From positions 10,354,001 through 10,418,000 of the forward strand of contig OX579641.1 of NCBI GenBank assembly GCA_951230915.1: a stretch of 64,000 nt of DNA, given 5' to 3'. Within the stretch, counting starts at the first letter, position 1; each line of letters begins with the position of its first letter. The DNA is from Antitrichia curtipendula. Taxonomy: Eukaryota; Streptophyta; Bryopsida; Hypnales; Leucodontaceae. The position numbers and the translations under genes are program-made. The notes beneath the pieces are model-generated. The model was not told where the DNA came from and ran no database searches. It worked only from the letters and a program-made list of their open reading frames with translations. Below are positions 1 to 64,000 of this stretch, in pieces.

Positions 1-142
1 ATATGCCAATTCTTAGATTGCCTGAGAATTATTGTCAATTTTGCAGCCGAGTTACTGAGCAAATTGTTTGTATTTACATAGCTTTGATGTGGAGCGGTGC
101 ATCTCTCTAACCCCATCGAGTTTTCTTGCACTTGCAACTCAG

Positions 143-1267
143 TTAAACGCAGTGGGAGCCGCCTGTCGGATATGATGGAAAGGATCCACAAATCTGGTGC
201 AGAAGCAAAAGATATTGTGTTTTGTTCTGAGACTCTTAAAGGAGCTACCTTAGAGTCGAAGGGCAATATGTTACGAAGGATGCAAATTGTGACCAAAACA
301 TTGCATTTATACAACGAGAAGGTGAAAGATATTAAATTTGTGGGTGTCGTTGGGGCGGAGGATGCTGGGAAGTCGACCTTCATTCGGGTGGGATAGGAAA
401 CCACTTTCAAACCTCTTGTCTTCAGATCCTAATTTCCCCTTTGGTGGTGTGTCAAAATTTTTGATACTCCGTACAAGGTTAATTTTCTGTTCTATCATCG
501 AGCTTGTACTTAACTTGCTTCTACTTGCTTACAGAAAGCTATCCAACAATTTGGAGGGAAACTTGATTCAGAGCTGCCCGATGTAGGCTTTAAATGCCAC
601 ACCACGGCGGTCAGGGCCTACAAACTCAGAACCGAAGAAAACCTCTATCTCGTGGATTTTCCAGGCAGCAATGGCACAGGTGTCTATGCGGATGCGTGGA
701 AGCAATTTACTTCGCTTCCCAGTTCCTGTGTTCTGCTCCTTGATTTTAAGGTACGCCCACAAAATCTGCATTTCACAGCTTATTTTAACACACTTCTTCA
801 AAGATCACCCGGTTCTCAGTATTCTCGAAGCTGACGTTATTTCTTAGCAAAAGCAGCCGTGAGAGTGGACAGTTCTGAATTGCTACTTCAATTTAAATAT
901 CTTTCCGGGGTTGGCTAGCACTTCTACAACGAACTTATATTCACATACCATGCCTGCGCATTTGTGCTTTCAGGATGACATTAAGATGGATCAAGTGGAG
1001 ATGTACGAGAAGATGAAGCATGACCTGGGCGGTTCAAAGGTCACCGTGGTGTTCAACAAAGTGGATGAGAAGTTCACCCCTCGCAGAGAAGCCGATTACA
1101 ATGCCGAGTATTTCAAAAAACAAAGAGCTGAAACTGCCAAGATGCTCAAATGCAAAGAAGACGATGTGCATTTTGCCTGTTTGGACCCAGATCCGGAGAA
1201 GAAACTCATCAAGTTGAAGAAGGTGGGAGTGCTTGATTTTGAGGAGCTTTTCAAGAGGGTTGTCTGA
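143..1267 (+). CDS. P-loop GTPase (dynamin/IRG-like), 3' part of gene, three visible exons
   Basis: Partial gene: the 5' end lies outside the window or is not recognisable. Proposed exons are 143-387, 535-750 and 974-1267 (stop TGA), joined by GT..AG introns of 147 and 223 bp, both phase 0. The spliced reading frame stays open for about 250 residues. G-motifs appear in the right order: a P-loop GAEDAGKST near 352-378, a G3-type DFPG at 655-666 and a G4-type NKVD at 1055-1066. The C-terminus is Lys/Glu-rich. These motifs define a TRAFAC-class GTPase; the DxPG and NKxD forms recall dynamin-like, IRG (immunity-related) or septin-like GTPases, but the family cannot be settled by eye. I chose the left boundary because a pyrimidine-rich tract ends in AG at 141-142 and an in-frame stop lies at 85-87. 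An alternative start is the ATG pair at 172-177. The role is unknown; GTP binding is inferred from the motifs only. Confidence 0.72.
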
Positions 1268-2815
1268 CTCGTTTGGCGAGGGGAACATTCTGTTCGGGAC
1301 ATCTTGAGCATTCAGAGTCTGCATGATTTACTCCGGTTTGAGAGGTTGACTATTAAATTCATGCACTGGTTATTAGATATGTGTTTGGCCGACTTGGTGT
1401 TTCATGTGCACCGAAACGTTTTCAATCGCTGATGCGGCTGCAGTAGCGGTGCTTTTTGTTTTTTCGATCGAGTTTATTTAAAATGCGGTACCCCTATTTT
1501 GGCGAGATGGTTCTTAGAGCTGAGTCTGGACTTTTTCTCCATGTAAACCTTCTTTGATGTGGCCGCATGACCTTTGTGCATCATTTGGAAGGATTTGTTG
1601 CTCTTGTGGTCTATCCCTTTAAATACTTCATCCCTTTGAAAGACGCTAGGATGAGGGTTTTGACTCGTGAATTACAATCAAACTGCTTCAATTTCTCTAA
1701 GGTTGTCACCTCCATAGTCTCCTTCACGCAGACAAATTCACACCTAAAATCGGACAAATAAGCTCTGTGGCATGACAATATGCTCCAGAAAATGAACAAC
1801 AATTTTTGCACATTGGTGAAGGATTATGAATCAAAATGCAAGTGGTTCCATAATTTTTGGACAAATTGTGAATTAGTTACAAACTTTTAAAGATGTAAGG
1901 TGTAGGGTGCTAAAAGTGTCATGTAGGTAATGTCAAAATGCATTTGATGCATATGAAGAATGGCACTAGAGAAAAAGTTAAAGCAACAGAAAGTGTAACC
2001 AAAATTGTCCACTTCTAAGGTTTCCATAGAACTATAAATAGAGCTGCACACTACTCAAAATTCATCTTACATTTGTCCTTGTCATGCGCTTCAATTTTGA
2101 TATCCTCCCTATTCAATTTCCCTTCAAAAATAGGGTTGATTTTGAGGAATGGTCCATTTCAGGTGCAATTACCTTACTTGAGGTGCTAACTTTTTCACAA
2201 TGGCATAGTTTCAATGTGGGGTAAGTGTGTACTGTCAATGATATTTGGCAAGTCTAAGTTAAAATGCCGTTAACTTATAGTGATGATCATGAGCTAAGTC
2301 CACCAGTTACCAACATTGTCCAAATACCCACGCCGGAAAGGGACAATGAATGATCAAGGAAGGCACAGAAAATCTAGCTGTAGAGGCTAAGCTAAGCTAA
2401 GCTGACACTGAACGAGTGATAATTTGTGAATCCAGCGACAGTTGTTTCCTTGGTTTTCTGTGAGGCACTGATCATCATCCTCAACCTTTCTGTTACTCGA
2501 TCACAAGTTCAGTTATTTTGACGTTTTTTTCTTCAACCATTTGCAACAACAGGCCGGGCGGTTGCCCTCGTGCACTTTTCATTTTCGTCCCAATGCAAAG
2601 TCAAAGTGTGCACTTCGATCTGAATCAGCAGCTCTTGATCACCCATAAAATCACCTATTATATAAATAACTTTTATCTACAAATTGAGAAATCAATTCTT
2701 TTCGAGAGATACAGTACTTGGCAATCTAAATTATTCTTTTAACCATTTTTTTATAAAGTTCATTTAAGTAGTCAATGCATAATTGAGTGAAGATTCTAAC
2801 GAAAATTCGTCAAGA
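1268..2815. other. 3' flank of the GTPase gene, no gene seen
   Basis: The first few hundred bases are probably 3' UTR. The rest is moderately AT-rich with no convincing exon. A short GCTAA direct repeat occurs near 2390-2402. Confidence 0.4.
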
Positions 2816-3720
2816 AAAATTGCCTTGGCGTTTAGGCTTCTCGGGTGGCTACTTCCCGACCCTGAGGTCGTCTCTCCCGCCACTGGAGTCTACGCGTCGC
2901 AATTGTGATCTTGCATCACTGTAGTTTGTTGCAAGGTGCTGTTCCCTTCGACGCGATTGAACCCTAAGTTCACGATCGATCTAGCAAGCTCTTTCAGTGG
3001 CGTTGTCATGAGCGCTCGGTGTGCAATTCGGCTGGTACAGTTTGATTTGAAAAAATTCAGTCATTTTAGCAATTGTTGCACAATTGAGCACCACATGTGA
3101 TAGAGTCCGTCGCAGAGTAATTTGGTGACTAACGATTCCTGAACACGCACGCGTTGCATCGTTTTTGCCCATATATGCCGTGTGCATGTCCGCGCGTGTA
3201 ACCGTTCCTCGAATAAAGTAAATAATGTGCATTTGTATCCTGCATTGCAAATTTGGCAGTCGGTTAAATACGTCTCATGTTGCAGACGCGCGACAGCGGA
3301 AGCACTTCGATGTGCTCTCGAAATTTAAGCGACGCTCTCTGTGCCACTGGTTAGGTACGTCTTGATCAAATGAAGTTGCTGCACATTGGTGATTTTTGGA
3401 TCGATTCTGGGAAGTACTTGATGTCAGGTCCATGCATGTTATGTCATCGTGCTTTTGGTTTGGAACGCGCAGAAGATTGATAACTAGCATATTGTGTTTT
3501 GAACGGGTCCTTGATTTCTGTTTTGACACAGATTTTCAGGGATGGGTGAGTGGATAATTATATGCGTACGGATGGAGTCAATTCATGTTGTTGGTCCTGT
3601 TGACCGGAGACCAAGTGCACAGGATGTTCGGCGCACGTGGAATTCTCTGCACATTCGAAGCGTTCTAGTGGAGACTCGTCTGAAACTGATGCTGATGCCG
3701 TGGTCTAAACCGTAAATGTA
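2816..3720. other. GC-richer island without an assignable gene
   Basis: Base composition rises visibly compared with the flanks and several CpGs are present, as in genic DNA of this window. Only short open frames occur (up to about 89 codons) and none shows a recognisable domain. It could be a UTR or a first exon of an unannotated gene, or decayed genic DNA. Confidence 0.25.
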
Positions 3721-4363
3721 CCATCTCAGACAGGTATAGATTTCAGAAATTTTGGACTTATATAGCTTTCAAAAATCTAGGATAGGTATTCATTTCAGAC
3801 CGCCCGGTCTCAACTGAAGAAACTGCCAAAATGGCTAAATGGTGCCATCTTCATCTTCATGAAATTTCCCATATTTTCTTTGCATAATGTAGAATACAAT
3901 TGATATTTTTTGTTTGGCACAAACTTTAGCATTCAATTCTTACGCACTTCCAATCAAGCATACCAAATTTAAGTTTCAAAAAATAAAAAGTTTATTTTTG
4001 GTCATTTATTTTTCTTAATGTCCATGATATTTCATGATAATTCATTGAAAAACATTATTGATAACTTTTTTGAATTTGATTGCAAATCTGTAGGAAACAT
4101 CCTGGCACACATCTTCCCTTCAACAAGGATCTCCAAAAACGTTTCACAATTCCTATGTAAAGATTTCAATATTGGCATGACAATGATCTAATGTTGGAAA
4201 TAGGATATCTCTATATTGTAATTAGATTTTGGCAAAGTAACTATACTATCACACCCAAATGTCTAAAATAACTTGTAGTGTGAGGGACAAAAGAATTTTT
4301 TTATTAGAGTCAAGAAATATCTATTTACAAGATGTCTACTACAATCTATGAAATGCATTGGTT
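3721..4363. other. AT-rich intergenic DNA, nothing recognised
   Basis: No open frame, repeat or structured element could be supported here. Confidence 0.4.
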
Positions 4364-4853
4364 TGTTGTGTAATGTAAGGTAAAACAACCCATTGTGGTC
4401 AAAATTAGGAACTTGACTTCATGTGGTTGCTAAGAAATTTCAGTTTTTTTCCCATAGTAGTACAAGTGTGAGAAATAGTGAGAACAATTGAAATTATGTC
4501 TTTCTGATAAAGTATAAATTTGCTATGAGTTTTTGAAGTGTTCAATGCATCATGGCCCAAAAGAGTCTCTAGACTACCTTAGAACCAACAAATCTAAATC
4601 TATCATGCTCATTTTGCTCACCTAAAGAAATCATAATATTTTCTAATAGAAAAGGCTTGAAAAGTCAATTTTACAATGGATAACACAAAAAAATTGGAAG
4701 TTCCTAATAAAGTCACTAATCACTCCATTATTGTTATGTAAGATAAGCATTAAAGCCCAAGTTTCAGAAACTGAAAAAATCCATACTGGGACCATTCCCT
4801 AGGTGTCCATTATGGGTCATCTAACCACAATGGGCTATTCTACCTTATTAATG
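4364..4853. mobile_element. MITE-like inverted-repeat element
   Basis: The left arm (about 4364-4440) and right arm (about 4760-4853) are imperfect inverted copies. Both carry the core CCCATTGTGGT next to an AAGGTA block and a GTTG block, and further in a stretch related to TTTCAGTTTTTT. About 490 bp overall with no coding capacity, which fits a non-autonomous DNA transposon. Superfamily not assigned; no clear target duplication. Confidence 0.5.
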
Positions 4854-4958
4854 CAACAAGGTGCCTTTGTTCAAGCAATACAAATGTTGTCTAGGTTGCG
4901 CTCGCTAAGTTGTCAAGGCAACACATGGTTCCAAATGCCTTCATTGCTGATCAACACA

Positions 4959-6980
4959 TAAGCATATATTATAATTGGACAAATCTTATCAATAAGGATC
5001 TTTGTAGAAATTTGAATTATGATAGAACCACCCATTACCAACCAAACATCCATAGTCAACTTGTAAGGTGTAGCTATTTCCAACCAAGGCTAGAACAGGT
5101 TTCCAACTAAAGTTTGGAATGTAATTTCTTCACCTTTACCAAGGTGGGAATTTAAAGTCATGACACATGTCTTGATGTAATGATGTAGTGAGCAAGAAAG
5201 TAGGAAGTACTGAAGTAGTGAGTGGAAAAGTAGTTATGGAATGATCAAAATTGGAAGACTCTGTTATTGGATGTGGTTGAAGCCAATTTTTGGCTTCCAA
5301 AATTCATATTAATTTGAATTTTAGGAAAAAACTCACAAAAAATTGGCAATGCCCGTCATTTCTAGCTTTCTATAGGGCAATAAATTTACACTACCTTCTA
5401 CTACAACAAAACATGTGCATAATCGCTTAAGTGGTCAACTACGGGGGATTCATCAAAGCCTTTACATATTTTTATTTTTAGTTGTCAATGTTGTCTACAA
5501 TGTTTTCTTAGCATTTTTAATTTTTTTTGTTGTGTAAACCATTGCTGACAAACCTCCTATTCATTTTGTAGGCGGGTTCTTTGGCGCAATCAAGCCGTAA
5601 ATAGTCCATGATTACATGGGTTCCACGCGTAATCATGGATTATAGATTCTTCATCTTATGACATTCATCTCGGACCTTTTTGTTTCATCCAATTGTGGAT
5701 TCTTGGCAATAATATATTGACCAATGCTTCTCGTTGTCGTCCATTTTGGTAAAAAGTGCCTCCTTGTCGTGCTCCACCCTTCTCATTGGTTATTTTTTTT
5801 CTAAAATGCCTTCCTTCTCGGGCATTGCTCTATACAAAGTAACCTATTTGGTGAACGCCATGCTGACCCAGACATGGGTTTTTGTAGAGTGTCTCGGGAT
5901 TTGAACCAACATTCAGAGACTCTACGTTGTCTACAACCATGATTGGAGCTATTACCTTTGATTTTTTTCTACAAGTTTTCAAAGCATTGGTGTGGTGTTC
6001 CAAAACTATGATAGATTGAATGTATTCAATTGTATTGCAATAAATAAGAGTGTAACATGCTTTTATAGAATGTTGTTGTAGGAATCATTATCATAACTTT
6101 TAAGGATGTTGAAGAAAAAAGGTACAATTGTTGGTCCAAAAATCGAATCATTTGTGCGTATTCAATTGCAGCATCTTGCGCTGCAGTTTGCATTAGACTT
6201 GCATGCAAATGTGAAAAAAGTTTACACACTTTGACCATGTTTATTGTAAAATATTAGTGCTCAAAATTGAAGAAAAAAATATGTTTTACACCTTACTTTA
6301 TTTGGTATTCAGACTTTCAATTTCCTTTACTCAAATCTTTTTGCACTTCAAAGTTTTGAGGCTTAAATCTTCCTGGTGGAAATTGAGTTCAAAATCTTTA
6401 AAAAATCTTTAAAAAATATATATGTATTAATTTTCATTTGTTAGAAAATTATAAAATAGGACTAGGCACAAGATGGAAGAAAAATTTAATTATTAATAGT
6501 TCTAAAATGGAATTAAAAAATGTCAATCCTAAAGGTGAGATTGTTATACTAGTAAGTAATCTACACCTTGACATAGAAAATTTTGTTAAATTTATTAAAA
6601 AAAAAAATTGAAAAAAAAATGAATCCTAAATGATACTTTTAAGGAAGATGTTACCATTGCCCCCCTAAAAAGACTCTACATTACATATTGTCTTTTACAT
6701 CATTGGAATTGACTAAAGATTTCCATATAAATATAAATATAATCCATGACAAGCAGATCTAAAAATAATAGTTTGGAATTTTATGCATTTTGAAAAATTA
6801 GAGTAAAATTTGACATTATAGAAACTTGCTCAAAATCCTAAAAATTTGGACCTTTGGGAATCAAAGAGGTATGAGTGTATTGCATCTTATTGCATCTCAC
6901 AAATTCTTATCCAAATTGCTATTTTTATTGGTGTTGTTAGTTCCCATTGATAAGATTTGTCCAATTATAATATATGCTTA
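4959..6980. repeat. Segment bounded by a perfect 35-bp inverted repeat
   Basis: Bases 4959-4993 reappear as an exact reverse complement at 6946-6980, beginning TAAGCATATATTATAATTGG on the left. The 1.95 kb between them carries no recognisable ORF. The arms may be the ends of a transposon or two opposed copies of one repeat. A fragment related to the TTAA-element interior lies near 6460-6790. A perfect 11-bp hairpin stem (TCCATGATTAC, 5605-5615 with 5629-5639) is also inside. Confidence 0.5.
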
Positions 6981-7958
6981 AAACCCTCTTTTCACAACCA
7001 AGAGGACCCCACAAAAAGTTTTCCAATATAATAATGGGAACAATGTTGAATTGCCTATTTGTGCAATTTTAGGTGTAGTTACCTATAGACTTATATATGA
7101 GATTAGTTGTGGCATTTAATCCAGAATAACTGAAACTTATATACCGATGTTTTTGTTTTTATATTATGATTGTGAATGTATAAAATTTTAAAAATAATAC
7201 ATGTATTGTTTTAACTGGTCAATTAAAAAAGATAGAAGGAAAAAAAAAACATCTTCTAACTAGGAACCCTTTTTCATGGATTGAAAAATTATCCATTTAC
7301 AATGTAATTATTAACTAAAACGTGTTGATTTAAAAAATATATTTAGTGCTACTGTAAATTCAATAAGACACTTCTATGAGAAATTTTATATATAATGTTG
7401 TACAATTCATAAAGATGAAAATTAAAATTGGTCTCAAATAAATATTTATTTATTTTGCAAGTAATATTGTGGCACCTCTTAATGATTAAACGTGTAGCAA
7501 TTGCTCAAAACAATCTATGCAAGGTTTTTACAATTTTTTATGAAACTTATTACAAACTTTTTGATAGTTGATTTCTTCCAACATCTATGAAAATTTTAAC
7601 ATTTATGAAATCAATTAAATTCTATTGAATCATACACGGAACCATCCACATTATGCTCAAGGTAGTTCAAAGGTAGTTTGTGCTTGTATCTGAGACCCAA
7701 GTCTTTTTAACTTTAGCAATTCATAACTTAATTGATCATATAGTAGGGCAATTCCTTTTTGGACTCTCTAGACTTTGAAAAAATATTTTTGCAAAAATAA
7801 AAAAAATATTGGAAAATTACAAAAACTACATGGTGTTATAAACATCATGTTGGTATACAACAATTATGTGTTTAGGGTGGAAAAATTCAAAAATTGACTT
7901 TTTCTAATTTATCATGTTCAATACCTAGTCACATTAGAGTATTCAAATTACTATATAT
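6981..7958. other. AT-rich intergenic DNA, nothing recognised
   Basis: No exon-like frame or repeat could be supported. Confidence 0.4.
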
Positions 7959-9786
7959 TTAATCCCTAAAGGATCGAAGCCTTTTCTCCATCAAAACACA
8001 CTCAAAAACGCCACTTCTATTGCAAACTGAAAAAAAACTTTACAACCTGTTTCTTTTTGCATATCTAACCATAGGAACTTACATTAGATTAGTGTAAAAG
8101 TGTATGCAAGAAATTTCAGAAACTTTGACCACATAGATTGCAAGATATTTGCATCTAAAGTGAAGAAAACAAGTCATTTTGCACCTTGCTTGACTAGATT
8201 TTTGAATCTTCTTAACTTAAATTGTACTATCAATTTTGATTTCTTAAGTTTTTATGATGAACACTTGTGTTGAGAATCTAGGAAAAAAAATTCAAGAAAA
8301 AACACTTAATTTTTACCCATTAACCCCTAAAGTCCCAAGGCCATTTTCTGGCCAGAAACCACTGAAAACTGCCATTTTTGCTGCATTCATCCAAGAAAAC
8401 AAAAAAAACATTTTTTTCAAAATCTAACAGTAGGATCTTGTACTTCACTTGTCTAAGATCATGTGGTAAAAATTTCATCAAGTTTGACCGTACAAATTGG
8501 AAGATATCAGCATTCAAAGTTGGAAAAGTAATCTTTTTGAATGCTGTTTTTTCAATTTCAGCTGACTTAGGCCGCCATTTGGAAAAAGAATTTACACTAC
8601 AGACTTTGAATTTTAAAAATTTTGTATTGAAGAATTGAGTTGAGAATTTAGGAAAAAAATTTCAAAAAATAAGCACTTGATTTTCATTTTAAAAAAAATT
8701 GTTAAGTAGATGTAGGTCCAAGATTGAATAAAAAACTAAATTGTTAATAGCTCCAAGGTGGTATTGAAACACAATAATCCCAACAGTGAGATTGTTCTAG
8801 CAAGAAAAAACAACCATGTCTAGCATTTGTTTTTGAAAAATTGTAAAAATTGCATTCAAAAATGAATCCTATAAATTATTTTTTCAGGAAGATACTTAGA
8901 TTGCCCGAAAAACAAGATTGTCCATAACTTTCTCATTATTAGTCCAAATAGAATGAATCAAAGCTTCACACATATATAGAAATATAATATTTTAGGAAAA
9001 AAAAAATTATTTATTTATTTTGGCTTTTTGTGATTTTTTTTGTGCTGCCCACCGAGTTTGGTTTTGGGCTTTTTGTAGTATAATTTTTGCTCCCAGGCAC
9101 CAATTGAAATAAAAATTATATTCTCACAAAGATAATCATTTTTTCTATCTTCAAAAAAAGTTTCAAATAATCAGAACAAAAATTCAGCTTGTAGGTACCT
9201 GTCCAAACTCTCATTTGTCCCCCGAGGGGACAATGGGACTTTAGGGGTTAAAAAATTGTTAAGTAGAAGTAGGCTCAAGATTGAAGGAAAAACTAAATCA
9301 ATAATAGCTCTCAGCTGATAGTGAAATATAATAATTCCCAAGGTGAGGTTGTTCTAGCAAGCAAATACAATCCTATCTAACAATTTATTTTGGAAAATTG
9401 TAAAAATTGCATTAAAAAACAAATCCTATAAGTTAGTTTTTCAAAAAGATGCTTAGATTGTCCATAACTTTCTCATCACTAGTCCAAATATAATGAATGA
9501 AAGCTTCAAACGTAGACAAATATAAATAGTTTTAGAAGGAAAAAAATTTAACTTATTTTGACTTTTGTGATTTTTTGTGTTGCTCGCCAATTTCTATTTT
9601 TGGCTTTTTGTGCCATAATTTTTTCTTGCAGACACCGATTGAAATAAAAATTATATATCCACAAAGCTTTCACAAAACCGCACATCTTCAAAAAAAATTT
9701 AAAAATTAGACTAAAAATTGAGGTCACAAGAACCTACCTGGACTCCAGTTGTCCCCTAAAGGAACAAATGGTCCTTTAGGGATTAA
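7959..9786 (+). mobile_element. Host TTAA element (subfamily B), split by insertion of a relative
   Basis: The ends are TTAATCCCTAAAGGATC at 7959 and the inverted TTAATCCCTAAAGGACC ending at 9786, 16 of 17 bases matching. The element is in two halves, 7959-8323 and 9252-9786, separated by the nested copy 8320-9251. Rejoining the halves at TTAA gives about 900 bp, close to the intact copies. Alignment with the nested copy confirms colinearity: host 8220-8319 corresponds to nested 8590-8690, and host 9252 onward corresponds to nested 8695 onward. No coding capacity. A small subterminal hairpin (CCCCTAAAGG.../...CCTTTAGGG) lies at 9752-9782. Confidence 0.8.
8320..9251 (+). mobile_element. Non-autonomous TTAA-flanked DNA transposon (subfamily B), nested, piggyBac-like
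   Basis: The element is 932 bp including both TTAA borders. The left end reads TTAACCCCTAAAGTCCCA and the right end is its exact reverse complement over 18 bases. It sits precisely at a TTAA within a related copy, so TTAA is the duplicated target. The open frames inside are short and not conserved among copies, so it is non-autonomous. Just inside the right end is a hairpin (GTCCCC.../...GGGGAC). A TTAA target with ends starting CCC matches the piggyBac superfamily. Kolobok also uses TTAA but usually has different termini. The superfamily is inference; the element and its borders are directly visible. Confidence 0.85.
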
Positions 9787-10729
9787 GGTTTTCAATTCAA
9801 AAAAAATAGTTGCGCACCTTATTCAATTTGTATTTATGTATATCATCTGTTTTTAGGACAAAGATGATGTGAAATCATAGTCCTTTTAAATCATGTAAAA
9901 ATATGTGATCTTTGAAGGTACTTGTAAATAAAGAAATATATTTATTCATCAAATTAAGAGTTAAAATGAAGTATAGATATGATTCAAACATTGTTTTAGT
10001 TAGATTTCATATTTATGAACTATTTTGCTATAAATTGGTATTCCAGATTGTTTTTTTTTATCTCAAATGTAGACTTGAGACAATACTCTTTTGAGAAAAA
10101 AAGGAATAAAAAGGAATACCAAAATTGCTCAAATTTTCTTCTTGGTCAGTATTTTGGATGGAGTATTATAATTTTTTCATGAATTTGTCATTGAATTCTT
10201 GTAAAGTGAAAAAATACAAATTTTAAGACACATTAAATGAGTTTTAAAATGACAATATTTTGTTCTTTTGGGTACCCATATTAGAAACTTATCTAGTAAT
10301 CAAATAATACACATTTTAGTGTGTTGGAATCCTCTTTAAATAAGGGGATAAGATCACCCCCCCAAAATTCTATTTTCAGATAACAAAATATACTAAAAAA
10401 ACCCATCTAAGAGAATGGGTTCCTACCTATAGCTAGAGAAACTAAACTTAGTATGCAACTCAAGAGGAAAAAAGGCACATACAGCTACTTCCACAAATCA
10501 CCATCAAATTCAAATTTTTTGAGTCTTGCTTAATTAATGGCCTAACTCTTCAAATAAAAGGAAAAAAAATCCCATATTGCATTGCATGTGGACCATTTTG
10601 AATTATCTCACCATCTATTGCTAATCATAACACTCTTTAGCAAAAGCCATAAAACTTGAAAGAAAGCTCACTTGCATTCATAGATGTGTGGTGTTCTTGA
10701 TAATAATTAATTCTCAAATAATCATCCAA
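9787..10729. other. AT-rich intergenic DNA, nothing recognised
   Basis: Only short low-complexity frames; no repeat structure supported. Confidence 0.4.
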
Positions 10730-11780
10730 CTCATGTTTTATTTGTCACGTAAATTTTATAAATAAATCAAATATGAGATACAATCATACAGTCATACAGA
10801 TACAGTCATACAGATCTAAGTAAGAAATTTTCTTGTTTATTCTTTGAAATTCTCTAAGATTCTTCCTAATCATGACTAATTTGTCACTTTGAATGAACAA
10901 ATAAAAAATAAAAGGTAGTGATTTAGGTGAAAACCTCTTCTTTCAATTTTTCCAATTTTTTCCTTGTGCTACTAATCAAGTTTTTTTTGTCATGTTGATT
11001 TTAAAAGTAGAAATAAAAGGGTGTGAAGATTTAAATAGGAAATTCTTCATTTTATTTTTGGAATTCTCAAAGGATCATGCTATTTGTATATTAACTATTA
11101 CATTGATTTAAAAATAAAAAATAAGGATGAAGATTGAAGTAAGAATGCACCTATTTATTTTTGTATTTATTTATTCAAATCATTATACTACTGATACATT
11201 AATTTTCACTTTCATTTTAAAAATAAAAAATCGAAGGTAGAGATTTAAGTAAAAACTTCCTTGATTAACTTTTACAATTCTCAAAGAGTCTTTATATTGT
11301 TAAATTATTTGTTACATTGACCTAAAAATAAATATAAAGAATGGAGATTGAATTAAGATTTTCTCAATTTATATTGTAATTCTTCTAGATTCCTTATAAT
11401 CATACAATCTTTGTCATTTTGATTAAATAAAAGGTGGTTATTTAAATGCAAACTCTCCTAACCTTTTTTTGGCAATTCTCAAAAAATCTTTTTAATTACA
11501 AATCACTTAATTGCCATCTTGATTTTTTTTTAAATTTAATTTTAGATGGAGAATTAAGTAAGAACTTATCCATTTTAGTTTTGCAATTCTCAAAGAATTA
11601 TACTACTTAAGAATCATTTGTCAAATTCATCTAAAAATTATATGGTAGAGAATTAAGTAAGACCTTTTGTATTTGGAATTCTCTAAGAGTCTTCCTAATC
11701 ATAAATAAATTATCATATTGCTCTGGATGTTAAAAATAATTAGTAGTGGTTTGAATAAAATATTATCTTTCTAATTTTGA
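10730..11780. repeat. Degenerate tandem array, about 105-bp period (block 1)
   Basis: A recurring unit has the order: TTTGTCATGTTGATTT-like start, A-rich AAAAATAAAAAATAAA block, GGTAGAGATTTAAGTAAGAAC-like block, T-rich block, then GCAATTCTCAAAGA-like block. Copies begin near 10739, 10881, 10988, 11090, 11200, 11306, 11408, 11500, 11610 and 11705. Individual units are strongly diverged. No coding capacity. Confidence 0.7.
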
Positions 11781-12620
11781 ACTGGTGGTAGAGGCAGTTA
11801 TTGCCTTTTTTGAGGTGATAGTGCCTTCTTACACAAAATTCACAAGCATTCACAAGCATCCTATTTTACCACAATCCAAAGCATCAACACCCTCACAAAT
11901 TGAGATATAAATTGCTAAATTTTTTTTCATCCAATTCATCTCCAAACACTATACGCAGTGGTGCAAATTGACTAACTAAACATTGCATTGCAAAATCCTC
12001 CTCTACATGCATCAAGCCTGTTGATTATTCTTGAAAATAATATCAAAGTGATTGAATATCAAGCAATATACAAAACAATGTAGAAGCAAATAATAGTTGA
12101 AGACTTACAAGAATCTTTGAGGCTCTTTGTTTCATCTATGGCCCATTTTAAAAAAAATTCTTCATCTTCTTCTATATATAGCTTAGACGTGCTACACAAT
12201 TAAAAAAAAGAATGTCATGTTGGAACATTGGACTCAATATGTTGTATTAAAAATGGCATCCAAAAACAAAAAAAAATTCAAATATTGCTTACATAGAGAG
12301 ATAAAGTATCCAAGAATGCTTACTTGAGGAAGATCACGCAAGGAAGTAAAAAGATTGGGAAGGGAACCTACTCTCAAGACAATTATTTTGTCAGTAGGCT
12401 CATAGGTGTCATTGCACAATGAACAAGTCTACCACCAATGTTTTCACATTCATCTGAACATGAATTGCCACCTTCTTTATTCTCTTTAGCTTCTTTTAAT
12501 ATTCATATTTCATTTAGTTTTATTTCTTTTTGTGCAATTAAGATCAATAGGCTTAGGAAGGGGACTAAATTATTTTGAAGCACGTCAACGGCTCTAGATT
12601 TTTCCAAAAGAAGGAAATTT
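11781..12620. other. Spacer between two blocks of the 105-bp array
   Basis: The repeat pattern is lost here. No exon or element recognised. Confidence 0.35.
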
Positions 12621-14480
12621 TCTAAATAATTTGTCATATTGATAATAAAATTTAAAAATAAAAGGTAGAGATTGAAGTAAGAAGTAAGAACATTCTTATC
12701 TAATTTTTGCAATTCTCCAAGACTTTTAATCATGAATGATTTGTCATATTGATTTTATAATTAAAAAATAATGATTGAAAGTTTTAAATAAGATCTCTTC
12801 TTTTCAATTATTAGAATCTTTAAAAAATTATTGTACTCATATATTATTTTTCATATTGATTTTTAAAAAAAGGGTGATAAATTAATTTAAATACTATTAT
12901 TGTAGTTTTCCTGCAATTTTTAAAGAGTCCTTTTAATATTGAATAATTTGTCATGTTGATTTTGAAAAAATAAGATAAAAGATGGATATTTTAAGTGAAA
13001 ATTTTCTTATTCATTATTTTATAATTTTCAAAAAATAATTCTACTCAATCTATAGGATGGAGGTTAAAGTAAGAACATGCCTAATTGTGTTTTGCAAATC
13101 ACCAAAAAACATTATTCTCAAGTATTATTTGTTATGTTGATTTAAAAATAAAAAATGAAGGGTGAATATTTAAATAAGAAACTTCATATTTATTTCTTAA
13201 AAATTTCCTAGACTCCCTCTAGTTGTGAATAATTTTTTCCTTTAATTTTATAAATTTAAAGTAAACAATGATGATTTAAATAAAAACTTTTCCTTGCAGT
13301 TTTTGCATTTTTCAATTACTTGTCATGTTGATTTTGAAAATGAAAAGTGAAGGGTGGAATTGAAGTAAAAACATACTCATTAACTTCTTGTAATCCTCAA
13401 AAAAAATCATCATACTTATGTATTATTTGTCGCATTGATCTAACAATAAAAATAAAGGGTAGAGATTTAAATAAGAAATTTGATTTATTTTGATTTATTT
13501 TGATAATTTTCCAATAATTCTTCCTAATAATGAATTATTTTTCACTTTAGTTGTATAGATAAAAAATAATGGGTGAAAGTTTTAAATAAGTTCTCTTCCA
13601 TTTGTTTTTAGAAATCTTCAAAGAATTATCCTATTTATATATTATTAGTCACATCAATTTGAAGATAAAAATAAATGGTGGAAAATTAATTAAAAACTTC
13701 TCTATGTATTTTTTGCAATTTTTGAAGAGTCTTTTAATTTTGAATAATTTATCATGTTGGTTTTTAAAATAACAAATTAAAAGTGGAGATTTTAGTAAGA
13801 ACTTGGAAACTTTTCCATTTATTTTTTGCAATGTTCAATGAATAACCCTACTTATTTATTATATGTCACTTTGGATTTTTTTAATGTACATGGGAGAGAT
13901 TGAAGTAAGAATATATACAATTTTAATTTGTAATTCACAAAGAATCATCTTTCTCATGTGTTATTTGTCATGTTGAATTAAAACTAAAAATAAATAAAAG
14001 GTGGATATCCAAATAAAGACTTTCTTATTTATTTCTTGCAATTTTTCTAAATTCCTTCTAACCATGAATTATTTTTTACTTTGATTTTATAAAACAAAAT
14101 TAATAGGTAGAGATTTAAGTTAAATCCTTCTTTATTTATTTTTGCTATTCTCAATGATTTATTCTACTCAAGCATTATTTGTCATATTGATTTAAAAATG
14201 AAAAATAAAAAGTGGAAAATTAAGTAAAAAAATTTTAACTTTCAATTTTTGTAATTTTTAAAGATTCCTCCCAGTTATGATTTATTTGTTATGTAGATTT
14301 CAAAAATAAATAAAAAATGATTTAGATAAGGACTTTACCTTCTATACTCTACAATTTTCAAAGACTTTTTGTAATCATATATTAGTTGTCACTTTGAAAT
14401 TTAAAATAAAAAATAAAGGACAAAGATTTAAATAAGTATTTGCATAATATTATTTATAATTTGCAAAGATTCATCTTAAT
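12621..14480. repeat. Degenerate tandem array, about 105-bp period (block 2)
   Basis: Same unit as 10730-11780, with roughly 17 more copies beginning near 12634, 12738, 12845, 12945, 13125, 13320, 13420, 13530, 13645, 13745, 13860, 13965, 14065, 14175, 14285 and 14385. The regular spacing with heavy divergence suggests an old, non-homogenised satellite or long minisatellite. Confidence 0.7.
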
Positions 14481-14624
14481 AAATCATGTTTTTATCTTAT
14501 TTTTGTAATTTTGTATTTTTAAAAGAGGATAAAATTGAAGAAGATTGGATTTGAAAGAGATTGAAAAATTTCTTTCTACAATTGTCATCTCACCATTTTG
14601 AAATTGTCTACTTCACCTCTAATT

Positions 14625-14745
14625 GTCCCTTTGGCCATCCACAGCTGCATACATGAACTTGTCCCTTCACCCGTGGTCGTCTACATGCAATGCTCCTTCA
14701 TCTATAGTCGCCCACATGCACTCGCCCCTTCGCCTGTTGTTAGGT
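14625..14745. repeat. Short degenerate minisatellite, about 33-bp period
   Basis: Units built on GTCGCCCACATGCACTCGCC followed by CCTTCATC-like text repeat about three to four times. The same motif family forms a longer array at 16768-17057. Confidence 0.55.
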
Positions 14746-14969
14746 AGAGAAGGTTTGCTCTAGGAAAACACAGGGTTTCCGGCCGCAATTAAATTTGGGT
14801 GAAACCATAAAAGATCAAATAATCAAGTGAAAGAAAACATTGTGTAGTGAAGACACTCCATGTATAGATAGATGTATATCAATGATCATATAAAACACAC
14901 CAAATATAATGTTCCATGAAAATATAAAACATAAGAGTCATTTTCATACTTGCATAAGATTATACAATA

Positions 14970-15200
14970 ATTCAAGGCATATATATATATACCTTGCAAA
15001 ATATTTGAAGTCGTCTAAATGCTTATATATATTATGTAGAATATTCCAAGTCATATGTATATGTGTATATACTTTGTATAATACTTGAATTCATAAATAT
15101 ATTTGTATATGTCTTGTATAAGGTCACAAAAGTCAAATAAAATACTATAAGCTTGTATAGAAATTGTGTAAGTCGAATACAAGCCACTTGAAACCCTTGG
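14970..15200. repeat. AT-rich short tandem repeat, about 50-bp period
   Basis: Units containing ATATATATACTTTGTATAAT- or CTTGTATAAGGTC-like text followed by a TTGAAGTC- or TTGAATTC-like block recur about four times with much divergence. Confidence 0.4.
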
Positions 15201-15224
15201 AAAGTAGATCCAAAACTCAAATGA

Positions 15225-15830
15225 TTGTCAAAGTTGACTCAAAACTTCAAATAAAGAATGTGATAGCTTTATGGAAAGCTAACACAAATGTCTACAAGTC
15301 TTCAAAATTCAAGTTTAGATCTTCTACTATCTAGTTTTTATAGTCGCTCAAAGTCTCCTCTCTTCAATTAAATGATAGTTCAACACTCAAGCCTATAACT
15401 TTTACATTATAAATTCAAAATTAGAATTGTAATAGATTTTTAGAAAGCTATCACAAAATTTTATAACCTCATTAAGTCTCAAATCAAAACCTTTCTTTGT
15501 CCAACTTTTATAGCCTGTCGAAGTCTCGTCTCCTCAAATCAAACACAACTCAACACTATAATATTTTCTAAGTCCATAACTCTTTCTTGCTAACTTCAAA
15601 TCATGAGTTCTAAATCTTCATAGAAAGATAAACTCTTTATATATAACTCACTTAAATATCAAAATCAAAAAGCATTATAGTCACATCTCTACAAGCCCTT
15701 GAAGCTATTGCCCTCAAAACTAATTGGCAATTGATCCTCTCTCACTCCAATAAGCATAACTTCTTTATCCAAGCTCCAAATAATATGAGTTGTATCTTTT
15801 TGGAGTCACAATAATAATAAGAAAAAACTC
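15225..15830. repeat. Tandem repeat, about 180-bp period, three to four copies
   Basis: Two landmark blocks recur. One is ATAGCTTTATGGAAAGCTA-like (near 15265, 15445, 15620, 15795). The other is TTTTATAG(T/C)C...AAGTCTC.TCTC-like (near 15337, 15512, 15680). Spacing is about 173-185 bp. No coding capacity. Confidence 0.55.
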
Positions 15831-16767
15831 CCAAAATTTCATTCAAAAACTTGTAATATACACCACAATATGCCTCTTCTAACACATGGTACACTCCCAG
15901 CTAACTATAAAGGAGAAAAAAGAGACCCGACTATCAAGGGACTACATCAGTCCATGCCCAAGCCACATGGGCTTCGATTTTTCATACTCAAAACTAAGAT
16001 TTGAAAACACTTCTACATACAAAAACCAAAGAAATTAAGGCTTGTCAATTCCCTTTTAGAGAAAAAACAACAAAGTTTCAAAAAGAATATTACTCCATTT
16101 GCAAGAATTTGATGCATCTGATAGTGATTGCAATGTAGTTTACAAGATCGACCTTGGTTAAAGGATTAATTGGCCCTTCTAACCATTGTTGGTGATCATG
16201 ACTCTCTTTTATAGGTCTGACCATACAATAATATTAGTCGTCATTCAAACCTTCAAAACATCCTTCAAACGTTATTTCTTTGTTGTCGGGTTCGGCACAC
16301 CCAACTTGTAATAAAATTACCAATGCATGAGCGTCATGCTAGAGGTTTCCATGCTATCATTGCTTCACACAAGGTTGCTTCGGCGATCAAGAAGGCCCAA
16401 CTTCTTCTTGTGGACGCTTATGCAATAGTACAAGGCCAAAGCCGCCCAACAAGCAGATGAGGCTGATTTGACAGTTGTAACAAGGAAAACTCAAATCCAT
16501 GCTCCAATTGAGGCTTTTCATCTTGAGACTCCAAAAAACCCTTCCAATTTGACATACTAAAATCCAAAGTGTAACACAGAATAAAGTACATCAAATTGAT
16601 GAGGCTCTTTGATGGTTTATTTTTTTTTATAGTTTGCTTGTTCATATTGGTGAGAAGGCATCATTTTGAAGCTACATGGAGTGATGTCATCTCTCTCAAT
16701 ACACTACTAATATTAAAATCTATTCAAACAATATATAAACATAACGCTCACATTTATAATGCAACAC
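15831..16767. other. Intergenic DNA, nothing recognised
   Basis: Short frames only; none resembles a known domain. Confidence 0.35.
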
Positions 16768-17057
16768 CATGGTCGTCCATATGCACTGCCTTTCATCTAC
16801 GGTTGCCCACATGCACTCACCCCTTCATCCACAATCATCACATGTATGTGCCCTTTTATCCATGGTCGCCCATCTACACGGGTCTATTCACCCGCAATTG
16901 CCCTTTCATCTACTTGCTGTTGACCACTTGCACTTGAACTTCATCACTTACGGTTCACCCGCCCCTTCATCTATCCACAATTGCCTCTTCACTTGCTTGC
17001 GCCTCCACCCAAGGTCACCCATTTACCAACCCGTAGGTGCCTCCATCTACAGTTGCC
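16768..17057. repeat. Degenerate minisatellite, about 33-bp period
   Basis: About eight imperfect units of the type CATCTACGGTTGCCCACATG followed by CACTCACCCCTT. The open frames across the array are by-products of the repeats. Related to the shorter array at 14625-14745. Confidence 0.6.
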
Positions 17058-17290
17058 GACACTAACGTGGTTCAAGCTTTTCATGTCAATCCGTAAACCT
17101 TGCCACGTAGGCATAATCCATTTATTGGGAGATAAATTTTTTTACCCCTTTGTGACAAGATGTTATGCCTACTCGCCTCTTTGTCTAGTGCAACATGTGA
17201 CGTTAAACGTCATTCACGATGCCCAAACCCAAAAATATGTCAGATAAGACAACCCTAGGACCCCCACTTATTTTATAATGTCAAGAAAAT

Positions 17291-18560
17291 GTGATGCAAG
17301 TGCTTGCACCTAAATCCATCCATAAGTCCACCCAAACAACAATAGAATGGCCTCAAATTGGTAAAGACGTTCCATCACTATTGCCAATACCAAGTGCAAA
17401 AATCACTTCTGCTACAACATTGCAATTTGTTCTTAGAATATTGATTACAAATGTTCTAGAAAGAGACCAAGATAACATTGAAAAAATACCTATTAAATTG
17501 AGAATGCACTGAATTCCATAAAGTATAGTGAGAAACCTAGCATCACCCTTTATCTATCATTGGCAAATTACTCTAGCTAGGGAGGTTATAGAACATATTT
17601 TGTCGGTCTTGTCGCCTCATTATTGCAACGCATTCATGAGGACACAAGCAATAGCCCTATTGAAAAATCTATTGCCAATATTAGAAGCACGTGAAGAAGA
17701 AATGCAAATGCTTGTTGGGGAGGTCAAGGAGCCTTTTTCAAAAGGACATGATGATGTTTGGTCATCTTTGCCTCCACTAGGACCAAACCTGCTATCATTT
17801 TTGTGGACGAGAGTTAGGACAATGATAAATAAAGGGGAGTTTTGGAAGAAGCTATGACAACTTACTAGGGACAAGAAAAAATACCAGAAAAAATACTAGA
17901 AAAAACAAAAAAGGAAGTTGACAAAAGAGTTGGAAGGAAAAAACAAGGTTAGTATGGGAAAAAAAGTGCTTCCTAGGTCTCCAGTGACTATAACAACTAT
18001 TGGACTTCAGCAACATGTGGCGGGAAGTCTAAGACTATAGCCTTCAATGGCCCTTGCTAACCGTTTTTGTAGTCTTATTAGTCATGGCACTCATCTTTAA
18101 GCACACAAGAAGAAGTCGCATTTGTCAAGTGTTGCATGCTTTGGGATGCCTTTGTCATCAATATTTACAAATGTGGTTGTTAAAGGTAGTTTTTTAGTTG
18201 AGTTGAGCAGCTAGGGTGCACTAAACAATATTACTTTCTTTGAAGTCAAGTCCCATGCAACACCAATTAGCAAATTTTGGGAGCACATATATTGCTATGC
18301 CTTTAAGGAAGCAACCTTTGAATTTCCATGGCACTTGGATTGGAATAAATAGTCCCTGGAGTTAAAAGCTAGATTCACCTTGAAGTTGTATAAGGTTTAT
18401 CCCAGTCCTTGAGATGCCAAGAGTATTCTCAAGGCAGTTGATGCCAACCTTTTAGAGCATTGAACTTGCCTCAAGAAAAAATTCTAGAACTTCAAAAATC
18501 CCAAACGAGTGCTACGATTTATGTGATGTTCTAAAAGGTCATGGATGATCATCTATGAAT
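17291..18560 (+). pseudogene. Unidentified decayed coding remnant
   Basis: Two adjacent frames (17291-17512 and 17528-17857) and a stretch near 18238-18460 read like protein with good amino-acid composition but are broken by stops. The second contains an amphipathic Leu/Glu-rich segment (AIALLKNLLPILEAREEEMQ). The third contains KFWEHIYCYAFKEATFEFPW followed by stops. No family recognised; decayed transposon or duplicated gene sequence is the likeliest explanation. Confidence 0.3.
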
Positions 18561-20389
18561 CAAGTCAATCAACTAAGGATGCATAGAAGTAGAGGAGAGA
18601 AAAATTGTACAAAGAGGCTATAGAACAACAATCAAAGGTGCAAGGATTTGCACACTAGTGCGGTTGAGGGGAAGTTAAAGTCCTCCATGATCATTTTGTG
18701 AGTGTTATGTAAACCATCCACTTGTACTTTTGCATTATTCAAAGTTTTGGGTGAATGTGTTCATGAAAGTCTAGTTTCCACCCCTTCTTGCTTTTGATTT
18801 GTTTTCTTTTTTTTTCATTGACATTTACGAGGGTTTTAGATCTCTGCAATGAATTTTCAATTGGTTAGCAATAAAATTAAATATGCAAAAATCAAGTATA
18901 AATTTGGACGTCTTCTAAATTCTCTAATTCCATTATTACTTAGAGTTTTTTTAAATCAGTTTCTTTGCATATGTCTGCTTGTAATTTCTAGTCTTCATGA
19001 TTAATTGACATTTTCAAAAGAATTTATTCCAATCTAATAGGCTTTTACTATGATTCCAATTATGATGTAAGTAAGAAAAAATTAACTAAGATGAAAACTA
19101 ATTATCTCTTACACCATGCAATGTCCTCTTCAGTAAATGCCAATCACATCAACAGATGTAGGATCTAGTTTCTATTCTGCAACAAGTCAGCTATTGTGTG
19201 CAACCAACAATTTAATTAAAAAAATAGGCAGTAAGTTATGGTCACATGAATTTGAGATAAGAGAGTTGGCTATGAAATGAGAATTCCGTTCACTGTCTCA
19301 TTGTTTTGCTCAATTATGGAATGCAAAGTCCAATGTTGTAAAGATATCCTGTGAATGCCAATATCGTTAATTGGTTTGTCCTTGTTTTGTCTATATGAGG
19401 TGTTGCCTATGTCTTGGAGTATGCGTAGTGGTAGGGCTCATTCTCTTGCTTATGTATCTCCTCTTCAACTATGAGAGTTTCTTTCTACTCATGTACTTTC
19501 ATGCATTCAACAAATTCTATTAATTTTTTTTATTGTGTGATAATAAGTATACAAATAGTAGAGGTTGGTAACTACAATCCTAATTTTCTTTGAAATCTAA
19601 CTTTGTAATTGAATTTCATGGGCTCTAGTTGTCATAGGCAAGTGTAATTGATTTCATTTGATTTTCAGTGTGCTTGTAATCTCCAAATGAAAATAAAGCA
19701 CATGCATATAATCAAATGCACGTCATATACTATAATAGGAATGAAGAATCATAGGAATTGGTGATTTCTTATCTTCCAATTCTAGCCCTATTAATGTCAT
19801 TTTTTCATGTTGTGTTCAAATTTGTTATACACATGTGGATTACTTTAACTGACCTCAATTGATGAGGAGCTACAATATAGCAAATTGAATGGTGGTTATC
19901 TTTGAAAGACAAGAGAATGATTTGTTTTAGAAGTTTTTGGGTGTGCACAAAAACTAGGAAATCTACATTGGAAGAATTAACTGAAAATTTGTTTCTATAG
20001 ATACAACAAGCCATAATGTGATGAAGCCATCTTTCACCTCTGATACTATTGGCTCCAATACTTCCTTAAATACTATCATTGAAAATTATACATGTATTTT
20101 GGAATCGAAAGAGGAATAGTGTAGATTGACTTGGGATTCGAATTGGAATTAATTCAAGTTTAATAGTTTAAAGTTCGTTCCAAAGGAGGTCAATTAAATA
20201 GGTTTGCTTCTACAACGACCAAAGAATAACCAAATGGGATACTAGAACACCAAAGAAAGGCATGCTTCCAACTATTATTAATTTGATTCGTTACAATTAC
20301 ATTCTAATTGCTAAATTCATTTTTTATTCCACTCTTAAAGCCACAAGAGTTAGATGGCTTCCAAATTGTTTTGCTCTTTAATCTTCAAC
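18561..20389. other. Intergenic DNA, nothing recognised
   Basis: No exon-like or repeated structure could be supported. Confidence 0.35.
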
Positions 20390-22230
20390 TAGGTCTTTAA
20401 TCCTTCCAAATTGGAGCATAGCAGCAGGTACAGTCTTACTACGGCACTTAGACTTCCAAATTGGACCAATCACTTTTTGCTTTTGTCTCCCTTCATAGGG
20501 AACCACTATTTTTTGCTTTATCAACTCACTAGGTAGGACTTGCACTGGTACCACCCGCCTTGGCTCTTGAGTTTCCAATTTAATTTTGCCAACTTGTCAC
20601 TTCTCTTTGTTTTCTCCTTTTTCGATCACCAAATTTTGCTCTATTGATTTGATCTCTAAACTTCTCACTTTGCAATTCAGTTTGGTAAAATTATGACGCT
20701 TACAGAATGTACATTCTTTCTCAACTAATTTGGTTTTTTTTCTTTATGTCTTCCATGACACAGACATGACAACTACCACTTTACTCAGACAAATATAAAA
20801 CCCAAACTCATAGTCACAATTAGGAATCAGAACAAGAATACATTTAGACTTAGCTCTTAATTGGAAAATCTCACAATCGACCCATACAAATACTTCTGAT
20901 CTCCACCTATTTTAATTTTTCTCCAAATTAGACCTTCTCTCATAGAAACACTTTGAAAATCAACCCAAGCTTCCAAATGTAAAACCATAACTCAATCATT
21001 CATGACACACAAACTGGTTTGTGACCTCTTATATCAGCTTGTAGACAACTCACAAGCACCAACTTGTACTTAACCATAACATCATCCAAGCAAACATACA
21101 CATGCATACACACATTGCACACACTACGTTCAATTGAGTGTATAATTTCAATTTGATTAATTGCCTTGGTGACAAATCACCATTACAAAAATTAATGTTT
21201 TTCTTTAGTAATAGCATTCTCTTCCAACTTGGAAAACTGCTAATTTAACATATAGCTTTTAGCACATTAACAACTTCATCTCTCTTTTTAGGAAACTCCA
21301 TAAATTCTTCCACACCTTCTTTCCAGATTAAAAACAATTATCTCCGATTCATTGATTCTTCACCGACTAGGATTCTCTCACAAACTCACAATCATGAAAC
21401 TATATTCTTTAGCTACATATTCCAATTGGGCCCAATTACCTCCACAACATCAACATCCAAATTCACCAATTTGGACTCTGCAACTAATTTGTAGACGAAT
21501 CAATTTGGTTATACACACAACGTTATTCACTGTTCCACTTTCTAATCTTCACTCCAATTTGGTACACCTCCATGAGATTCAAATCTCTCCATCTCCACTA
21601 GGACACACACTCATCCAAACACACCAAACTAACACACCTTTACACATCCAAACTTCCTACTCATACTCTCCAATTTGGATCACCCTTGTGATACTACAAA
21701 TCAACAAATTAATCTTCCTCACACTAAGACACACAAATTCATACTTAATCTCTTGGATCACCCTTGTGATAGAGCATGCAAAAACATTCAAACATACAAA
21801 CACTAGCAGCACATAACCATTTAGAAACACACATAAAAACAAGCAAATACAGCCAACTAGTTGGGGCACACATTGAAACTCTAAAAAACAGTGGGTGCCA
21901 AACAAGATGAAGAAAACAGCCTAATAGGAAAACCCAAACTAGCGGTTACCAACTTGGAACAAAACAGTTTTATAGCCAACTTGCATTAACTGCCTAATTT
22001 GGAACCTGTCACCAATTTGAAACCCCGACTTGGCCAACCAACTACCCGTCAAGCAATCACTACCAATCTCCACAGAGTCTCAAGTTGGAATCCAAATCTC
22101 CCAACACAAAATCAGACTCCAAAATTGTACCCCCCAACTTGGTAAAATCAACTACAAAACAACCAAATTGGGACAAAAACTAACATTTAAATAGAAAAAC
22201 ACTCCGACTTGGAACTCAAATACGCAGCAA
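20390..22230. repeat. Region with recurrent CCAANTTGG palindromes
   Basis: About twenty occurrences or near-occurrences of CCAA(A/C/T)TTGG are spread through 1.85 kb, for example near 20405, 20453, 21229, 21465, 21553, 21667, 21950, 22133 and 22203. Intervening text is C/A-rich. A larger direct repeat (TTGGATCACCCTTGTGATA) occurs at about 21674 and 21753. The 154-codon frame at 21352-21816 shows no domain and is probably a by-product. Confidence 0.45.
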
Positions 22231-22842
22231 AAAGGCAAAATCAGAGCCAGAAAGTCAATCTACAAAAAGCCACCTACCATCTATTAATGTTTTATTAGAT
22301 ATGCTTGACTATTTTGTTACACTAGAAGAAAAACGTGTTCGTCACAATTAGCTAAAATGCGACTAAGTGTCCTAAACAACTCTCATGCAACTGTAGCCCT
22401 CTTTATTTGCATCAAATTTTGCTTCACTATTTTATATCATTGTTTTCACTATAAGAAACCCGTTTTTTATGTGAGGTTTTTATGATTTTAGAAGACAAAC
22501 TTTTGTAGACGTCTGTACTCTGTAGACACACTTTTTAGATTAATTTTAAAGTTTTTGGAAGTAAAAGACTAATGGACCAATTTAAAGTTAATCCTAAGCT
22601 AATTAGAACGTCAATTAGGTCAAATAGACATGCAAATGTAGAAAGGACTAGTAGGCAATCGGTTAAGGGAGTTATAGTTAGTTAAGGCAAGTGGACAAGG
22701 CAGTTAACTTTCAGTTAGTTACACCAAGAAGTATAAGGACGATTAGACTTTGGTTCTTTCTCTCTCTTTTTTGGGGCATTTGCAATGATTGTTGCCTTGT
22801 CTATTGTACTTGTGCAATCCTTTGAGAATTAATACAATAGTC
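22231..22842. other. Intergenic DNA, nothing recognised
   Basis: No gene or repeat could be supported here. Confidence 0.35.
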
Positions 22843-22905
22843 TATTTGTCTAATTTCATATTTGTCTAATTTCATATTTGTCTAATTTCATATTTGTATA
22901 ATTTC
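22843..22905. repeat. 16-bp tandem repeat, four copies
   Basis: CATATTTGTCTAATTT repeats four times, the last copy slightly changed. Confidence 0.8.
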
Positions 22906-23234
22906 TTTTAGCCAATGATTGGCTTGTTGTCTTTTTTGCGGGGAATGCTATTATGTGAGTGGTGAGTGGTGAGTAGAAAAAAATGGATTTCAGCAGTTAA
23001 TTGTGAAATTTTATAATATTTTTGAAACATTTTTTACTTATAGGAGGGACTACGACCGTGGATTCTATTACACTAGTACAGAATCCTATAACCGAAGTAT
23101 GAATTTAAGTATGAAAAAAATGAATTTGGTAATACTTTTAGAAAATATCCTATGTCCATAGATCATGATTAGTAGGGTGTGGGACATAAGCCGTAAGTGG
23201 CAAGAAAAATTGTGGATATTTTTCAAAAAATGAA

Positions 23235-23410
23235 GTATATAACCGTGGAAATTTGGCAATAGTAAAGCTTATATCCGTGTGGATTTGAGAGTGGTATAGC
23301 CGGTATATCTGTAGAGAATTTGCAGTTGTAAAGTCTATATTTGTGGAGAATGGGGAGTAATATAGCCTATATATGTGGAGAATTAGCAATAATAAAATTT
23401 ATATCCATGA
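23235..23410. repeat. 32- to 34-bp minisatellite, about five copies
   Basis: Units of the form TATAT(C/T)(C/T)GTGGAGAATT followed by GGCAGT-like and AATATAGCC-like text. The minus-strand frame over it encodes a repeated peptide only because of the array. Confidence 0.65.
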
Positions 23411-23776
23411 ATGCAATGTAAATTAGTTTGTTCATGCATACATTTAATTGTTGTCTATCATATCTTTGTCATTTTTGTCCTACTTTGAAGGTTAATTTAG
23501 GATATGGTATCAGTTTAAAAGGAATCCATTAATAGCTAAGACTAAAAATAGTTGTCTTAGGGTAGCTGTAACCAAACGCATCATCATTTAAGCAATGACA
23601 TGTAGATTGTAATGGTCCGTTTATTATAATTGAAAACCATTGCAAAAATAACAAAGGTAACAGACAAAAAGATGATGTAATAGACAAGAAAGAAGACAAT
23701 GTTGAGATCAATTGTACTTGAATTTAGTGAAACAAAATACAAATGAATTCAAGCTCTGAAATAAAACAAAATATAA

Positions 23777-25490
23777 CTATTCCATGTCATCAGAACTATC
23801 CTTGCTACCAATTCTTTTGTCTGCCTCTACATCTAGGTATTTCAAAACACCCTTGTGATAATTCCGGACTTCACGTTGAGGTCGTGGAGAGCTTAACATC
23901 AACATCATTGTTGTTGCTTGTTCAATGTAAAGTGGAAGAGTAAATAAAGACAATGTAGATGGTAGTAAGGGCCTCAGCATAGAAGGTGTAGGAGAAGTCT
24001 GGTGAACTCTGCAAAGTAATGTAAAATGAATGAAATTCCTAAAACTTTAAATAAAGTACATATTAATGTAATTAGATAAAATAACATATTAAACACTGAA
24101 ACTTACTCACGTAAGGGAATGTGGTTGCTCTTCTGTTTCTTCTAAGGTGCTTCTCTTTGCATATGCCGGACGGCTTTCTGCTTCTCCAACATCAGGACGG
24201 TGGGTGATTTGGGAATGAGTGGTGCCAGGAGAGATTGAAAAATCTTTGAGTCTTCTTTGAAAGCGACTATGTGTCGGCCAAGTGCAAATAGCCGGTCCTA
24301 CAAAATATAGAGCAATGACAAAAAATGCTTTAATACTTAATGAAGTAGAAAAATTGTAAATTGAAGGCAAAATAAATATGGAGTGAATGCAAACCGGTAG
24401 AGGCATTCCAATCAAGAACAATGTCCCCAATGGAGGTAAACGATTCCATCATTGACTTCATTAAGTCATCAAACTTCTCTCGAGGACCATGCCATGGTGA
24501 TTCTCTACGCAAATGTTGAATTGAAGCGTCAACCGGATTGAACAATATGTCAAGCTCCTCCAACGAAGTGCTAATGTGGAACCTGGAGATATCTATAGTA
24601 TCCCGTCCAAATAATTGGACACAGAATCATATGCCTTGAAACAAAGTACAATTTTGTTTAGTATGAAATTCCAAAAATTTAAAGATATTTATACATTTAA
24701 AATAGCAAATGGAATTTTATACAATCAACAGATCAAATTACTGTGGTAGAAGTATCTCAAGGTAAAGCTAGAGGGAGCTTGTTTAAAGCCCACTAATCGA
24801 TGAGTAATTTGAAATCTTACGTCATTGCACATTCATCAATCTCCAATTGCAAATCTCAATTGTTGGCATGAAACAGAAGCAATGTTGCATTGTCATGGAG
24901 ATAATTCTCAATAAACTCAAAAATTGTGTCAATGTACTTTTCTGGCCTAACATTCTATGGAAGAATGGCTAAATTTGGCACAGAGATCCCTGGAACGGGT
25001 AAATTTTTTGAAATATCAGCAATGATAAATCCAATCTAGAGTATTTGCACTTCTCACTTGAAACTTGCCGTGATCGATCTACATCAACCTGGAAAGCAAA
25101 TGAATTAATAAAGTTGGAGATATGTTATATTATAATATCAACGGACATAAGTGATGCAATATAAATCATACCTTTGATATAAATTCATGAAGAGAAATCC
25201 AAGGCTAAGGTGGACCACCGGGCTGAGTAAGAGACTACATGAAGAAAAATAGAGAATAGTTCTGAATTAAGGATTCTGAGGGAAAAATTTGCGGTGGTGC
25301 AACGAAAGATTCAGATTGTTGAAATTGACGCTGCTTGCGTTGATGAACCTCCATACATGTGACTTCAATAAGGCTGGATCCAATAGCTTGAGAAGATGTC
25401 ATGACCAGTGATGAATTCCAAGCAATTTCATCATCTCTAGTCATATCTCCAGGATTTGGTAGCACATAATCATTGACATCTGCCTTAGTT
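23777..25490 (-). pseudogene. Decayed five-exon gene related to beta-class DNA amino-methyltransferases
   Basis: Proposed exons on the minus strand: about 25490-25172, 25088-24742, 24634-24395, 24297-24111 and 24008-23777 (stop TAG), all with GT..AG borders. The last three junctions keep frame exactly (phases 1 and 2), and the last exons are open. Exon 2 carries ADISKNL where the family has a motif IV of type (A)DPPYNL. Exon 3 carries HGPREKFDDLM, like motif X (HPxxKPxxL), followed by GDIVLDWNASTG, like motif I (GDxVLDPFxGSG). The order IV - X - I is that of beta-class N4-cytosine/N6-adenine methyltransferases. Exon 2 has five in-frame stops and a one-base shift (347 instead of a multiple of 3). 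Exon 3 has another shift, and exon 1 has two stops. So it is a pseudogene. The catalytic DPPY motif is itself degraded. Family assignment is by motif reading only. Confidence 0.55.
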
Positions 25491-25899
25491 GTGAGGGTGT
25501 GGATGCTGGATTACCCACCTTTGGTAATCAAGCAAACACCAACCAGGTTCTATGCCTTTATCCACTTTTTTAATATATGGGGGTATTGTGAGCGTGGTCC
25601 ACTGTGCCTACCAAGCAATGGATCTTTTTTGCTAACGTCTCATGAGTGTCGTGGATGGCAGCAAAACTAACTAGAAGTGCATGGATAACTAACATGCTAA
25701 CTGCAATGATTAGGGATGATAGTAAATCCTAACTCCCTAACTATCTATCTTATGTCTAGGGTTGGCTGGGTAGTTGGCATCATTTCTAACGTCCCTAATT
25801 ACGTGAAAGGAGAACCTTCACGTTCCTTCCATGAACCTCTAAGACTATCTTTTGAGTTTTGACACTTTTCTCGGAAGTTCTAATTCTACAGGCTAATCC
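25491..25899. other. Intergenic DNA 5' of the methyltransferase-like pseudogene
   Basis: No further exon could be joined with confidence. Confidence 0.3.
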
Positions 25900-26250
25900 T
25901 AAGCTTAGTTTTTACTCTAATTTCCAACCTCTAAATGTAACTCTAGATTTTTACTCCCGAGCGCTAACTCTAATTTTTACTTCCAGTTTTGACTCTATGT
26001 TTTGACTTTTATCCTTGGTTTTTTACTCCTAAATTAATTCTAGAATTCACCCTCGGAGTTTAACTCTATCTTTTGACCTTTAACCTTGGTTTCTACTTCT
26101 AGAATTAACTCTACAATTTAACTTTTACTCTAACCTTTTGCTTCAATTTGACTCCTAGATTAACTTAGATTTTTACTCCTAAATTAACTCTAGATTTTTA
26201 ACGTCTAATTAATTCCTAGTTTAAATCCTAGGTTCTCCCTCTAATCTCAA
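25900..26250. repeat. Pyrimidine-rich degenerate short tandem repeats
   Basis: Words such as TTTTTACTC, CTCTAATTTT and TTAACTCTAGATTTTTA recur every 15-25 bases with much variation. Confidence 0.45.
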
Positions 26251-27158
26251 TTCATAATTTCTGTCCATGGTTTCTTTTGGACGAAATTTTAATTCCGTTC
26301 TTCCGTTTACCCCCTACTACTTAACTTATCCTAACATAGTCGATTTGAAGCCAAATCCTAAGTGTAATATGTTTTTGGAATCCTCTATCCCTAATCTAGC
26401 AACTTTTGAATCTAACATCTACTTGTACTAATCACGGCTTACTAATCACGCTTAAAGGGCTAATTAAAAAAATCAATGCTACTTAGAGGAAAACACCAAG
26501 GATTAATTCAGAAACTCACCTCTTCACTACCGGACGTACCGGTGTCGTAGATAAGTTCGTCCACGTCCGCGTGCACATCCTCATGCTCCATGGTGGTCCT
26601 TGGTTTGTTTGAATCTCTCCCAAGCTCACCGCTTATTTTAGAAAATTAGTACACCCGTGCAATCTAAACTCCTTCTTTCCTTTCTTCCTTCCCTTTCTTT
26701 CTCCCTCTTTTCTTCTACACTAACACTATTCCACCTAAGCTTTTATGGACGTCTTACAATTCCTCGGAGGTTTAATGTCCCTCCTACCCTCTTACGCGAT
26801 TTATCTTTGTGTCATCCTAATCCACCTTCTAATGATCACTATGAATTCTCAAGATCTCCTTCCCTAAGTCTTCCTAATCCTAGGCCTAGGTCACTATTTA
26901 TTGTCTCTCTCACCTCTTCTCCTATTTCATCCTATTTCCCTCTAATCCTCCTCCATTTTGTGTAGAGCGGATTTTTTGTTGGTGAGAGTGAGACTTTCTT
27001 GTGTGCACGTACGGTGGCGCTCCGCTCTTTTCTTCCTCCTCCCTTTTGTATTTTTGTGCTTATATTTTCCCAAGGTAACTTTTGGCCCTAGTTTTAGTTT
27101 TAGAGCCTTAACCCAGAAACCCCCAAAATACACAACACCCTAGGAAGGCCGTACCCCA
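26251..27158. other. Intergenic DNA, CT-rich in part
   Basis: A pyrimidine-rich stretch (about 26665-26960) gives an open frame of Ser/Leu/Pro composition without features of a real protein. No gene is supported. Confidence 0.3.
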
Positions 27159-27745
27159 CCTGGACTGAATCCACTCCCTGGACTGAATCCGACTCCCTGG
27201 ATGACTGGCCCAACTCCCCGATGACTGGACTAAACCCCCTAATGGCTGAACTCGACTCCCCAATGACTGGACCCAACTCCTCAGACTGAACCCCTCGATG
27301 GCTGAACCCGACTCCCCGGATGACTGGCCCAACTCCCCAATGACTGGATTGAATCCCCGATGGCTGAACCCGACTCCCCGATGACTGGACCCAACTCCCC
27401 GAACTGAACCCCCCGATGGCTGAACCCGACTCCCCGGATGATTGGCCCAACTCCCCGATGACTGGACTGAACCCCCGATGGCTGAACCCGACTCCTCGAT
27501 GACTGGACCCAACTCCTCGGACTGAACCCCCCGATGGCTGAACCCGACTCCCCGGATGACTGGCCCAACTCCCCAATGACTGGACTGAATCCCCGATGGC
27601 TGAACCCGACTCCCCGATGACTGGACCCAACTCCCAAACTGAACCCCTCGATGGCTGAACTCGACTCCCCGGATGATTGGCCCAACTCCCCGATGACTGG
27701 ACTGAACCCTCCGATGGCTGAACCCGACTCCCTGGACTGAACTGG
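27159..27745. repeat. 118-bp tandem array, about five copies
   Basis: The block GGATGACTGGCCCAACTCCC recurs at about 27199, 27318, 27436, 27554 and 27671, a period of 117-119 bp. Each unit is made of shorter related pieces (GATGACTGGAC.., CGATGGCTGAACCCGACTCC). On the minus strand three overlapping frames are open (134-176 codons) and encode a Gly/Ser-rich repeat, because 118 is not a multiple of 3 and the unit lacks stops. Probably non-coding. Confidence 0.8.
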
Positions 27746-27778
27746 AGGGTCTGGTTTTTTATTTTTTATTTTCCTTTT

Positions 27779-27897
27779 AATGGGCTGGTTCTTAACAGCT
27801 GGTTCCTAATGGGTTGATTCCTAATGGGTTGATTCCTAATGGGTTGATTCCTAATGGGCTGGTTGCTAATGGACTAATTTCTAATGGGCTGGTTCCG
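27779..27897. repeat. 15-bp tandem repeat, about eight copies
   Basis: The unit AATGGGTTGATTCCT and variants such as AATGGGCTGGTTCCT run directly after the 118-bp array. Confidence 0.75.
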
Positions 27898-27949
27898 AAA
27901 CTTGGTAAATGGACTTTTCTAATGACATACATATCTTGGAAGCTAAACT

Positions 27950-28260
27950 CTAGAGGTTTTTACAAAGGTCTTGGAAACTAGACTTTGGAATGGAACCCGG
28001 GGAGGGTCAAAGCTTTGCCACTAAGTTGGATTTAACACCAACTTTAGGACTTTGTGGCACTCCGGGGGTTCAAAGCTCCGCCACCTAAATTTTTAATACA
28101 CACTTTAGGACTTCAACCTTGTTTATAAGTTCAAAGCTTCGCCGTTCCCAAAGGGGGTCTACACGATGAGAGAGACTTTAGGAGAGATAAAAGGCAAGAA
28201 CTTTTTAAAGACAACTACACATAGGGTCAAGGCTTCGCCGTCCCGAAGGGGGTTCCACTC
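27950..28260. repeat. Four spaced copies of a CAAAGCTTCGCC-type motif
   Basis: TCAAAGCTTYGCCNC blocks occur near 28009, 28068, 28128 and 28214, two followed by GAAGGGGGT- or AAAGGGGGT-like text. Possibly part of an old LTR; unassigned. Confidence 0.35.
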
Positions 28261-30679
28261 AACAGGGAAAATATTAGAAGAGGGATGTCAGAAAATTACA
28301 TGGAGAAAACACACAAGTTAAGGCCACGTGGCAACACAAAGCTCATACGCTAAAGGCCTCCCAAAGTGACATCACCAAGATACAGTGGAGGGTTGCTCTA
28401 GGGTTAGTACAAGATCCACCAAAAGACTACCAATCCCACAAAAGTTAGCTCACGAGGACACAAAAATGACATACAACATATAAGAAGACGCTCAACTCAT
28501 AACAAGAACACAAGAGTACACAACAAGTACACAAAGCACTATAGAAGGACCCCCAAGGACCTTCAAAGCTTGAACAACAACAACAATGGAGCCAAGAGTG
28601 CTCCAAAAACACTGTAGAGGTTTTTGGCTTCAAACACCAAAATATCCAAAATAACTTGGACCCACGAACTCAAAACAAGAATTGAGGGTGTTCTAGAGAG
28701 AAAAATGGGGACCTTAAATAGGTTTCTAAGGGCCCATTCCTCCCTCTAGAGTTCTAAGATAAACTTATCAACTTGGATTTTCATCCTCATCCTCAGAGAT
28801 TTTCATCCTAATCCCTAAAAAAATACTTCTACCATCTACGCTGGACCAACCTCCTAACTTTTGGAGATTAACTCCAATCGTCAAACAAATTGCGCCGTTG
28901 GCTCCAGATCGCCGTGTTTAGTCAAAGATCCCCTTACTCCCCGTACCGAGGCCAAAAAACCATCGTAGGCTAATTTAGTTTAAAAACCAAATCGTGGTAA
29001 AATCTTAGATCTTGGGGGTCTCCTATTTTGAGAAATGTGAATAGCGAAGGGTCTCCGATAGGTGAGAGAGAGTCGGAAATGACTCTTGGTTGACTTTGTT
29101 TTGCCATCGTATGGTCCCAGAATGCCGGTCAACGTGGCGGGGACCCCGCCACATGGTTAATTCCCAAGGAATCTCGCCGGTTTGGGTACTTGTTGCTATT
29201 GGAATGTCGTGAAACTTCACGGAGCGCATTATTAACATAAAACAAGCTAGTCTAATTTTTAGTGAGATTTTATTGTAACCTAGGTAATTTTCATGAAATT
29301 CCCGTTGGAGGTTAGAAAGGTTGACCACCTGGAAAAGTTCTTCTGCAAGTCGGAAGATGACGGGAATTTTCACGTGACTTCTCAAGGAGTTGCGTGAAAT
29401 ACGTGTAGGTGTGTTTCCGTACCTGGCACAATTGGTCAGTGGAGATGAAATTGACCGTCTCCTTGAATTAGTGACGGTGCGAGAATCTTTTGCAGATAGA
29501 GGAATCTTGGCGAATCAATTTTGTCCTTGGATTCTTGGCATGGAATTTATCCTAGAACACCATCCTTGGGCTGTAGATTCCTCCACGGGCCCGGTCTTGC
29601 ACCAGTGGCTCCTGCATGCTAACAATCGGGGTTTAGAGAATTCGTTGATCTAATGGAGAATTCTAAACCTAACTTTAGGACCCGACCTAGTGGCCTTGAT
29701 GTAGATCCCTCGGACCGACTTAGCCATGAATTGCCACATTCATGGTGGGATTTAGCCCTTTTGGGGCTATGTGACTCAAGCCCTCCAAATCTACCCGTTT
29801 CATTATTTCTACCTATTTTTAGGTCAGGTTTGGGGGGATTCCCAGTCTAAATACAAATCTAGACCAAATACTATAATGGGTATGATACAATCCTCTTTTG
29901 GTTCAACACTCTTTTTATGGCTTTTTGTATACTTTCTTAACTTTAAATTGCAAATTTCCAAAAAAATAATTCTACGAGTCCCAAGTGACAAATTAGGAGC
30001 TCACAATTTGCACAGGGTCATTTGGATTGGAAATGTTTGGTTTGAAGGTAGCTACTTCGCCACCTTCAACATGGGGCGCTCCAAGATTTTTTGCGACTGC
30101 ACCATTAGTTAAGGCTTCCTCCATTAGCACTTTGCCCTTCTAACATTAGCACTTTGCCCTTCTAACTAACATTTAGATGTATCCGGATCATGCTAGCTTC
30201 AAAAAAAATTATTATTAATGGATGGAATCAACAACCTATCCATCAATACAGATGGCTTGATGTCGACTTGGACCATCCAACTGTAGACGGGACGGACAGA
30301 CTGTCCAGCTCAATAATGAGACCATCTAGGATTTTTTTTAGGATCTTGACAGACCCTGGACTTGGATCTAAACGTTTCATTGGCGTCACATCCGTCCAAA
30401 AGTGATGGTGACAACCCTGATGGCACTCTTCCTATAGAGTGGAATGTAGAGTTGAGTATATATAACATTCTTGATTCTAGAAATTGGCAACCTTAGTAGC
30501 TGTAGATGGAATAATTTCATCAATAATGCTATTGTTAGTATATTTAAAATTCAATATTATGAAATCAACTAGCTGTGCAAAGATGAACCCTTGTTTCATT
30601 TAATTTATAAAAAATTGTTATTGTGAACTACTCTTGAATGTTACTTACCTTGAAACTGAAAAACAACACCAAAGAACTC
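28261..30679. other. Intergenic DNA with unassigned short frames
   Basis: Composition is less AT-rich than elsewhere (28.3-29.8 kb). The frames at 29390-29653 (+) and 29771-30112 (+) show no domain and no splice support. An old LTR-type sequence is possible. Confidence 0.3.
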
Positions 30680-30689
30680 AAAAGTGGCG

Positions 30690-30850
30690 TAAATTGTTTC
30701 CACTTGTCTGCATAAGGCCCCACCCCATTATTGCCCGGGAAGTCGACCAGCTACAAGGAGTCATTCAATTTGTTTGGCCTGACAATTGTGATGTGGGAGT
30801 CGAACCCCACGTTTTGTACCTAAAGATGGTTATCTAGTGGGAATTATTTT
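30690..30850 (-). mobile_element. Possible tRNA-derived SINE fragment
   Basis: On the minus strand GGTTCGACTCC matches an RNA polymerase III B box (GGTTCGANNCC), inside an imperfect GTGGG/CCCAC arm resembling a tRNA T-arm. A clear A box was not found upstream, and no other copy is visible in the window. Confidence 0.35.
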
Positions 30851-31611
30851 TTCAAAACTTTTTGTACAAGGTCCGAGTATGATAATAAAAAATAGGCAAT
30901 GTTGAATACAATAATCTCATTACAGATTAATTGAGCTAGCTTATTTTGTAGAAAATGCAACTATAAGGAAGAGCGCATTTTTATGAAATTAATGCAATTG
31001 CAAGAATGAAATCATTGATTTCTCAAATTATAAAAGTAGACTTCCTAACATAATCAGCTCCAAAAATGCCCATGAAGTGCACTCAAACAACCTCTAAGTT
31101 GTACAAGTAGCTGGTATTGTACACCAATTTGATTCAACACATTGTATTAATTTGATTGCATGTAGCTCCTTAGTTTGACAATAAAGTATTGAGCATCCGC
31201 TCTACAAGATCAATTTTGGAGATAGTGATGATGTTATATCTTCATTTTTTAAATCTTGTGGATGTAGACATTGACTAGTCATCATTCTAGTAACTTGATA
31301 AAATTCAACTTGTACAACATGATCATAGATGATGCATTGTTAGTTTCTCAAATCAATCCTTTAGGTTGTTCACTATTATTTTTATAAATAGATTCATTAT
31401 TTTAAAAATCTCATTAAAAATAGATTCACACTATGGCATTGTAATGGAATATACAACCTTATTTTGTATTCTTGTTGTGTACTCAGATTTCATTGACAAG
31501 AAGGCAATTGGTTCCAAATGGATTCACATGTTTTCAAGGGGGGGTTTTAATCAAGAAAAGCCTATATAAAGTTTTCTATCTCTAATAGTTTCCACTATTA
31601 ATTTGTGTGCA
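30851..31611. other. AT-rich intergenic DNA, nothing recognised
   Basis: No element or exon supported. Confidence 0.35.
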
Positions 31612-32541
31612 TTAACCCCTAAAGTTCCATGACTATGTTTTCACTGAAAATGCTCAAGAACTGCCATTTTTAGTACAAGTACCAAATTTTTGAAAAAAAC
31701 TTTTTTTACACATGTAAACGTAGGATCTTGTATTATGTTGACTTGAGAACATGTGGTAAGAATTTCATAAATTTCCCCCCCCTGGATTGCATGATATAAG
31801 CATTCAAAATCATTGAAATTGTTTTCTTGACCCTGCAAAAAAATGAAGAGCTGCACTTCAGAAGCTCACTTTTCTATGAAAAAATGGCCAAAATGGTGGT
31901 GCTTCTTTGGATAATTTTTCCTATACAAGTTGGCTACATGCTTGAAAAATTACACGTTTTTTGGAATTATATAACATATAGGAATAAAATAATAAGTAGA
32001 ACGAAGTAGAGAATGATTCAAAATACAAAATTATTAAGAATTTAGATATGGAATTGAAAAATGTGAATCCCAGTGGTTGAAATGTTGTAAAAAAAAATCT
32101 ATATTCTATGATTTTATTTTATTTTTTAAATATTGAAAATTGAGTAAAATAAAAGATTTCAAAGTTTATTTCAAAGTAGAGAATTCATAAGTGCCCGCAA
32201 ACTAAAACTCTTCCTAAATTTTGACTCAATGGTCAAAGTGGAATGATTAAAAGCTTTCCACGTATATAGAACTCTAAAAAAACAATTTCAAATTTTTGTT
32301 TCTGAAAAAAGTGATTTTTTCTGATCTGCCCAGACTGCTCAGCTGAGAAAAAAAGTAACATATTAGACCATAACTTTTTACTCATATTTCCAAATGTCAT
32401 GAAATTTGGTGCATATGAAAGATATTCCTTGCACTCAATTTCTATTAATATTTCAGCTAAAAATATGCAAATCTCCAATCACAGGTACATGCCCAAATTT
32501 CTATACTGCCAAAAAACGCATGCTCGTCCTTTAAGGGTTAA
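31612..32541 (+). mobile_element. TTAA-flanked DNA transposon (subfamily A), complete
   Basis: 930 bp from TTAACCCCTAAAGTTCC to the inverted GTCCTTTAAGGGTTAA, with TTAA at both borders. The first third is related to the 8320-9251 copy (shared blocks AACTGCCATTTTT, TAGGATCTTGTA, CATGTGGTAA). The rest differs and defines subfamily A. No conserved open frame. Closely related copies are at 33587-34541 (opposite orientation) and 55433-56262. Confidence 0.8.
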
Positions 32542-33199
32542 CTAGGATATTAGATTTGGACATGATTTATTCATGCAAGAATGAAGATGCTATAAAAGAG
32601 AGAGAAAAAAGGTTTACTTTGTCAATCTTTTATTTCATATTTCATTGCAATTTTATTGTTTCTTTCTTATTATAAGATTCTATTTTTTACAATGCAACAT
32701 GCTTACATGCACTCTTCAAATCATGTTAATAAATCTCACAAGGCAATTCATTCAAGATTTCATTCACAAGTGATCCATTGTCATACATTTAGCAAATACT
32801 ACTACTTTCAACTTCAAATGAATCATACTTACGACAATGCTACTCGATTGAGAAAATATAGCCATAAAAATATTGCAAAGAAAAATATGAAGATCATGGC
32901 CCCTTATATTTTTAATACTATGAAGAAATAGATCTAATTGTACTTTGCTTTCCACTCCACATATAAGTGTGCATATTGGAATTAATGAATATATAACCGA
33001 TGGCATAGAGAGATATCACTCTCAATTATGAACCTAACTAACACAACAATAATCAATAGATAAGCTACTATAGATCTAAAGCATTAATAGCTATAACATA
33101 GAATTAAAATCCACTAATTACAATAGTGACATTAATCTAACAATCCAATTTCATTATGTGGAGTGATTTGTTTTGAAGTTTTTTGAAATTTAAGCCCAA
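32542..33199. other. AT-rich intergenic DNA
   Basis: A 91-codon plus-strand frame (32656-32931) has no recognisable domain and a composition typical of AT-rich non-coding DNA. Nothing else seen. Confidence 0.3.
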
Positions 33200-33590
33200 T
33201 AATAAATCCTATACCTAATTTCTTCAAAATAAAACTACAATTGCCCACAAAACAAGATGCTCCATAACCTTCACATCATATGTTCAAATAAAATGAATCA
33301 AATCATTCCATGTAGATAAGAACAAAAATCTATGAGAATTTTTTTTTAATTTTAAAGTAAAGTTTTTGTGGATTGTTTTTTGCCCACCTAGTACTTCAAT
33401 TCTAAACTTTTTAGGAAATAACATTTACTCCCAGGCACCAATTAGAAGAAAATTACATTCCCCCAAAAGCCAATAAATTATTCTATCCTATAATAAGGTT
33501 TCAAAAAAATTTATGCAAAATTAATTTTTTAATAAACCTCAACAAAATCTACTTTGTCCTCTACAAAGACAATGACAATTTAGGGGTTAA
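33200..33590 (+). mobile_element. Right half of a TTAA element (subfamily B)
   Basis: Matches the right part of the 8320-9251 copy, including the TTTACTCCCAGGCACCAATT block, and ends TTTAGGGGTTAA at 33590. The left half is missing. Its terminal TTAA is shared with the next element. Confidence 0.65.
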
Positions 33591-34541
33591 CCCCTAAAGG
33601 ACCAAACACCGTTTTTTGACAACATAGCGTTTTGGGGCAGCTCACCACGAATGGAATTTTTATTTTTTTTCTTTGAAATTTTCATACAAGATGTGCCCGA
33701 GGAGTAGCTTTAGGGCCCAACAATTTTCATAACTTTTGACCACATGGTTAAAAAGTTATGGTATGATATGTACTTTTCATTGTTCGGCGGGCAGCCCGGG
33801 CAGCCAAAAAAACTTCTTTAAAAATCATTTTCTAGAGAAATAAAAATTTGAAATTGGTTCTCTAGATTTATGTGCACAAGGAAAGCTTTGAATCATTCCA
33901 CTTTGATTTATGAGATGAAAGTTATGAGGAATTTTAGTTGTGGGTAGTTTGCGGGTAGTTATGGAATCTCTACTCTAAAATAAACTTTGAAGTCCTTTAT
34001 TTAACTCAATTTTCAATATTTTTGGAAAAAAAATATAAACACAAGGCGTAGATTGTTTATTACAACATCATAATCGTTTGGATTGGCATTTTTCAATTCC
34101 ATAATTAAATCCTTAACAATTTAGTGTTTTGAATCATTTTCTACTTCTTTCTACTTACTATTTTTTTTCCTATATGTTGTACAATTCCAAATGATCTGAA
34201 ATTTTTCAAGCATGTAGCTAACTTGCTTTGAAGAATGAATCCAAAGAGTTACCACCATTTTGGACATTTTTTCATACAAATGTGACCATGTGAAGTGCAG
34301 CTGCCCGTTTTTTCGCAGGGACAAAAAAAGGGTTTTTATCACTTCAAATGCTAATATCTTGCAATCTACACGGTGGAAATTTCTGAAATTTTTTCCACAT
34401 CTTCTCAAACTAGTTTACTACAAGATCCTACGGTTACATGTGTCCAAAATTTTATTTTTTTCAAAATTTGGTACTTGTACTAGAAATGGCAGTTTGGGAG
34501 TGTTTTTTGTGAAAACATAGTCAAAAATCTTTAGGGGTTAA
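33587..34541 (-). mobile_element. TTAA-flanked DNA transposon (subfamily A), complete, inverted
   Basis: 955 bp bounded by TTAACCCCTAAAGGACC at 33587 and CTTTAGGGGTTAA ending at 34541. The internal sequence is the reverse complement of the 31612-32541 copy with moderate divergence. It abuts the preceding half-element through one common TTAA. Confidence 0.8.
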
Positions 34542-34544
34542 CAT

Positions 34545-34860
34545 CTTATCGGTGTATTATTTATCAAGTGGATTTTAAAGTACAAAATAATGAATGAGGC
34601 TTGGTGTAAGAATTTCTCCATGTGAAATTCTTTCCTATGTATTATTTACCACCAACTTGATGTAAAAATTAGAAATCATTGGAGAGAGATTTAAATTAGA
34701 ACTTTCCCTTTTGATTTGTACAAATACCAAAGAGTCATTTTATTGGTGTATTATTTATCAAGTGGAATTTAAAGTATAAAATAATGAATAGAGATTTGTT
34801 TAAGAATTTTTCTATTTAAATTTTTTTGTAATTTAGGATTCACTATCAAATTATAATAAG
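34545..34860. repeat. Outlying copies of the about 105-bp repeat
   Basis: Two to three units resembling the 10.7-14.5 kb array. GGTGTATTATTTATCAAGTG recurs at about 34551 and 34746, two units apart. Confidence 0.5.
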
Positions 34861-35159
34861 CAAGCATATAGTAATATATTTACTTCAAAACATGACTTCT
34901 AAATGGAAGCCAAGGTCTTGTGAATACAAATATGAGCATCAACAAATTCAATGACAAAGCATTTATAGTGGAATTTGGGTCCTAATTCAATCAATCTAAA
35001 TAAACCAAATTTCTAGCACAACTTTTATATTCAACAATGAGATCAACTATGCAAATATTCACTTTTAAATCCATCAAGATTAATTTACTCAACTCATCTA
35101 CCTTGAGCGGTATATTTTTATGTCCTAAAAATTTGAACAACTTTAATACACCATAATAA
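34861..35159. other. AT-rich intergenic DNA
   Basis: No gene or repeat recognised. Confidence 0.3.
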
Positions 35160-35700
35160 AACTTTGTTTTGGGGTGATCTTTTGCTTGGGGAAACCTTTT
35201 GTGAGGGGCTACCTTGGGTCCAAAAGGAATCCATTGCCTTCTCTTTCTCCAAATTTTATTTTTTGTGATTTTGGGCAACCACGGGTGGGAGAACGCTTGT
35301 CCTAGGCGACCTCTTGTGTGAGGCTACCTCTTGTCCGGGACAACCTCGGGTCCAAAAGGAAGTTATTGCCTTCTCTTTCTCCAATTTTTTTTTTGATTGA
35401 GGCAACCGTGGGTGGGAAAATGTTTGTCCTAGGCAACCTCTTGTGTAGGGCTATATTTTGTCCAGGACGTCCATGGGGTACCAAAAGAAGCCATTGCCTT
35501 CTCTTTCTCCAAAAAAAATTGTTTTGTGATTTTAGACGACCACGGGGGAGAACACTTGTCTTGGGCGACCTCTTGTGTGGGGCTACCTCTTATCCGGGAT
35601 GACCTCGAGTCCTAAAAGAATCCATTTATTTTTATTTTTCAAAAAAAAAGATTTTTATTTTTTGCACAACTTCTTGTCTTAGGCAACTACATGTTGGAAA
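35160..35700. repeat. About 129-bp tandem repeat, four to five copies
   Basis: The block CCATTGCCTTCTCTTTCTCC recurs at about 35231, 35363 and 35491. Other blocks in order are ACCACGGGTGGGAGAA, CTTGTCCTAGGCGACC, TCTTGTGTGGGGCTACC and CCGGGACAACCTCGGGTCC. The last unit decays into T-rich sequence. Frames on both strands follow the repeat and are not gene-like. Confidence 0.75.
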
Positions 35701-36249
35701 CTCTTATTTGGAAAATCTTGGATAGAAAACTAAGCTATCACCTTTCCTTTTTCCAATAAAATTGTGTTTTGATTTTTGGGGCGACTTATATTTTTAGGCA
35801 TTTTCGGGTGGTCTTCTTTTGAGGAGAAGTTACAATGTTTGTTAGAAGGGCAAAATGCTACTGTTTTATTTATCTTCTTGGATGGCATTGTATCTTGTAA
35901 TATTTTTAGAACATGTAAATAGTTTTTATCTAGAATAGCATCTTTCTTTGAGGTTTGCAATTTTGGAGTTTATTTTATGGATGAGCATGGTGTGACCTTG
36001 ATGCCATCTTTAGGAGTGTATGATACTACATTTATAGCATTGTTTTTAAATATTTAAAAAAAAAATCATTCTTTTCATTTTAATGTGTATGCTGATTGGA
36101 CTCAAACCCACTTATTGAAAAAAATTCAAGTGGAGGAAGCAAAACAAATTAGCCCCATCTGAATGCACAACCCAATGTTGGCATGGACCAAAGTTTATGT
36201 TGGAAGTCTCATATATAAGAGACCGGTACTACACATTGACTTGTCTCCT

Positions 36250-36500
36250 TATAAATATAGACAGCGATTTATATAAGAATATTTCCTATTGTTTATTGCG
36301 AATCTCAATGATACATCATAATCATAAAATATTTGTCACATTGGTTACAAAAATAAATAACAATGGCTAGGGATTTATGTAAGAACTTCCCATTCAAATC
36401 TTGCAATTCTCCAAGATTGTTCCTAATCATGAACAATTTTTTCTATATATTTTATAAATAAAAAACAAAGTGTAGAGGTTTAAGTGAGAATGTTCCCTTT
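36250..36500. repeat. Outlying copies of the about 105-bp repeat
   Basis: Two units of the 10.7-14.5 kb array type (AAATATTTGTCACATTGG, AAAAATAAATAACAATGG, GCAATTCTCCAAGATT blocks). Confidence 0.5.
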
Positions 36501-39500
36501 TGGGAGGGAGGCAATTTTAGGCAATTAAAAGGAGATACCAAACACCTACACCTTTTCTCCTTTCCACTTGGAAAATTATTTATTAATATTTTTTTATTTG
36601 TAGGATCCTCATACGTTGTAAAGAGTCCAGAATAATGTATTTTTGAAAATTTTGAAAACCATTTTCTACTTATTTCCCCTCAATTTTTTTCCATTGAGAT
36701 CTAGGTGCCCAAATGCCTTCACATTTTTTTCCTTTATCTTTAGAAAAGTTTTAGAAATTCTCTAGATTCCTAATGTCTTTATAACGTGGGATATTCAAAA
36801 GTTGCCCTTACTCACCAAATTGTCCCTATACATAGTATAAAAATTATTATTATGATTTGTAAGCTCATTCTTGTAATTATGGTATTGAAAATAAATAATT
36901 TGGTTGTTCAGCTAATTTTTTAGATGTTATTTAAGAATGAGTGAAAAAAAGGATACATGTGTTAGGGAATTCATTACATGTTTTTCAGCCCTTGTGGAGG
37001 GCTATGAGTTCTCCCAAGGTTCCCAGACATTGGAACTGTCTGAAACTAGGCTGCTGCAGCTATCTAACATGACAAAAAGACTACCACACCATATTAAAAA
37101 AATAAAAATAAAACATTTTTTTTCATTTGAAAATTTTATTTATTTGTTTTTAAAAAAAAATTCTAACAACAATCATTCTTTAACTGCTAGGGGAACAACT
37201 CCAATAACAGGCCCGAAACGACCCTCTAGACCTCCAAAAAAACACCTAATGATGTGAGTTCATTTTTGAGTCTCATGAGGTTCATTACTAGAGGAGGTCA
37301 CTCTCACTACATCTGGGGTATCCACTTGTAGTGGAGTGATTTTTTGACCCCTTATTTACTTTTGAATAAACTATAATTTCATCCTAAAATTTTGAGCTTT
37401 GTTTAATAATGACTAAAGGTTTCTATTGACAAAAATTTCAATTCCAAGTAACATAAGATATAATGTTTAGAAAGGATTGCAAAATGAACTAAAATGGCAT
37501 GTTCTCCAACTAAAATATTTATAGAGCTCACATGAAGATGACTATTGCATCAATATTCCACCAAAATAAACTTTCAATAGAAAGCTACTCTATAGAATTT
37601 TTTTTTTTATTTTTCAAATTTTGTTTTCTTATATAATATAGAGGTGTGAAAGTTATTTTCAGCTTTACAATGTATCTTTTTTCTTAAAAAATTTATAACT
37701 AATTACTATTAGCATAAAAGAATACCAATAATTCAAAACATAAACTTTTAAAGTAATAAAATCTACCCATAATTTTTTTTGGAAAAAAAAATTAAATTTT
37801 AAGATGTATTACATGTATTACTTTTTTCGCCGCACTTGGGTTGCTAAAACGTGGGGAGTGTCCTCCCCGGGATTCATTATAAATACCTTACTAAGGAAAA
37901 AAAGTTGGAGAACATGAAGAATAGTTGGTAGGTGACTCCAAAGTTGTTCTATGTACATCAACTACAACATTTAAAGAGGACCATAAAGAATATGTAAACA
38001 AAGTATAAATATCTAATTGAATCTGACTTACTTTATTGAAAAATTGGCTGAGTTAATGAGACTAATGATATAGAGGAATATAACAATGAAGTATTCAAAA
38101 ATACATCAGCAATGGGCAACCTCTTTTGAGGAAGTTGGGTGATCTCATTAAGCTAAATCCGAAAAAGCGAATGACATGTGGATATGTTGTGAACTTGCTC
38201 ATGGATAAACCATGGTTGATGAAGCCCCCAAAACGATTTTTCTCAATGATGTTTTATTTATAGGACATGATATTATTTAGTTAGCACAAATAGAAATGTT
38301 GGCCCCTATATTGGCCACATTTTGTGCCTCTAAATTTTGAAGGGTGGTGTAACCATATTAACTGCTTTTTATGTGATGTGCCATTTTAAGAAAATATTGA
38401 ATATTCTAAATGCAAAGTACCAAGGTCCATGAATTGAATCTCGAATCTAAATTTTCTTGTGCAAATATTTTGTAATTTTTGTCAATCAATCTATTCTAGT
38501 CCGTTTGCTTCTAAGCTGTTGTGTGAGAAAGTTGACAAAAATGAAATTGAATTTCAACCCCTAAATGACCAAGAGTTCCTTCAAGAAACTTGGGGAGTTT
38601 GGATAGGTACTCAGAGTCTCAATTTTCATTGTGATTTTTATTATGGGCTCCTTCAGGGGACGCTTACGCTCCCAACATAGGGAATGCCACGGCATGACGA
38701 GGAAGGTTGAGAGTGGGGAGCATTGAAAAGCGTCTGTTAAATGGGGTGGCAATTCTCCAAATCAATTTTTTTTTGCTCAAAGGCCTTTGGAATTGTCACA
38801 TTTCATTTTGGTTGTGGCATGGAACTTGAGCAATTGTCGCAATCTGCACTTGCTTTCTAACTCACTCACTGAGTGTATCGAAGTTATGGGCATCTCTTTT
38901 CAGCTTGGAGAGGCACATGAGTCTTAATACATATTTGATCTTGATTTCGGTTGCTTTATTGTACGAATTTTAGAGCTTTGGTTTTGTTTGCAGGATTATG
39001 AGAGAGTGACGAGGACCAAGTTGTGACTCTAAGTTTCAATTGCGAGAGGGAATTATGTCAGTGTTGTCTCGTGCTAGTCCTTCTAGCTCACAGAATGTTT
39101 GAGTATGGTTACAATTGAATGTTTTTAATTCGAGATGTAATTAGGTTAAGGCAAGAGTGGTGTCTTTCTTGTGGTCGTGGCTGAATTTGTTGTTTTGGAA
39201 GGCATGCAGATTATTGTATAGAAAGTGAGAGCTTTCAATTGGCACTAAATTTGGGTTGGGGACTTCGTCAACTCTGTTTTTGAAGTTTGGATTTGTCCGT
39301 GGACTTGGCTATGTTGTAGTACATTGAGCATTGCTGAGCTTATGAGACCTTGGGTACTGGCTGCTTGGTGGTTGAAGCTTTCTCATTTCTTATAGTGAGG
39401 TTTCTAGTGTTGCAGATCACCACACTGTCGGCATCTTTGAAAGAGAAAAGCTGATGGGTGAGCTCTCTCAGGTTTTTCAGTTTTAATTTAATTTGATTGA

Positions 39501-40619
39501 TTCTAGGGTTCTAGAATTTTATGAATTTAGGTTCATAGGTTTTGAAGTGACAAGTACTTGTAGCGTATTTTACAGACAATTGTATCATATTTGTTGTGTC
39601 TCACTTACGATTGTATCTTACACTGAAGTTTCTCTAATGCAAACTTTACCAGTTTCCTTGATTTCTATGTAGTGTTGGTCCGACCATCTTTTTTTTGTGA
39701 AGTAAATTTGTTGAATTAGTAATTTATTGTAGTTGTTTCTTCTGGAATGAACATTGCCTACAGTTCAAATGAACATTTTTTGGGTGTAACTATGACGACT
39801 TAGCTAGCAAAACTACACTTGGGGTGTCAAGCTATTAGTTTGCATTGATATTGATACCTCAAAAGGTTGTAGACTTCAAAACAAATGGGAGGATGTCTTC
39901 ATGAAAACACTTCCAAACGAATTTGAAATTGAGATGAAATTGTGAAGTTTGATTACCGATAGTTTGCTACTGCTGAAAACCAGTTCTGTAGTTGTTGAAA
40001 ACTAGTTTTGTAGTCACTTGTTTGGTTTTTGTAATTTAAAGAATCCTCAATGCGATTGGCAACTCAGTTTTGGAGAAAATTAACTCTTGATTGTCAGGGA
40101 TTGTCAGGGAGGTAGAAACCTACGTGAAGGTCAGATTTGGCACAAAGTAAGTCATTTCTCTAAAAAAAAAAAAAGTGTCTAATGTCATCTTGTAATTGGT
40201 GCAAGGTGATGTGACCTTTCAAAAGTTGATGTAGAAATTTTAATTGGGCATTTTTCATGTGACTCCAAATACGGTAAGGTAATATCTTCTTAAACGGTCT
40301 GCCTTTTAGAAGAAGCTAAATTCTTATAAATAGTTTTTAATAAATTTTTGTAGGAAAAAAAATAAAATTGACATCTAACTCGAGTTGTTTCATATGCTTC
40401 AACCTCTAGCTACCTACAAGAAGACGTTATAGGGATTCCACCTCGCACAAAAAGATTTAGATATTAAGCATTCATTACAAATAGTCTAAAGATAGTCTAC
40501 ATTGTTGTACCTATTATAATTATTTTCAATGTTTTAGAGATAAACACTATTAATAAAAAAATAATCTTTTTAAGGGATCCAACTTTCTTCAAAATATGAA
40601 TTTGTAGGCAATCCTCTAG
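36501..40619. other. Intergenic DNA, nothing recognised
   Basis: Frames at 36937-37257 and 38459-38680 have no domain or splice support. 38.6-40.1 kb is somewhat less AT-rich but I could not build an exon. A hairpin-prone GGGGAGTGTCCTCCCC lies near 37853. Confidence 0.3.
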
Positions 40620-41390
40620 GGCCCACACGTCTTGTTAAAAATTGCTTTTAGTGACAGGAAAATACATCATCTTTCTAAAAATACAATTTTTTTTCAATAG
40701 GTGTCCAAAAGCAAAAGTTAGCCACTAGGAAGCCAAAAACAGAGATCAATGTGTAGCACATAAAAATCACAAGAAGTCAAAATTAAATTTCAAATTTTTT
40801 TCCTTCTATATGTAAAGCTTGGATTCATTCTATTGAACTAGTGATAAGAAAGTTACAAACAATCTTGTTTTTCAAGCTGTCTAAGCATCTTTCTAAAAAA
40901 ATAACCTAAAAGATTTCTTTTTTAATATAATTTTCACATTTTTTCAAAAAAAATTCTTTGACGGGGTTAAGTTTGTTTGCCAAAATAATCTCATTGTTCA
41001 GATTATTATGTTTTAATTCCATCTTGTTTTAATTTTTCATTCACTCTTGGACCTACTTTTATTTAACAATTTCTTAAAGAATAAATATGTAGTGTCTTTT
41101 TTTGAATTTTTTTTCCTAAACTTTCAACTAAAATAATTTTATTTAATTCAAAGTCTTTAGTACAAATTTTTTCCACAAACTGCAGTAAAAGTCATCTGAA
41201 ATTATAGTCAAGCATTTAGAAAAAACTTTTTTTCTAACTTTGAATGCTAATATCTTTTGATCCATACGGTCAAACTTTATGAAATTTTTATCACATGATT
41301 TGAGACAAGTAAAGTACAATATCCTATGATTAGATTCAGAAATATATATTTTTGGTTTTCTTGGATGAATGCAGCAGAAGTGGCAGTTTT
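40620..41390 (-). mobile_element. TTAA element fragment (subfamily B), both ends missing
   Basis: Reverse-complement relative of 8320-9251. Recognisable blocks are the TTTAACAATTTCTTAA region, the GAATGCTAATATCTTTTGAT region and the final GGATGAATGCAGCAG...TGGCAGTTTT. Terminal inverted repeats are absent on both sides. Confidence 0.6.
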
Positions 41391-42275
41391 GAAACGCAGT
41401 ACAAGAGGTTGCCCCTACCCATGGTCATCTTATATTTGCGGTCACCCTAAATTGGCCATGCAGACACCACATGACAACCAAATAGGCTTAGGTAAATGGG
41501 GGATAATTTTTGGAAAAGTCAATGGATAAAGTTGACTCTATTAGACGGACAGGAGCTCTACTCAACGCCTTGTTTGTCGTGTTGTCGTCTTGTTGTCTTG
41601 TCAAAGAAGACAACCCTGGCCTTTTTCTATTGCCAATACGTGTGTACTGTAGATCCTTTGAAATTATCAATTTTATCATGTAGACCCTCTTAATTATCAT
41701 TTTTGTTACATTTACTTTCTTTCCCCTACCTTCATTTTGACATGAAATTAAATAAAGAAATTTTAAATTTATAATATGTATGACTTTAGATAGTTTGTAG
41801 TTATTTACCATGGTGGCTTATAAATGCTCAAAATTAGAGAACACTAAAATGAGACATTATCAATTATCGAATGCTTGAAGTTTGGAAAGATTCTTAAAAA
41901 TTACTCAAAGTTCAACTAATATGAAAAGTTGTATCAAAATCATGTATATGAAAGTCATGTGAATAGCGATATATTAAATTTACATCTAATGTGGCATGAA
42001 GTTGTTAAGAGGAGATTTGAGATGTATAAAGAAGTTGACTCTTAAAGGACATATTGGTCACAATGAAAATCATCCCTTTAGATACCGTGAGAATCATTGG
42101 CTTAAAAAAATACAAAAGTACTCACTGGAAGTCAAACCACTTTAGAACACCTTTTCTTTTGACAATAAAATTCTGAAGATGAATACTTGCACTTCTATCC
42201 TATACAGAAGGATTCATTACAGAAGGATTCATTGTCGTTCTTAGGACATAAAACGCCCGTGCCGTTGTTTATAGG
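41391..42275. other. Intergenic DNA
   Basis: Frames at 41326-41529 and 41488-41811 are unsupported. No other structure seen. Confidence 0.3.
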
Positions 42276-42525
42276 TTAACCCCTGAGCGCCCCAGGGGCC
42301 AAAATATGGCCTCTTCATTTTCAAAAGATGTCCTTGTTTGACTTTTATAATCTTTTCAATGGTACGGTCAAAGGACACATCCCTTTCCTTGTATCTCTCT
42401 ACATGTGTCTACTACCAATCGGTACGGTCAATTAGTGTGGATCTTTTCTTAGGTGATAGTTTAATTGGAATGAGTACAGAAGGGTTTGAATTTTTGTGAA
42501 CATGGGTTGGGCGCTCAGGGGTTAA
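42276..42525. mobile_element. 250-bp TTAA-flanked MITE with a distinct terminus
   Basis: The left end reads TTAACCCCTGAGCGCCC and the right end is its exact reverse complement (17 bases). There is no coding capacity. The borders are TTAA as in the 930-bp family, but the inner sequence and inverted repeat differ, so it is a separate family. It lies about 165 bp upstream of the first MSA core of the CDC20 promoter. Confidence 0.8.
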
Positions 42526-42689
42526 GAGGAAAAATTGAGAATTGATTGCAATTGATTAAAACCATCCAATTCTCGAAGTCACTCTGACGAAGAATCTCCC
42601 GAACTGAACCTCGAACATTCATCCATCTCTCGTTCCCATTCTAATCACCCATTATCGGCCAACCCCATCACAGCCGTCCGATCCATCAT

Positions 42690-42790
42690 CGAACGGCCGC
42701 CACGTAGTGCAAAGAGCCGTTGGGCTTCACCAGGCTGTGGCACCCCTGCCACGTTCCTATATGAACCTCGGTCTGCATTCTCCGTATCAC
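42690..42790 (+). promoter_or_regulatory. CDC20 promoter with MSA-type elements and TATA box
   Basis: AACGG, the core of mitosis-specific activator (MSA) elements bound by three-repeat MYB factors, occurs at 42692-42696. It occurs again inverted (CCGTT) at 42717-42721; that copy reads CCCAACGGCT on the minus strand and fits the consensus YCYAACGGYY. A TATA-like TATATGA lies at 42758-42764, placing a likely start of transcription near 42790. MSA elements are typical of plant G2/M genes such as CDC20. Confidence 0.6.
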
Positions 42791-42963
42791 GCTACTTTTG
42801 AATTCATTCTCGAAGACGCTTGCTTACGCTCTCGATCTCTGTTGCTCTTGTTCACTACGCTCGTTCGCTAACCATAATTTTGTTTCTGACATTTTTGTGC
42901 TTTGTTTTGCGGATTTTGCATTAGTTTCTAGGTTGTGTAGTACTGTTTTAGGGATTCAATTGT

Positions 42964-43059
42964 ATGTTGACAGACGTGTTTTGCATCAAAGAATTTGGAT
43001 TATTTCTTTTGTTGTCGGAGCCTGGGAAGGGGCTCTGTGAGGTTTTGCTATGGCCATGA
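42964..43059 (+). other. Upstream ORF overlapping the CDC20 start
   Basis: A 31-codon ORF starts at the ATG at 42964 in weak context (T at -3, T at +4) and stops at TGA 43057-43059. That is inside the first codons of CDC20 and in another frame. The stop overlaps the ATGATG of CDC20 codons 3-4. It applies only if the leader is unspliced here. Confidence 0.5.
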
Positions 43060-45298
43060 TGCAGACAATGGCTAAGGCCTTTAAGACTCCGACCAAGAGT
43101 GTGAGCTGCGGGAAGTGGGAGAGCTCGGCATTGAGGGAGAATGTGAGTCCCGTGCAGCTCAAGAAGAAGACGCCCAAGGCCAAGACCCCTGGCAGAGCGG
43201 TAATATCCCTGTCCATTGTCAGATTTGTGGAATTTCAATATTGCTTTTAGCTGTCATTGAACTCCACGCCTTGCTTGTTTCGCTTAAGTCGTGATCTGGT
43301 ATATTGGCTAGAGTACGTGCTAGATTGAGATAATGTCATTGAAACCCTAGTCTCATCGAGCAGACATTACCAATCAATAGTGATACGAAGAAATGTTCTG
43401 CATAGAACTAGCCTTGGCTTTGCGTTTCCGATGTTCTGTTTCATCAGCATGTGTTGAGCTGCAATCTCACATGTAATAGACAGGTTCAGAGAACGTCCAA
43501 ATTGGCTAGGAACGTCATTCGTGGCTATGCATAGCAATTTATTTTTGCCTCTTGATCTGAGATTAAATTTCGGACCTGAGATTAGAATACTTACTCAACC
43601 TCCAATCTTCCTCTACAGACCGACCGCTTCATCACCGACCGCAGTGCCATGGATTTCAGCGTGGCTAACTTCCTGATGACCAAAGAGAATTCGTCAGTGG
43701 ACATGATCTCCCCTACCAAGGACGATTACAAGAAGCAATTGGCTGAGAGCCTCTTGAACAGTAATGGTCAGACACAGAGCCGCATCTTGGCCTTCAAGCA
43801 AAAGCCTCCTCCTCCTCCCGAAGGCTTCGTGAACGGTCGCGCGACTCTGTACTCACAAAATGTGGCTTCAGGGCAGACGAAGCCCAAGAAAACTTTCCGT
43901 CACATTCCCCAGGCGCCTGAGAGAACTCTTGATGCCCCTGATATGCTGGATGACTATTACCTGAACCTGTTGGACTGGAGCTCCAGTAATGTGCTGGCGG
44001 TCGCCCTGGGTATGACCGTGTACTTGTGGGATGCCACCACGAGCTCGATTGAGGAGTTGATGACAGTCGAGGAAGAAGGACCCATCACCAGCGTTTCGTG
44101 GGCCCCAGATGGTCAATATCTGGCCATAGGGTTGAACAACTCGACTGTACAGCTCTGGGACTCAACCTCACTTCGTCAGGTACATAAATGATGACCGTCT
44201 GTAATGATCTTGAAGTATTGTGATAGTGAATTACTTGCGGAATGTTGGTTTTTGACTTCTGCATTGACACTCTTTTGATTGTGAAATATATGTGGACTGT
44301 TGCTTTGTGGGTTTTGTATCTTAGCTTTGTGATTTGATTCACGCATGGAAAATTCTATCTCGTGGCTTGTATATAATTTCAGCTCTGTGATTTTGACTAT
44401 ATGTGGATCATGTCTTTGTGGCTTCTGAATTTGAGGTTAATATTTTTTTGAATCTGTTGTTGCAGTTAAGGACATTGAAGGGCCACTCTGCCCGTGTTGG
44501 TGCTCTGGCCTGGAATGGGCCCACCCTTGCAACTGGCGGGCGCGACAACATGATTTTGAACCATGATGTGAGGATCAGGAACCATGTCATAGGGACAATG
44601 GCTGCACATGAACAGGAGGTGTGCGGGTTAAAGTGGTCGCCCTCGGGTCAGCAGCTCGCCAGCGGTGGCAATGACAACTTGTTGCACATCTGGGACGCAG
44701 CCGCTGCTTCGTCTGCTAATGCCAGCCCCCTTCACCGTCTTGACGAGCACCAGGCTGCCGTGAAAGCCTTGGCGTGGTGTCCCTTCCAGAGCAACTTGCT
44801 TGCATCAGGCGGCGGTACCGCTGATCGGTGCATCAAGTTCTGGAACACCCACACTGGTGCCTGTGTTAACAGCATCGACACCCGGTCGCAGGTGTGCGCT
44901 CTCCAGTGGAGCAAGCATGAGAAAGAGATTTTGAGCTCACATGGGTTCAGCCAGAATCAGCTTTGTCTGTGGAAGTACCCATCCATGGTGAAAATGGCTG
45001 AATTCACAGGGCACACTTCTAGGGTGCTGCATTTGGCTCAGGTGGGTTGACATTTTGCTTGCAATCTCGCTTGACTCTTTTGCATGTTATACTACTGTCC
45101 ATTTCAATATTTAAACATTCTGTGCTAATATCTCCTTCGCTTGTGCAGAGTCCCGATGGATACACAGTGGCATCGGCTGCGGGCGACGAAACTTTGAGGT
45201 TTTGGCAAGTATTTGGAGCGCCGGAGACGAACGTGCCTACACAGAAGCGAACCAAGGAAGTGGCAAGTGCGCTGACATCTTTGACGAAGATCCGATAA
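43050..45298 (+). CDS. CDC20: Cell division cycle protein CDC20, APC/C co-activator
   Basis: CDC20 activates the anaphase-promoting complex and recruits mitotic substrates; it is the target of the spindle checkpoint. Exons are 43050-43199, 43619-44179, 44466-45041 and 45149-45298, all phase 0 with GT..AG introns of 419, 286 and 107 bp. They give 478 residues, close to the usual plant length. A C-box-like DRFITDR is at residues 52-58 (plants usually have DRFIPxR), KEN at 72-74 and the RILAF box at 105-109. Then come [13 protein letters not shown] and a seven-bladed WD40 propeller ([59 protein letters not shown]). The protein ends in the Ile-Arg tail that docks on the APC/C. The first ATG has G at -3 and +4; two more in-frame ATGs follow. 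The absence of the C-box proline is the one oddity. MSA elements upstream suggest G2/M expression. Confidence 0.95.
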
Positions 45299-48200
45299 GC
45301 CATATTCTGAAATTTGTATGCCAGCCCTTAAAGGCGAAGAGGCTCCGACATCATCAGCATCAAGGTACGAAACCAAAGTTTTGACTTGCTTGTTGAATTG
45401 CATTTGACTTCTAGTCGATAATGTCTGAGGGTTGTATATAATATAGACTTTGAAAGAACAAGAAGGGCTGGCACGAACTTAATTTGTCCTGTAAACCATT
45501 CTCTCTTTCACAGAATGTACGATGGAGCATCTAAATGATCAGATGTAGGGAAATCCCATCTAGGGGATAAGATTTCATCAACATGCACATTTGCTTGCAA
45601 TCTCGATTGTCTATATTTGTTATATATGTCTTGCTTGTTACCCTTATGGGTTTACTCCACGGTGTTTCATAAATACCAACACATCTTTTGAAACTACTTT
45701 TCTCCTCAGTAATTCCAATGTAGTGTCGCCAAGGACTTGGATTGTGGCACACATCACCACAGCACTGGGCCTTAAACAGTTGAATTCACGACTTGTGCAT
45801 GAAGTTTAAACCACTCCCGCTTCGACCTCTTTCGATGCAGGTGGTAGTGAAACTGTGGAGCCATGTAGGAGAAAAACTTCTTTCTAGGCACTATCTTCAC
45901 CTATTAGGAAGTTAAGTTGTCAACTCCCAAGATATGAGGAAGGCATATGCTGAATGTACCTGTTGCACAATGCGGAACAAACTGCTAATTTGAATTTCTG
46001 ACCGAAGCAATTTTGGAAATATTTACGATGTGTTTACTTTTGTATGTAACTAGGGCCTTGTATACTGTAAATCCCTATTAAGAGAAGAGGGTATTTCAAT
46101 AGAATCTGTTAATACGAGTGCTTAATATACGGGTAAAGCGGAAGCAGTTTATGGATTTGAAGGTATGTGCCAACTACTGTGCGGCGTCGATCGCTATTAT
46201 TTTGTATCTTACATATGCCTCGAGCATTTTACATGGATGAGCGTTGCAAGAAGTCTGCGCGAGACTGAAAGCAATGCGTATCGATGGTGAAGAGGTCGAA
46301 CACTACAACACCCATTCACTAATCTGTATGGCTTATAAATACCTTCAATTCTGAAAAGAGTTTGGACCTTCGATGTCTTATGTTCGAGGAAATATGCAGT
46401 CGCTGTGGTTAGTCAGTTACCAAAAATTATTTACTGCTTATTCACTAACCCGCTATAAATGAAAATCAGGTCAGCAGAAAGACCAAAAGATGTGATTGTA
46501 CATGGAACGGCCCCGAAGGTTGCCAATTGAACAGATGGTACAGAATGCCGAGAACTTACAGGGGAAGTTAGTAATCAGTGCCGCTTCCCTCCCCCTCCCA
46601 AAGACGCTGACTTTCACTTCCCAGTCGTCTTAAGTACTCTTGACCCTGCAGCTAGATAGCGTTACTTCCACTTTCATTAATTCGACTTCGGAAAGTTTGT
46701 GGCAGGAGCAATCTACTTTTCCTACTCACGTTGCCATGTTTCTCTAGTGTGTAGATATTATACAGATCACATATTCAATGAAACTAAATGATTCCCAAGT
46801 CCGAGCACATACAGGCAGCTGAGGACGTCATAGTCGTCGTCAGTAAAATATTCTGCTGCACAGTTGGAGCAATTGAGCAGGCGCTGCACCGAAGTACGAA
46901 CACAGCAGATGGAGCGGCAGCAAATTGCAAAAGAATTAGGCAAACGGCAGTATTGATATGCCTGTCATTCTCCTGTATCATGCATCTGCTGAGAGGCTGA
47001 CACAGGTAAAATCATGCACTTGGGGATCTCAAACCTTGCCAGGTTATTTGGAGAATGATATCCAACATCTCCAGGTAAAGTTTGCACGTACAACAAGAGT
47101 GAAGATAATCCTCCGAGGTTCGACAACCCCCTATGATAGTGTTGAATGGTCGGAGATGGTCACTTGTCGAGTGCTCAAACACCGAAGGTATTCGCAACAT
47201 TAATATTCCTCAAAAATTCGAAACCCAAGTCAGTTCTGGTTAATTGAGATGAAAACTAAATGTCTGCATGTGGCTCTTTTTTCCAGGCAGGTGAGTCCTT
47301 TTAAGTGGGCAGACGAACAGGAGCTCCTGTAACTAGTTGGAATTGAAACTAAGCTTACGTTATGCTGCCAGTGCTGGTGCTACAGTTCCGCTCACATCTC
47401 GAGTGGAGTAGGCTGCAACAGTAATAATTATAATTATAATAAGTCGAGGAACTGTACTTCCCAAGAGTAGTGTGGAAACTGGATAGGTGGAGCATCCACC
47501 GACAATGAACAGTGGTGAATAATAGCAGCCCTGAGTGTCGGTGAGGAGATGCGCACGGAGTCAGTGGTTGGCTTTTATTTCGGTCTATTCAAACTGGAGA
47601 GTCCCATCCCCCGAGAATCGAAGGAAATTGTTGAATGATTCTTGTGTGTGGCAATGCAATCGGCTTCCTTTTCTTTATCTTAACTTAGTCTGGAGAAAAG
47701 AAAAAAAGCTGTTGGAAGCAAGGTTTCTTGGCAACGGTGTAACATAATTCAGTGTCCTTTCGCCTGAGCCAGGCTGCTGGTCCTCTGCAGCCTGTACATG
47801 GAGCTACTTCCTGGAGAAATGGAGCACAGGCATCATCAGGGCTGGAGTCAAGTAGGGTCTTCCCCAGTACCAAGTTTTACTGGTCCAATTAGTGGTTGCT
47901 TAGGATGCTACTTGCGCCCAAAATCCCGAAGAGAAGAAATTCTGTCTCCCTTCGCACGCTCCAATCTCCTCGCCCAATGCAGAATATTCTCAAAGATCCT
48001 TGGAACGCCCTCTTCGGTCCTGGAGAAGCTACATGCGCAGGTTTGTCTATGAATGTTTTTGACCCTGTCGTGGAATGGAAAGGGTTTCAAGGTACAGTCG
48101 AACCCGTCTATGCTTGTTACCGCGATAATCTCATATGATCCAGAATTTCCCTCCGTTTGTTTTTAGATCCCAAAAGAGAATGTTGAACATTAATAATTCA

Positions 48201-48364
48201 TGTTTGACTTTTTACCATGCCCCATGGGCTTGATTGTCCTTTGTAGTTTTAACATGGGTTTTTTTTAACAATTATAGAGGAGGCATGGTGTGTTTTGGTT
48301 TGTAATACTTGTTGGGTAATACTATTTTTGGTTACTTTATGTATTTTGTAGGAAAGACAGATAT
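45299..48364. other. CDC20 3' flank and GC-richer intergenic DNA
   Basis: The first part is probably 3' UTR, possibly with an intron beginning near GTACGAAAC at 45365. 46.5-48.1 kb is visibly less AT-rich, with several frames of 60-84 codons (for example 47896-48138), but none has a recognisable domain or consistent splice sites. A non-coding transcript or decayed gene is possible. Confidence 0.3.
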
Positions 48365-49061
48365 TTGTAGCTAGTAGTTGCATACAATCTAGATGGTTGC
48401 TTATCCAAATTGGAATATGGATCTGGCCCTTAGCCAAACAAGGGATAAATGGCTTCTTACAACAGTCACACTAAATGCTTGTTAGAAATCTGTTTCATCT
48501 TTTTTTTATTTTTTTAATTGCCCTTTAACCCAAATCAAGCAATTGGACAATAACTTCAACTCCATTGGATACAGGAGTCTAAAGTGAACCCCTAAATGCC
48601 TAAATTGCATGTTTTTGACAACATGACAATTATAGGCAGCTCACTACAAATGGAATTTCTGTTTGTTTGTTTGAAATTTTCACACATGTAGACAAGTATA
48701 GAAGTATAACAAAAGGCATGATTTCTTTGGGTTTGCAATACCTCTTTGATCCACATTGAACATAATCCAAATGACTGCATTTTGAATTTTTTGTTGTAAC
48801 ATTTTGTTTTTTTAGGAATGGCAATTACTCACAACTAGTAGTTGCATACAATTTAGATGGATTCTTATCCAAATTGGGATATAGATCCCATCTTTATAAC
48901 TTCAAATCCAAACAAGGGGTCAAATGGCTTCTACAACTCACTCAATACTTGTTGGAAATGTGTTTGCTCTTTATTTTATTTTTTTGCAACCTATTATCGG
49001 ATTAAAGTCAAAAAATTGGACAATGACTTCAACTGCATTGCATACGTGAGTCCAAAGTTAA
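48365..49061. repeat. About 230-bp direct duplication with filled and empty TTAA site
   Basis: Bases 48371-48588 and 48835-49061 are direct, diverged copies. Shared landmarks are CTAGTAGTTGCATACAAT, TTATCCAAATTGG, TTGGACAATAACTTCAACT and AGTCTAAAGT. In the first copy the end is followed by a TTAA-element terminus (CCCCTAAATGCC). In the second the corresponding position is an uninterrupted TTAA (49058-49061). Confidence 0.6.
48585..48720 (-). mobile_element. Terminal fragment of a TTAA element (subfamily A)
   Basis: The sequence after the border CCCCTAAATG matches the start of the 33587-34541 copy: TTTTTGACAACAT, GCAGCTCACTACAAATGGAAT and a GAAATTTTCACAC block. The border is TGAA, a degenerate TTAA. 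An isolated opposite-type terminus, GTCCTTTAAGGGTTGA, occurs at 49481-49496. Confidence 0.6.
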
Positions 49062-49531
49062 ATTAAAAATGAAAACATACCATACAATTCTAAATACCTC
49101 TATTGTATCACTAAATTTAATGAGTGTTTTTTTTTTTTTTATCAATATAGTATATTGCAAAGTACTATTTGGACATTATGAATAAAAGTCAAAATTGAAT
49201 TTCTCAAAGTTTACTCAAGAAATACAAAAACTACACCATGATGATTATCACTATTATCTCCATTTTTGCTAAAAAAATTCATATTGTTTAAAGCATATTT
49301 ATTTCTCTGAATTTTACAAAAGAAATTATTATTTTTAAATGCATAGAAATATCATTTTTTATTGTGAAAAATGAAGTTGAATTTTAAAAATATAATACTA
49401 CATGAGAAAAAAATCTAAATTTTGAAAGACATATTTACTATAGATAACTAATAAAGTTTGACCAAGTATGAACATAGAATGTCCTTTAAGGGTTGAGACA
49501 GTGGAATTTGATATAAGATTTCTCAAAATAT
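49062..49531. other. AT-rich DNA with one isolated element terminus
   Basis: Apart from the terminus at 49481-49496, nothing is recognised. Confidence 0.3.
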
Positions 49532-50915
49532 TTAATCCTTAAAGGTTTGAAGTTTTATAATGAATATTTTAGAAGTTTGGGTATGTTCCTATGATGTCAA
49601 ATTTTATTTCAATTTCCTGAAATTTATTTTGGAAGTCGGAAAATGTGTTGTCTTTATGGAAATATTATTTTGATTTCATTTGGAGCTTGGTAGAAAAAAC
49701 TATGCCTTAGAAGCACAAAATGTTCAATTTTGGGCAACAAAATAAACCCACAAAAATTTTAAAATTTTAAAAATCTTATAGTATATATTTATGTCTTTTG
49801 AAAAGATTTGGTTCATTCCATTTGGATAAGTGATGTGAAAAATATGAAGTGCCTTGTATTGCAGGCAATTGAAGAATTTTTTATAAAAATTGATGTATAG
49901 GATTCATTTTCAAACTCAGTTTTCATAATTTTTCAAAACTAAAACATCCCTAGGACATAGATTATATGCTACAACAATTTGACTACTTGGATTGACATAT
50001 TTCAATTCCATTTCAGAACTCTTAAAAATATTATTTTTCCTTCCATCTTATATCTACTTCTACACAACAATTTTCTCAACTTCAAAATACTAGTCTCCAA
50101 AATAAGGCTAATTTCCTCATCTATATTTATTTTTTAGCAAATTCAACCATAGGGGCCTTTAGTTAACTTATTAGTGTACATCCTCCTAAAATTTCAAAAT
50201 AAAACCCTTATCAACTGCAAGATCATAATACTTGGATTCTAAAAAGAAGTAATTCAACACTTTCCAAATGGTTAGATTTCATATTTCAAACTTTTACCCA
50301 AAAATATGTTGATCCTACTACTTGCAACTTTGCATAATATGTTGAAGAAATAAATTGAAAACACATGTAAAATTTCAACAAAAAATATCTCATATTCATG
50401 TTTGAAAAAAATAAGAAGAAGAAAGAAGTAGATAATGGTTTGAAATATAAAATTGTTAAGAACTTAATTATGGAATTGAAAAATGCTGACCTCCAATGGT
50501 TTTAATGTTGTTATAAACAATCTACATTCAATACTTTTATTTTTTTTCAAAAATATTGAAAATTGAGTTGAATAAAGGACTTCAAAGCCCGCTACAGTGT
50601 TTATTTTAGAGTAGAAATTCCATAACTTTTGGCAAACAAAAACTCCACATAACTTTCATCTCATTAATTAAAATGAAATGATCCAAAGCTTGATATATAT
50701 ATATATCTAAAAAAACAATCTCAAATTATGTTTTACACAAAAAAAAAATTTAACCTTGTAGTCAAAAGTTATGAAAATTATTGCACCTTAAAGCTACTCC
50801 TTAACCACATTTTGTGTGAAAATTTCAAAGAAAAAAAATTAAAATTCTGCTTGTAAATGGATGACCAAAAAATCCTATGTTGCCTCAAAATGCTACTTGG
50901 TCATTGAGGAATTAA
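49532..50915. mobile_element. Composite of two opposed TTAA-element pieces
   Basis: It begins TTAATCCTTAAAGG at 49532 and ends with the degenerate inverted form TCATTGAGGAATTAA at 50915. The left part (to about 50300) is an inverted subfamily-B sequence. The right part (about 50395-50915) is a subfamily-A sequence in the forward direction. The total of 1384 bp is longer than a single copy. It is best explained as two fragments joined end to inner end, or a rearranged copy. Confidence 0.55.
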
Positions 50916-51379
50916 CAATAGAACCCATGCCCAAATGCTTATTTGAAAGTCTTAGGACATAGACATTGTATATGAAGTTTTTATGGACATTTTATTTTCC
51001 TTCTAGCACATTAGTTTTTGAATTTTCGTTCTTTTTTATCCTTTAGTAGGAAGATAAAGATTTTGTCTCTAGTAAACTCTTCTTGCTTATTTAGTGAGAA
51101 ATAGTAAGAGGTCTTTTTACATGTATATTATTTTCAGAAGAAATGGTGTTGCCATTTCAAATAGGAAGATTACAAAAGCTCAGTAGAGGGTGCAAATGAA
51201 CATTATGGAAGAGCATGCCCATTGGGCTTGCAAAGTGGATGAACTTCTTAAGAGGTCATCCAATTTGCAAGCCCAATAGGCATTTGGACTTGAAAACAAG
51301 CTTATTTTGCAAGCTAGTGTGGCTTAAAAATGACCTTCTTTAATTGATTAGTTACCTCTTAGGCAGTAGATCAAAATAA

Positions 51380-51905
51380 AACAATATAATCGATATGAGC
51401 TGGTTGATGTAAGCAATAAAGTCGGCTAAATGTCGATTTCGGTCGCCAAGTCGTGGACTTGGTCGACTGGTTTCATACGTCGGTGGTTAACCGACTCGTC
51501 CGTGGTTTGATCCTCGTCGATCTCGTTGACTGGTTCGGGAAACCCGCGGCTTGGCATGCTAGTGAGGCAGGAATAACAGCCGACCCGCTATCCCACCCTT
51601 GAGCTGTGATGTGACAAGATGCAGGACACCCCAAGATGGTTAACAAGCTCCAGCATTAAAATCCAAACCGTGGTTCTCACCATGACCCCACCTTTTACTA
51701 TTCAAAAATTTCCGTAATCTTAAAGATTTACGGTTTAGGGCTCATTAAAACCTTATCTGGGAAAACCTTGGTTGTATTCAAGGATAAAACCACAGATGAA
51801 GGAAAAAGAGTACAACTCCTTTATCAATCCATTCTCATAGTAAAACCCAGTGGGAAAAATCTATGGAAGGATATCTAAAGGATCAATAAATTTCATAATA
51901 AAAAT
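51380..51905 (-). mobile_element. Possible 3' LTR region of the copia remnant
   Basis: Downstream of the pol stop (minus strand) are a CACTGGGTTTTAC-type block, then a purine tract AAAAGGTGGGG near 51690-51700 that could be the polypurine tract. A GC-richer stretch to about 51380 follows. The matching 5' LTR is absent, so the limits are guesses. Confidence 0.35.
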
Positions 51906-53130
51906 CTATTGAATTTCTTGTTCCAAAATGCTAAGTCGCCGCATTCCAATGTCTTGGAGAAGTCGACGATGGGTAGATGATGGAAGAGCCTTGGTAAAAA
52001 GATCAACAAGATTATTTGCTGATGCAATTTTCTTAATTTCAAGTATTTTGTCAGTAATCAAATCATTAGTATAGGTGAAATATTTTGGATCAATCCATAT
52101 AAGGCACGTTGTAATTTAACGCCACGATATTTGCCTGAGATAGATGGACTTGGACTGGTGGTTTCAAGACCAGGAGGAACTTTCATATAAATATTCGCAT
52201 GAAGTGAGCCATAAAGATAGGCTGTCACCACATCCATGAGACACATCTCAAGATAGGCATGAACTGCCATTCCTAGAAGATATCGGAAAGTGATGGAATC
52301 CATAACTGGAGAATAAGTAATATCATAATCAATACCAAACTTTTGTGTGAAACCTTGAGCAACCAAACGAACTTTGTAACGAATAATATGACCCTTGTCA
52401 TTGCGTTTGCGTACAAATACCAATTTGTATCCAAGAGGTCAAGTAGTAAGATTGTCCATGATAGGTCCAAACACTTGTCTTTTGTTCAAAGAAGTATACT
52501 CCTCCTTAATAGCAGCTTTCCACTTTGGCCAATCTAAGCGACACATTGCTTCTTTAATAGTACGTGGTTCGGGATCATCTTTTTCGCAAGAAAGATTTTT
52601 CACAATCATAGAAATGAATGGTTCATCAATGTCAATACTTGCTCTGTCCCATACGTGACCAGTACCGGAGTACATCACAGATAATTCTGTGTTCAACTTT
52701 GACATTTCTTCTTGAGAAGTAGACGGATGAGTAAAATTGGCAGTGGTTGCTGTAGGTAGAGAATGATTAGCAGCATCAAAGATTGCCTTGCATTTACGTG
52801 GTTGCTTATCTGGTCCACGAGTCCGTTTGCCCATATGTTGAGGAGTAAGTAAGGTTGTAGTCTCTGGTACAAAAACTCGAGCAGGAAGATTTCGAGCTTC
52901 ATTCAATGGAGTTTTTGTAATTCGTGGCGCATCATTAAAACCATCAGGTGTCTGATCCGCTATCTTTTGCAAATGCAAAATTTTGGCAACTTCATTTTCG
53001 GCCAAAGATGTCCGTGGATCAGGATTTGATGTAAGTGTTTGAGGTGCTTGAAAAGTAAGACTTGTAGAAGTTTCTTGAATAGATGCTGCTCCTTTCAAAG
53101 ATGGAAATACGTCTTCTTCTTGTTTTCAAG
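51906..53130 (-). pseudogene. Ty1/copia pol remnant with internal deletion
   Basis: On the minus strand 53098-52442 reads as the linker between integrase and reverse transcriptase (AMCRLDWPKWKAAIKEEYTS). After an in-frame TGA at 52439-52441, the reverse transcriptase N-terminal part follows (VRKRNDKG, VRLVAQGFTQ, YSPVMDSITFRYLL, MDVVTAYLYGSL). It stops at the LYGL motif near 52090. It then jumps directly to the RNase H C-terminal tail (PKYFTYTND, NNLVDLFTKALP, DIGMRRL) ending at a TAG at 51906-51908. The YVDD catalytic segment and the RNase H core are deleted, and gag, protease and integrase are missing. A dead, non-mobile fragment. Confidence 0.85.
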
Positions 53131-53425
53131 CTAAGCCACTAGGCCCAGTGGTGATGCTCTAAGAGCATATACACCATGTCCCTCAAAAAGAATCTAACAC
53201 ATACCCAGGTTGGATGACAAGTGCTCCTACCCTTCAAAAGATTATCATGGCACTCATTTCTAGTATGTCAAGTAATGACCCTTGAATTCAATATTCATCC
53301 TAAGCTTAATGAACTTTGTCCTTTATTGACTTGGTGAATGATTAGTTGACTATGTATAGGGTACATTTAGTGAGCATGGGTAGGATACAAATTTTTTGAA
53401 GGCTCTTCAAAATACATGTAAATTC

Positions 53426-53950
53426 TTAGAGCATCTCCACTAGTAAGGCGCCAAATTAGCATGCCAAATCATCTATGGCGCATTCATTTTAAAAAAGTCC
53501 ATGCTATGTTTTATGGCCCCCACCGGCAAGCATTCTACATTGTCCAGTCACCCAACAAGACCCGATTCCTAAGGTGCACAAAAATGAGCCGCACAAGGAA
53601 ATTACATGCAGCTAGATATTACATACCATGCCATCAAAATATTTTGGAATTAGTCACTTTACAACTTCTAGCTCTAATTGAGCTCATAGGTTATTCAATG
53701 CAAACATGACCTTATTCAATGCTTAATCAAGCTCTTCCATTGAATATAGGTTCAAGTCTCTCTTTATCTATCATACCGTGTCCCAAATCAAATGGACAAA
53801 GCACTAAAACTTGAAGTGGAGTGGTTGAACTTTGATGTGGCCTATGTTGATAAAATAAAAAGCCTACAATTGGTAGGACACAAGAAACCAACAGGGACCA
53901 AAAAACCACTTGAAGAGGCAATATGGCGTGTTTTAGTGGAGGTGCTCTAA
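53426..53950. mobile_element. PIF/Harbinger-like MITE 1
   Basis: The left end is TTAGAGCATCTCCACT and the right end AGTGGAGGTGCTCTAA, its reverse complement with one mismatch. Inner positions also correspond (CGCCA blocks). 525 bp, no transposase. The GAGCATC termini and 3-bp TAA/TTA borders fit PIF/Harbinger-type MITEs. Confidence 0.6.
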
Positions 53951-54045
53951 GAGTGTCAAATTTGGCAAGTGCTAATGCTCTGAGCTTATATATGTACTCA
54001 ATAAAAATATTACACCCTTGGACCTACTATCTTCATTGTTTTGGG

Positions 54046-54509
54046 TAAGAGCATCTGCAATGCTCCTTGCAACAGAGACAATATCGGCACTATACCAAGA
54101 AGAGACTTATTTCTAATTTAACTTTGATTCCAGTGCAATTGTTATTAGGGCCTCCAATTCCACGGCCTCAGTATGCAATTACCCACGGACGGCTAATTTG
54201 CAAAATGTGAAGGGCCTACGAGTTGACCCGTTGTAGAAATAGTCATTATTATCAATGCTTTTCAAGCATTGATATGAGTGCTAATCAATTCAACCTTCCC
54301 TTGTTTCCATGAAAAGGATTTTTTTAATTTAGATTTTTTTCTTTTTTTCTTTTTATAATATGGAAAAGCTAATTTGATGTTTAGATTGTCGGCTTTGCAT
54401 CAGGTCAACTTTTCCAAAGAAAGAACCGACACTATGAGGGCCTCATGGAATGGCCTCCCATTTGTAGTTATAGGGCTTGTATGTTGAGTGTGCATTGTAG
54501 ATGCTCTAA
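54046..54509. mobile_element. PIF/Harbinger-like MITE 2 (tandem partner A)
   Basis: It is flanked by TAA on both sides. The left end is GAGCATCTGCAATGC and the right end is its reverse complement with one mismatch. Internal blocks (ACAATATCGGCA, CACGGCCTCAGTATGCAAT, GAAGGGCCTACGAGTTGAC, TTTTCCAAAGAA) are shared with the next element in the same order. Confidence 0.7.
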
Positions 54510-54966
54510 GAGCATGTGCAATGCACCCGGGAACCCAGACAATATCGGCATTGTGTCGGGCCCGGATTAATTTCTAATTAAAATTGTACTCCAATGCAAC
54601 CATTATTGGGAATTACACTTCCACGGCCTTGGTATGCAATCAACAAATTTGCAAGATGTGAAGGGCCTGCAAGTTGACTCGAGGTAGAAATAATCATTAT
54701 TGTCAATCCTTTTTTGCATTATTATTTGTGCCAATCAATTCAACCTTCCCTTGTTTTCAATGAAAAGTCCTTTTTTAATGCAGATCATTTTAATTCTTTC
54801 TTTTTATAATATGAAAAAGTCCACTTGACGTTGGGATTGCTGATTTTTGCATTGGGTCAATTTTTCCAAAGAAGAAACTGGCACTTCCACGGCCTCGTGG
54901 AATGGCCCGCCATTTGTTGTTACAGGGCAGGGCTTGTATGCCGAGTACGCATTGCAGATGCTCTAA
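54507..54966. mobile_element. PIF/Harbinger-like MITE 3 (tandem partner B)
   Basis: It starts GAGCATGTGCAATGC directly after the TAA that ends partner A and finishes GCATTGCAGATGCTC followed by TAA. Colinear with partner A along its whole length at moderate divergence, same orientation. Confidence 0.7.
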
Positions 54967-55432
54967 GTTAGGTCCAATCCCATGTTTGCTTCAATTCACT
55001 CACCGCCACCACTAAAAGTGGGCACGCTCATCAGGATTGGAATTAAGATACCCTGCCTGCCCCCAGGCCATTGAATTTGGGACATTTGCTGAACTGGCTT
55101 TCTGGACAGCAGCCTGCTGCTCCCTCCACGTAAGTTAAGTTAAGCTTATGTTATGTCACTCCTCTGTTTGTCGTGTTTTCTCACAGTTCTTTCTCGAGCC
55201 TCTAAGCTCATAAAATGTGTGCAGCAGCTTCCGTTGCTGCAGAAAATGGCTGGAGCGTCCTCCCCTTCAATGTTCCCCATCAATGGATATTACATGCTCT
55301 GGGAACGCAACTGAAGATGTTTTCGCTGCAAAAATGGAAATCCCAGATCACAATGAATAAATAAAATGACCTTGTGGGAAAACAGAAACAGAAACCAGTT
55401 CTCAATGAATTCTGGTGCAAATGAAACTCTTA
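54967..55432. other. GC-richer spacer, nothing recognised
   Basis: Composition resembles genic flanks but no exon could be supported. Confidence 0.3.
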
Positions 55433-56262
55433 TTAACCCCTGAAGGATCATGAGTATGTTTTCACCAAAAAAAACGCTCCAAAACTGCCATTTTTATTAC
55501 AAGTACCAAATTTTTGAAAAGAAACTTTTTTTTGACACATGTAACCATAGGATCTTGTAGTATGGTGACTTGAGAACATGTGGTAAAATTTCAGAAATTT
55601 CTTCCACGTGGGTTGCAAGATATTAGTGTTTGAATTGACGTAAACCTTTTTATTGGCCCTACAAAAATCCAAGCAATTGCACTTCAAAAGCTAATTTTTC
55701 TATGAAAAAATGTCCCAAATGGTGGTGCTTCTCTAGATTCTTTTTTGTATACAAGTTGGATACATTCTTGAAAAATTACACATCATTTGGAATTGTACAA
55801 CATATAGGAAAAAAATAGTAAGTAGAAAGAAGTAGTGAATGATTCAAAATACAAAATTGTTAAGAATTTAGTTATGGAAGTGAAAAATGCCAATCCCAAT
55901 GGTCACAATGTTATAATAAAAAATCTACATCTTATGATTTTATTTTTTTCAAAAAATATTGAGTAAAATAAAGGGCTTCAAAGTTTATTTTAAAGTAGAA
56001 AATTCATAAGTGCCCGCAAGCTAAAACTCCTCATAACTTTTGACTCATTGATCAAAATGGAATGATTAAAAGCTTTCTATGTATATGTAACTCTAGAAAA
56101 TAAATTTTGAATTTTTTTTTGTTGATAAAAGTAATTTTTTTTAATTGCCAAGACTGCCTATTTGGAGAAAAAAAGAACATATTAGGCCACAACTTTTTAT
56201 TCACATTTCCAAATGTCATGAAATTTAGTGCGTATGAAAGATATTCCTTTAGTTCATAATTT
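55433..56262 (+). mobile_element. TTAA element (subfamily A), right end missing
   Basis: It begins TTAACCCCTGAAGGATC at 55433 and is colinear with 31612-32541 through GTATGAAAGATATTCCTT near 56245. The last 110 bases and the right inverted repeat are absent. The open frame 55448-55687 (-) also appears in the copy at 34151-34520 and is a by-product. Confidence 0.75.
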
Positions 56263-57879
56263 TTGACATTTTTTCCCTCAAAAATAGAATTATTTTAATA
56301 AAGATTCTATTTGTCTCATTCTTGATATATATGCAAACTAATTTTCAAACACAATCTGGTTACAAAATTGATATAAAAAACCATTGTGGCTTTCAATGTA
56401 TATGTTGTAATCATTGTATGCTTTCAATGTACACCTCCCATACATTTCTATTTCTCTTGTTGGTCTTGCTCTACATGAGTTGTCGCCTACACCACAACTG
56501 ATTGAAGATTCAATAGCTTAAGATGTAAGAATGGGATTCCGATTGGGAATGGGTCATCTCCTTTAGTGTACGCAATGACTACAAAGTAATTTTCACCCAA
56601 TTCTTGTGTTTGGGAGTTGCTTGATTGGAAGTGACTTTGGATGGTGTTGAAAATTGTCTTATGCAAGTATTTATGACCTTTCTACATAAGAAGATGAAAT
56701 AAAAGTAGATCACAAAATATGCTATTCTAGTGTATATTAAAAATTTGTTGCTCCCTTGTCTAGATCTTTTTTTCTCCTTTGAAATGATATTGTTTGATTT
56801 GAGCTCAATTAATGAAATAATGGTCATTTGCTCTAGTTCTTCTCTAATTTAAAAATTCCTAAAATTCCTAAAATTGAATATTTTATTGCAATTTGAACAT
56901 TGGGCATTTTTCTAATTTTTATTGAATTTTAATTATAGAATGATAGGGAATTTTGTCTACACTATAATACTCTTCACTATAGTATATACCTACGATAAAA
57001 TTTATTTGCCATTTCATGTGATTGTTTTCACTTCTATTGCAAAAAAATTCAGAAATTCAATCTTTCATAAAAAAAATCTAAATTTTTAAAAAAGTAAAGA
57101 ATTCATATGATTTTATCTCTAGAATTCTAAAAATACTCTATTCGTGTGTAGTTGCTAAATGGAAGCATACATATTGAAAGAATTTGACTTGCAACTCCAC
57201 AATCATGAATGCAACATTTCAAGGTTACATGTCCAAACCAAATCAAAGGATTTATGTTTCTACAAAAAGATGTATCTCTAATTCTTTAACAAGTGTGTCA
57301 TCTGTGCATTGTACTTATCCTGAATGCAAGCAAACAACAGAGAAAAGGCAAATTTGATGCACAACATTAGTGGTGAGTGAAGTTATTCATTTGTAAGACT
57401 AAAAAGATGTCCACTTGTTTTTAATTCATTGGTTTCTAATTCAAATGAGGTTATTCTTTGTATTTCCATTGTACAAGTTTTGAATGACTAGCATACATAA
57501 TAGAAACCACTTGAAGAAACCAATTATCAGTTCTAGTTTTTGTTTCACATGTATGAAAATTAGCAAAGTCTAATTTTTCTATGGTTTAGGATCTCAAAAG
57601 CTCATGGTTTTAGGATTTCACTAATCTAAACTCTCTTGCTACCATAAATGGTACATATCGGACACTCCTTCTAAACTATGCATGTGATCATGAAGATTGT
57701 CATATTGTCTATATCTAGCAAAGTTGTCATTTGAGTGTTTCACCACGTAATTTGAAGAAAAAAAACTTCTTTTAAAGTCTAACAAAATTTTCACCCTGAT
57801 GACTAAGATATTGGTCACAAACCTAGCTCCACTTGTTCTTGTCAAAAACAACAATGACATTAAGCACATTGGGCTAGTC
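56263..57879. other. AT-rich intergenic DNA, nothing recognised
   Basis: No gene, element or array supported. Confidence 0.35.
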
Positions 57880-58640
57880 GGAACCTACAAGTACGTATTT
57901 GTTATTGCGCCCCACTTATTGGACAGTCAACAAGCTAGAGTGATATGCATGCTTCAAAGGTCATTGTTGCAAAAATGACTAACTCTAACAATGGTCAAGG
58001 CATGGCCACTCCTAATAGCAATGTTGTTGGTAGGAAAACAAGACCATTCCATATGAGGGGGGCGTGTTGGTGACAATGATGAAGGACATAGACCCCCAAG
58101 AGACGGAAAGCGGTGTGGACTTAGATGATGACGAGCAAGGGGACAAAGAAAAAATCGTTGAAAACAATTCAAATCCTTTGGCCTCCACAAGGGATAATGT
58201 CATAAACAACATCATACCAAAAACATCTCTAGTAAGTAAGGCCTCTCACCTAATGGACATTGAGTGCAAAGTCTTTCAAGTGAGGTGGTTCATAAGGGAA
58301 CGCCAAGGAATCAAAGAAGACTTGTGAAGATAGATGTTGTAAGTTGAAAGAGAAGCCAAACATGTTGTTGGCCAAGCCATTTTGCAAGGACTTCTAATAC
58401 ATTGGCAAAGGCAAAAAATTGGAGACATGCAACCATTGATCTTGTTCTCTTGAATTTGAAGGAAGAAAAATGGAACCCATTGAAGAAACATACCAAGAAA
58501 ATGAAGAAGTTTAGGAAGAAGGAAAAGCAAGATTTTACAATCACTTGAAGTTGACTAAATTATTGCTTAGGAAAGCTCAAAGGATGATCCTTGAACAAGA
58601 GGAGAAGAAACAATTCATAGTAGAGCAATAGAAGCTTCAA
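57880..58640 (+). pseudogene. Unidentified decayed coding remnant
   Basis: Protein-like segments in changing frames: KYVFVIAPHLLDSQQARVI near 57890, an acidic stretch (DLDDDEQGDKE) near 58120, and HVVGQAILQGLLIHWQRQK near 58360. Stops and shifts interrupt them. Possibly an old transposon or gene copy; family not recognised. Confidence 0.3.
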
Positions 58641-58758
58641 ATGGAGGTCTATTTTTTCGGTTGCAGTAGAGGCAACTGTTGCTTCTAGATAATACGCATA
58701 TACTACTCCTAGCGGGTCTAAGCAAGGAGGTGGGATCAACCTTTTATTGACTTACTTT

Positions 58759-59070
58759 AACAAAACATGGTAAAAAAACTGCAATCAAAATTGAGTGCGG
58801 TTCTTTTTGCCACAGTTTTGTGTAGACCCGCTACGCATGCAGTGTGCTTCTTTTGCAATTTATGACTTCAAATTTTTGAAATTTGGAGGCATGTAATATA
58901 TCATTGGAAAGGTCTTGCAAATACATTCCAACGATATATTAAACGCTTTCAGTTCCAAAAATTGCAATGGAAAATTGCAAAAAAAGTTGACTGCCCACTA
59001 CGTAGGTTTGTAAAAAACTATAGCAAAAAGAACCGCACTCAATTTTAACTGTATTTTACCATGTTTTGTT
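58759..59070. mobile_element. 312-bp foldback MITE
   Basis: The left arm (58759-58830) and right arm (about 59000-59070) are inverted copies over about 70 bases with few mismatches. Both contain AACAAAACATGGTAAAA and TTGAGTGCGGTTCTTTTTGC. The centre includes an ATATATCATTGGAAAGG.../...CCAACGATATAT inner palindrome. The whole unit could fold into one long hairpin, as small-RNA-producing MITEs do. No coding capacity. Confidence 0.7.
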
Positions 59071-62000
59071 ATAGAGACTCAACCTTAATTTTAATCAAAA
59101 TTTCATGCTAGGACATCCACTGCAACAAAGTCTTTATAACATCGCGGTCTTTATAACATCGCGGTTGACAACCCATGAGGGACTTGGTCATTCTAATCAC
59201 TCAAGTACAATGTTCGAGCTCATAATAAGTGTGATTTATTGTATTGTATCCTTTTGGTATTCATGTTGAACCTTCAATTATAAAAGCATTATATTCCGAC
59301 AATCTACATTTAGAATTCATTTTATCAAATAAATGTATGCTTTGTAGAATGTTAGGCCTCTCTATGATGCATTTCATTTCATCCTTGTAAAGTGGACACT
59401 GTTGACAAACTATATCAACTGTCAAGTCCCTTTTGAAAGGGCGTCTTGGGGGAATGACGTATATGTGGGCATTTGGAATATTGAAGCAATTTCATTGATA
59501 AGAAAAGTCTCAAGCATTGTAAAAGTCCTTGGAAATGCTTGCATTAATGCCTAGGTACTAACTATCATGTTCCAACCTTTACATTCAAATTGTGCTTAAA
59601 TTTGTTGCTTTCTTGTAATTGATTAGCACAACTAAATGTAACAATAATGAAAGGTAATGTGCCATCATCTACAAGATTTATGATGGAGAAAGGAACACTC
59701 CACAAAAGATTGTGGAATTATAAATAGGTCTTTCATAGCCAAACTTTGGACACTATTGCTACATAAGTAGGAAAACTAAAATTATAGCTAGGATTGTGGG
59801 CAATAGTGGTGGCAAAGACTAAATTCTTAGTGATTGTGAAAACGTTTTAATATTCAAGGACTCAATTGATTGAGATTAAACTTTTAAACTGTAATTGTAA
59901 TTGAGTTCTACTTTGCTAAGGGCTTATTGGATAGAGGGCGCTAGTCCTGTCACTACATTTTGGTGTGATTGTTACAATACAATGTAAGTTCATGCATATG
60001 TCATTGTATCACAAATGAAGATCATCTAATAGGTCTAGGAATCTTGAGCAACATACAAACAATGCATATATAAGACATGTACATGGTTATGTAATGTCAT
60101 GATGTTTTTCTCCATTGTTTGATTCATGTTGTGTATCTTAGGTAGGGTCTAGCCTAGAATTGGGTTGTAGTCAACAATCATTGGTGATATCTCTAGTCAA
60201 ATGATTCACAATTTGATAGTGTTAGATGTGAACAATATCTTCTACAAAATAGAGCATGTTGTCTAGTGGCCAAGAAAATTCTCACATCATTCTTTTGTAT
60301 CTAGAAGGCGTCTAGTAAATAAGCACATATGTAGGTCTTTGTGATTTTTTTAGTGCAATATTCACCCACTATTATGTCATGGTGTAGAACAAAATGAAGG
60401 TGGATAGGAATACTAAGCCAATTGCTAGAAGGGGATCTCAACCTTAGACAAGTGAAAATTTTAGGATAGGATTTTTGTCTTACCTTCCTCAATGAGAGGA
60501 GACAAGATCTATATTGTCTACGAGATCAGAGGATGCACATACTCTTTAAGTGTTTTGTTGAAAAGGTATGATAGAGGATTGATGAGTTGAAACAATAATT
60601 GGATTTGAAGCCCTCTTGTGCCAATACCTTTCTTAAAGATCAAGCCATTGTATTATTTAAAGAGAATATAAAACCATTGTATTATTTGAGGCATTTGTTG
60701 ATGTAATTACAAGAAAATTGAAGATCATTAGATACAATCCAATGTACAAGGGAGTATCATCATTGCTAAATGTTGAAAAGTGGAAGCATGATTGAAAAAC
60801 ATGTATTTAATTAATTATCAGAGATTTCTTAACTACATTTATATTAAAATCATTACAATTTCAATCTAACAATGCCTTGCAGACAATTTATAATTTTTTA
60901 GGATTGCAAAGGATATCCCATACTTTTGATTAAACCAAAAGTCTTCAAATTTTTATTTATCCAAGTACCAAATGCATTTTTCAAGTTCTAAATAATTTTC
61001 ATATCTATTAAAGGTTAAATTTTAATAATTCTTAAATGTATTAAGATTAAACTTTAATAATTTCAATGAAGGTGGATGTTGTAGGATGCGTCACAGACAT
61101 TCATCCTTATCAGCTTGGATAACTCTTTTCTACCTTTATTGGACTTTGTAGAAACCTTCTTTTGATGATAGGTATTTCCGCCTAGTATTGTAAAGGACTC
61201 CTATAATATTTGTGTGGCTACTTGAAACCTTTGAGTGACTCTTATACACTAGATATGCGACCTCTTGAAGCCTCTTAATAACCCTATGATTTCTTAATGC
61301 CTCTTAGTGCCTCCCAATACCTCCTAGTTTTCTTTGAATGTTGAATGTGATGGATATTGCTACTTAGACTCTAGAATTGCAAAATTTGAGATTCATTCAT
61401 TTTTGAACCATGAGTACATTTTGCTTCAAATTTTGTAGAAGTGTGGAGTACCTCACATACTACAACTTTTATATTTTCACTCATATCTTTTCTTCAAGCA
61501 TTTTTGTGCTATGGCTTTATAAATATAAATTTTCCTAAAAGTGACTTTGTTTTGTCAGTCATTATAGACAAAAGCGTAGAAAACATGGCTCCAATACATT
61601 CACTAATGGTGCATCAATGGAAATCTATAAATATAGATATAACAATTAACATCTATTTATGAGTACCTATAAAATGTCAACTAAATTAGTTTGGACCTTA
61701 AGCTCATTACAATAATTTAATTGTTTGACCAATTACTTTGAGAAAATAAAGTGTTCATAAAAAATGCTATTTTAGAAATTGAAATAATAACACATAGGTA
61801 CATTTTTCTTTCTTCAATGTACCAACAACGTACATTTTAGTGACCACTGTGATTCAACTTCAAAAATTCATAATTAGTTCCACAAAGGTCCAAAAAATAT
61901 GAAACAACTTGGATTAGATGTCAAATCTATTTTTCTTTGTATACAAATAAATTAAACATTGTTTCAAAGAGTTTACTTTCCCCATACATGCAACTAGCTC

Positions 62001-62904
62001 TTACATGGTCGTTATAAGAATAGACTACATTAGAAAAAGAATTGGAAAGCATCTTGTACTTGAAACATACAAAGACATGACAAACATGAAATAACAAATC
62101 ACAAAAACTACAAGGTTTACGAACAACATTCATTCACTGTGCTTGCAAAAAAATATGTCTTTTATATGTATTCACAAATCCAAGGTCCTAGAAACAAAGT
62201 ACTTGAGGTATCTACAACAAAGCAAATGTGTTTACAAACACAATTCACATTCATTTACATCACTACAACAACACTAACACTACTGCCACAAAGTACAAGC
62301 ATAATTCTAAATGTTTAGGATGGAAAACTACATGCATTTCATGCTCAGAAAACCCTAAACATCACACACATTTGCATTTGAACGGCCAATTCACTTCTGA
62401 AGCACATATGGAGAAGATAACCAAACACTTCAAAATTTTGCAACTACAAAATCTATACTCATAATCTTTGAGTTAGGGTTACCCAAACAAAAAGTTTGAG
62501 GGTGTTTCCACCACCCTAAACATTAAATCTCGCCTCAACAACGTTGGATAACAAAAGCAATTGCTTAAACCCTAAAGAATGGATTGCCTCAATGAATAAA
62601 CAAATACACATATATACTAAAATCACTACCCAAACACACACATGCATTGCTTTGTAGGAATGCCAAAATCTCCTTAGTAGAATGTGCTACACAAAATGTC
62701 CAAAAACATGTTGATTAGTAATCAACTGTTACAAAATCATAGCTTCTTCTTGCTCACAAAATGCTAGAAAACTATACTAAACATAACTTAGACGTTTGAG
62801 AATTCTAACTTATGCTTATTCATAGCAATAATCAATATTCTTTTCTTTGTAGAATAATATATTCAAGCATTGAATAAATATAGTTATATTAATAAAATCT
62901 TGTA
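59071..62904. other. AT-rich intergenic DNA, nothing recognised
   Basis: A 17-bp unit CTTTATAACATCGCGGT is duplicated in tandem at about 59131-59165, and loose CCTCTTAATGCC-like repeats lie near 61260-61330. No exon supported. Confidence 0.35.
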
Positions 62905-63129
62905 CTCCCTCCTTGTTCCCAAAATGATCTTCTAGTTCCCTTTAGTTTTATTGCAAATAAGTTTAATACTACACTTTGAAAAGGCCTACAAAACTCAAAG
63001 TTTTAGGACAAAAAGAGTGTGTTGAACTCTACTTATAGCTCAAAATGGGTTGAAATAAGTAATGTTATTTTCAGCAAAAAAATCCCAAATATATAGTCCA
63101 ACCGGAAGATTGTTTTGAAATAGAGGAAG
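62905..63129. mobile_element. Stowaway-like MITE (Tc1/mariner type)
   Basis: 225 bp flanked by TA on both sides. The left end CTCCCTCCTTGTTCCCAAAA and the inverted right end CTTCCTCTATTTCAAAACA are related and match the well-known plant Stowaway terminus CTCCCTCCGT. Both inner ends continue with a GATCTTC or AATCTTC block. No coding capacity. Confidence 0.7.
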
Positions 63130-63148
63130 TATTTATTTTACTAAATTT

Positions 63149-63920
63149 CTATACCTTTTCAATAGCTTCTCGAACTTCCATTACAACAAGTTCAAAGTTG
63201 TGATTGCACACGCATTGATTGTCAGCAGTATAACAAAGAAGAAAATAATCTTCATGAAAATTCTGCAAATAAATTCAAAATCTATTTAAAATAGGATAAT
63301 TATTATTTCATGTTGATTAACAACTAGTATCAAATCAAATATATTTTTGTTAAGTTCAATAGTTGAATGTTTTTGAATAATCTGAAACAATATATTAGTA
63401 ATAAGTAAATGTTAGAATATATAATAATTTTTTTAATTGAAAAATATATAACTAATTAAATGATTAGAAATTACCATCAATGGATCTTTCACAAGATAAA
63501 AATCAGATGTAGCTTCCAATTCTTTTATATGTTTTTTGACGGCATTTGTATCAAATTTGAAATGTACATTGTTTTTGGTGTCTATTTTTTTTCAATATTA
63601 ATCTTTTTACAAGTAGCGTCAGAGATGTACATTGACACCACCCAAAAAAGATGTTCATAAGGCATTGTAATAAATTAAATAAAAAATTAAGTACTTTCAT
63701 ATTTCATTAAAAAAAAAATCTTATCTTTTCTACTTTTAAAATGCATTTTAAAACGTTAGGTTTAAATAACATTTTTAATAACCTATATTTAAATTTGATG
63801 TTCAATTTTTGTTTAAACCTTGTGGTGGATGTGTAGGAGTTTTTTCTTCAACTTTCTTCTTCCTTGTGAGAATTGCCAACTTCTCTGCTATTAACATTTC
63901 CGCCGTGGTTGCAATGTAGC
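63149..63920 (-). CDS. Unrecognised multi-exon gene, partial, 5' end beyond the right edge
   Basis: Three exons on the minus strand: 63920-63819, 63581-63475 and 63262-63155. GT..AG introns of 237 and 212 bp join them with perfect phase continuity (phase 1, then phase 0). The 104 or so residues are open throughout and gene-like in composition. They include a Lys/Glu-rich stretch (EKLAILTRKKKVEEKTP), then KKHIKELEATSDFYLVKDPL, then a Cys-containing segment (YTADNQCVCNHNFELVV). The last exon either splices at 63154 or reads into a TAG at 63149-63151. The exon before 63920 lies outside the window or was not found. No domain recognised, so no function is proposed. Confidence 0.5.
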
Positions 63921-64000
63921 CTTAATAAGCGAATTCACCTATGATATTTAAAAACTCGGAATGTATATTTGGCCTTCACAATTGATGTTGTAATTATTTA
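63921..64000. other. Window edge, probably intron of the minus-strand gene
   Basis: An in-frame stop precedes the exon on the minus strand, consistent with intronic sequence. Confidence 0.3.

Follow-up and report, generated by a model that had tools for sequence, protein, structure and literature searches.

Nested TTAA elements, very probably non-autonomous piggyBac derivatives, and related transposase genes in a moss-like genome

Where one short transposable element lies inside another, the question arises of which transposon superfamily placed it there and whether genes able to move it are found in the same genome. Such a pair is present in the window, i.e., the whole analysed stretch of 64,000 nucleotides. 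The nested element occupies positions 8320 to 9251 (forward strand) and measures 932 bp including both TTAA. Its left terminal inverted repeat (8320-8337, forward strand, TTAA at 8320-8323) and its right one (9234-9251, reverse strand, TTAA at 9248-9251) are complementary at 18 of 18 positions, and a 17-bp palindrome, TGTCCCCCGAGGGGACA, is located just inside the right end (9216-9232). A perfect 18-bp inverted repeat that begins with TTAA and has its arms 50 to 3000 bp apart was found once in the window and in none of 100 Markov-1 shuffles. The interrupted host consists of a left part (7959-8323, forward strand), which carries TTAA both at its outer border and where the insertion took place, and a right part (9248-9786, forward strand), with a joined length of 900 bp. 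Its arms (7959-7973 and 9772-9786) are complementary at 15 of 15 positions and at 16 of 17 once extended by two bases. The sequence-only reading had described an insert with a perfect 18-bp repeat inside a relative that has TTAA borders and 16/17 matching ends of its own; the coordinates of the insert proved exact, and the same values were obtained for the host.

Removal of positions 8320 to 9247 in silico restored a host of 900 bp whose two parts meet at a single TTAA, just as the rejoining of the two halves at exactly one TTAA had been proposed. The rejoined host and the 932-bp nested element align over their full lengths, with 76.8% identity over 875 ungapped columns (672 identical). To the right of the junction, ungapped homology between the two restarts immediately (8693-8906 against 9250-9463, 82%); to the left, it is reported up to 8313, with the TTAA 6 bp further on. 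The nested element's interior had also been offered as a picture of the uninterrupted site. Here, CATTTTAAAAAAAATTG in the nested element stands opposite CCCATTAAAAAATTG in the rejoined host, and TTAA sits at the equivalent place in both, but the letters at the junction are imperfect, and with a 4-base alignment gap on each side the site is recognisable rather than letter-perfect.

The size of the target duplication was followed in further copies from the genome. Searching with the nested element yielded 11,857 first-look candidates; as no more than 40 of these were scored, this figure was not taken as a copy number. The matches listed comprise 40 long ones, the query included, at 88 to 100% identity, along with 3 short ones; the 39 other long copies among the matches listed are 88 to 94% identical. 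Flanks were read for 20 of these 39, and the raw count gave TTAA at the left end in 20/20 and at the right end in 17/20. Nine copies of the 932-bp family (L045-L053) share identical flanks, which indicates one insertion multiplied within a larger dispersed repeat, and they were counted as a single event. The resulting 12 independent insertions carry TTAA on the left in all cases and exactly placed on the right in nine; of the remaining right ends, one lost a base before TTAA (L041), and two are mutated (L037 and L044). The expectation that flanks are always TTAA was thus borne out for the left ends, but on the right it gave way to shifted or mutated ends. For ten complete pairs (eight genome copies plus the nested and host elements of the window), the base beyond TTAA agreed in one pair on one side and in none on the other, as chance predicts, and it can be concluded that the duplication is no longer than TTAA. 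A longer target duplication, which had been named as counter-evidence, was not found in these ten pairs. The palindrome TGTCCCCCGAGGGGACA recurs in 14 of the 20 copies (11 exact, three with one change); among the six misses, L041-L043 were read in the opposite orientation, and L036, L037, and L052 have altered letters at that place.

Stretches matching four family queries made up 11.4% of the window; in 302.6 kb of sequence, a sample biased toward transposase loci, their share was 6.9%. At least one family stretch was present in 17 of 26 sequences, while five shuffled windows gave zero matches. Another homology search of the 302.6 kb gave 121 matches, of which only the 30 places that reach a terminus were counted, and TTAA was present at 27 of these. 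Without the eight query ends the count is 19 of 22, where four ends belong to L029 and L031, which are nearly identical, and the three termini that deviate read TTAG, TGAA, and GTCA.

Within the window, two further complete members of the family are flanked by TTAA on both sides, namely element A (31612-32541, forward strand, 930 bp) and element B (33587-34541, reverse strand, 955 bp). A and B share 77.5% identity, and their identity to the nested and host elements is 72.5 to 76.5%. The right end of another copy (33076-33590, forward strand) shares its terminal TTAA at 33587-33590 with element B, i.e., the two insertions abut. The remaining members are a copy at 55433-56249 (forward strand) with the left end TTAACCCCTGAAGGATCA, a fragment of the nested family at 40653-41390 (reverse strand, 73% over 786 columns), and, from the homology search, fragments at 6214-6662 (forward strand), 49574-50074 (reverse strand), and 50404-50915 as well as a short one at 48587-48686. 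A 250-bp TTAA element at 42276-42525 (forward strand) belongs to a second piggyBac group; its ends, CCCCTGAGCGCCC, equal those of the transposase loci L019 and L028, so that this group, too, is represented in the window by a short derivative. Apart from these elements, an open reading frame resembling a piece of a Copia-type polyprotein was recognised by eye at 52439-53098, and on the reverse strand at 27100-27685 several open reading frames overlap that encode a single peptide with internal repeats, in all likelihood a tandem repeat.

A TTAA duplication together with ends that start with CCC had been taken as diagnostic of piggyBac. This did not withstand a comparison with shuffled windows, in which TTAAC pairs at 11/16 or better average 3.06 per window (maximum 11), against 7 in the real one. 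Since shuffled windows give comparable end pairs, such ends were rejected as the sole proof of piggyBac, and as they are insufficient alone, a link to a transposase was needed to make the case.

The assembly, 400 Mb in size, was searched with the DDE_Tnp_1_7 profile. Among 906 first-look candidates, scores were obtained for 116, and all 116 lie above the curated cut-off. No stop occurs inside the match in 72 of the 116, and the longest open frame among them comprises 1,261 aa. At locus L025, an open frame of 966 aa, with the start codon placed mechanically and introns ignored, contains one Pfam domain, DDE_Tnp_1_7 (PF13843), at 1.6e-77 and matches the solved chains of piggyBat (1.1e-21) and piggyBac (2.9e-20). 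Three Asp residues in the motifs TVDE, TDNFF, and RGVD align with piggyBac 6x67 and are invariant in 9/9 aligned rows, six of them from this genome; we take these to be the positions of the catalytic triad. A C-terminal Cys/His pattern is visible in eight of the nine rows and absent in L002, and PF13842 was not reported for L025, L001, and L002. Protein searches retrieved 27 relatives, of which the four that are organism-labelled are all animal proteins, and 199 relatives, of which 120 were listed, none with an organism label. As this type of search detects only relatives with exact shared words, absence from other plants cannot be concluded from it. In a tree of 40 rows (six from this genome, 34 picked from the lists of relatives), the six transposases group with 17 jgi/ena/lgn database proteins (100/99), in contrast to the three named animal transposases, which fall outside this group. 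The six sit in three well-separated branches.

Together with their flanks, 25 of the 116 scored transposase loci were read, 20 in a first set and five later. Fourteen of the first 20 are bracketed by TTAACCC...GGGTTAA, with the nearest pair 5.0 to 7.0 kb apart, compared to 9 of 1000 shuffled loci. The criterion, a match at 7 or more of the 10 inner bases, was set after the ends had been seen, and the shuffled loci are devoid of the many real TTAACCC ends of the genome, so that the control is lenient and chance bracketing likelier than 9 in 1000. This leniency does not explain the recurring end pairs or the agreement of the arms. The same or nearly the same pair is found at the same place around the domain in L009/L017, L010/L018, L013/L024, and L019/L028, and the terminal arms agree at 16/16 positions in L015 and at 15/16 in L020. 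Under the strict test, six of the 20 loci have no bracketing end pair: L011 and L012 show a strict right end only, L014 and L022 have a left-type end upstream with no right end found, and at L016 and L026 a bracketing end was not found. A loose pairing of any two TTAA, which also produced non-CCC pairs at L009, L013, L016, and L026, was dropped for the stricter test; at L016 and L026 the loose pairs arose from long inverted repeats. These repeats (L016:1-829/6533-7361 and L026:2609-3404/9106-9901) are at least 796 to 829 bp long, are 99 to 100% complementary, and flank piggyBac transposase domains. Their arms extend to the edge of the fetched stretch, so that their ends and any TTAA would lie outside it, and the two loci may belong to a piggyBac group whose terminal repeats are very long.

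The element at L025 measures 6,990 bp and has the ends CCCCTAAAGGACC and CCCCTAAAGTTCC. It recurs at L029 (99.2%) and L031 (98.3%), with TTAA on both sides and differing outer flanks. A TGA interrupts the domain in L029, and the frame in L031 is shorter (588 aa), leaving L025 as the only one of the three that reads through. L029 and L031 are among the five loci fetched later; of the other three, L030 and L032 have one CCCCTAAAGG end each and L033 has one end of a different sequence, while TTAA-CCC ends on both sides were not found at these three. Just 3' of the transposase frame, the stretch L025:5914-6325 is self-similar at offsets of about 45 bp and is longer in L031; it resembles a minisatellite located within the element.

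The short elements are connected to L025 mainly by elements A and B. The ends of A match those of L025 over 127 bp on the left and 218 bp on the right, at 74.8% each (E values of 1.4e-16 and 1.8e-34), and those of B over 388 bp at 69.1% (4.3e-36) and 124 bp at 71.0% (9.4e-13). Compared directly, the nested element and L025 share two short stretches, 67 and 33 bp long, at one end, so that A and B serve as bridges. With the first 18 bases left out and letter shuffles as the reference, the left ends of the nested and host elements match the right end of L025 directly (z of 8.7 and 11.9, respectively), and the other end matches weakly (4.5 and 3.7). The latter values barely exceed those for the ends of four other transposase elements, which reached a z of at most 3.3 against the six short-element ends tested, and the L009, L015, L019, and L021 types, with no end above this value beyond the terminal motif, were rejected as masters of the nested element. 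A transposase gene with the same ends had been suggested as a target of the search. DDE_Tnp_1_7 genes with related TTAA-CCCC ends were indeed found, and each end of L025 agrees with the 18-bp terminus at 16/18 bases, but the exact terminus was not seen on any transposase element read.

As the ends of A and B match L025 and both resemble the nested pair, the nested and host elements are very probably non-autonomous (MITE-like) derivatives of piggyBac-superfamily transposons in a moss-like genome, and the assignment to piggyBac made from the ends alone gains support from the transposase genes with related ends and from the end sequence shared via A and B. The superfamilies Kolobok and Sola3 also duplicate TTAA, and the short elements could in principle use one of these, their piggyBac-like ends having converged on TTAA-CCCC. 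We consider this exceedingly improbable, given that both ends of A and of B match both ends of an element with a piggyBac transposase over 124 to 388 bp, far beyond the terminal motif. A refinement rather than a contradiction of the piggyBac reading is that the direct master is another piggyBac lineage near L025, possibly lost, with L025 as a cousin. On balance we lean slightly toward this version, as subterminal identity to L025 is only about 70 to 75%, compared with up to 94% between the nested element and its copies, and flanks were read for only 25 of the 116 scored loci. Against it, L025 and the short elements have the same first nine bases inside TTAA, and A and B display the same end asymmetry and homology to L025 at the same distance from the terminus. 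L025 itself is a relative of the master of these elements.

By analogy with piggyBac biology, full-length piggyBac elements elsewhere in the genome would encode the transposase, and this enzyme would recognise CCCCTAAAG-type terminal repeats together with subterminal DNA. It would cut the short element out and insert it by a staggered attack at TTAA, which would leave TTAA on both sides, and one copy would have inserted at a TTAA within an older relative. What is seen directly comprises the TTAA borders, the host junction with its one TTAA, the many copies, the transposase frames within TTAA/CCC-ended elements, and the end sequence common to short and long elements; present-day activity, like the choice of the transposase element that moved the nested and host copies, is inferred.

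Another reading holds that the sequence does not stem from a land plant or that the transposons are contamination. The host is read here as a moss, and this placement rests on one short protein, CDC20-like; its tree of 12 rows joins Micromonas to Taxus and Nymphaea, which makes this tree a poor guide to the species. The closest named relative of the protein among the matches listed (120 of 2,731) is nevertheless Physcomitrium patens at 85%, followed by the fern Ceratopteris at 80%, and with Physcomitrium and four further relatives it forms a supported group (96/95). Moreover, the scored transposase matches are spread over C1-C10, which are 25 to 56 Mb long, and C218, and we regard a foreign origin as very improbable. 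The window itself is located on C9 (25 Mb) of the 400-Mb assembly, and the CDC20/Fizzy-like gene lies at 43649-45050 in at least two open pieces.

The piggyBac superfamily is known above all from animals, and geneticists working on animals rely on piggyBac as a workhorse. With Trichoplusia ni piggyBac and Myotis piggyBat, the elements described here share DDE_Tnp_1_7 with three aligned Asp, the TTAA duplication, ends starting with CCC, and short inverted repeats. In contrast to both, they reside in a moss-like host, and their open frames are long, with 966 aa in L025 and a maximum of 1,261 aa. Short TTAA-flanked elements in a plant have precedents in Wuneng and Microuli, which come from rice. 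These two are TTAA MITE-type elements, and in the excerpts available from PMC2872659 no transposase genes are linked to them, unlike the present elements with their transposase genes of related ends. According to the same excerpts, the coral CMITEs likewise combine a TTAA duplication with CC[C/T]T-type ends, a noncoding interior, and insertions of element in element. The coral elements differ in their length of about 100 bp, compared to about 900 to 950 bp in a land plant here, and in that a transposase-bearing relative whose ends both match A and B is present here (PMC2872659). With 5.0 to 7.0 kb, the transposase elements are longer than T. ni piggyBac (2,472 bp), yet within the animal range of 1.23 to 9.51 kb given in the accessible part of PMC10813416.

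The sequence-only reading had further stated that piggyBac is not normally reported for land plants. Judging from the accessible parts of the papers, this needs qualification. A survey including 80 land-plant species has PiggyBac among the superfamilies found in all groups (PMC4438587) and thus for land plants, and piggyBac elements are mentioned for plants in general terms (PMC8086355, PMC10813416), but the fern and grass genome papers contain only traces, i.e., 1,230 PiggyBac copies totalling 122 kb in Ceratopteris (PMC6890710) and one 75-bp piece in Stipa (PMC8319324). Two further leads, PMC10619864 and PMC12531127, were discarded because in the portions at hand they matched on the word 'piggybacking' only. 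Among the titles listed from the literature searched, which was mostly open-access and without bioRxiv preprints, none concerned a piggyBac native to moss. The animal piggyBac has served to excise markers in rice and, as of 2017, was untried in Physcomitrella, as far as the excerpted text of PMC5505980 states.

The mechanism and the superfamily are already known, and this is ordinary piggyBac transposition; new are the host and the abundance. The surprise lies in the scale and freshness of piggyBac in a moss-like genome, and grounds for interest are the 116 scored transposase domains (906 candidates), the 98 to 99% identical full-length copies at different sites, and a MITE family in 11% of the window. 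Tentatively, and with somewhat less than even confidence, we suggest that mosses may have their own deep, diversified, and still-moving piggyBac clade with a high copy number and intact transposase genes, which standard plant repeat annotation has missed. The domains, copies, and MITE coverage named above raise the question of whether piggyBac was kept by plants from early times or received sideways, as well as that of whether plants possess a transposase of their own that inserts and removes DNA without scars. If such a native moss clade holds true, it would supply seamless TTAA transposition from a source native to plants.
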